Positions 1-35,017 of a stretch of 35,017 nt of DNA are shown one piece after another. The position numbers were made by a program, and so were the translations under genes. The notes beneath the pieces are model-generated. The model made no database searches and was not told the origin of the DNA. It worked only from the letters and a program-made list of their open reading frames with translations. The stretch is taken from assembly GCA_903940425.1 (NCBI GenBank), contig CAJAKX010000022.1:1-35017 (forward strand), in the 5' to 3' direction. The DNA comes from an uncultured Opitutia bacterium (GTDB lineage: Bacteria > Verrucomicrobiota > Verrucomicrobiia > Opitutales > Opitutaceae). Each line of letters starts with the position of its first letter. The stretch's first letter is position 1.

Positions 1-1099
1 CGCCGGCCGCTTCCGCCGCCCGCAGGGTCTTGGTCGGCTCGAGCAGTGCGACGAGCAGGCATTTGAGGGCGTTGCGCGCGCCGATCGTCCAGGCGGCGAC
101 GCGATTGATGCTGGCGTCGAAGTAATCAAGCCCGATGTGCGTGCGACCCAGAAAGCCGCCGCGCACCACTTCCTCCATGATGGCGCGCGTCGGATCGTCG
201 AACAGCACGACGTGGTCGCTGTCCCAGCGGACGCCGCGGCTGACGTGGAGCAGGATCTCGGGCACGAACTGGAGCACGGACGAGATCTTGTCGGCCAGCG
301 ACTCGGTGGGGTGATAGTGGCCGGCGTCGAGGCAATAGAGCTTCTGGTGCTTGACCGCGTAGCCGAGATAGAACTCGTGCGACCCGACGGTGTAGGATTC
401 CACGCCGATGCCGTAGAGCTTGCTCTCGACGGCGTCGAGGTTGTGCTTCGGGTTGAGTTTTTCGGCGAAGACGGCGTCGAGCGCCTTTTCGAGGCGTTCG
501 CGCGGGGCCTTGCGGTCGGCGGGCATGTCCTTGTAGCCGTCGGGAATCCAGACGTTGGTCACGCAGGCCGTGCCCAGTTGCTTGCCGATGGCGGCCCCGA
601 TGCGGCGGCTGGCGCTGCAGTGCTCGATCCAGAACTGGCGGATGCCGGCATCCGGGTGCGAGAGCGTGAAGCCGCCGTCGGCGAGCGGGTGCGCGAAACA
701 GGTGGGATTGAAATCCATGCCAAGGCCGCGGGCCTTGGCCCAGTCGATCCAGCTCTGGAAATACTCCACCGTGTAGGCATTGCGCTCCACCTTGCGGCCG
801 CGCAGGTCGGCATAGCAGGCGTGCAGGTTGAGGCGGTGCTTGCCCGGAATGAGCGAAAGCGCCTTTTCGAAGTCGGCGCGCAGCTCGTCGATCGTGCGGG
901 CCTTGCCGGGGTAGTTGCCGGTGGCCTGGATGCCGCCGCCGGAGAGCACCGCATTGGGTTTTTCAAAACCGCCGACGTCGTCGCCCTGCCAGCAGTGCAA
1001 GGAGATCGGCGTGCCTGCGAGCGTGGTGAGCACAGCCTCGGTGTCGACGCCGAGGGTGGCGTAACTTTCCTTGGCAAAGGAGTAGGGTGTGTTGGACAT
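1..1099 (-). CDS. rhaA: L-rhamnose isomerase, C-terminus cut by window edge
   Basis: Interconverts L-rhamnose and L-rhamnulose in the cytoplasm, the first step of rhamnose catabolism. Read on the reverse strand from ATG at 1097-1099, the protein shows [12 protein letters not shown] (about residues 35-46), [54 protein letters not shown] and [11 protein letters not shown], which follow the E. coli RhaA sequence closely. The metal-binding acidic and His residues of the TIM barrel lie in these blocks. 366 codons are visible; the family is about 420 long, so roughly the last 50 residues lie outside the window. No Shine-Dalgarno is visible. The gene lies 67 bp downstream of rhaT on the same strand and is probably cotranscribed with it. 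No rhamnulokinase or aldolase is inside the window. Confidence 0.95.
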
Positions 1100-1166
1100 G
1101 GCTCGTTTGGGGTTTTAGTGAATCGTTGTGGTGGTTAATCGCGGGTCCCGTCCGGCGAAAGGGTCG

Positions 1167-2273
1167 TTATTTTTCCACGACCACCTTGAGATAGTTGCCG
1201 TAGCCGATGACGAGGGTGGAGAGAATGAGGATCGCAATGCCGGCGGCGATGAAGGTGTGCGTGCGGCGGCTCGAGCCCTTCCACTCGTGCAGGAACCAGC
1301 CCCACATTGTGCTGAAAATGATGATGCTCGCCATGTGCAAGGTCCAGGAGGAGAAGGCGAATTTGCCCATCTGCGTCTCGCCCATGGTGTAAAAAAAGAA
1401 TTGAAAGTACCAGGTGGTGCCAGCGAGGGCGCAGAAGAAATAGTTAAGCAAGCGCGGCGCCTGGAGGTCGGCGGCGGTGGGCGCGGGTGTGGCGGCGTGT
1501 TCCGGCCGGATGGTGGGGCTGAAGTACTGGTAGCCGGTTTTGTTTTTCAGGTTGAGGATCACGCACCAGATGAAGTTGGTCGTGAATCCGCCGAGCAACA
1601 CCACGACCAGCTTGGGGAGCCCGCTCCAGATGGGCGTGGTGCCCGCCTTGAGGGAAAGCGCGGCGATGGGGGCGGCGGCGTCCAGACCGTAGGCAAACGA
1701 CGCGCTCATTATCCCGGAAAACGTGGCGACGAGCATGCCCTTGGAAAAATTGAACTCCTTGATCACCTCCTTCTTTTTCTCCTCCGGGAGCTCGCGCTCC
1801 TTGCTCAGGCCGGCCAGCGCGGCAACCGCGATGCCGGCAAGACAGACCGCGATGCCGACCAGGGTGATCTGCCCCGCCCGGCTCGCGGCGATCCCGGCGA
1901 GTTCCCCCTTGAAGATCGGCGGGATGAGCGTGCCGAATGCGGCGCAAAAGCCGAGCGCGACACCCATGCCGAGCGACATACCGAGGTAACGCATGGTCAG
2001 GCCGAACGTGAGCCCGCCCAAACCCCACATGACACCGAAAAGCCAGGCAAAAAACAGCGTGCGATGCGAAGCATGGCTGAGCACGCCGAGCAGGTCGTTG
2101 GTCATCGTCAGACCCAGCAACCAGGGCATGATGATCCAGCTGAAAAATCCGCCGGCCAGCCAGTAGGTTTCCCACGACCATTTTTTAACACCCCGGTAAG
2201 GGACGTAGAAGCTGCCGGAGGCCAGGCCGCCAAGCCAGTGGAAGAAAACGCCAAGAAACGGGTTGGGAGTCAT
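1167..2273 (-). CDS. rhaT: L-rhamnose-proton symporter RhaT
   Basis: Inner-membrane importer that brings in L-rhamnose with protons. It is 368 residues long, a little longer than E. coli RhaT (344). About ten hydrophobic segments are visible. Family-typical stretches include KKWSWETYW near residue 30, LTMRYLGMSLGMG near 93, a charged cytoplasmic loop (SKERELPEEKKKEV, about 156-169) and WYFQFFFYTMG near 288. The start is the ATG at 2271-2273, followed at once by the first membrane helix; no Shine-Dalgarno is visible. It is followed by rhaA on the same strand, so uptake and isomerisation are likely one transcript. The 278 bp upstream holds repeated CCAATG hexamers that could bind a regulator. 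The assignment rests on near full-length resemblance to RhaT and on the adjacent rhaA. Confidence 0.94.
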   Translation of the reverse strand: MTPNPFLGVFFHWLGGLASGSFYVPYRGVKKWSWETYWLAGGFFSWIIMPWLLGLTMTNDLLGVLSHASHRTLFFAWLFGVMWGLGGLTFGLTMRYLGMSLGMGVALGFCAAFGTLIPPIFKGELAGIAASRAGQITLVGIAVCLAGIAVAALAGLSKERELPEEKKKEVIKEFNFSKGMLVATFSGIMSASFAYGLDAAAPIAALSLKAGTTPIWSGLPKLVVVLLGGFTTNFIWCVILNLKNKTGYQYFSPTIRPEHAATPAPTAADLQAPRLLNYFFCALAGTTWYFQFFFYTMGETQMGKFAFSSWTLHMASIIIFSTMWGWFLHEWKGSSRRTHTFIAAGIAILILSTLVIGYGNYLKVVVEK

Positions 2274-2384
2274 GTTTGTAGATCAGGGATTAGGGCAAAG
2301 CCACGGTCCGGCGAGCAGGGAAACCGGGGTTAAGTAACCATAAGACGCGGGAGAACGGGAAAGGTCACTCCCGCCGGAAGAGAG

Positions 2385-2497
2385 CCAATGTCGGTCAACG
2401 GCAGCGACTCTGGCAGCGAAAGACAAAAACGCCACGGGCGGGGCTGGGGCATTGGAAACGGTTATCGCGCCAATGCGGGCTCACGGAGCCGCCAATG
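2385..2497. promoter_or_regulatory. Cluster of CCAATG hexamers upstream of rhaT
   Basis: The 2274-2551 gap upstream of rhaT contains no convincing gene. It holds four CCAATG hexamers: at 2385, 2470 and 2492 on the plus strand, and inverted (CATTGG) at 2450. The inverted and direct copies at 2449-2476 form a perfect 7-bp inverted repeat (GCATTGG...CCAATGC) around a 14-bp centre. The last three are spaced 20 and 22 bp, about two helical turns. This pattern suits a dimeric sugar-responsive regulator, but the regulator is not known and the role is inferred. Confidence 0.35.
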
Positions 2498-2551
2498 TCA
2501 ACGCGCCCGTGAATCAGAACGTCAGAACCGGAGTCCATGCCGCCGTCCGCT

Positions 2552-3268
2552 TCAGCGGTATTCCAGCCATTCGGGCGAGGAATACTGCTCGATGAGACCG
2601 GTGACCTCGTCTTCGTTGAGATCGGGCCAGGGCGCGGGAGTCGCAGGCGCGCCAACGGCTTGCGCCAGTGCTGCGATGAATCGTCCGCCAAATACGTCCC
2701 AATCGAGGGTGCCCGCGGCCGGCTTCCAGATGGAACCCTGAAAAAGCAGGCCGTGCTTGTTCCGCTTCTGCGCGGCGCCGGCAATTTTTTCGCCGCTGTG
2801 TTCATGCACGACATCGTACGGCTCCGCGCGCTGGAAACAGACACCTGCGCCGGGCAGCGTCGCGGCGGCGGCCAAATCCCCGTCAGGCGTCTTCACCACG
2901 GCCGGCCAGCCGAGTTCGCGCAGTGCCTGGGCGAGGCATTCATGCACCAGACGGTAGGACTGGGTGGCCCGCGCCTCCCACAGCGCGTGCTCCCGAGAAA
3001 TCACCAGGGCATAAGTCCAGTCGTGCCGATGGTCCACAATACCGCCCCCGGTCGGCCGCCGGCAGAGGTCCATGGTTTCCTCTTTCGGCAACTGTCCGCG
3101 CACCCAGGCGATCTTCTGTCCAAAACCGAAAGTCGCCGCCGGGCCGCGCCACTCGTAATGACGGAACCGGATCGTCCCGGCATGCGGGTAGCGCTGCAGC
3201 AGCAGAAAATCGAGCGCCATGTTTTCGGCGGCCCCGGCGGTGCGCGTGGGCAGGATGTGGAATTCCAT
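2552..3268 (-). CDS. LipM-like octanoyl/lipoyl transferase (BPL/LplA family)
   Basis: A 238-residue single-domain member of the biotin/lipoate protein ligase fold, acting in attachment of octanoyl or lipoyl groups to lipoyl domains. The substrate-binding block RRPTGGGIVDHRHDWTYAL is at about 70-88, a conserved Cys is at 144 in GVCFQRAEPYDVV, and the lysine motif GEKIAGAAQKR is at 159-169, followed by LLFQGSI. The Cys placed before the GxKIAG(S/A)AQ motif is typical of LipM/LipL amidotransferases, which use a thioester intermediate. Classical ATP-dependent LplA enzymes lack this Cys and carry an extra C-terminal domain that is absent here. The start is the ATG at 3266-3268, with GGGGGC just upstream. 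It lies 55 bp downstream of the sixA-like gene on the same strand. The family is secure; octanoyl transfer versus ligation is inferred. Confidence 0.85.
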   Translation of the reverse strand: MEFHILPTRTAGAAENMALDFLLLQRYPHAGTIRFRHYEWRGPAATFGFGQKIAWVRGQLPKEETMDLCRRPTGGGIVDHRHDWTYALVISREHALWEARATQSYRLVHECLAQALRELGWPAVVKTPDGDLAAAATLPGAGVCFQRAEPYDVVHEHSGEKIAGAAQKRNKHGLLFQGSIWKPAAGTLDWDVFGGRFIAALAQAVGAPATPAPWPDLNEDEVTGLIEQYSSPEWLEYR

Positions 3269-3323
3269 GCCCCCAGGCTAGGCGCCGCGCCTGCGCTTGC
3301 CAACGCCGGAGCAGACGGCCGCG

Positions 3324-3842
3324 TCAATCCTCGTCGCCGGCGGTGCGGCCGGTGGCGAGCAACTCCGGCGAAAAATGCCAGCGCACCCGCCAGCGGGCGC
3401 GGCCGGACTTCTTATGGCGCCCGCCGCTCTTCTCGAGCGCCAGGATCGCGCTCTTCTTGAACTCGAATCCGACGGGCTTCAGCTTGCCGCGAACCAGCAG
3501 CGTGGCCAGCGCCCCGAGTTGCGGTTCGTGCCCCACGATCATCACCGCGTGCTCCGCGCAATCAAGCCGGTCGGCGACGGCCACGGGATCATCCTCGGGC
3601 AGGAGCCCGGCGGTCTCGATCAACAAGGCGTCGGGAACGAGCTCCTTCACGAGCAGCTCCGCCGTCTCGCGGGCCCGCACGAGCGGACTGTGCCAGACCG
3701 CCTTCACCTCCGCCAGAACGCCGCTGGGCCGGAGAAAAGCCGCGACGCTCCGGGTGACCTCGCCCCCGTGGGCGCTCAGCGGGCGCCGCGAATCCTCCTT
3801 GTCGGCGAGCGCATGGCCGTGACGGGTTAGAAACAGTTTCAT
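3324..3842 (-). CDS. SixA-like phosphohistidine phosphatase
   Basis: A 172-residue member of the histidine phosphatase superfamily. The catalytic LTRHGHA motif sits at the very N-terminus (His8), SPLVRARETAE follows at about 52-62, and the second catalytic histidine is in VGHEPQLG (His105). The short length and KLFLTRHG opening match SixA, which dephosphorylates phosphohistidine on signalling proteins; the actual substrate here is unknown. An in-frame upstream ATG at 3876-3878 would add 12 residues and run into the pdxH stop. I chose the ATG at 3840-3842 because the family begins right at the RHG strand. It lies 16 bp after pdxH on the same strand and is probably cotranscribed with it. Confidence 0.85.
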   Translation of the reverse strand: MKLFLTRHGHALADKEDSRRPLSAHGGEVTRSVAAFLRPSGVLAEVKAVWHSPLVRARETAELLVKELVPDALLIETAGLLPEDDPVAVADRLDCAEHAVMIVGHEPQLGALATLLVRGKLKPVGFEFKKSAILALEKSGGRHKKSGRARWRVRWHFSPELLATGRTAGDED

Positions 3843-3858
3843 CGTACCCGCAGGGTGT

Positions 3859-4500
3859 TCAGGGTGAAAGCCGCTCAAGAATCCACTCCCCGCCCTGATC
3901 GCGGCGGTAGCGGAGACGGTCGTGCAGGCGGTTGCGACGGCCCTGCCAAAACTCGACGGTGTCGGGCGTCAGGCGGTAGCCGCCCCAGAAGGGCGGCAGG
4001 GGCACGGCACCATCGGCATACCTGGCCTCGACGGTTTTCATCGCCTGCTCGAGCGCGGCGCGGGTGGCGATGCGTACGCTCTGGGCCGAGGCCCAGGCGG
4101 CGAGCTGGTGTGCCCGCGGCCGGCTGTGAAAATATGCCTCTGATTCCTCGCGTGAAACCCGAGTGACCGATCCTTCGACGATCACCTGTCGCTCGAGCTC
4201 AAACCACGGGAAAAGCAGGGTGGCGCACGGATTGCCGTCGAGTTCGCGGCCCTTGCGGCTCTCATAGTTGGTATAGAACACGAAACCGCGTCCATCCTCG
4301 CCCTTGAGCAGCACCGTGCGCAGGGACGGGCGCCCGTCGCGCGCGGCTGTGGCCAGCACCATGGCGTTGGGCTCGGCCAGCCGGGCGGCGCCGGCCTCCT
4401 GATACCACCGGTCAAACTGCCGGAATGGATCGCGTGCCAGGTCCTTTTCGCTGAGACCCGCCAGACTGTAATCTTTGCGGAGATCGGCCAGGTTCGACAT
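3859..4500 (-). CDS. pdxH: Pyridoxamine/pyridoxine 5'-phosphate oxidase
   Basis: FMN enzyme that oxidises pyridoxine or pyridoxamine phosphate to pyridoxal phosphate. The 213-residue frame from ATG at 4498-4500 matches PdxH length (about 218). It shows [20 protein letters not shown] near the N-terminus, [38 protein letters not shown] with the FMN and substrate residues, SRKGREL, and the C-terminal [16 protein letters not shown] and RLHDRLRY blocks. A longer open frame continues far upstream, but its sequence is low-complexity and antisense to the TSUP gene, so it is not used. It heads a probable pdxH-sixA transcript and is divergent from the TSUP transporter. Confidence 0.95.
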
Positions 4501-4647
4501 GCGTGGTTCGTCCCCAACTGCACCCACGTTCGTGGCATTGTCAAAAGGCAACTTGTGCCGGCGCTGGTCTTTCCTACTCGGCGGATTACAGGTTGTCATT
4601 CGGAGTGGGGGAAGAATGCTCGCTGCGATCCGCCGCACCCTTGCCTT

Positions 4648-5421
4648 TTGCCTCCCACCTGCCCCCCCTGGGCTTATCCGTTGCTCTTTGCCGCCGGTTT
4701 CAGCGCCGGGCTGGTCGACTCCATCGCGGGCGGCGGCGGCATCATCTCGGTGCCGGTGCTGCTCAACTTCGGCCTGCCGCCGCAGCTGGCGCTCGGCACG
4801 AACAAATTCCAGTCGTCCTTCGGCAGCGTGGCCGCGTCGTGGCGGTACGCGCGCCGCGGTCTGGTGGAGCTGCGCGCCTGCCGTCTCGGCATTCTGTTGA
4901 CGCTGACCGGGGCGCTGCTGGGGGCCTGGGTGGTGCAACACATCGAGTCGCAGGTGCTGGAAAAAGCGATCCCGGTGCTGCTCACCGTCCTTGTCGTCTA
5001 TCTGGTCTTCCAGCCGCAGATCGGTCTGGAGGACCGGCCGGCGCGTCTCGGCCCGGGCGTCTTCTACACGGTCTTCGGCCTTGGTCTCGGCTTTTATGAC
5101 GGTTTTTTTGGCCCGGGCACGGGTTCGTTCTGGGCCATCGCGTTCGTGCTGCTATGCGGACACAATCTCGCCCGCGCGACCGCCCACACCAAGGTGATGA
5201 ACGCCACGAGCAACCTTGCTTCGCTCGCCCTTTTTGCCACGGCCGGCCTGGTACATCTCGGCGCAGGTCTGGCGATGGCTGCGGGACAGGTGGCTGGAGC
5301 GCACCTCGGCGCCGGTCTCGTCGTGCGCAAAGGGGCGCGTTTCGTCCGGCCGGCCTTTCTCGTCATGGCTGGACTCACTATTCTGCGGCTGCTCTGGATC
5401 AACCTCGCCCGGCCGTCTTGA
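4648..5421 (+). CDS. TSUP (TauE/SafE) family membrane transporter, start uncertain
   Basis: Integral membrane protein of the TSUP family, which exports or imports sulfite, sulfoacetate or similar anions; the substrate cannot be told. Hallmarks are the first helix with [16 protein letters not shown], the [14 protein letters not shown] block, and the mirrored second half [15 protein letters not shown] with [12 protein letters not shown]. About eight helices are visible. The start is unclear. The frame is open from GTG at 4555, but its first 31 codons do not look like protein. TTG at 4648 gives a family-like N-terminus. The best ribosome site (GGGGGAAG before ATG at 4616) lies in the -1 frame and would join this frame if the C7 run at 4662-4668 were one base longer. 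The gene is divergent from pdxH. Confidence 0.85.
4662..4668 (+). repeat. Poly-C tract (C7) at the 5' end of the TSUP gene
   Basis: Seven consecutive cytosines sit just before the first membrane helix. Adding one C would place the ATG at 4616, which has a strong GGGGGAAG ribosome site, in frame with the transporter and give an N-terminus ending [11 protein letters not shown]. This may be a slipping tract or a sequencing error. Confidence 0.5.
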
Positions 5422-5466
5422 TACACGAGGCTTGTCCCTTTCCGCTCCGCTCCGTTTCCTGCCGCC

Positions 5467-6705
5467 ATGACGCCTTTCCAGTACCTCGATCACCACCGCG
5501 CCGACCTCGTCGCGCTGCTGCAGAAGCTCGTGCGCATCCCGACGGTCAATCCACCCGGCGAGAATTACGCCGCCATTACCGCGCTGCTGACCCGCGAACT
5601 GGCCGGCGCCGGCCTGCAGGCGCGCCGCCTGACCGTTCCGGGTGCGGCGGCGCCAAAGCATCTGCGGCCGGAGTTGCGCACCCACCCCCGCTATAATGTG
5701 CTTGGTTTTCGCGACGCCGGCGCCGCCAAGACCCTCCATTTCAACGCCCATTACGACGTCGTGCCCGCCGGTGGAGACTGGCGGCACGGGAGTCCGTTCA
5801 CCCCCGCTGTAGAGGACGGCTGGATCTACGGCCGCGGCACCGCCGACATGAAGGGCTCCATCACCAGCCTGCTCCTCGCGCTCCGGGCCCTGCGCGCCAC
5901 TGGCACGCGCCCGCGCTGTAATGTCGAGGTGTCATTCACTGCCGACGAGGAAACCGACAGCCTCCTCGGCGCCGGCTGGCTGGTCGACCACGTCCCGCTC
6001 AAGGCCGACTACGTCGTGGTGATGGAAGGTGGGGAAGGGCGCGCCATCGGTTGCGGCCACAACGGCGTTGTCTGGCTCAATGTCATCGTACAGGGCAAGT
6101 CGGCGCATGGCTCGACGCCGGAGCGAGGCGTCAATGCGCTGGAGAAGATGTCGGCGCTGGTGCTGGCGCTTGAGGACTACAAACAGCGCCTCACGCGGCG
6201 CCGGTTTCGCGCGCCGGCGGGCCGGGTGATGCATCCCACCATCAACGTCGGTGGCATGTTCGCGGCCGGTCCCGGCGGCAAAATCAACACCGTGCCCGCC
6301 GCCGCCAGCTTCAGCATCGACCGCCGCGTGATCGCTACCGAGACCGTCGCTTCCGCCGAGCGCGAGCTGCGCAGTTTTCTCGCCGCGGCGGCGCGTCGCA
6401 TCCCGCGGTGCCGCATTACTGTCGAGAAGGTGTCGGAAAACCACCCGTGCTTCCGCGATCCGGCCCATCCGTTTTTCGCGGCGATGGCCGCGAGCGTGCG
6501 GCGGGTGCGCGGCGGCCGCCCGGTCTTTTACGTCTCGACCGGCTTCAACGACATGCATTTCTTCGCCGAGTACCTGCGCGTGCCCACCCTCGGCTACGGT
6601 CCGGTCGGCTTCCATCCCCACGCCATCGACGAGCGCGTCCGCGTGGCCGACCTCGTCACTGCCGCCAAGATCTACGTGAAGCTGCTGACGAGTTTCACCG
6701 GGTGA
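5467..6705 (+). CDS. M20-family metallopeptidase (ArgE/DapE-like deacylase)
   Basis: A 412-residue cytoplasmic zinc hydrolase of the ArgE/DapE/CPG2 group. Visible metal ligands are HYD (His95, Asp97), Asp127 in GRGTADMKG, the catalytic Glu161 and Glu162 in TADEETDS, Glu187 in VVMEGGEG and a C-terminal His in FHPHAIDE (about 385). The dimerisation domain (about 200-320) contains VQGKSAHGSTPERGVNA, typical of the family. The exact substrate (acetylornithine, succinyl-diaminopimelate or another acylated amino acid) cannot be fixed from sequence, and the neighbours do not help. The start is the ATG at 5467, preceded by a pyrimidine-rich leader without a Shine-Dalgarno. It lies 45 bp after the TSUP gene on the same strand and could be cotranscribed. 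It ends 3 bp from the convergent marC stop. Confidence 0.88.
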   Translation: MTPFQYLDHHRADLVALLQKLVRIPTVNPPGENYAAITALLTRELAGAGLQARRLTVPGAAAPKHLRPELRTHPRYNVLGFRDAGAAKTLHFNAHYDVVPAGGDWRHGSPFTPAVEDGWIYGRGTADMKGSITSLLLALRALRATGTRPRCNVEVSFTADEETDSLLGAGWLVDHVPLKADYVVVMEGGEGRAIGCGHNGVVWLNVIVQGKSAHGSTPERGVNALEKMSALVLALEDYKQRLTRRRFRAPAGRVMHPTINVGGMFAAGPGGKINTVPAAASFSIDRRVIATETVASAERELRSFLAAAARRIPRCRITVEKVSENHPCFRDPAHPFFAAMAASVRRVRGGRPVFYVSTGFNDMHFFAEYLRVPTLGYGPVGFHPHAIDERVRVADLVTAAKIYVKLLTSFTG

Positions 6706-6708
6706 TGC

Positions 6709-7287
6709 TCACCTCGCCAGGCCGCGGCGGATCATCGCCACCGCGATGGCGGCGAGCAGCATCGCGATGATCTTGGAGATGGCGCGGAGTCCCATCTGGC
6801 CGATCGTGCGGCCCAGCCACTCACTGCCGGCAAACGCCAGCACGATGAGCACGAGATTTACGGCCAGGGCCACCAGCGTCACCGCCATGCCCTGCGTCTG
6901 CACGAGCAGCAGCAGCGTGGTGATCATCGCCGGGCCGGCGATGAGCGGCATGCCCAGCGGTACAATGCCGAAATCATCCGGCAGCTTCATCGGCGCCCCT
7001 TCCGCCTGGATCAGGTCGCGCGCCGCCAAGATAAAGAGGATGAGACCGCCCGCGATCTGGAAGTCCTTCACCGAGACGCCAACGGCGGCGAAGACGTTCT
7101 GCCCGAGAAACAGGAACCCGAGCGCCACGACTCCGCCGGTCACGGTGGCCTGCCACGCGATGCGGTGCCGGACGGTGGGGGCCACGCCCTGGCCGAGACC
7201 GATGAATATGGCCGCCAGCCCGACCGGGTCGATGGCCACGAACAGGGGAATGAATGCCTGCAGGAAGCTGGTCAGGGTTTCGGGCAT
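6709..7287 (-). CDS. MarC family integral membrane protein
   Basis: A 192-residue protein with six predicted membrane helices, the usual length and topology of the MarC/UPF0056 family. Family-like stretches are FIPLFVAIDPVGLAAIFIGL near the N-terminus, the conserved FQIAGGLILFILAARDL in the third helix, and the loop VPLGMPLIAGPAMITT at about 110. The biochemical role of the family is not established; despite the name it is not a proven antibiotic exporter. It converges with the M20 peptidase (3 bp between stops) and diverges from the aldo/keto reductase across a 106-bp gap. Confidence 0.9.
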   Translation of the reverse strand: MPETLTSFLQAFIPLFVAIDPVGLAAIFIGLGQGVAPTVRHRIAWQATVTGGVVALGFLFLGQNVFAAVGVSVKDFQIAGGLILFILAARDLIQAEGAPMKLPDDFGIVPLGMPLIAGPAMITTLLLLVQTQGMAVTLVALAVNLVLIVLAFAGSEWLGRTIGQMGLRAISKIIAMLLAAIAVAMIRRGLAR

Positions 7288-7363
7288 GGGTTCACGTATA
7301 GGTTGAGGCCGGTTCAGGGTCGAGACCCACTTGAGTCGGCGTGGCGCCGGCTTGCCACCGCCC

Positions 7364-7391
7364 GCCTCAAGCCTCAGGCCTGAAGCCTGTC
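7364..7391 (+). repeat. Four 7-bp tandem units abutting the aldo/keto reductase start
   Basis: Four consecutive heptamers start at 7364, 7371, 7378 and 7385 (consensus GCCTSAR, the last being GCCTGTC) and end 2 bp before the ATG at 7394. The same bases also read as an imperfect 11-bp-arm inverted repeat at 7368-7389. There is no Shine-Dalgarno between the array and the start codon. The role is unknown. Confidence 0.55.
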
Positions 7392-7393
7392 AG

Positions 7394-8311
7394 ATGCACT
7401 ATCGCCACCTCGGCCGCACCGGCCTCAAGATCTCCGTCATCGGCGTTGGTACCTGGCAGTTCGGCGGCGAGTGGGGCAAGGACTTCTCCCAGGCGGAGGT
7501 CGACGCCATCCTCGCCGCGGCGCGCGACTGCGGCATCAACTTCCTCGACACCGCCGAGTGCTACGGCGACCACCTGTCGGAGCGCTTTATTGGCGCGGCA
7601 CTCGCCGGCCAGCGCGACCGCTGGATCATCGCCACGAAGTTCGGCCATCATTTCCACGAACCCTTCAGACGCACGGACCTGTTTGGTCCGGCCGACGTCG
7701 TCAAACAGCTCGACGACTCGCTGCGCGCCCTGCGGACCGATTACATCGATCTCTTGCAGTGCCACTCGGCCAAGGACGAACAATTTCGCACCGAGGGTTT
7801 GTGGGAGGCGCTGCTGAAGGAGAAAGCCCGAGGCAAGGTGCGCCATCTCGGCATCTCGATCAGCCCCAACACGAACGTCTACCAGACAGACCGCGCCTCG
7901 CTCGTCGGCGCGGAGTCCATCCAAGTCGTCTACAACCGCCTGCAGCGCGAACCCGAGGAGAAGGTGTTCCCTTCGTGTCACCGGCAGAATCTTGGCGTGC
8001 TGGCGCGCGTGCCGCTGGCGAGCGGATTCCTCTCGGGCAAGTACAAGCCCGGCGCGACGTTCGCCCCGAACGACGTGCGGGAAGCGTGGATGAAAAAAGA
8101 CCGTGATGCGAAGCTGGCCGAGGTCGCGCGCATCGCCGCGGCCGAGGTGCCCGCTGGCGTGCCCATGGCGCGCTGGGCGCTAGCCTGGTGTCTGCGCCAG
8201 CCGGCGGTGACCGCGGTCATTCCCGGCTGCAAGTCGCCCGAGCAGGTACGTGACAATGCCGCCGCCGCCGGGCTCGACCTCGGCCAAAGCAGCCACCCGC
8301 AGTCCGCTTAA
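7394..8311 (+). CDS. Aldo/keto reductase
   Basis: A 305-residue NADPH-dependent aldo/keto reductase with the TIM-barrel fold. It opens MHYRHLGRTGLKISVIGVG. The catalytic tetrad is visible as Asp52 and Tyr57 (LDTAECYG), Lys82 (IATKFGHH) and His124 (LLQCHSAKD). The C-terminal cofactor segment AVIPGCKSPEQVRDNAAAAG binds the NADP 2'-phosphate side in related proteins. The sequence style is that of the AKR11/13-like general reductases used for aldehydes or sugar derivatives; the substrate is unknown. An upstream in-frame ATG at 7331 would add 21 residues encoded by the heptamer repeat, so the ATG at 7394 is preferred. It converges with the first multihaem cytochrome gene, 78 bp between stops, with no clear terminator there. 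Confidence 0.92.
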   Translation: MHYRHLGRTGLKISVIGVGTWQFGGEWGKDFSQAEVDAILAAARDCGINFLDTAECYGDHLSERFIGAALAGQRDRWIIATKFGHHFHEPFRRTDLFGPADVVKQLDDSLRALRTDYIDLLQCHSAKDEQFRTEGLWEALLKEKARGKVRHLGISISPNTNVYQTDRASLVGAESIQVVYNRLQREPEEKVFPSCHRQNLGVLARVPLASGFLSGKYKPGATFAPNDVREAWMKKDRDAKLAEVARIAAAEVPAGVPMARWALAWCLRQPAVTAVIPGCKSPEQVRDNAAAAGLDLGQSSHPQSA

Positions 8312-8389
8312 AACCCCGAGATCGGCCGGTGCTGGATGACGCCCCGCGCCTTTCTCGGCGGCAATTAAAAGCTGCCACCTGCCGGCGGC

Positions 8390-10582
8390 TCAGTGGAGCA
8401 GCCGCGACAGCATCGCGTAGATGATGAGCGCGAGCAGGATGAGGCCGGTGCCGAAGAAGAGAAACCCGAAGCCCTTGGCGATCTTCTTGCTGCCCTCCCA
8501 GTCATCCTTGACGCGATAGTCGTCCAGCCGGCCCGCCGCCACGAGGCGGTCGTACCAGCGCTTCCGCTCATGGAGCATCTCCGTCTTCGAGATGCGGCCG
8601 GAGAAGATCACCGTGTCCATCGGGAACTTCTCGATGCGGAAATGCGTGTTGAAAAAGTGGAAGGTGAAGATGAAGCCCGCGGCGAGCAGCGCCTCGTCGG
8701 AGTGCACCAGCAGCGCGATGTTGATGATCCAGCCGGGCAGGAATCCGGTGAAAAACTTCGGGAACCACATAATCAGGCCGGAGACGCCGATGGCGAAGAT
8801 GCCCCAGAACACCGCGAAGTAGTCGAAGCGCTCCCAGTAGGTCCAGCGGTCGAACTGCGGGCGTGGACCTTTGCCGAAGAACCATTTCTGGTGGGCGATG
8901 AAGTCACGCCAGTCCTGGAAAGACGGCACCAACGAGTCGGCCCCGAACACCGCCTGCCACGCGCGGCGCAGCTCAAACCGGCCGGTGACGGGATGGCGCA
9001 GGGACCTGCGCCGGCGCCACAGCGTGCCGACCAGCTCGCCCAAGTGGAGCCCGAAGTAGGCGAATGTGACGAGCGCACCAAAGTGGTGCAGCGTGCGAGC
9101 GACATCCGCGCCGCCGATCAGGTTGAAGATCGTCCGCGCCCAGTCGGTATAGTAGAACTTCAGCGGCATGCCGGTGATGACGAGCAGCAGGAAGCTGGTC
9201 ACAACCATGAGGTGCAGGAAACGCTCGAACGGCGTGAAGCGGGTGAACTGCTCGTCGTCGGCGTGCGCCTGCACCTTGGCCTCGCGGAACGCCTTCGAAT
9301 CATTCAGGAAGAGATAGATCGAGCGGAAGAGCCAGAAGAGCGTGTGCACGCCAAAGAACGCGAACACGCCGACGAGTAGCGCCGTCATGAAAAGGAAGAC
9401 CTTGTTGAGCCCCGGGTAGTTGGCCTTGTCGAGCGGGTTGGCATGCGGCTGGTAGGCGGTGAACTTGGGACCGACACCCGGGTGGCACTGCTGGCAGGTG
9501 GCGAGGATGCGCTGCTTGGACAGGCGCGAGCGCGGGTCGCTCACCGGGAACACGTCGTGGTGGCCGTGGCAGTCGTAGCAGGCGGCGACATCAGCGGCGA
9601 CGTTGGGCCGGCCAAGGGCCATGGCCTTGCCGTGGTAGGTTTCGCGGTAATGCGCGAGCCGGTCCGCGTGGCAGCGGCCACAGCGCTGGTCGCTGAGCGA
9701 CTTGAAATGCGCGCTGGCGGGTTTCTCGATCTCATGCGCCGAGTGGCAGTCGGAGCAGGCCGGGCCGCGCCGGTCGCCCTTGGCGAGCAGCTGGCCGTGC
9801 ACGCTCTGGTTGTAGACCTCCTCGATGCCGACGTGGCACTGACCGCAAGTCTTGGCGATGTTGACGTGGTTGGTGCGCGAGCCCTGGTCGATGCTGCGCT
9901 TGATGTCGTGCACGCCATGGCAGTCGTTGCAGGAGGGCGCGACGATCAACCCCATTTGCAGCAGGGCGCGGCCGTGGATGCTGTCGAGGTACTGCGCGGC
10001 GGCGTGGGGGTTGTGGATGCGATACTCGTCGGTCAACCCCTGGTTGCTGTGACAGGTGGCACACGTGCGCGGGAGGTTGAGCTTGAAGACCGGCGAATCG
10101 ATCTGTTTCACCGGCGCCATCTCATGCGTGCCGTGACAGCTGGTGCAGGTGGCTGCACCCGCCGCGCCCATTGCGTGGCTCATCCCGTGGATGCTCGTGC
10201 CGTACTGCTTGGCCTCCTTTTCGTGGCAGGAACCGCAATCAACCGCAGAAACCGGCTTCTGGTGTGGAATACTCTCGGCGTCGAAACCCTCATGACAGTC
10301 AGTGCAATCGAGGGTCCGGTGCACCGACTTGGCAAACGCAGCTTCGTTCACGAAAAGCGGCCTCACGTGGCCGGCCTTCTTCATGGTGAGCTTCGGGTCG
10401 CGGTGGCACTCGAGGCAGGCCGCGCTGGAATTCGGCGCAGGATCCTTGGACTTTCCTGCCGCCGGGGCCGGCGCACCGTCCGCACACGCCATCCCCGCGG
10501 CCCACAGCATCAGCGTGCCGCACCATCTTGCAACCACGCGGATCCGATGCGACCGGAGGGAAGGGGGCATGCCTGGCGCCAT
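8390..10582 (-). CDS. Multihaem cytochrome c (11 CXXCH) fused to membrane cytochrome b
   Basis: A 730-residue fusion. Residues about 14-36 form a signal segment. Eleven CXXCH haem-c motifs run from 56-60 to 363-367, in periplasmic repeats of the doubled-CXXCH type. A hydrophobic helix (about 394-420) leads into a cytochrome b561-like domain (about 445-690). That domain has histidines well placed for two b haems: ERFLHLMVV, RTLHHFGAL, FGLHLGELV, LLVHSDEAL and FTFHFFNTH. The C-terminus ends in one more helix. The inferred role is transfer of electrons between the quinone pool and periplasmic acceptors, by analogy with Geobacter CbcL, which has the same domain order. The haem count differs from CbcL and full homology is not shown. 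The start at ATG 10580-10582 gives MAP-, shared with the divergent paralogue. The N-terminal about 60 codons after the signal peptide nearly match that paralogue at DNA level. Confidence 0.85.
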   Translation of the reverse strand: MAPGMPPSLRSHRIRVVARWCGTLMLWAAGMACADGAPAPAAGKSKDPAPNSSAACLECHRDPKLTMKKAGHVRPLFVNEAAFAKSVHRTLDCTDCHEGFDAESIPHQKPVSAVDCGSCHEKEAKQYGTSIHGMSHAMGAAGAATCTSCHGTHEMAPVKQIDSPVFKLNLPRTCATCHSNQGLTDEYRIHNPHAAAQYLDSIHGRALLQMGLIVAPSCNDCHGVHDIKRSIDQGSRTNHVNIAKTCGQCHVGIEEVYNQSVHGQLLAKGDRRGPACSDCHSAHEIEKPASAHFKSLSDQRCGRCHADRLAHYRETYHGKAMALGRPNVAADVAACYDCHGHHDVFPVSDPRSRLSKQRILATCQQCHPGVGPKFTAYQPHANPLDKANYPGLNKVFLFMTALLVGVFAFFGVHTLFWLFRSIYLFLNDSKAFREAKVQAHADDEQFTRFTPFERFLHLMVVTSFLLLVITGMPLKFYYTDWARTIFNLIGGADVARTLHHFGALVTFAYFGLHLGELVGTLWRRRRSLRHPVTGRFELRRAWQAVFGADSLVPSFQDWRDFIAHQKWFFGKGPRPQFDRWTYWERFDYFAVFWGIFAIGVSGLIMWFPKFFTGFLPGWIINIALLVHSDEALLAAGFIFTFHFFNTHFRIEKFPMDTVIFSGRISKTEMLHERKRWYDRLVAAGRLDDYRVKDDWEGSKKIAKGFGFLFFGTGLILLALIIYAMLSRLLH
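10259..10408 (-). repeat. Inverted duplicate block, left copy (5' part of 11-haem gene)
   Basis: Contains two perfect matches to the divergent paralogue in reverse orientation: 10356-10408 equals 10968-11020 (53 bp) and 10259-10291 equals 11085-11117 (33 bp). The sequence between these blocks differs much more. The matches cover the codons of the first two CXXCH motifs. Confidence 0.85.
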
Positions 10583-10605
10583 GAGGGGAAAGGGGATCTA
10601 CCGCC

Positions 10606-10634
10606 ATCATACCGCGCCCCGTGGAAACCGACAC
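10606..10634 (-). promoter_or_regulatory. Candidate promoter of the 11-haem cytochrome gene
   Basis: On the reverse strand, GTGTCG (10629-10634) and TATGAT (10606-10611) are separated by exactly 17 bp. The same two hexamers with the same spacing occur in mirror image upstream of the divergent paralogue, while the 17-bp spacers differ. Conservation of hexamers and spacing with drift between them supports a functional promoter. The -10 is one base from TATAAT; the -35 is weak. Confidence 0.5.
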
Positions 10635-10747
10635 CGCATCGGTTGACGGATGCTGGGCATATTTTGCCGGCCTTATGGGCATCTTTTGCGGTGGTGCGCC
10701 CGTCGCGCAATATGACAAAAAACGCCCATGATAGGTCAACTCATGCG

Positions 10748-10776
10748 GTGTCGGCCCGCACCCTCCCCGGTATGAT
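10748..10776 (+). promoter_or_regulatory. Candidate promoter of the 13-haem cytochrome gene
   Basis: GTGTCG (10748-10753) and TATGAT (10771-10776) lie 17 bp apart, 24 bp before the start codon. They lie within a longer block (GTCAAC, then ATGCGGTGTCGG) that is repeated in inverted orientation at 10628-10647. Both divergent genes thus appear to share one promoter design and perhaps one regulator binding at the conserved ATGCGGTGTCGG. Confidence 0.5.
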
Positions 10777-10799
10777 GACGGCCGAGTCAAACATCGCGC

Positions 10800-13055
10800 A
10801 TGGCTCCCGAAACATCCGCTTTCAACCTGCCGCGCCGGATTTGCCTGGTCCGGTGGTGTCATGCGTTGCTGCTGGCCGCGGGATGCCTGTTGACCGCGGG
10901 GCGTTTGCACGGCGAACCGGAAGCGTCCAAGAAACCTCCGCCCAATGCTTCCGCCGCCTGTCTCGACTGCCACCGCGACCCGAAGCTCACCATGAAGAAG
11001 GCCGGCCACGTGAGGCCGCTCTTTGCCGACCGAGCCGTCCTCGCCGGGTCCGCCCACAGTTCGCTCGAATGCACCGACTGTCACGAGGGTTTCGACGCCG
11101 AGAGTATTCCACACCAGTCCCCGCTCAAGTCCGTCGACTGCGCCTCATGCCACGAGAAGCCGGGTCGCACGCATCTCTTCCATCCGCGCCTCGCGGGTTC
11201 GCCACTTCCGAAGGGCGACGATACCGCGTGCATCGCCTGCCACGGCACGCATGCGGTTGCCCGCATCAAGTCGGCCGCTTTTCCCTTCACGCCTGCGCAG
11301 CAGGCGGAATCATGCGGCCGCTGCCATCCGTTGGTGCGCGGTCAGTTCCTCGCCTCCGCCCACGGCCGCGCGCTGGCCGCCGGCCGAAAAGAGGCGCCGG
11401 CCTGCCTTGACTGCCACCGCCAGCCCGTGTCCCGCCGCCCGGGCGAGAAGGTGCGCATCGAACTCAAGCTCGCACAGATCAACCTTTGCGAATCCTGCCA
11501 TCTCAAGAAGGCGGCGGTCGGCGACCAGACCCTGCTTGGCACGAGGTTTGTTGCCTCGTTTGAACACGGTGTGCACGGCGCGGCGTTGGGGCGCGGCGTC
11601 GTGGAGGCCGCCAACTGCGTCGACTGCCACGGCAGCCACGAGATGAACCAGGCGATGGTCGCCGGTTCGCGCGTGAATAAATCCCGCCTGCCCGAAACCT
11701 GTGCGAAGTGCCACCAGGCTCAGACTGCGGAATACAACGTCAGCGTGCACGCCGTCGCCCTGCGCAGGGGTAATCTCGACTCACCCATCTGCACCGACTG
11801 TCACGGCGAGCACGAGATCCTCGCGCACACCAACCCCGCTTCACCTGTGTACTCGCGCAACGTCGCCCAACAGGTGTGCGCCTCCTGTCACGCGTCCGTC
11901 CGCCTGACCAAGAAATACGGCCTCGCCGCCGACTCCTTCCAGACGTTCTCCGACAGTTATCACGGCCTGGCTGTGCGCGGCGGCGCGGTCGAGGTCGTCA
12001 ACTGTGCGAGCTGCCACAGCTCGCATGCCATCAAGTCGCACCTCGACCCCACCTCCACCATCTACAAGGACAATCTCGCCGCCACCTGCGGCCAGTGCCA
12101 CCCCGGCGCCAACCAGCGCTTCACCATCGGCCGGGTGCATGTGAGCCCCGAGCAGCGCGTCGAGAGTCCGATCCTCTACTGGATCGCAAACCTCTACGTC
12201 ATCCTGATCTTTGTGGTCATTGGCGGCATGACGGTGCACAACCTGTCCGACTTCGCCCGCAAGATCCTGCGCAAGCTCGCCCTGCAGAAGGGCAAAATCC
12301 CCGAGACGCCGGTGGCGCACCGCCTCTACCTGCGCATGACGGTGCACGAGCGCCTGCAGCACGCCGTGCTGGCGATCAGCTTCATCCTGCTCGTCATCAC
12401 CGGCTTCATGCTGCACTATCCGGAGGCGTGGTGGGTTGTGGCCATCCGAGACATAAGCAGCCGTGCATTCATCGCGCGGGGCCTCATCCACCGGCTGGCC
12501 GGCGTGGTGTTGATCGCGGCGAGTCTGTGGCATGCGGGTTACCTCATATTTACGCCGGATGGCCGGCGTCTGTTCCGCGACCTGCTCCCGGTCTGGCGCG
12601 ATCTCACGGATCCGTGGAAGGTGCTGCGCTACAACCTGGGTTTTGCGCCGGAAAAACCGAGGTTCGGCCGCTTTAGTTACATTGAGAAAACCGAATACTG
12701 GACCCTGATCTGGGGTACCGTGCTCATGGGCGCGACCGGCGTGCTCCTCTGGTTTGAAAACACCTCGATCGGTCTTTTCACCAAGCTCGGCTTTGACATC
12801 TCCCGCACGGTTCATTTCTACGAGGCGATCCTCGCCACGCTGGCGATCCTCGTCTGGCATTTCTATTTTGTAATCTTCAATCCCGACATTTACCCGATGA
12901 ACCTGGCCTGGCTCACCGGCCGGGTGTCCGAACGCGAGATGCTGGATGACCATCCACTCGAACTCGAGCGCCTGAAGCAGGGCGGACCAGACGCGGATCC
13001 CAAGTCGGCCCCGCCTCCGGCATCGGATCATTCTGCCGGGCCGCCCGTCGCTTGA
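10800..13055 (+). CDS. Multihaem cytochrome c (13 CXXCH) fused to membrane cytochrome b
   Basis: A 751-residue paralogue of the divergent 11-haem gene. It has a signal segment at about 14-34 and thirteen CXXCH motifs from residue 54 to about 434. A membrane helix (LYWIANLYVILIFVVIGG) then leads into a four-helix cytochrome b domain with histidines in HERLQHAVL, RGLIHRLAG, ASLWHAGYL, SRTVHFYEA and LVWHFYFVI as candidate b-haem ligands. The C-terminus ends in a soluble Pro/Ala/Asp-rich tail after REMLDDHPLELERL. It is probably an inner-membrane quinone-linked oxidoreductase with a periplasmic haem wire, as for its neighbour. The two proteins are near-identical around the first two haems, then differ in haem number and spacing, which suggests different redox partners. 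The start at ATG 10800 is favoured by the shared MAP- N-terminus and signal peptide; there is no Shine-Dalgarno. Confidence 0.85.
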   Translation: MAPETSAFNLPRRICLVRWCHALLLAAGCLLTAGRLHGEPEASKKPPPNASAACLDCHRDPKLTMKKAGHVRPLFADRAVLAGSAHSSLECTDCHEGFDAESIPHQSPLKSVDCASCHEKPGRTHLFHPRLAGSPLPKGDDTACIACHGTHAVARIKSAAFPFTPAQQAESCGRCHPLVRGQFLASAHGRALAAGRKEAPACLDCHRQPVSRRPGEKVRIELKLAQINLCESCHLKKAAVGDQTLLGTRFVASFEHGVHGAALGRGVVEAANCVDCHGSHEMNQAMVAGSRVNKSRLPETCAKCHQAQTAEYNVSVHAVALRRGNLDSPICTDCHGEHEILAHTNPASPVYSRNVAQQVCASCHASVRLTKKYGLAADSFQTFSDSYHGLAVRGGAVEVVNCASCHSSHAIKSHLDPTSTIYKDNLAATCGQCHPGANQRFTIGRVHVSPEQRVESPILYWIANLYVILIFVVIGGMTVHNLSDFARKILRKLALQKGKIPETPVAHRLYLRMTVHERLQHAVLAISFILLVITGFMLHYPEAWWVVAIRDISSRAFIARGLIHRLAGVVLIAASLWHAGYLIFTPDGRRLFRDLLPVWRDLTDPWKVLRYNLGFAPEKPRFGRFSYIEKTEYWTLIWGTVLMGATGVLLWFENTSIGLFTKLGFDISRTVHFYEAILATLAILVWHFYFVIFNPDIYPMNLAWLTGRVSEREMLDDHPLELERLKQGGPDADPKSAPPPASDHSAGPPVA
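10968..11117 (+). repeat. Inverted duplicate block, right copy (5' part of 13-haem gene)
   Basis: Partner of the block at 10259-10408. Perfect 53-bp and 33-bp identities, including third codon positions, flank a more diverged segment. This indicates a fairly recent inverted duplication or continuing gene conversion. Confidence 0.85.
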
Positions 13056-13119
13056 ACCCTTATTAGCAACCCCAACCCCGGACGGCGTCTTTCGCCGCTC
13101 CCATGACTTCGGAAGCATC

Positions 13120-13368
13120 ATGCATCCAACCATAAAACTCCGCCTCGATCCCGAGGAGTTTGCACCGATTGCACGGCTCGCTAATGAGCTGCACGTCACG
13201 CCCGAAACAGTCGCTTATGCCGGTCTCAATGGCCTCATGCGCCGCGTCGGGGAAGCCGAGGCCCGCCGGGAAATCATCGCGACGCACGCCGGCCGCCATG
13301 AAGGCCTGCCGACATGGGCCGATCACGCCCGCGGCGTGCACATCTACGAGAGCAAGCAGGACGAATGA
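13120..13368 (+). CDS. Small conserved-looking protein, unknown function
   Basis: An 82-residue soluble protein starting at ATG 13120. GGAAG seven bases upstream makes this one of the few genes in the window with a recognisable ribosome site. It opens with a short basic strand (HPTIKLRLDPEEF) followed by two predicted helices (ARLANELHVTPETVAYAGLN) and a charged helix, a pattern loosely like ribbon-helix-helix DNA-binding proteins. The fit is too weak to assign. It follows the 13-haem cytochrome by 64 bp and precedes a REPIN-like palindrome. Codon use resembles the neighbours, so it is likely a real gene. Confidence 0.6.
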   Translation: MHPTIKLRLDPEEFAPIARLANELHVTPETVAYAGLNGLMRRVGEAEARREIIATHAGRHEGLPTWADHARGVHIYESKQDE

Positions 13369-13388
13369 GGCCGTTCCGGTCCGGCCCT

Positions 13389-13457
13389 GCAGCCAAACTC
13401 GTGAGGGTTTGGAAATGACGGCAGACGGAGAATCCAAAGTCTCACGACTTTGGCTGC
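13389..13457. repeat. REPIN-like nested palindrome
   Basis: A 69-bp element between the small gene and rlmN. Its two 24-bp arms (13389-13412 and 13434-13457) are inverted copies of each other with 21 of 24 bases matching, around a 21-bp loop. Each arm is itself a palindrome: CCAAAC...GTTTGG at 13393-13412 and CCAAAGT...ACTTTGG at 13434-13453. The small loops of the two hairpins (TCGTGAG and CTCACGA) are exactly complementary. This nested layout is that of REP doublets (REPINs). No REP-associated transposase lies in the window. It might also act as a transcription terminator. Confidence 0.7.
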
Positions 13458-13523
13458 CCTTTGGTACGTCCACCTCGACGCTTGAAGCGGCGGGCTTTCA
13501 TCGCACGCTTCCCGGGTCCAACC

Positions 13524-14621
13524 ATGGCTGGCCCGCTCCGCAGTTTTCACGATTTCACCCGCGGCGAACTCTCCGCCCTCGTCGCGTCGTGGAATTTCAG
13601 CCCGGTGCACGCGGCACGGCTGTGGAGCTATGTCTACAACGACGGCATCAGGCGCTGGGCGGACATGCCGGAGGTGCCGACGCGGTTGCGCGAGCGGCTT
13701 GAGGCGGAGATTTCGCTCGCGTTGCCACCGGTCATAGCCGAGGCACACAGCACCGACGGCTTCACGCGCAAATACCTGCTGGCGCTGGGCGACGGCCGCC
13801 GGATCGAGACCGTGCTGATGCGCTTCACGGGGCGCATTACCGCCTGTATCAGCAGCCAGGCCGGCTGTGCGATGGGCTGCGTGTTTTGCGCCACGGGGCA
13901 GACGGGCTTCGCCCGCCACCTCACCCCCGGCGAGATCGTTGCACAGGTGATGCACCTCGATGGGGTGCTAAACCGGAGCGTCCGTGCTGCGCCGCTCGCA
14001 AAAACCGACGGTTCTTCACCGCATGACCGCCCTGAGCGGTTGCGCAACGTTGTGCTGATGGGCATGGGTGAGCCGCTGCATAATTACGAGGCCGTCATGC
14101 GCGCCGTGGACATCCTGCGCAACCAGAATGGCCCGGCCATCGGCGCGAAGCGCATCACGCTGAGCACCGTGGGGGTGATTCCCGGCATCGTGCGCCTGGC
14201 TGATGAGGCCCGTCCCATCCAGCTCGCCGTCAGCCTGCACGCCGCCACGCAGGCAGAACGCGCTGTTCTTGTGCCGGTGGCACAGCGCTGGCCGCTCGAC
14301 GCACTCATGGACGCCTGCCGCTACTACGTCGGCAAACAGCAGCGCCGCATCTTTTTTGAATGGACCCTCATCGCCGGCCGGAATGATACGACCAAGCAGG
14401 CCCACGCGGTCGGCCGGTTGCTGCGCGGTCTCCAGGCGCAGGTGAATCTCATTCCGCTTAACCCGACGCGGGACTATGACGGCGCGCCCAGCGACCACGG
14501 CGCCGCACGCCGCTTTCAGGAGATTCTTACCGGCTACGGCCTGCCCAGCACGGTGCGCCAGCGCCGGGGCCTCGACATTGCCGCCGGTTGCGGCCAGCTG
14601 GCGACGGCCAGGTCGGGCTGA
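13524..14621 (+). CDS. rlmN: Dual-specificity 23S rRNA/tRNA adenine-C2 methyltransferase
   Basis: Radical-SAM enzyme that methylates C2 of A2503 in 23S rRNA and A37 in some tRNAs. The 365-residue protein has the CX3CX2C cluster motif (Cys115, 119, 122 in GCAMGCVFCATG), MGMGEPLHNY at about 179-188, ITLSTVGVIPGI, LAVSLHAA, and the C-terminal methyl-carrying cysteine in DIAAGCGQLA (Cys356). Between about residues 150 and 171 it carries an extra hydrophilic stretch (RSVRAAPLAKTDGSSPHDRP) where most relatives have only a few residues. An open frame extends 21 codons further up, but ATG at 13524 fits the family start. It converges with alkD; a hairpin lies between them. Confidence 0.95.
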   Translation: MAGPLRSFHDFTRGELSALVASWNFSPVHAARLWSYVYNDGIRRWADMPEVPTRLRERLEAEISLALPPVIAEAHSTDGFTRKYLLALGDGRRIETVLMRFTGRITACISSQAGCAMGCVFCATGQTGFARHLTPGEIVAQVMHLDGVLNRSVRAAPLAKTDGSSPHDRPERLRNVVLMGMGEPLHNYEAVMRAVDILRNQNGPAIGAKRITLSTVGVIPGIVRLADEARPIQLAVSLHAATQAERAVLVPVAQRWPLDALMDACRYYVGKQQRRIFFEWTLIAGRNDTTKQAHAVGRLLRGLQAQVNLIPLNPTRDYDGAPSDHGAARRFQEILTGYGLPSTVRQRRGLDIAAGCGQLATARSG

Positions 14622-14649
14622 TCTGCTGGGCTCACTGCGATCGGTCTTT

Positions 14650-14670
14650 GGTCCGCCCGGCGGTCGGACC
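14650..14670. terminator. Hairpin between convergent rlmN and alkD
   Basis: Perfect 6-bp stem GGTCCG/CGGACC with a 9-nt loop. It starts 28 bp after the rlmN stop and directly abuts the alkD stop. On the plus strand it is followed by a moderately T-rich run (CTACTTGTTTT). It is a plausible bidirectional terminator of modest strength. Confidence 0.4.
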
Positions 14671-15330
14671 CTACTTGTTTTCCAGCTCTCGCAATGCATC
14701 CGCAGCGATCCAGCGAGCTGACCGGGAATCAAGTTTCCGGATGTCCTTGGCGGCCACGATGGCGGCACGGCGCAGGCGCGGGTTGCGCTTGCCGATCTGC
14801 CGGAGCGCCCAATTGACCGCCTTCTTCACGAAATTGCGTTCATCGGTCGCCTCCCGCCGGATGACCGGAAGGAATTCGAGAAACACCACATCGGGCAACT
14901 CTTTTCGATGCACCGCCAGACCCGCCATGAGCACGAACCCGCAGCGCTTGACGAACTCCGCCCGGCGGGCGCTCCACATATGCGCCTTTTCGATCGCAAA
15001 CGGCGTGCGATCGAACAGCACGCAGCAGCAGGCGTCCGTGGCGCCCCAGTTGTCGCATTCGCGGGTCCACTGCTCCATCTGGCCGCGGGTGACCTGGTGT
15101 GGATCATCGATGAGCGTGGCGATGATCCGCGCTTCGTGCACGGCGGTTATCCATAACTCCAGGGCCAGGGCATGATCCCGCCGGTGCCGGCGGGCGATGT
15201 CGCGCAATACCGGCGCGCGGATGCCGAGGTGTTCACCCTGGGGTGCAATCCCGTAGCGCCGCTGGCCCTCAATGTCGGCCGGATTGCGCAGCGTGCGCAG
15301 GTGCGCGATTATTTCCGCCGCCGTGGTCAT
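14671..15330 (-). CDS. DNA alkylation repair protein, AlkD-like
   Basis: A 219-residue all-helical HEAT-like repeat DNA glycosylase of the AlkD family, which excises bulky or cationic alkylated bases such as 3-methyladenine and 7-methylguanine. Visible family features include the early GIRAPVLRDIARRH, ARIIATLIDDP, the WTRECDNWGATDACCC region carrying the conserved W and D residues of the active cleft, and RNFVKKAVNWALRQIGKRN near the C-terminus. The start codon ATG (15328-15330) overlaps the aroG stop as ATGA, so translation is probably coupled to aroG. The open frame continues upstream antisense through aroG, but that part is not protein-like. Family call is firm; substrate range is unknown. 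Confidence 0.9.
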   Translation of the reverse strand: MTTAAEIIAHLRTLRNPADIEGQRRYGIAPQGEHLGIRAPVLRDIARRHRRDHALALELWITAVHEARIIATLIDDPHQVTRGQMEQWTRECDNWGATDACCCVLFDRTPFAIEKAHMWSARRAEFVKRCGFVLMAGLAVHRKELPDVVFLEFLPVIRREATDERNFVKKAVNWALRQIGKRNPRLRRAAIVAAKDIRKLDSRSARWIAADALRELENK

Positions 15331-16388
15331 TTCCGTGCCCGCCGCGCCCGCACCGCCCCAGCCAGTTTCGCCAGCACGGGAATGGTCTTCTCGAACGAGA
15401 GACAGGGGTCCGTGATGCTCTGCCCGTAAACGAGCGGCCGGGCGTGGTCGTCCTGCGTCCCGCCCAGCAGATTGCTCTCGAGCATCACGCCGCAGATGGC
15501 GTTTTCTCCGGCGGCAATCTGCGCCGCGAGTTCGGCGGCCACGGCCGGCTGGCGCTCGGCATCCTTGCCGCTGTTGGCGTGGCTGCAATCGACCATGACG
15601 AACGGCGGCAGGCCGGCCGCGCGAAGCAGCTCTCCGGCGGCGTGCACGTGCTCCGCGGCGTAGTTCGGCCCGCGAGTGCCGCCGCGCAGAACGAGATGGC
15701 AGCGATCGTTGCCCGCGGTGCCCAGCACGGCCGGCGCACCTTCCATGGTGAGCGAGGGAAACCAGTGCGGGTGCCGCGCTGTGCAAAGGGCGTCGACCGC
15801 CACCTGCACATCGCCGTCAGTGCGGTTTTTGAACCCGACCGGCATGGAAAGGCCCGAGGCGAGCTCGCGGTGCACCTGGCTCTCGACCGTGCGCGCCCCG
15901 ATGCCACCCCAGGTGACGAGGTCTGCGTAATACTGCCCGAGCGTCGTGTCGAGAAACTCGGTGGCGACCGGCAGGCGCAGCGCCGCGAGATCGATCATCA
16001 GTTTTCGCGCGAGTCGCAGCCCCTTGTTGATCTGGAAGCTGCCGTCGAGATCGGGATCGTTGATGAGTCCTTTCCAGCCGATGATGGTGCGCGGTTTTTC
16101 GAAGTAGACTCGCATGACCACGAACAGCTCGGAGGCATGGCGCGCGGCCAGCCCATGCAGGCGTGCCGCGTATTCGCCCGCCGCCGCCGGATCATGGATC
16201 GAGCATGGTCCGACCACCGCCAGCAGCCGGTCGTCGCGCCCAAGGATGATTTCCTCCACGATGTGCCGGCCCTGTGCCACGAAATCCGCCCCGGCATCAT
16301 CCAGCGGCAGCTCCGCGGCCAGGATCGCAGGAAAAAGCAGCGGGCGGGCGGCACGAATGCGAAGATCGGATGTGGGCAGACGGGACAT
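15327..16388 (-). CDS. aroG: 3-deoxy-7-phosphoheptulonate (DAHP) synthase, AroG type
   Basis: First enzyme of the shikimate pathway; condenses phosphoenolpyruvate and erythrose 4-phosphate. The 353-residue protein matches class I-alpha AroF/G/H enzymes. It has VVGPCSIHDP (metal Cys62), MRVYFEKPRT with KGLINDP, the substrate block GARTVESQVHRELASGLS, VGFKNRTDG, VDCSHANSGKD (metal His) and SITDPCLSFEKT near the end. Feedback by one aromatic amino acid is usual in this class, but the specificity cannot be read safely. The start is the ATG at 16386-16388 with no Shine-Dalgarno. It lies 22 bp after the 472-residue unknown gene and overlaps alkD by 4 bp, so the three probably form one transcript. 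Confidence 0.94.
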   Translation of the reverse strand: MSRLPTSDLRIRAARPLLFPAILAAELPLDDAGADFVAQGRHIVEEIILGRDDRLLAVVGPCSIHDPAAAGEYAARLHGLAARHASELFVVMRVYFEKPRTIIGWKGLINDPDLDGSFQINKGLRLARKLMIDLAALRLPVATEFLDTTLGQYYADLVTWGGIGARTVESQVHRELASGLSMPVGFKNRTDGDVQVAVDALCTARHPHWFPSLTMEGAPAVLGTAGNDRCHLVLRGGTRGPNYAAEHVHAAGELLRAAGLPPFVMVDCSHANSGKDAERQPAVAAELAAQIAAGENAICGVMLESNLLGGTQDDHARPLVYGQSITDPCLSFEKTIPVLAKLAGAVRARRARK

Positions 16389-16410
16389 GAAGAAGCGTTT
16401 GGTCGGTCGC

Positions 16411-17829
16411 TTACAGTCCCAACTGCTGTTTTGCCTGCGCCACCGCCGGCGTGCCGGCGAGCGCCGGCAGTGAGGGTGCCCCCGCGAGACCGAGGCGCTG
16501 GGCTCGGGCGAGGAGACCTAGCAGCAGCAGGGAAGCAAACTCCGATTCCGCCGCCGCCGTGCCCAGGCGGGCCGCCAAGTCGGCCGGCAGCACGAGCTGC
16601 GCCGGGGGCAGGACCTGTTTCTCGCCAAAGAAAAGAGTGAGCCCTGCGCCGAGCATCTCGATGTAGTCGCGCAGCTTCGCGGGCGGCGCGTAGACAAGGC
16701 CCTGCCCGGCGGGGTGGGGCGTGACCTCCATGAAGGCGCGCAGTTGTGCGCCAAATTGCGCCAGCGTCTGGTCGGCGGTCGCCGGCGCCCACCGCACGGT
16801 GAACGCCTTGCGCTCACGAAACTTTTTCACCTCCCAGAGGCGCAGCACGAGTTCGTAGTCGGCGTGCTCCTGCCGCAGGGCGCCCGTGAACACATAATCA
16901 AGGCCGCCCTCGGTTGTGTCGACCAGTTGGCGGATATGTTCCGGCGCCCACTCGGCAGCGAACAACCCGTAGTGCTCCCGCCGCATGGTGGCGACCACGG
17001 CGACAGAGGCGTAGCCGGCGCTGAAGAAAAGCGCCTCCGAAAGCCACAATGGAATCCCGCGGGAGAGCCGGCCCAGTTCATCCTCGGGTTGCTTTATGCT
17101 CCCGGTAGCGTGCTCCAACCCAAGCAGGGCCAGCTGGCCGAAGGCAACGCGGCGACGCTTGCCCTCCTTGGGCGGCAGCAGACCCGGGATGTTTTCAAGA
17201 CCATAAAACCAGATGGGCTTGCTGATGCTTACCAAGTCGATCCTCGGCAACTCAGCGTCCACCGTGGCATCGGGTGACGGGGTTGGGGCCATCTCCCCCT
17301 CGGTCTCCAGCAGCAACATATCGGCGATGACATTGGAGAATCCGAACAGACGCTCCTCGAGTTCGGGCCGGTTGAGTGCGAAGAGCAGGTCGAGTACGTG
17401 CTGCGCGGACAGCGGATCCCGGACGGCCAGATAGGCTTGAAGCAGGTTGACGCCGGTCGCGGGACCGTGACGCTGCGCGTCGTAGCGCGGCGCGATAAGC
17501 TCGATGATTTCCCGTGTACAGCCAGCCAAACCGAGATCGCCGGAAATGGTCACGAGCACGTCCGGCCGGTCCCCGGCGGTGGCGAGCACCTCCTCATAGA
17601 GGGCCATGGCGCCGGCGGGGTTCTTGAGTTCGAGCGCCTCGCGCGCCTGCTGGAGGCGGGCGAGGACACCGACCCCGCCCGCGGCGGATGTTTCAATTTG
17701 TGGCGCGAGACGTGGAGACTGGATCCCGGCGGGCTCCGTTACGGGCACTGGCGGTGTTGCTGCCGCCGGCTTGTCCGCGGATGGCTGGCGGGCGGACTTT
17801 TTAGAAATAAACCGGTCAAGCAATCCCAT
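16411..17829 (-). CDS. Unknown 472-residue protein with TPR-like N-terminal part
   Basis: Not recognised. After MGLLDRFISKKSAR comes a Pro/Ala-rich linker (about 14-50). A helical stretch (ARLQQAREALELKNPAGAMALYEEVLAT) resembles one or two tetratricopeptide-like repeats, and a mixed alpha/beta part follows to the end. There is no signal peptide and no membrane helix, so it is probably cytoplasmic. Notable segments are KPIWFYGLENIPGLLPPKEGKRRRVAFGQLALLG (about 205-238) and GIPLWLSEALFFSAGYASVAVVATM near 265, which reads like a pocket-forming core. Frame, codon use and length support a real gene. It is followed by aroG after 22 bp on the same strand. Confidence 0.75.
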   Translation of the reverse strand: MGLLDRFISKKSARQPSADKPAAATPPVPVTEPAGIQSPRLAPQIETSAAGGVGVLARLQQAREALELKNPAGAMALYEEVLATAGDRPDVLVTISGDLGLAGCTREIIELIAPRYDAQRHGPATGVNLLQAYLAVRDPLSAQHVLDLLFALNRPELEERLFGFSNVIADMLLLETEGEMAPTPSPDATVDAELPRIDLVSISKPIWFYGLENIPGLLPPKEGKRRRVAFGQLALLGLEHATGSIKQPEDELGRLSRGIPLWLSEALFFSAGYASVAVVATMRREHYGLFAAEWAPEHIRQLVDTTEGGLDYVFTGALRQEHADYELVLRLWEVKKFRERKAFTVRWAPATADQTLAQFGAQLRAFMEVTPHPAGQGLVYAPPAKLRDYIEMLGAGLTLFFGEKQVLPPAQLVLPADLAARLGTAAAESEFASLLLLGLLARAQRLGLAGAPSLPALAGTPAVAQAKQQLGL

Positions 17830-17913
17830 GGATCACAGGGAAAAGCACCCCAGCCTTGCACGCGAAGCAAAATTTGCCCTTGCCCTTGCGGTGCGTCGCC
17901 CGGAGGAAATCCC

Positions 17914-18564
17914 TTAGCGGTGTTCGATGAGTTCTTCCGCCGGATAACGCACTTTCTTCGCGGCCGCATACTTGTCGTCTGCGGCGCGGTAACCGAGCGC
18001 GCAGGCACACACCGTGGAGTATCCCTTGGCAGGCAGACCGAGCACCTCGTCAAACTTGGCAGGATCCAAACCCTCCATCGGGCAGGCATCGATGCCGAGC
18101 AGGGCGGCGGCCGTCAGCAGGTTGCCGAGAGCAATGTAAGTCTGCCGCGCGGCCCATTCATTAACCCAGGCGCTGCGCGGCCCCTTGACCAGGTCCCCAA
18201 CCATCATGTCGTAATAGCCCTGGAGGGAGCCCCGCGGCATCCCGCGGGAATCAGTCGTCAAATTGACGAATTTTGTCACGTCCGCCTCGGACATGGTTGT
18301 CTTCCGTGCGAAGACGACGAAATGCGAGGCATCGGTCACCTGCGGCTGGCCCCACGCGAGCGGTTTGAGCGCCTCCCGGAGCTTCGGGTCGCTGACGACG
18401 ATGAAGCGGTAGGGCTGCAGCCCGTAGGAGGAGGGCGAGAGCACAAGCGTCTGCTCGAGCGACGCCCATGTGGCGGCGGAAATCTTCCGCGTCGGGTCGA
18501 ACTTCTTTGTAGCATAGCGCCACTTGAGCTGCGTGAGCAGCGTGTCGAGGGAAATGGTTGTCAT
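17914..18564 (-). CDS. Nitroreductase family NAD(P)H-dependent oxidoreductase
   Basis: A 216-residue FMN enzyme of the NfsB/nitroreductase fold, cytoplasmic and normally dimeric. It has the RYATKKFDP opening, LSPSSYGLQPYRFIVV with FMN-contacting Ser/Gln/Pro residues, ARQTYIALGNLLTAAALLGIDACPMEG, and a C-terminal ALGYRAADDKYAAAKKVR that contacts the FMN phosphate in relatives. It could reduce nitroaromatics, quinones or flavins; the natural substrate is unknown. The start is the ATG at 18562-18564 without a Shine-Dalgarno. It lies 84 bp upstream of the 472-residue unknown gene on the same strand and diverges from miaB across a 225-bp gap. Confidence 0.9.
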   Translation of the reverse strand: MTTISLDTLLTQLKWRYATKKFDPTRKISAATWASLEQTLVLSPSSYGLQPYRFIVVSDPKLREALKPLAWGQPQVTDASHFVVFARKTTMSEADVTKFVNLTTDSRGMPRGSLQGYYDMMVGDLVKGPRSAWVNEWAARQTYIALGNLLTAAALLGIDACPMEGLDPAKFDEVLGLPAKGYSTVCACALGYRAADDKYAAAKKVRYPAEELIEHR

Positions 18565-18789
18565 GGATGGAGGGTCTTCTCTCTAACCGCTTTCCGGAAT
18601 AATGCAATCCGGCCGCCGCCGTCCTGTTTATTTCCTGCCGTGATCTATCGTGCCGCGCCCAGCGGGGCTCCTTTTCCGGTTTATCCCGGCTGGTGCTCGA
18701 TCTGCACTCCGCCGGACGCGCGCGGACTGATCAAGGGGAATCCGCGTTGACCCGTCCGTGGTAGTGGCTAGCTAGAACCCCTCCGAACG

Positions 18790-20163
18790 TTGAACCGCGT
18801 CTATATCAAAACCTACGGATGCCAGATGAACGAGCGCGACAGCGAGGCCGTCGCCGCGTTGCTGCGCGCCCGTGGATATCGCCTGGTCCAGCACGAGGAC
18901 GATTGCGACATCATGCTGCTTAACACCTGCAGCATCCGCGACCTCGCCGAGCAAAAGGCGATCGGCAAGGCGGGTTACATGGCCGCGCGCAAAAAACGCC
19001 GGCCGCAGTTCATCCTCGGCATCCTGGGTTGCATGGCGCAAAACCGCGGCGCCGCGCTGCTCGACCTGCTGCCCGACGTCGACCTCATCGTCGGCACCCA
19101 GAAGTTTCACCGGGTGCCCGGCTATCTTGACAACCTCCGCGCCGCCCGCGCGGCCGGCGTGCCTGTGGGCGACACGATCATCGACATTGCCGAGGAGGCC
19201 GGCTCGCAGAACACCATCCGCGACCATGTGCTGGACGAACGGCAGGTCACCGCCTTCGTCTCCATCCAGCAGGGCTGCAACATGGATTGCACCTTCTGCA
19301 TCGTGCCGAAGACGCGCGGCGACGAGCGCTCGCGTCCGATGGACGACATCCTGGCGGAATGCCGCGCGCTGGCGGAGCGTGGCGTGAGGGAGATCACCCT
19401 GCTCGGCCAGATCGTCACCAGCTACGGCCGGCGTTCTGCTGGACAGCAGAATGCGCACGCCGGCGGCGCGACTCCTTTCGTGCAGCTGCTTGAACGCCTC
19501 CACGAAATCGACGGTCTTGCGCGCCTGCGTTTCACCTCGCCCCATCCGCGAGGCTTCAAGCGGGATCTCGTCGAGGCCTACGGCCGGCTGCCCAAGCTGT
19601 GCGAATGCGTCCACCTGCCGCTCCAGTCGGGCAGCGACCGCATCCTGCGCGCAATGAACCGGCCCTATACGCGGGAGTGCTACCTGCAGATCGTCGATGC
19701 CCTGCGCCGCGCGCGACCCGATATGTATTTCTCAACCGATGTCATCGTGGGTTTTCCCGGCGAGACCGAGGCGGACTTCACGCAGACCCTGGAGCTATTC
19801 GAAGCCGTGAACTACGACATGGCTTACATCTTCAAGTACTCGATCCGCAGCGGGACGCCCGCGGCCACGATGCCCGGCCAGGTGCCCGACGCGGTGAAGG
19901 AGGAGCGCAACCAGATTCTCCTGCACCTCCTCGAGAAAAATTCCCGCCGCCGGAACCAGTCGCTCATCGGCACGGTGCAGGAGGTGCTCGTGGAGGGTCC
20001 CGACAAAAAGGGATTGCGCTACATGGGCCGCACGCGCGGCAACCGCACGGTGCATTTTGAGGCCACCGAGCGCCTCATTGGCAAACTGGTGCCCGTGCAC
20101 ATCGCGCGCGCCACCACGAGCGCGCTCTACGGCGAGCCGGCGCTGGCCGGGGTGGAGCCTTGA
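18790..20163 (+). CDS. miaB: tRNA-2-methylthio-N6-dimethylallyladenosine synthase
   Basis: Radical-SAM methylthiotransferase that adds the 2-methylthio group to i6A37 of tRNA. The N-terminal cluster cysteines are at 11, 47 and 81 (YGCQMNERDSE, LLNTCSIR, LGCMAQ), the SAM cluster is CNMDCTFC (163, 167, 170), and a TRAM domain ends the protein (EVLVEGPDKKGLRYMGRT...). The start is a TTG at 18790. An in-frame TAG at 18769 lies just upstream with no ATG or GTG between, so TTG is the only credible start. No Shine-Dalgarno is visible. Residues about 214-228 are an insertion encoded over a perfect 18-bp hairpin. A terminator-like hairpin follows, then a membrane protein gene and gmk on the same strand. 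Confidence 0.95.
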   Translation: MNRVYIKTYGCQMNERDSEAVAALLRARGYRLVQHEDDCDIMLLNTCSIRDLAEQKAIGKAGYMAARKKRRPQFILGILGCMAQNRGAALLDLLPDVDLIVGTQKFHRVPGYLDNLRAARAAGVPVGDTIIDIAEEAGSQNTIRDHVLDERQVTAFVSIQQGCNMDCTFCIVPKTRGDERSRPMDDILAECRALAERGVREITLLGQIVTSYGRRSAGQQNAHAGGATPFVQLLERLHEIDGLARLRFTSPHPRGFKRDLVEAYGRLPKLCECVHLPLQSGSDRILRAMNRPYTRECYLQIVDALRRARPDMYFSTDVIVGFPGETEADFTQTLELFEAVNYDMAYIFKYSIRSGTPAATMPGQVPDAVKEERNQILLHLLEKNSRRRNQSLIGTVQEVLVEGPDKKGLRYMGRTRGNRTVHFEATERLIGKLVPVHIARATTSALYGEPALAGVEP

Positions 20164-20193
20164 CCCACCGGCCTCCGTCCCGAAATATGTTTT

Positions 20194-20214
20194 CCCGGCG
20201 CCCCCGCCGGGTTT
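20194..20214 (+). terminator. Terminator-like hairpin after miaB
   Basis: Stem CCCGGC/GCCGGG (6 bp, 6-nt loop) followed by TTTCCCTTT, 30 bp after the miaB stop and 25 bp before the next start codon. It is either a leaky terminator or an attenuator between miaB and the downstream pair. Confidence 0.4.
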
Positions 20215-20239
20215 CCCTTTAGTTGAAGCCAAGCATCGC

Positions 20240-20785
20240 ATGTCCCTTTTTCTCGCCACGTTTCTCCCTGGATTTTTTCTCACCGCGCTCGGCGTCCTGC
20301 TGCTGCTCAACAGCCCCGTGGTGATCTCCACGCTCAAGGCCCTGCCGCGTTCGCCGGCCGGCGCGCTGGGGTTTTTCGGCGGCGGCGTGCTGTGGTTTTT
20401 GTTCCGCGTGGCCAATATGGGCGACGCCGACCGCATCATTGGCGGCTCGAATGTGCCCTGGGTGATCGGCTTTGCCGCGCTGGGTGTGCTGTCGATCAAG
20501 TACGTGCCCGACTTCCTCGCCGTGCGCGGGCTCAGTATTCTCATGCTGCTCGTCGCCACGCCGCTGCTTGATGCCGCCTTTATGGAGTACGACCATCCGC
20601 AACGGTTGCTTCTGGTAACCATGATCTTTGCGGCCGTCGTCGCCGCCCTCTACCTCGCCGCCGTGCCCTACCGGTTGCGCGATTTTTTCCAGTGGCTGTT
20701 CGCCACCCCGGGGCGGGGGCGGGCGCTCGGTACGGGATTGCTCGTCTGCGGAATTTTACTCAACATCGTGGCGTTCACCTACTAA
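20240..20785 (+). CDS. Small polytopic membrane protein, unknown function
   Basis: A 181-residue protein, almost wholly hydrophobic, with about five or six predicted membrane helices. The first is at residues 3-24, then GALGFFGGGVLWFLFRVANMG, VIGFAALGVLSIKYVPDFLA, LSILMLLVATPLLDAAFM, LLVTMIFAAVVAALYLAAV and GTGLLVCGILLNIVAFTY. No catalytic motif is seen and I do not recognise the family. The frame is open further up, into the miaB 3' end, but the ATG at 20240 begins directly at the first helix. It ends 11 bp before gmk, so the two are almost certainly cotranscribed. Confidence 0.75.
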   Translation: MSLFLATFLPGFFLTALGVLLLLNSPVVISTLKALPRSPAGALGFFGGGVLWFLFRVANMGDADRIIGGSNVPWVIGFAALGVLSIKYVPDFLAVRGLSILMLLVATPLLDAAFMEYDHPQRLLLVTMIFAAVVAALYLAAVPYRLRDFFQWLFATPGRGRALGTGLLVCGILLNIVAFTY

Positions 20786-20796
20786 CCCCCGCGCCC

Positions 20797-21453
20797 ATGA
20801 CCCCGCCGCCGAAGGAAGTCAACGGCCTGTTAATGTTAATCGCCGGCCCCACCGGCACCGGCAAGACGACGCTGTGCCGGCGGCTGGTCGCCGCGCATCG
20901 GGAGGTCGAGCGCATCGTCACCTGTACCACGCGGGCCAAGCGCGAGGACGAACAGCACGGCGTCGATTATTATTTCTTGAGCAACGCCGAATTCGATGAG
21001 GCGCTGGCCAATGATGAATTCCTTGAATGGGCGCAGGTGCACACCTCGCGCTATGGCACGAAGAAAAGCGCCGTCTTCAACAAACTCGACCGTAATGTCG
21101 ACCTCGTGGTCAATGTCGACGTGCAGGGGGCGCGCGCCTACCGCCAGGCCTTTGAGGGCCACTCGACCATGCGCGGCCGGCTCGTGGCGGTTTTCATCAT
21201 GCCGCCGGACATGGAGACCATTTATGACCGCCTGCTCACGCGCGGGCAGGACTCGAAGGAGCAAATCGAGCGGCGCATGAGGACCGCGCTTTATGAAGTG
21301 GAGCAATGGACGCAGCAGGACTATTGCATCGTGACCGGCACAAAGGAGGAGGATTATATCCGGCTCGAGAGCATCTGGCGGGCGGAGAAATGCCGCGTCT
21401 CCCGGTTGCGTCTGGCGGTGGCCACAGCCGACTCGCGCCTGCCCTTTCAATAG
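20797..21453 (+). CDS. gmk: Guanylate kinase
   Basis: Phosphorylates GMP to GDP with ATP. The 218-residue protein has the P-loop GPTGTGKT (17-24; most relatives have GPSGSGKS), the GMP-binding block CTTRAKREDEQHGVDYYFL, FLEWAQVH, RYGTKK, NVDVQGARAYR and a C-terminal lid with RLLTRGQDSKEQIERRM. The usual TTRxPRxGE sequence is altered to TTRAKREDE here, an unusual but conservative variation around the GMP site. The start is the ATG at 20797, 11 bp after the membrane protein gene; no Shine-Dalgarno. It converges with the Fic gene. Confidence 0.93.
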   Translation: MTPPPKEVNGLLMLIAGPTGTGKTTLCRRLVAAHREVERIVTCTTRAKREDEQHGVDYYFLSNAEFDEALANDEFLEWAQVHTSRYGTKKSAVFNKLDRNVDLVVNVDVQGARAYRQAFEGHSTMRGRLVAVFIMPPDMETIYDRLLTRGQDSKEQIERRMRTALYEVEQWTQQDYCIVTGTKEEDYIRLESIWRAEKCRVSRLRLAVATADSRLPFQ

Positions 21454-21474
21454 CAGGCAAGCCATGCCCCCGGG

Positions 21475-21493
21475 GCGTTGATCGGGTCAACGC
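21475..21493. terminator. Hairpin between convergent gmk and Fic genes
   Basis: Perfect 7-bp stem GCGTTGA/TCAACGC with a 5-nt loop, 21 bp after the gmk stop and 23 bp beyond the Fic stop. No T tract follows on either strand, so intrinsic termination would be weak. Confidence 0.3.
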
Positions 21494-21516
21494 GGTCGGC
21501 CGCCTGATCGCCCGCG

Positions 21517-22863
21517 CTAGAGCAGGGCGGTCGGCAGCTCGTCGCCTTGGGCCGGCGGTTTGGTGCGGCGGCGCCCGGCGGTGGACTGAAGCCTCCGGGT
21601 CAGGTCAGCAGGGACCTGGAAAATGTAGCGGCGCCCCTCCTTGCCCACCGCCAGGAGTTCGCGCCGGCTCAGATCGAAAAGATCGTCACGCGCCGTTTGA
21701 TGGGTGACGCCCTGGCTCCGCTGGTGGCCGGCAACCACATACCGCGTGTCGGGTTTGCGAAGCGCGTGCGCGATCAGGGCCTGCTGGCGCGGGTTGAGCT
21801 CCGCAAAACCCCGCAGCTTCTCTTTCGCCTCCCGCACTTCGTCTGTTTTTCGCACGGCCCGACCGTGCAGGGCCTCCACAGCCGCGTGGATGACCGTTGC
21901 CTGATGAAGGATGAAATACGTGAGGTCATTGTCGTCGGTCTCCGTCTGCAGAAAGGCTCGCGCGTAGTCCGCCGGTGCCTGCAGCAGAACGGGGGAGATT
22001 GAGAGGAGCTCAAAGAGCGGATAAGCTTGGCGCAGCATCGCCCAGCGAAACAGGGCGCGCGCGGTGCGTCCGTTGCCGTCGAGAAACGGACGATCATGGG
22101 CCAGCCAGAAGTGCAGGATGACCGCCCGGATGACCGGATGGATGAAAAATTCCGGCGTCCGGCCATTGGCAAAGGCGCACATCTGTTCCATGCGCCGCGG
22201 CAATTCGCCGGCCGGAGGCGGCTCGTGTTGCACCGCCCCCGCGGGGTCGGCCAGCAGCGATTCTTCCCCGTTGCGCCGGAGACGTCCGGCCGCGCCTGGT
22301 TCATCCAGTGTTCCCTCCGTGATGCACCGATGCAGTTCCAAGACAATTTTTGGACTGAGTTCGCGGTCCTGCAACCCGCGGACCCGCTCCAGCGTCAGCT
22401 GCAGGTTAACTATCATCTGTTCGCTTCTTTCACCCGGCGGCCGGCCGGTGCGCAGCATTTCCTTCGCCACTGCATAATGCGTCGTGGCTCCGGCCAGCCG
22501 GGCAGACGCGATGGCCTCCTCGAAAAGCATGCTGGCGATGAACCGGCTTAAATCCTCGGGCCCGATGTCCATTTCGTTCCGGCCATGATCCAGATGATGC
22601 AGAAGTTCAACCAGTACATCCGGTATGTTAAAATTAAACGGCTGTTTCCGGCGGTTGCTAAAGGGGATGAAGTGGAGTCGTGAAGAACGCGCCAGTTTCA
22701 AGGCGGCCCACCAGACTTCATGACTGATTCCCCCTGGTTGTGGTTGCTTCTTCAACTCATCCCAATGCAAATAGCACTCTCCGGGCACTAATTTTTCATA
22801 CGCCTCCAGTACCAGAGCCCATTGTTGGGGAATAATATCGGTAATTGTAGGAGGGAGCTTCAT
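21517..22863 (-). CDS. Fic-domain protein with altered catalytic and inhibitory motifs
   Basis: A 448-residue Fic (filamentation induced by cAMP) protein; active members transfer AMP or other nucleotides to protein hydroxyls. The layout is an N-terminal Fic-associated region, the inhibitory-helix segment EEAIASARLAG (about 116-125), Fic core helices, the loop HDRPFLDGNGRTAR (256-269), then a C-terminal winged-helix-like part (LNPRQQALIAHAL... TARDDLFDLSRRELL) probably for DNA or protein binding. In the usual HPFxDGNGRxxR motif the essential His is Arg258 here (codon CGT), with a His two residues before it. The inhibitory motif S/TxxxE G/N has Ala124 in place of Glu. The frame is intact, so this is not simple decay. 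No antitoxin gene is adjacent. The upstream region is strongly AT-rich, unlike its surroundings, which suggests acquisition. Confidence 0.88.
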   Translation of the reverse strand: MKLPPTITDIIPQQWALVLEAYEKLVPGECYLHWDELKKQPQPGGISHEVWWAALKLARSSRLHFIPFSNRRKQPFNFNIPDVLVELLHHLDHGRNEMDIGPEDLSRFIASMLFEEAIASARLAGATTHYAVAKEMLRTGRPPGERSEQMIVNLQLTLERVRGLQDRELSPKIVLELHRCITEGTLDEPGAAGRLRRNGEESLLADPAGAVQHEPPPAGELPRRMEQMCAFANGRTPEFFIHPVIRAVILHFWLAHDRPFLDGNGRTARALFRWAMLRQAYPLFELLSISPVLLQAPADYARAFLQTETDDNDLTYFILHQATVIHAAVEALHGRAVRKTDEVREAKEKLRGFAELNPRQQALIAHALRKPDTRYVVAGHQRSQGVTHQTARDDLFDLSRRELLAVGKEGRRYIFQVPADLTRRLQSTAGRRRTKPPAQGDELPTALL

Positions 22864-22876
22864 TTCATGGGTTTTT

Positions 22877-22926
22877 ATCCTATTTATTTAATTATTAGGA
22901 TATCGCTAATATATGTAATCCTATTT
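22877..22926 (-). promoter_or_regulatory. AT-rich palindromic operator candidate before the Fic gene
   Basis: A 25-bp inverted repeat at 22877-22901 (ATCCTA...TAGGAT, 10 of 12 arm positions paired) lies 13 bp upstream of the Fic start codon. A second ATCCTATTT copy is at 22918-22926, 41 bp from the first. Promoter-like AT-rich hexamers overlap the palindrome on the reverse strand, so a bound protein would block transcription. The rest of the 22864-23016 gap is AT-rich with no gene. Confidence 0.4.
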
Positions 22927-23016
22927 TCTATTGCTTTTGGATCAAACTAGCAAAAGCAAGTTCATGGTCAAACAAATCGCTCAGCGTTCCGGATCTGGCT
23001 GGGCCGGCTGTTTTAA

Positions 23017-24525
23017 TCAGGCCTGGATCTGTGGTCGCGCGGGTTCCGGCCAGTCCAAATGGAAGAACTTGCCACGGGGTTGATCAACCCGCTCGTAGGT
23101 GTGGGCGCCAAAATAATCGCGCTGCGCCTGCAGCAGATTGGCCGGCAGGCGGGCGGTACGATAGCCGTCGTAGTAGGCAAGAGCTGAACCGAAGGTCGGT
23201 GCCGCCACTCCGTGTTGGGCGGCCAAAGCCACGACCTTCCGCCAGTTTTCCTGCGCCTCCTTCACTGTTTTATTGAAGTAAGGGTCGAGGAGCAGGTTTG
23301 CCAGGCGGGGATTGCGGCCGTAGGCCTCGGTAATTTTCTGCAAAAAGCCGGCACGAATGATGCAACCACCCCGCCAGATCTGGGCGATGGCGCCGAAATT
23401 CAACGTCCAATTATATTCCTTCTGGGCCTCGCGCATGAGTTGGAAACCCTGTGCGTAGGAGCAAATCTTCGAGCAATAAAGGGCATCATGGATGGCCTGG
23501 ATCAGTGCCGTCCGGGCGCCGCGGTATGACTTCTTGGCGGGACCCTTGAGTATCTTGGCCGCCGCGACCCGTTCCTCCTTGATGGCAGACAGGCAGCGGG
23601 CGAAAACCGCCTCGGCGACCGTGGGGGCGGGCACGCCCATGTCGAGGGCGTTGACGCTGGTCCATTTACCGGTGCCCTTCTGGCCGGCGGTGTCGAGGAT
23701 GACGTCGACCAGCGCCTTGGATTTTGTGACAGGATCTTTCTGCTGAAGAATGTCGGTGGTTATCTCGATGAGATAGGAATCGAGCGCTCCTTTATTCCAT
23801 TCGGCGAAGACGGCCCCAATCTCTTCCGCCTTCAAGCCGAGCAGACTCCGGATGAGATAGTACGCTTCGCAGATCATCTGCATATCCCCGTACTCAATAC
23901 CGTTATGAATCATCTTTACGTAGTGGCCGGCGCCGTCGGGGCCGATGTAAGTGGCACAAGGCACTCCTCCGGAAACGGGTTTGCCGGGCGTGGCACCGAG
24001 GATGGGGCGGCCGGTCTTGGCGTCGACCTTGGCGGCAATGGCATTCCAAATCGGCTCCAATTCCTTGTAGGCGGCTGGGTCTCCCCCGGGCATGAGCGCG
24101 GGTCCGAAACGCGCCCCGGTTTCCCCTCCGGAAACGCCGGAGCCGATGAAGCGGAGCCCTTTTTCGCGGAGCGCCTTTTCGCGGCGAATGGTGTCGGTCC
24201 ATTTGGCGTTACCGCCATCGATGATAATGTCCCCCTGCTCAAGGAGCGGAATGAGCCCATCGATGACGGCATCGGTGGGTCCCCCCGCCTGGACAAGAAG
24301 GATGATCCGGCGCGGCCTAGTGAGGGACCGGACTAATTCCTGAAGGGTCGTGGCGCCGACAAGGCCACCCGGGGTGGCGGGGTTTCCCGCCAGGAACTTG
24401 GCCATTTTCTCGGTTGTTCGATTGTAAACCGAGACCTGAAAGCCGTGGTCGGCAATGTTGAGCGCCAGATTTTGCCCCATCACCGCAAGGCCGATGAGTC
24501 CGATGTCTGAATGGGATTTTGGCAT
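23017..24525 (-). CDS. gnd: 6-phosphogluconate dehydrogenase, decarboxylating
   Basis: Oxidises 6-phosphogluconate to ribulose 5-phosphate with NADP in the pentose phosphate pathway. The 502-residue protein has the N-terminal dinucleotide fold ([16 protein letters not shown]), [22 protein letters not shown], and the catalytic [17 protein letters not shown] with Lys204 and Glu211. The C-terminal domain holds KGTGKWTS and ends with [11 protein letters not shown]. It is longer than E. coli Gnd (468), partly through an insertion at about 168-189 ([16 protein letters not shown]) and a short C-terminal extension. An upstream TTG at 24555 would add 10 residues; ATG at 24523-24525 is preferred. The 94-bp gap upstream holds no other feature I can see. 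Confidence 0.95.
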
Positions 24526-24619
24526 GCGCAAAAAATTGATCCGATTTTCCGGCAAAGACCAATCATTTTCCCCGCGTCGCTGGCATCACTCAACCCAAAC
24601 TAGTCCCGCATACCGCCGC

Positions 24620-24895
24620 TTATTTTCCCCACCGGGGATTGGGCACGTAGGGGGCGATCGCGTTGATGATGGGGCTGAGAAACTTGGGCTCGTTGCGTTC
24701 GTGAACCCATGTGAGCATCAGCACCATCAAGGTGACCAGGATGATGATGCCCAGCACAAACTTGTTCATCCGGGCCGCCACTTTAAAAAGAACGATCACC
24801 ACCAGCACGAGCAGGGCCGCCAGCCCAAGATTAACCAGATTCTTCTTGGGAAGATGCCGTATTTTCTCAATGGCGCTGATAGCAAAATAAAGCAT
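24620..24895 (-). CDS. Small two-helix membrane protein, unknown function
   Basis: A 91-residue protein with two strongly hydrophobic helices: VNLGLAALLVLVVIVLFKVA (about 21-40) and FVLGIIILVTLMVLMLTWV (about 46-64). They are separated by a short ARMNK turn and followed by a soluble tail (HERNEPKFLSPIINAIAPYVPNPRW). The basic N-terminus KIRHLPKKN suggests both ends lie in the cytoplasm. I do not recognise the family. It lies 60 bp downstream of moaE on the same strand and upstream of gnd, but nothing links it to either pathway. Confidence 0.65.
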   Translation of the reverse strand: MLYFAISAIEKIRHLPKKNLVNLGLAALLVLVVIVLFKVAARMNKFVLGIIILVTLMVLMLTWVHERNEPKFLSPIINAIAPYVPNPRWGK

Positions 24896-24955
24896 GTTGG
24901 GTGACGTTAATGCCGCCGGGCGCGGACACGAGCCGATTATGAGCCCGGTTTTATT

Positions 24956-25408
24956 TTACGATTTTCTTTTAGAAACGGGTTTATGGGTTTTCCCCGGGGC
25001 CGGTTGACTTATCCATTCCGAACTACCGGTGGCATAGTGCTCCTTCTTCCAGATGGGCACGCGTTTTTTCGTCTCATCGATAATGTAACTGCAGGCGGCG
25101 AATGCTGCGCCACGATGCTCGGCTGTCACTCCCGCCCATACGGCAATGTCCCCGATCTTCAGCCGGCCGCGGCGGTGCACACACGCGGCTGAAAAAATGG
25201 CGAATTTCCGCCGTGCCTCGGCGATGATGCGCGCCCCTTCTTTTTCGGCGAGTTCGCGGTAGACTTCATATTCGAGCAGGCAAACCTCCCGGCCGGCATT
25301 GCGGTTGCGCACCCGGCCCTCGAATGACACGTAGCCGCCCGTGCGGGAGTCGCGCAGTTCTCGCCGCAGGGCGCCGGGGTTGAGTGATGTGGATGAGATG
25401 CGAAACAT
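24956..25408 (-). CDS. moaE: Molybdopterin synthase catalytic subunit MoaE
   Basis: Large subunit of molybdopterin synthase; inserts two sulfurs into precursor Z using the MoaD thiocarboxylate. The 150-residue protein shows GGYVSFEGRVRNRNAGREV (about 24-42), LEYEVYRELAEKEG, VHRRGRLKIGD (78-87), the VTAEHRGAAF block (94-103) and the catalytic lysine region DETKKRVPIWKKEHY (111-125). A basic tail rich in Lys and Ser follows the usual end and is of no known meaning. It lies 9 bp after moaD in a moeA-moaC-moaD-moaE run, giving a complete synthase pair. Confidence 0.94.
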   Translation of the reverse strand: MFRISSTSLNPGALRRELRDSRTGGYVSFEGRVRNRNAGREVCLLEYEVYRELAEKEGARIIAEARRKFAIFSAACVHRRGRLKIGDIAVWAGVTAEHRGAAFAACSYIIDETKKRVPIWKKEHYATGSSEWISQPAPGKTHKPVSKRKS

Positions 25409-25417
25409 GGGTATGCC

Positions 25418-25660
25418 CTAGCCCCCCGCGAAGGGTGGTATGAAAACCACCCTGCCGCCGTCCTCTAGCGGTGCATCCCAGGCCGCGAAATCATCGTTGA
25501 TCGCCACCTTTAATCCCCCGGCTGGCAGGGTGAAACCGTGCCGCCGGCACAGCTCCTGGTAAAGCGCCGCAGGGGTGTCGGCCGGGGTCTCGATCTTTTC
25601 TTCGCTACACCCCGCCTGTTCGCGGAGCACGGCGAAATACTGCACCTGGATGCGTTTCAT
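25418..25660 (-). CDS. moaD: Molybdopterin synthase sulfur carrier MoaD
   Basis: An 80-residue ubiquitin-like protein (beta-grasp fold) ending in the FAGG motif, whose C-terminal glycine is adenylated and turned into a thiocarboxylate. The N-terminal strand RIQVQYFAVLREQAG and the VVFIPPFAGG end are typical. No MoeB-type activating enzyme is present in the window, so that step must be supplied elsewhere. It lies 76 bp after moaC and 9 bp before moaE on the same strand. Confidence 0.93.
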   Translation of the reverse strand: MKRIQVQYFAVLREQAGCSEEKIETPADTPAALYQELCRRHGFTLPAGGLKVAINDDFAAWDAPLEDGGRVVFIPPFAGG

Positions 25661-25736
25661 TGATTTTGTCCGTTACCAAGGCCACGGGTTTACCCATCCG
25701 GGAAAAGTCTGGTTTTATTTCCTCCTCCCGGAAAAA

Positions 25737-26213
25737 TCATGAGGCGGCCCGGTAGTCTTGCTTGCCACCGGTCTTCGCAAGGAGGCGCACCTCCTTGATG
25801 ACGATGCCGTGCGAAACCGCCTTCGCCATGTCGTAAAGCGTGAGCGCGGCAACGGTCGCTCCGGTGAGCGCCTCCATTTCGACGCCGGTTCTCGCGTGCG
25901 TCTGCACCCGGCAGTGGATGGTCACTTCGCGCCCGTCTTTTGTCGGTTTGATGTCGATCTTGCAGTCCTCGATCGGCAGCGGGTGGCAGAGCGGTATGAT
26001 TTCGCTCGTTTTTTTTGCTCCCATGACGCCGGCGAGCACGGCCGTCTGGAAAATCATTCCCTTCTGGGTGGCGATGTCCCCGTTTTTCAACCGGGTGGCA
26101 AGCTGCGCAGGCAGTGACACGACCGCCATGGCGTGCGCGGTGCGCTTGGTCACCGGCTTGCTGCCGACGTCGACCATCGCCGGGCGGTTCTTCGCGTCGC
26201 GGTGAGATAACAT
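25737..26213 (-). CDS. moaC: Cyclic pyranopterin monophosphate synthase MoaC
   Basis: Works after MoaA to form cyclic pyranopterin monophosphate (precursor Z). The 158-residue protein has AMVDVGSKPVTKRTA at the N-terminus, catalytic Lys51 in TQKGMIF, AKKTSEIIPLCHPLPI (67-82) with the conserved His, TGVEMEALTGATVAALTLYDMAKA with Asp128 and Lys131, and EVRLLAKTGGK at the end. These residue numbers coincide with those of E. coli MoaC. The start is the ATG at 26211-26213. It lies 57 bp after moeA. Confidence 0.95.
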   Translation of the reverse strand: MLSHRDAKNRPAMVDVGSKPVTKRTAHAMAVVSLPAQLATRLKNGDIATQKGMIFQTAVLAGVMGAKKTSEIIPLCHPLPIEDCKIDIKPTKDGREVTIHCRVQTHARTGVEMEALTGATVAALTLYDMAKAVSHGIVIKEVRLLAKTGGKQDYRAAS

Positions 26214-26270
26214 GCGCGTTAATGTTGCGCAAAGCCGCGGGGGCGCAAAGGGATTTTACGCCCGGGGTTA

Positions 26271-27473
26271 TCAAATCCAGGCCCAGAACCGGACTGCCGT
26301 GCCGGCGGCAAGCTCTTCCTGTCCGGCCGGCAGCTCGATGAATCCATCCGTGCCCGTGAGGCCGGTGAAGTCACCCGACGTATTGAGTGGAACGGGCGCC
26401 GCCTGCTGCTCGCCGCGCGGCCCGGGGGTGATTTTGACCGGCAGGAAACCAGTCAGTTCAGGCTTCAACATGACCCGCTCCGCCAGTACCGCGAACCGCG
26501 GCTTCTCCGGGGTAAGGCCGCTCATCCTGGCGAGCGCCGGCAACACGTAACGGTGCAGGCAGATGTAGGAAGAGGCTGGATTGCCCGGCAGGGCGAAGAC
26601 GGGCGTGCGCCGCGGACTGAGTCCGAACCAGAATGGTTTGCCCGGTCGCTGCGCCACCCCTTGAAAGCATTTCTTTACGCCGAGTTCGTCGAGCACCCGC
26701 GGTAGAAAATCAAACTTCCCCTTCGAGACGCCACCCGTGATTAACACCACGTCATATTCGGCCACGAGGTGCCAGAGCAGGTGCTCAATCTCGTGCCGCA
26801 TGTCGCGCAGGTGGTATCGTTCCACGCGCGGATGGCCGCCGGCAATGAGTGCGGCCCGCAGTGCATAATCATTGGAACGGCGGATCTGGTGCGGCGCCAC
26901 GGGGGAACTTACTTCAACCAGTTCGTCGCCGGTCGCCACCACGGCGATCTCCGGCTGCAGGGTCACGGCGAGGTGGGCATAGCCGCAGGCCGCGGCCACG
27001 GCGATTTCCCGGCCGGTAAGCCTTACGCCCGGTTGTACCACCACGGAACCGGTGGCGTGATCCGATCCCCGCCGGTGCACCGCCTGGCCGGCCACAATGT
27101 TCGCGCCGGCCGCGACTATCATACCCCCGTGCCCCCGGGTGGTGTCTTCGTAGGGCACGACCGTATCCGTGCCGCCGGGCAGCACCGCCCCGGTCATCAC
27201 TTCAATGCAGGCGTCGTTGGCCGGGAGCGAGAGTGGAAGGGTGCCGGCCGCCTGTACCCCCGTCACGCGGAAGCACCGCGTTCCCGCCAGCCAGGCGTCA
27301 TGCCGGAGCGCATAGCCGTCCATCGCCACCCGGTCGAACGGCGGCAGCTCGCGATCCGCCACGAGGGTTTGGCGCAGCACGCGGCCATGCGCATGCACCA
27401 GCGGACAATCCTCGGCTGGGAGGGGCGCGACGGCCTCCAGCACCTGTTTTTCGGCTTCGGCGACGGAAAGCAT
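26271..27473 (-). CDS. moeA: Molybdopterin molybdenumtransferase MoeA
   Basis: Inserts molybdate into adenylated molybdopterin to complete the cofactor. The 400-residue protein has the N-terminal LSVAEAEKQVLEAV, RELPPFDRVAMDGYALR, EVMTGAVLPGGTDTVVPYED, RRGSDHATG, the GDEL motif (VATGDELVEV), RSNDYALRAAL and the MoCF-type core ITGGVSKGKFDFLPRVL, followed by PGKPFWFG and ALPGNPASS. An upstream GTG at 27509 would add 12 residues; ATG at 27471-27473 is preferred. It heads the moeA-moaC-moaD-moaE run and is divergent from moaA, so one intergenic region may control the whole cofactor cluster. Confidence 0.95.
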   Translation of the reverse strand: MLSVAEAEKQVLEAVAPLPAEDCPLVHAHGRVLRQTLVADRELPPFDRVAMDGYALRHDAWLAGTRCFRVTGVQAAGTLPLSLPANDACIEVMTGAVLPGGTDTVVPYEDTTRGHGGMIVAAGANIVAGQAVHRRGSDHATGSVVVQPGVRLTGREIAVAAACGYAHLAVTLQPEIAVVATGDELVEVSSPVAPHQIRRSNDYALRAALIAGGHPRVERYHLRDMRHEIEHLLWHLVAEYDVVLITGGVSKGKFDFLPRVLDELGVKKCFQGVAQRPGKPFWFGLSPRRTPVFALPGNPASSYICLHRYVLPALARMSGLTPEKPRFAVLAERVMLKPELTGFLPVKITPGPRGEQQAAPVPLNTSGDFTGLTGTDGFIELPAGQEELAAGTAVRFWAWI

Positions 27474-27600
27474 GGCCGGACACTTTAACCGGGAGTCCGT
27501 GAAGGTCACAGAGGAAATATCATCATCCCGTCTTTTTTACATGCCGCCTGGAACGTCGCCGCCGGTCATCTATCTCGCGGCCACAGGCTGTTTTTTATTC

Positions 27601-27632
27601 GCTTCTTTGCGCTTCCGCGGCTTTGCGTTTAC
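27601..27632 (+). repeat. Degenerate 8-bp-period array in the moaA leader
   Basis: Consecutive octamers begin at 27601, 27609, 27617 and 27625 (approximate consensus GCGYTTYY), with a decayed fifth unit at 27633 running up to the moaA ATG at 27645. GCG falls at exactly the same phase in three successive units. The array occupies the position where a ribosome-binding site would be; none is present. The rest of the 171-bp moeA-moaA gap shows no clear operator or molybdenum-cofactor riboswitch pattern. Confidence 0.5.
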
Positions 27633-27644
27633 GTCTTTCTTCTC

Positions 27645-28667
27645 ATGTCCGCCCTGCGCGACCAGTATGCCCGGCCATTGCGCGATCTGCGCATCTCGGT
27701 GACCGACCGCTGCAACTTTCGCTGTCCCTATTGCATGCCGGCGGAGGTGTTCGGCCCCGACCACGTCTTCCTTCGGCACTCGCAGTTCATGTCGCTTGCC
27801 GAGCTCCGTCGCATCCTGCAGCAGTTCCGGCGGGCGGGCGTGGAAAAGATGCGCATTACCGGAGGCGAGCCGCTTCTGCGCCCCGACGTGCCCGAGCTTG
27901 TCCGCCTGCTCAAGCAGGAGCTGGGGGTGCCCGATGTGGCGCTGACAACCAACGGCTGGCTGCTGGCGCGCGCCGCCCCGGCCCTGCGGGCCGCCGGCCT
28001 TGACCGCCTGAACGTCAGTCTCGACAGTCTTCATCCCGAAACCTTCGCCCGCATGAGCGGTGGCGGTCGGAACCTGAAGGTTGCGCGCGTGCTGCAGGGC
28101 ATCACGGCCGCCGCCACGCTGGGTCTCCCGGTCAAGATCAACATGGTGGTCCAGCGCGGCGTGAACGACGGCGACATTCCCGAGATGGCCGCGTGGGCCC
28201 GCACCCACGGTTTCACGCTGCGCTTCATTGAGTTCATGGACGTGGGTAATTACAATGGCTGGTGCCGTGATCTGGTCGTGCCGGCGCGGGAGATCGTGGC
28301 GCGCCTCGCCGCCCTGTGGCCACTTGAATCCTGCAGCCCCGCCTATCCGGGGGAGGTCGCCGCGCGCTACCGTTATCGGGATGGCCGGGGTGAGATCGGC
28401 CTGATCAGCAGCGTCACCGAGCCTTTCTGCCGCGACTGCCATCGCGCCCGGCTTTCGGCTGACGGAAAACTCTACACATGCCTGTTCGCCTCGACCGGCT
28501 GGGATTTGCTGGGCGCGCTACGCTCCGGCGCAAGCGATGAGGAGCTTTTTTCCTATCTCAACCGCGTCTGGCGCGGCCGGCTTGACCGCTACTCCGACGA
28601 GCGCGCGGAGCGGCTCGCGCGCCATGAGACGCGCCGGAAAATCGAGATGCGTTATATCGGCGGCTGA
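27645..28667 (+). CDS. moaA: GTP 3',8-cyclase MoaA
   Basis: Radical-SAM enzyme for the first step of molybdenum cofactor synthesis, converting GTP to 3',8-cyclo-7,8-dihydro-GTP. The 340-residue protein has the N-terminal cluster CNFRCPYC (Cys23, 27, 30), RITGGEPLLRPD, LTTNG, LNVSLDSL, INMVVQRGVND, LRFIEFMDVG and the second cluster region FCRDCHRARLSADGKLYTC. The C-terminal double glycine (RYIGG) needed for activity is present. The start is the ATG at 27645 after a pyrimidine-rich 8-bp-period leader without a Shine-Dalgarno. It is divergent from moeA and convergent with the next membrane protein gene. Confidence 0.96.
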   Translation: MSALRDQYARPLRDLRISVTDRCNFRCPYCMPAEVFGPDHVFLRHSQFMSLAELRRILQQFRRAGVEKMRITGGEPLLRPDVPELVRLLKQELGVPDVALTTNGWLLARAAPALRAAGLDRLNVSLDSLHPETFARMSGGGRNLKVARVLQGITAAATLGLPVKINMVVQRGVNDGDIPEMAAWARTHGFTLRFIEFMDVGNYNGWCRDLVVPAREIVARLAALWPLESCSPAYPGEVAARYRYRDGRGEIGLISSVTEPFCRDCHRARLSADGKLYTCLFASTGWDLLGALRSGASDEELFSYLNRVWRGRLDRYSDERAERLARHETRRKIEMRYIGG

Positions 28668-28677
28668 AGAACGTTTC

Positions 28678-28694
28678 CCGGGGCGGCGCCCCGG
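28678..28694. terminator. Strong hairpin between convergent moaA and membrane protein gene
   Basis: Perfect 7-bp GC stem CCGGGGC/GCCCCGG around a 3-nt loop, 10 bp after the moaA stop and 9 bp beyond the convergent stop. There is no T tract, so it may stop transcription only weakly or serve to block 3' decay. Confidence 0.4.
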
Positions 28695-28703
28695 CCGCGG
28701 CCT

Positions 28704-29588
28704 TCATTGATACCGCTTCGCCCGCCCGAAGTAGTCGAGCATCCAGACCTCGCGCCAAACGCGGAAACGACCTTCGTAGGTCATCTTGCCGTATTCCTCT
28801 CGCTGGTCGTGCGGCAGGAGAAACCCGAGTTCAATGTTGAGGCGCTCCAGCTCGAACTGCTGCTGGTTAAGGTCCTCCGCCGGATCCTCCGTCCACGGCT
28901 CGGGGGTTTCGCCGGCAGCGGCCAGGCGCCGCTGGTGTCGCGTCAGCAGCCGGGGCAGACTGCGGCTCCATGGGTTTCTTTCCACCAGCCAGTTTTCGGG
29001 ATAGAAACCGCCGAACGGCAGATAGAGGTTGTCGGTGACATAGCGCAGCCCGTCGTTCGTGCGCGAAGTGAGGGTGTAGCACACGGAGATGGCCCCGTTG
29101 GCCTGCGGCACGAAGGTCACCTGGATGCGGGTTCGCGCCTCCTGGTCCTGATAGATGGAAAGCCGGAGGTAGATGCCGCCCCCGATTTCGGCCTTCAGCG
29201 CCTGCACCTGGGTGCATTTGTTGGCCCGCAGCCATTCCCGGACCTTGAGCAACCGGGGGTGAGTGGGCCACTCCTCGCCGCTGGTGTTGATCGCGTAACG
29301 GGGAAAAAGCGGCAGCGGACTCTGGCTGAGCGCGGAAATGGCGATCCAGTTGTAAACCGTCTCCAAAAGAAACCAGAGGAGAAACAGGGCCGCGGTCAGC
29401 ACCCAGAACGGCCGGGTGCTCCAGCCCCATTCGATCGTTAAAAATGCGCCGCCAAAGGCGAACAACAACCAGCGCAGCCAGCGCACGAAGATGGCGATCA
29501 CGGGTGACGCCAGGCGCTGGTTAAGCGAAAAAAGCACCAGCGAGAGGAGGGCGGCCGCCAGCAGCAGATAAACGGGATCGAATTCCAC
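28704..29588 (-). CDS. Membrane-anchored protein of unknown function
   Basis: A 294-residue protein. Three hydrophobic helices occupy the first 90 residues (YLLLAAALLSLVLFSL, LRWLLFAFGGAFLTIEW and FWVLTAALFLLWFLLETVY). A soluble domain of about 200 residues follows, with alternating beta-like strands (IYLRLSIYQDQEARTRIQVTFVP, GAISVCYTLTSR) and a helical C-terminus rich in Arg, Glu and Gln (LNQQQFELERLNIELGFLLPHDQRE). It is not recognised. The start is a GTG at 29588, as no ATG lies nearby. It is 71 bp downstream of dnaN on the same strand and might be read through from it. Confidence 0.7.
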   Translation of the reverse strand: MEFDPVYLLLAAALLSLVLFSLNQRLASPVIAIFVRWLRWLLFAFGGAFLTIEWGWSTRPFWVLTAALFLLWFLLETVYNWIAISALSQSPLPLFPRYAINTSGEEWPTHPRLLKVREWLRANKCTQVQALKAEIGGGIYLRLSIYQDQEARTRIQVTFVPQANGAISVCYTLTSRTNDGLRYVTDNLYLPFGGFYPENWLVERNPWSRSLPRLLTRHQRRLAAAGETPEPWTEDPAEDLNQQQFELERLNIELGFLLPHDQREEYGKMTYEGRFRVWREVWMLDYFGRAKRYQ

Positions 29589-29659
29589 GGTGGGTGAAAA
29601 AAGATAAGACCGCGCGGGGTCGAACTCCCGGCGCCCCGGCTGGTTGCGCCCGCCGGCCG

Positions 29660-30784
29660 TTAACTCAGCCGCACCGGCATGATGACGCAGATGAAGCTTT
29701 CCAGCGTCTTGAAAACGCCCGGGCTGACCTCGTCCTTCAGCTCAAAAAAGACCTCGTCCTTGGTGAGCGCCCGCAACGGATCCAAGACGAACTGCGGGTT
29801 GAACGCCACCTGCAGATCCGGCCCGCTGTAGGAGATGGCCATCGACTCGTGTGATTCACCGAAGTCGGGGCTCGCGGCTGTGATTTCCAGCAGATTGCTC
29901 GTGAGCTTGATCTTGACGGAGTTGGATTTCTCACTGCACACGAGCGCGGCACGATGAACGCATTGCTGGAAGAGTTCTCGCTCCAGCTTGATGCGTTGAT
30001 GGGTTTCCTTGGGGATGACCTGCTGGTAGTTGGGATAGTTGCCCTCCACCACCTTGGAAAAGAGGTAAATGTTCTCGACCAGCCCGCTGGTGTCCTTTTC
30101 CGTGGCGATCTGGAACGACGCGCGGCGTTCGTTGAACGAGATCTTGACCTTGGCACCCTTGTCGAGCAGCCGCAGCAGTTCTCCCACCGTTCGCGCGGGC
30201 AGGATGATGCTGCCGGCGCTGGCCGCGGGAATCTCCAGCTCCTTGCTGATCAATGCGAGACGGCGCCCGTCGGTGGCCACCAGCGAGAGTTTTCCATCGC
30301 GGAAGTTGAAATAAACCCCGTTGAGGATGTAGCGGGTTTCATCAGCGGACTGGGCGTAGGCGACGCACTTGAGCATGTTGACCAGCTCGGCTTGCTCGAG
30401 GGAAAACGACTTGTCGTCGCCGAACTCCGGCAGCGGTGGAAACTCCTCCTTGCCGATGCCCATGATGCGGAACTGTGAACCCCCGGAGGTGAGCTTCACC
30501 TGGTGGTTGGGTGTGGAGTCGAGGGTGACATCGACGTTGGGCAACTCACGGACGATAGTCGCCAGACGTTTGACCGGAAGCGTGACTGAGCCGGTCTCCT
30601 TCACCTCGGCCTTGATTTTACAACGAATGCCGAGATCGAGATTGGTGGTGGTAAGGGAAATATGATCCTTTTCCGCTTCAATCAGGACATTGCTGAGGAT
30701 CGGCATCGTGGCTTTGGAGCCGACTACGTTAAGGACCTGCTGCAAGCCGTTGCTAAAATGGTCGCGGTTGATTTTGAACTTCAT
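29660..30784 (-). CDS. dnaN: DNA polymerase III beta subunit (sliding clamp)
   Basis: Ring-shaped processivity factor for DNA polymerase III. The 374-residue protein begins [21 protein letters not shown] and shows the three-domain clamp pattern: [28 protein letters not shown] (about 28-55), GEEF-like [27 protein letters not shown] (about 158-172), [13 protein letters not shown], and the C-terminal peptide-binding end [11 protein letters not shown]. An in-frame ATG at 30826 would add 14 residues, but ATG at 30782-30784 is the family start. dnaA, recF and gyrB are not next to it in this window, so the usual dnaA-dnaN order is not seen. Confidence 0.96.
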
Positions 30785-30944
30785 GTGGGGTGGGCCAGTT
30801 GGACCGAAACAGTGAGTCACTAACAAAGGGTAATCAGAGAGGGATTCAATAAGGAATTATTCCATCATATTATGCTCGGTGAATTTGCCCAATAACCGGG
30901 CGTTCAGACGTGTTTTTCACTCGAAGCAGCGGAAGGCGGATGGG

Positions 30945-30992
30945 TGTGGATATGATCGTGACAGGCGTCCAGACAACCCATGGTTATTCACG
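30945..30992. promoter_or_regulatory. Two DnaA-box-like nonamers upstream of dnaN
   Basis: The AT-enriched 228-bp gap between dnaN and pssA has no gene. It holds TGTGGATAT at 30945-30953 (one mismatch to the DnaA box, reverse) and TTATTCACG at 30984-30992 (near-consensus, forward). A perfect short palindrome, GGAATTATTCC, lies at 30853-30863. These could be DnaA-controlled regulation of dnaN or part of an origin. Two imperfect boxes alone are weak evidence. Confidence 0.3.
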
Positions 30993-31012
30993 AGTTGGTC
31001 CAGACAGGGAAG

Positions 31013-31903
31013 TTATTGAACGGATATTGGCGGTTTGTTCACGGCTTGTTTTCGCTGCAGGCGGAGCCGGCTGATCAGTTGGGCGCGGCGGATAAAACGA
31101 AACAGACCGGAAAAAATGTAGACGAAAAAGAGCGTCACCAAGGCGATTTCCTGCAGCCAGAAGATGAAACCCGCCACAATGATGATCAAAACAAACGTCC
31201 GGAACCGGGTCTTGGTCTGCCAATCCACCTGTTTGAAGCTCGGATAGCGAACCGTGCTCACCATGAGCAGGGCGATCAGCAACAGCAGCACCGGCAGGGC
31301 CAGAGACAGTTTATGCATTTCCCGGTTGTCCCCGGAGAGGTGCAGCAGCAGGAGCACCAGAGAGGCCACCGTTCCCGCCGCCGCCGGGACTGGCAGCCCG
31401 ACGAAATCCTTGCTGCTATCCTTGGGCTTATGCAGGAACGGATTGGTGATGACATTGAAGCGCGCCAGCCGGACCGCGGCACAGAGCAGGTAGACAAAGC
31501 CGACAAACCAGCCGATTTGCCGGAACACCGGGTAGCCCTGTGTCGGTGAGAGAATCAAAAAAAACATCATCAAGGCCGGGGCGACGCCGAAGGACACCAC
31601 ATCCGCCAAAGAGTCGAACTCCGCCCCGAAGAGGGACTCGCGGCCACCCAACCGCGCCAGCCGGCCGTCAAGGGAATCGAAGATCACCGCGACCAGAATG
31701 AACCACACCGCTTGGGTATAAAGTTCGGCGGAAGTATGCACATAGGTGCCGGGCGCCATCGTCTCCAGGCGGGCCTGGATGCATTTGATGACGGCGACAA
31801 AGCCGCAAAACAGGTTTCCGGCCGTCATCAGATTCGGCAGGAAGTAAATCCGGCTGGCCTGCGTGACGTTATAGGGATTCTCCCGCGATTCGAGGTCGGG
31901 CAT
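31013..31903 (-). CDS. pssA: CDP-diacylglycerol-serine O-phosphatidyltransferase
   Basis: Integral membrane enzyme making phosphatidylserine, the precursor of phosphatidylethanolamine. The 296-residue protein has the CDP-alcohol phosphotransferase motif DGx2ARx8Gx3Dx3D complete (Asp79, Gly80, Ala83, Arg84, Gly93, Asp97, Asp101), preceded by FLPNLMTAGNLFCGF and followed by about six more helices. It is of the membrane (type II) PssA class. An upstream in-frame ATG at 31954 would add 17 residues and begins 3 bp after the RelE-like stop with AAGAAG before it, so that start is possible. I prefer 31903 because MPDLESRENPYNVT fits the family start. It is probably cotranscribed with the RelE-like gene. 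Confidence 0.93.
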   Translation of the reverse strand: MPDLESRENPYNVTQASRIYFLPNLMTAGNLFCGFVAVIKCIQARLETMAPGTYVHTSAELYTQAVWFILVAVIFDSLDGRLARLGGRESLFGAEFDSLADVVSFGVAPALMMFFLILSPTQGYPVFRQIGWFVGFVYLLCAAVRLARFNVITNPFLHKPKDSSKDFVGLPVPAAAGTVASLVLLLLHLSGDNREMHKLSLALPVLLLLIALLMVSTVRYPSFKQVDWQTKTRFRTFVLIIIVAGFIFWLQEIALVTLFFVYIFSGLFRFIRRAQLISRLRLQRKQAVNKPPISVQ

Positions 31904-31957
31904 GGCGTGAAAAAGCAAGGCGGCGACAGGGCTAAGCGCACGAAGCCGCCCCATACG

Positions 31958-32380
31958 TTACTTCTTGGTCGTGGTCAGACTCTCCAGATACTTCCAAAAT
32001 TTTGAGTGTTGCTCGAACAGCTGCTGCTCCGACACGGGCAGTTTCGTTCGAAAGAGGAAATCTTCCAGGGAGGCCTTGTGCAGGATGTAGTGCGTATGCA
32101 AGGTCTCGCTGCGGGCCGTGAAGTAGAAGCGGAAGTCGCCCGCCCGCAGCCGGTAGAACACCTTTCCGCCGCGGGAAAACCGACCGAGCGGCTCGCGCGG
32201 ATGAGCGAGATCACCCGGGGTCAGCCGGCTGATAGGCTCGATGACGGCAAGCTGCACGAGCTTATCCAGTTTGTTCAGCTCGCGCATGCCCTGCTCGGAA
32301 AAAGTCACTTGATACATGGTTTCAGGCGGCACCCCGTTTGCCGTGGCCAGCCCCGGAAGCGGCGGGTGTTGATCATGCAT
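31958..32380 (-). CDS. RelE/ParE-fold protein, no antitoxin partner seen
   Basis: A 140-residue protein whose core (about 22-115) reads MYQVTFSEQGMRELNKLDKL, then ISRLTPGDLAHPREPLGRF, GKVFYRLRAGDFRFYFT and THYILHKASLEDFLFRTKLP. This is the strand-helix-helix-strand pattern of the RelE/ParE superfamily, with the YRLRAGDxRxYF strand typical of it. A further 25-residue charged helix follows. No small antitoxin gene lies on either side. It directly precedes pssA with at most a few bases between reading frames. The start may be ATG at 32380 (AAAGGGG immediately upstream) or ATG at 32317, where the family core begins. Toxic activity is not implied; it may be a resident housekeeping relative. Confidence 0.65.
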   Translation of the reverse strand: MHDQHPPLPGLATANGVPPETMYQVTFSEQGMRELNKLDKLVQLAVIEPISRLTPGDLAHPREPLGRFSRGGKVFYRLRAGDFRFYFTARSETLHTHYILHKASLEDFLFRTKLPVSEQQLFEQHSKFWKYLESLTTTKK

Positions 32381-32440
32381 ACCCCTTTATCTACCAATTC
32401 AGCAAGATCACAAATGGAGGCGCCGGTGAATCACGCCTAT

Positions 32441-32472
32441 CGTCCAGACAAGCAAGCATCTGCTTTTGGACG
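32441..32472. repeat. Imperfect long hairpin upstream of the RelE-like gene
   Basis: CGTCCA (32441-32446) pairs with TGGACG (32467-32472), and inside them AAGCA (32450-32454) pairs with TGCTT (32461-32465), giving 11 pairs with a small asymmetric internal loop. The surrounding 32381-32609 gap shows no convincing gene. The hairpin lies in the leader of the RelE-like/pssA transcript or downstream of the MFS gene. Confidence 0.35.
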
Positions 32473-32565
32473 GGTGCCGCAGCAGGCCTGGTACGGGGAA
32501 GAAAACGATTCTGCTGTATCCAGCACCACGGAGGGGCTGCTGGCCGCAGCAAGGCAAAGACAGAA

Positions 32566-32589
32566 GGCGCCGGACGAAAACCCGGCGCC
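32566..32589 (-). terminator. Terminator-like hairpin after the MFS gene
   Basis: Perfect 8-bp GC stem GGCGCCGG/CCGGCGCC with an 8-nt loop, beginning 20 bp past the MFS stop on the reverse strand. It is followed on that strand by the moderately T-rich TTCTGTCTTT. It probably ends the MFS transcript before the RelE-like gene. Confidence 0.5.
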
Positions 32590-32609
32590 CTTGTGTCCAA
32601 AGCACTTCC

Positions 32610-33920
32610 CTATTGCTGCAGGGGCGAGCATTCGCGTGCGAGGGGCTGCGTTTTCCGCCCGTAGGTTGGCTCGACCTTGATCAGGGCGGTGGCTACGAAC
32701 GACGGGATCGTTGCGATGCAGACCCAGATGAAGAATCTCACATAGCCGAGATGGTCCTGAATCCAGCCCGCCGGCATGCCGGGCAGCATCATGCCCAGCG
32801 CCATAAAACCCGTGCAGATGGCATAGTGGGTCGTCCGATGCTCACCAGCGGAGACCATCATCATGTAGACCATGTACGCAGTGAACCCGAAGCCATAGCC
32901 GAACTGTTCAATCGTCAGCGCGCCGCCGATGATGGCGAGGTTTGACGGCTGCATCACAGCCAAAACGACAAAGACGGCAATGGGCAGGTGCATGCTGATG
33001 AGCATCGGCCACAACATGCGCTTGAGCCCGAAGCGGGAGATGGTGTAACCACCCGCGAGGCCCCCGAGCAGCAGCGCGATGATGCCGATGGTGCCGTAAA
33101 GAAGGCCAACTTGCCGCGTGGTCAGCCCCAAGCCGCCGACATTGCGCCCGTCGAGAAGGAAGGGTGCCACCAGCTTCAGCAACTGGGCCTCCGCCAGCCG
33201 GAAAAGAAGCAAAAATCCCAGGATGACTTTGATGTCTCGCTTCCGGAAGAAGGTCGCGAAGACGGACAAAAAATCCGCCACCGGGCGCTGCGTAAGGCCG
33301 GCGGGGCGGTCGCCAGCCGGCCGGGGCAGGACGACAAGATGATACAGGCCCGCCAAAACGAAGAGCGCGGCGAGCAAGAAAAACACTCCGGCCCAAGCCC
33401 GGCGCGCGTCACCCAAGGTCTCCTGCAGACTGCCCGCCAGATAAACCAGACCACCCTGTCCGGCGATCATGGCAAGCCGGTAGAAGGTGCTGCGCACACC
33501 GACAAACGCCGCCTGCTGATGCGGCGGTAACGCTAACAGGTAGAATCCATCCGCCGCAATATCGTGGGTGGCGGAGCTGAATGCCAGCAGCCAGAAAATG
33601 GCGAGGGTTGCCCGGAAAAAGAACGGTGCCGGCACCGGGAGCGCGATCATGGCCAGCGCGGCCCCGACCACGAACTGCAGGGAGAAGATCCAAGAACGCT
33701 TTGTCCGGATCAGGTCCACCAGGGGCGACCAGAGCGGCTTGATGACCCAAGGCAGATACAGCCAGCTTGTGTAAAACGCGATGTCGGTGTTCGATATCCC
33801 AAGGCTCTTGTACATGATGACCGACACGGTCATGGCGACCACATAGGGAACGCCCTCGCAGAAATAGAGCGTTGGAACCCAGCGCCACGCACTTGGCGCA
33901 TACGGCGAATGACTCGGCAT
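32610..33920 (-). CDS. MFS transporter, AmpG-like
   Basis: A 436-residue inner-membrane transporter of the major facilitator superfamily with about twelve helices. The resemblance to AmpG-type muropeptide permeases lies in the opening WVPTLYFCEGVPYVVAMTVSVIMYK, the helix 2-3 loop (PLWSPLVDLIRTKRSW), SSATHDIAADGFYLLALP and the second-half loop GGYTISRFGLKRMLWPM. The substrate could be anhydro-muropeptides or another amphipathic solute. An in-frame upstream start at 33986 would add 22 residues without family resemblance; ATG at 33918-33920 is preferred. It lies 99 bp after the hydrogenase gene on the same strand. Confidence 0.85.
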   Translation of the reverse strand: MPSHSPYAPSAWRWVPTLYFCEGVPYVVAMTVSVIMYKSLGISNTDIAFYTSWLYLPWVIKPLWSPLVDLIRTKRSWIFSLQFVVGAALAMIALPVPAPFFFRATLAIFWLLAFSSATHDIAADGFYLLALPPHQQAAFVGVRSTFYRLAMIAGQGGLVYLAGSLQETLGDARRAWAGVFFLLAALFVLAGLYHLVVLPRPAGDRPAGLTQRPVADFLSVFATFFRKRDIKVILGFLLLFRLAEAQLLKLVAPFLLDGRNVGGLGLTTRQVGLLYGTIGIIALLLGGLAGGYTISRFGLKRMLWPMLISMHLPIAVFVVLAVMQPSNLAIIGGALTIEQFGYGFGFTAYMVYMMMVSAGEHRTTHYAICTGFMALGMMLPGMPAGWIQDHLGYVRFFIWVCIATIPSFVATALIKVEPTYGRKTQPLARECSPLQQ

Positions 33921-34019
33921 GCCCACGGGGATTGGTGCGGACAGTGGTGGTCCGCCGGCCCCGCTGCAACGATAGATAGCGGGCACCGTCCGGACGCTGC
34001 CGCGACGGGGCGGGGAAAG

Positions 34020-35017
34020 TCAGTTCAACGACCGCGCGTGATAGTGGGTATGCAGCAGGTGGTGCGATTTCTCGCTGAGGGGCTGGCCCAGGAAATCCCG
34101 GTAGAGCAGGGCGACCGACGGATTCTCGTGCGACAAGCGCAGCTGTTTGCTCTCGTCTTCAGCAAAAATGGCCTTCATGCGCGCCAGGCGCACCTCGTTG
34201 GTGGTGAAGCGGGGCTGGCCGCCACCGCCGATGCAGCCGCCCGGACAGGCCATCACTTCAATAAAATGGTAGTGCGCCTCCCCCGCCTGCACCTTCTGGA
34301 TGAGTCGCTCGGCGTTCGCCAGGCCGTGAGCCACGGCGAGATTAAGGGGCTGGCCTTTCAGGAATTTCCACTCCGGCACCGTGTCGGGGATGGTGATAGC
34401 GACCTCCTTAACCCCCGCCAGCCCGGCAATGGGAGTCACGTGCAGCTTTTCAAAAGGGAACGGCCGGCCGGTGACCATACACCAGACCGTGCGCAGCGCC
34501 GCTTCCATCACGCCGCCCGTGTTGGCAAAAATGTCAGCCGCGCCCGAGCTGATGCCTAGGGGCTGGTCCATCGTCTCGTCCGGCAATGCCAGGAAGTCGA
34601 TGCCCGCCTGGGTGATCATGCGCCCCAGTTCGCGGGTGGTGAGCACCGCGTCGACGTCCTGTCCGCCGCCGCCGTTCATCTCGGGCCGCTGCGCCTCGAA
34701 TTTCTTGGCGGTGCACGGCATCACCGACACGACCACAATGTCCCCGGGTTTTCGGCCGGTCTTCTGGGCGTAGTAGGTCTTGGCGAGGGCGCCGAACATC
34801 TGCTGCGGCGATTTGGCGGTCGAAAGGTTGGGCAGGAGATCGGGGTGGAAATACTCCGCAAACTTGATCCAGCCGGGGCAGCAGCTGGTGAACTGGGGCA
34901 GGGCCACGGGCAGCCGGTCGACCAGGGCCGTCTTGAGACGCATCAGCAGCTCGGTGCTTTCTTCAAGGATGGTCAGATCGGCGGTGAAGTTGGTGTCGAA
35001 CACACGGGCGAAGCCCA
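34020..35017 (-). CDS. [FeFe]-hydrogenase catalytic subunit, N-terminus outside window
   Basis: C-terminal part (331 residues) of an iron-only hydrogenase, which produces or consumes H2 at the H-cluster. Reading enters from the window edge as GFARVFDTNF. The three H-cluster signatures are intact: TSCCPGW (about residues 43-49 of the visible part), MPCTAKKFE (about 99-107) and EVMACPGGCIGGGGQP (about 251-266). The small-subunit-like tail ends HENPSVALLYRDFLGQPLSEKSHHLLH. The N-terminal iron-sulfur domains, the maturation genes hydEFG and any partner subunits lie outside the window. Whether it is a ferredoxin-only, bifurcating or sensory type cannot be told without the missing part. Its presence supports an anaerobic, fermentative lifestyle. 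Confidence 0.94.
   Translation of the reverse strand, partial: GFARVFDTNFTADLTILEESTELLMRLKTALVDRLPVALPQFTSCCPGWIKFAEYFHPDLLPNLSTAKSPQQMFGALAKTYYAQKTGRKPGDIVVVSVMPCTAKKFEAQRPEMNGGGGQDVDAVLTTRELGRMITQAGIDFLALPDETMDQPLGISSGAADIFANTGGVMEAALRTVWCMVTGRPFPFEKLHVTPIAGLAGVKEVAITIPDTVPEWKFLKGQPLNLAVAHGLANAERLIQKVQAGEAHYHFIEVMACPGGCIGGGGQPRFTTNEVRLARMKAIFAEDESKQLRLSHENPSVALLYRDFLGQPLSEKSHHLLHTHYHARSLN

Follow-up and report, generated by a model that had tools for sequence, protein, structure and literature searches.

A clade of Fic/winged-helix proteins without the catalytic histidine and the inhibitory glutamate, probably retained for autoregulatory DNA binding

Why would a bacterium keep a Fic protein that has neither the catalytic His nor the inhibitory Glu? 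The window (the 35,017-nucleotide stretch of DNA analysed here) carries such a gene, flanked by two genes that we take, by sequence recognition, to be gnd (6-phosphogluconate dehydrogenase-like, upstream) and gmk (guanylate kinase-like, convergent downstream). The gene is read on the minus strand from 22863 to 21517, and the ORF listing gives 448 codons from ATG to stop without interruption. Residues 169–274 match the Pfam Fic family PF02661 at 60.7 bits (cut-off 24) and the top structural matches are all Fic proteins, placing the protein in the Fic/Doc (Fido) fold. Against the NCBIfam SoFic equivalog NF046030 it scores 31.2 bits, below the curated cut-off of 550. The PADLOC SoFic anti-phage model matches the 448-aa protein with an E value of 4e-34, a lead that the canonical relatives (those with intact motifs) may be defence proteins. 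Judged by its closest named match, a fen Opitutia MAG, the source genome (G000) is probably a Verrucomicrobiota MAG of the Opitutia type; its stated completeness is 96% and its contamination 5.65%.

The translated active loop reads H256-D-R258-P-F-L-D262-G-N-G-R266-T-A-R269. In an alignment with relatives, Arg258 occupies the column of the catalytic His and Ala124 that of the inhibitory Glu, where canonical relatives have YDHPFxDGNGRTAR and SSQLEG. Compared with the HPFx(D/E)GNGRxxR motif of Fic AMP transferases, Arg258 stands for His and the rest is complete; in the class II inhibitory helix, (S/T)xxxE(G/N), Glu is replaced by Ala124, with the helix itself present in the structure model. His fills the first column in 98% of the canonical relatives and Glu the second in all 49 compared, the five degenerate lineages having Arg or Gln and, in every case, Ala. 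Gly263, Asn264, Gly265, Arg266, Ala268, and Arg269, which form the GNGRxxR phosphate loop, are invariant in the degenerate lineages. An earlier note on this DNA had called Arg258, Ala124, an intact DGNGRxxR, and an intact frame, and the ORF and the alignment bear out every one of these calls. His256 is not a displaced catalytic His because column 256 is Tyr in canonical relatives, and the suggestion that it might stand in as the base is weakened by one relative (L039) that pairs Tyr256 with Arg258. A separate protein outside the degenerate clade (L022, 1501–2718, in G023) has the loop YDQPFVNGNGR, with His changed to Gln and Asp to Asn, and keeps the inhibitory Glu.

Table 1. Coordinates of the degenerate fic gene, its motifs, its predicted operators, and its neighbours
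Feature	Position	Strand	Remarks
Degenerate Fic-winged helix protein	21517..22863	-	448 aa; ORF, Pfam Fic match, dN/dS 0.19 vs ortholog
Active loop HDRPFLDGNGRTAR, residues 256-269	22057..22098	-	Arg258 codon 22090-22092
Inhibitory-helix motif S120-ARL-A124-G	22489..22506	-	Ala124 codon 22492-22494
C-terminal winged helix, about residues 346-425	21589..21828	-	AF2 helices and wing; 44/45 cells kept; Fic-HTH structure matches
Recognition helix, residues 388-400		-	His388 codon 21700-21702; AF2 model
Proximal predicted operator ATCCTAAT-N9-A(A)TAGGAT	22877..22901	.	1 mismatch
Distal predicted operator	22918..22942	.	3 mismatches; 41 bp from proximal copy
Upstream neighbour (presumably gnd)	23017..24555	-	Conserved synteny
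Convergent downstream neighbour (presumably gmk)	20797..21453	+	Conserved synteny

Searches at genus, family, class, and phylum level gave about 65 relatives, nearly all of which have YDHPFxDGNGRTAR together with SSQLEG. The exceptions include a second species of the same genus, a fen Opitutia MAG (G387), whose protein is 93% identical, carries both substitutions, and lies at the same gnd/gmk position. Four relatives from the same bacterial family, more divergent than this one, also lack both residues, with Glu changed to Ala and His to Arg, or to Gln in one: SAALAG and HARPF in G389, SARLAG and YDRPF in G391, SAQLAG and HDRPF in G515, and SSQLAG and HEQPF in G452. In a tree calculated without the motif columns, the six degenerate members form one branch (support 97/97) nested inside the canonical HPF/Glu proteins of the family; the branches in this clade are long and long-branch effects are possible. 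Every one of the six clade members has both changes and no other row combines them, L022 belonging to another clade and lacking the His only. A double change shared so completely by one clade is more than chance, and both substitutions go back to the common ancestor of this clade, a paralogous one within the bacterial family. The earlier note had proposed to check whether Arg258 and Ala124 are conserved together in close homologues: the sister species carries both, and the clade as a whole has lost base and brake together across its five lineages, which supports the claim that AMP transfer has been abandoned or changed. The same changes in a second species and in the clade exclude recent decay confined to one copy, as well as a sequencing error.

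The clade occurs in soil and fen bacteria. Profile and pattern searches of 384 class genomes, an even but not exhaustive draw, found no degenerate member beyond the family, scans of viral contigs found none there, and all relatives in plasmid and phage collections were below 60% identity. IMG/VR viral contigs do carry canonical members of the Fic-HTH family (L094–L106); among the viral-contig rows, the loop of L105 reads DNGR and that of L096 DHYF.

No partner gene adjoins the degenerate fic, whose flanks are gnd and gmk alone. This gnd-fic-gmk locus is common to four of the six degenerate members, the copy in G391 being divided between two contig ends; in G515 the distance from the gene to gnd is 3 kb. 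Two of six congeners have no degenerate fic: gnd and gmk are separated by a gap of 169 bp in G390 and by an interval of 1.9 kb in G388, neither of which contains the gene. The shared locus, together with these two absences, indicates that the gene is accessory but old. Some local irregularities were also seen. A sigma-factor-like gene and more reading frames lie between fic and gnd in G515 (L067, 7886–10728), none of which is found there in the window's genus, and G388 has two different gmk-like genes (L136 and L137), one of them in the gnd-gmk locus, reflecting a second copy or contamination. The two G391 contigs (C112 and C43; L065 1–196 and the start of L066) share a 196-bp overlap within the degenerate fic, where they differ by 11 bp, and one of the two contig-end versions is frameshifted, by strain variation or misassembly.

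The gene is under purifying selection, which is strongest in the C-terminal winged helix. Compared with the 93% identical ortholog, the whole gene has a dN/dS of 0.19 (32 nonsynonymous and 52 synonymous changes), the values for the N-terminal part, the Fic part, and the linker with winged helix being 0.17, 0.29, and 0.08; the neighbouring genes range from 0 to 0.21. A binomial test, which ignores mutation bias, gave p values of 3e-12 when applied to the whole gene and 3e-4 when restricted to the Fic part. We also scored the five degenerate lineages at the 90 positions where conservation among 49 canonical relatives reaches 95% or more. The winged helix retains 44 of 45 cells (98%), the Fic part 78%, the N-terminal part 70%, and the inhibitory-helix region 64%. 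The residues lost in all five lineages lie on the active-site side, namely Glu124, Thr129, Arg130, Asn154, Met158 (to Leu), and His258; the flap residues His213 and Tyr273 are gone in four lineages, and the Mg-binding Asp262 in two. This pattern indicates that the phosphate-binding loop and the DNA-binding domain were kept, and that the base, the brake, and the flap were not.

The AF2 model (pLDDT 83.7, pTM 0.76, from an alignment of 16 sequences) shows a Fic core followed by a long linker helix and then the winged helix. Fic-HTH proteins, namely SoFic, Dde_2494, CbFic2, and a Mycobacterium marinum Fic, are among the nearest solved structures, and the model and full-length alignments to 3zcn, 3eqx, and 4rgl assign the protein to the SoFic-like class, in which a winged helix follows the Fic core. 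Directly upstream of every degenerate gene we found a predicted 25-bp palindrome, ATCCTAAT-N9-ATTAGGAT, usually in two copies 41–47 bp apart; the two-copy arrangement is also present in G391, G452, G464, G207, and G514. The window thus has two predicted sites of a CccR-like inverted-repeat operator in the gene's own promoter. In all six degenerate promoters, the best match beats 500 of 500 dinucleotide shuffles. When 11 genomes were scanned, each of the 11 sites that had no more than one mismatch lay just upstream of a fic gene, and in G000 and G387 the two promoter copies are the genome's only matches at up to three mismatches; a backwards-pattern control gave 0–6 matches per genome. The G000 genome therefore contains no further operator that would point to a regulon at this threshold. 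The sister species has the same proximal site and a single base difference across the 66-bp operator stretch. A scan for sigma-70-like promoters returned one weak site overlapping both operators, no better than in shuffled sequence. A dyad search without the N9 geometry overlooked some sites and caught other repeats, and it was replaced by the geometry-based search. Beside the distal operator, at 22931–22959, lies a perfect 9-bp inverted repeat, TTGCTTTTG-N11-CAAAAGCAA, which has one mismatch in the sister species and may be a terminator of gnd or an additional site. Neither the winged helix nor the operator appears in the earlier note.

The operator geometry also precedes canonical relatives, with different half-sites. 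Scoring the family for the core CTAAT-N9-ATTAG, we found that the two bases before CTAAT follow residue 388 at the start of the predicted recognition helix: TC with His (9/9), TT with Phe (5/5), TA with Tyr (20/24), and GG with Arg (4/4), with single cases of TG for Leu and for Thr. The mutual information between residue and half-site is 1.69 bits over 46 loci, a value reached in none of 5000 permutations. The tree implies roughly 10 changes of residue 388 and roughly 9 of the half-site. No phylogenetically independent pair goes against the rule, and with relatedness removed such pairs are too few for significance. The rule holds in active and degenerate members alike. The degenerate clade obeys it with a shift of its own, L063 combining Phe388 with TTCTAAT, so protein and operator seem, from these sequence correlations, to have kept co-evolving after the loss of catalysis. 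Since the predicted operator is family-wide, DNA binding would have been retained rather than newly gained.

Taken as a whole, the evidence makes it probable, on sequence grounds, that this is a catalytically dead SoFic-like class II Fic/winged-helix protein retained as an autoregulatory DNA-binding protein. Base and brake would have been lost in the ancestor of the degenerate clade, and with them, we infer, AMP transfer. The catalytic His likely went first and the inhibitory Glu second, because in one described case an active enzyme is toxic when its brake is removed (PMC5651007). The unrelated L022, in which His is changed to Gln and Glu is still present, fits this order. The winged helix still fits the two tandem 25-bp palindromes, and one dimer per palindrome may repress the gene's own transcription. 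The Fic fold would persist as a scaffold; its GNGRxxR loop is intact and probably still able to bind a nucleotide or another phosphate ligand, which could tune DNA binding. Of the alternatives that the earlier note had offered, retained DNA binding is thus the best supported, by the conserved winged helix and the dedicated operator, and phosphate or phosphocholine transfer finds no support. With no second operator in the genome, self-repression alone has no output, and an output beyond autoregulation is still owed. It most likely sits in the Fic fold, as ligand or partner binding. As the benefit of the protein is unexplained, some weight is left with altered chemistry, with a decoy or antitoxin role, and with slow decay.

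Altered chemistry, with transfer or cleavage of a phosphoryl-linked group still carried out by the Fic fold, is unlikely. Arg258 (or Gln) would stabilise the phosphate, another residue or none would act as the base, and the brake would be dispensable because the new reaction is harmless. The conserved anion-binding GNGRxxR loop and fold and the selection on the Fic part (dN/dS 0.29) agree with such a reaction, and a case has been made for residual activity in His-less relatives (PMC4454073); however, the replacing residue varies between Arg and Gln, Asp262 is gone in two of the five lineages, and flap residues His213 and Tyr273 are gone in four. We consider it slightly less likely still that the dead Fic serves as a decoy or antitoxin, binding the targets of an active Fic or dimerising with it and so neutralising it. 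In Campylobacter fetus one Fic protein is known to neutralise another (PMC5651007), and a canonical paralogue accompanies the degenerate gene in G387, G391, and G452, but the searches found none that is close in G000, G389, or G515, the trans-acting inhibitory Glu of the known case is itself lost here, and the target-binding flap is not conserved. Just as doubtful is a domesticated repressor, by which the inactive clade, still able to recognise the operator, would bind the promoters of, and silence, incoming or paralogous active Fic genes that have the His388-type TCCTAAT operator (seen in G514, G464, and G207), while its Fic pocket responded to a nucleotide signal. Slow decay of a former enzyme, with the autoregulatory part eroding last, would account for the longer degenerate branches, the loss of 14–33% of canonical-conserved sites, the absence from two congeners, and the frameshift in one of the two overlapping G391 contig ends, but it is very unlikely given the dN/dS of 0.19, the open frames of all five lineages (one of them divided between contigs), and the constraint in the N-terminal and Fic parts too.

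Fic domains without the catalytic His are not a new category. They make up about a quarter of Bartonella BepFICs (PMC8401265) and include Doc clade D2 (PMC4454073), which likewise keep Fic folds; according to the available parts of these sources, those proteins are secreted effectors or single-domain Doc proteins, unlike the present clade with its winged helix and predicted operator, and no paired loss with a class II brake is described for them there. Searches of the open literature, with incomplete coverage, returned no report of a clade that lacks base and brake yet has a winged helix and an operator, nor of the rule linking residue 388 to the operator. His-less Fic proteins are usually treated as oddities, and this clade is a clean candidate for a transition from enzyme to regulator. 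With the predicted operator and the one-residue rule, DNA sites of SoFic-like Fic-HTH proteins, and hence autoregulation, become predictable from sequence, making the whole family testable. SoFic (Shewanella SO_4266; 3eqx, 3zcn) has the same arrangement of a Fic core with a winged helix at the C terminus (VIA-align, Z 27 across about 335 residues), but the 448-aa protein is only about 16–18% identical and lacks its catalytic His and inhibitory Glu. CccR of Yersinia pseudotuberculosis is a FIC-HTH autorepressor that binds inverted repeats in its own promoter (PMC9755527), as we predict here; in contrast, it is an active secreted AMP transferase with a SARIEG brake and His192, and its repeats are 10 bp with a 26-bp spacer, whereas those of the degenerate fic are 8 bp with 9 bp, present twice. 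CbFic2 of Coxiella burnetii, a class II Fic with a C-terminal HTH and a similar fold (8cil), differs in being active with its HPF motif and TSAIEG brake intact, and its Fic core activity is altered by DNA binding, a precedent for coupling between HTH and core (PMC10628234).
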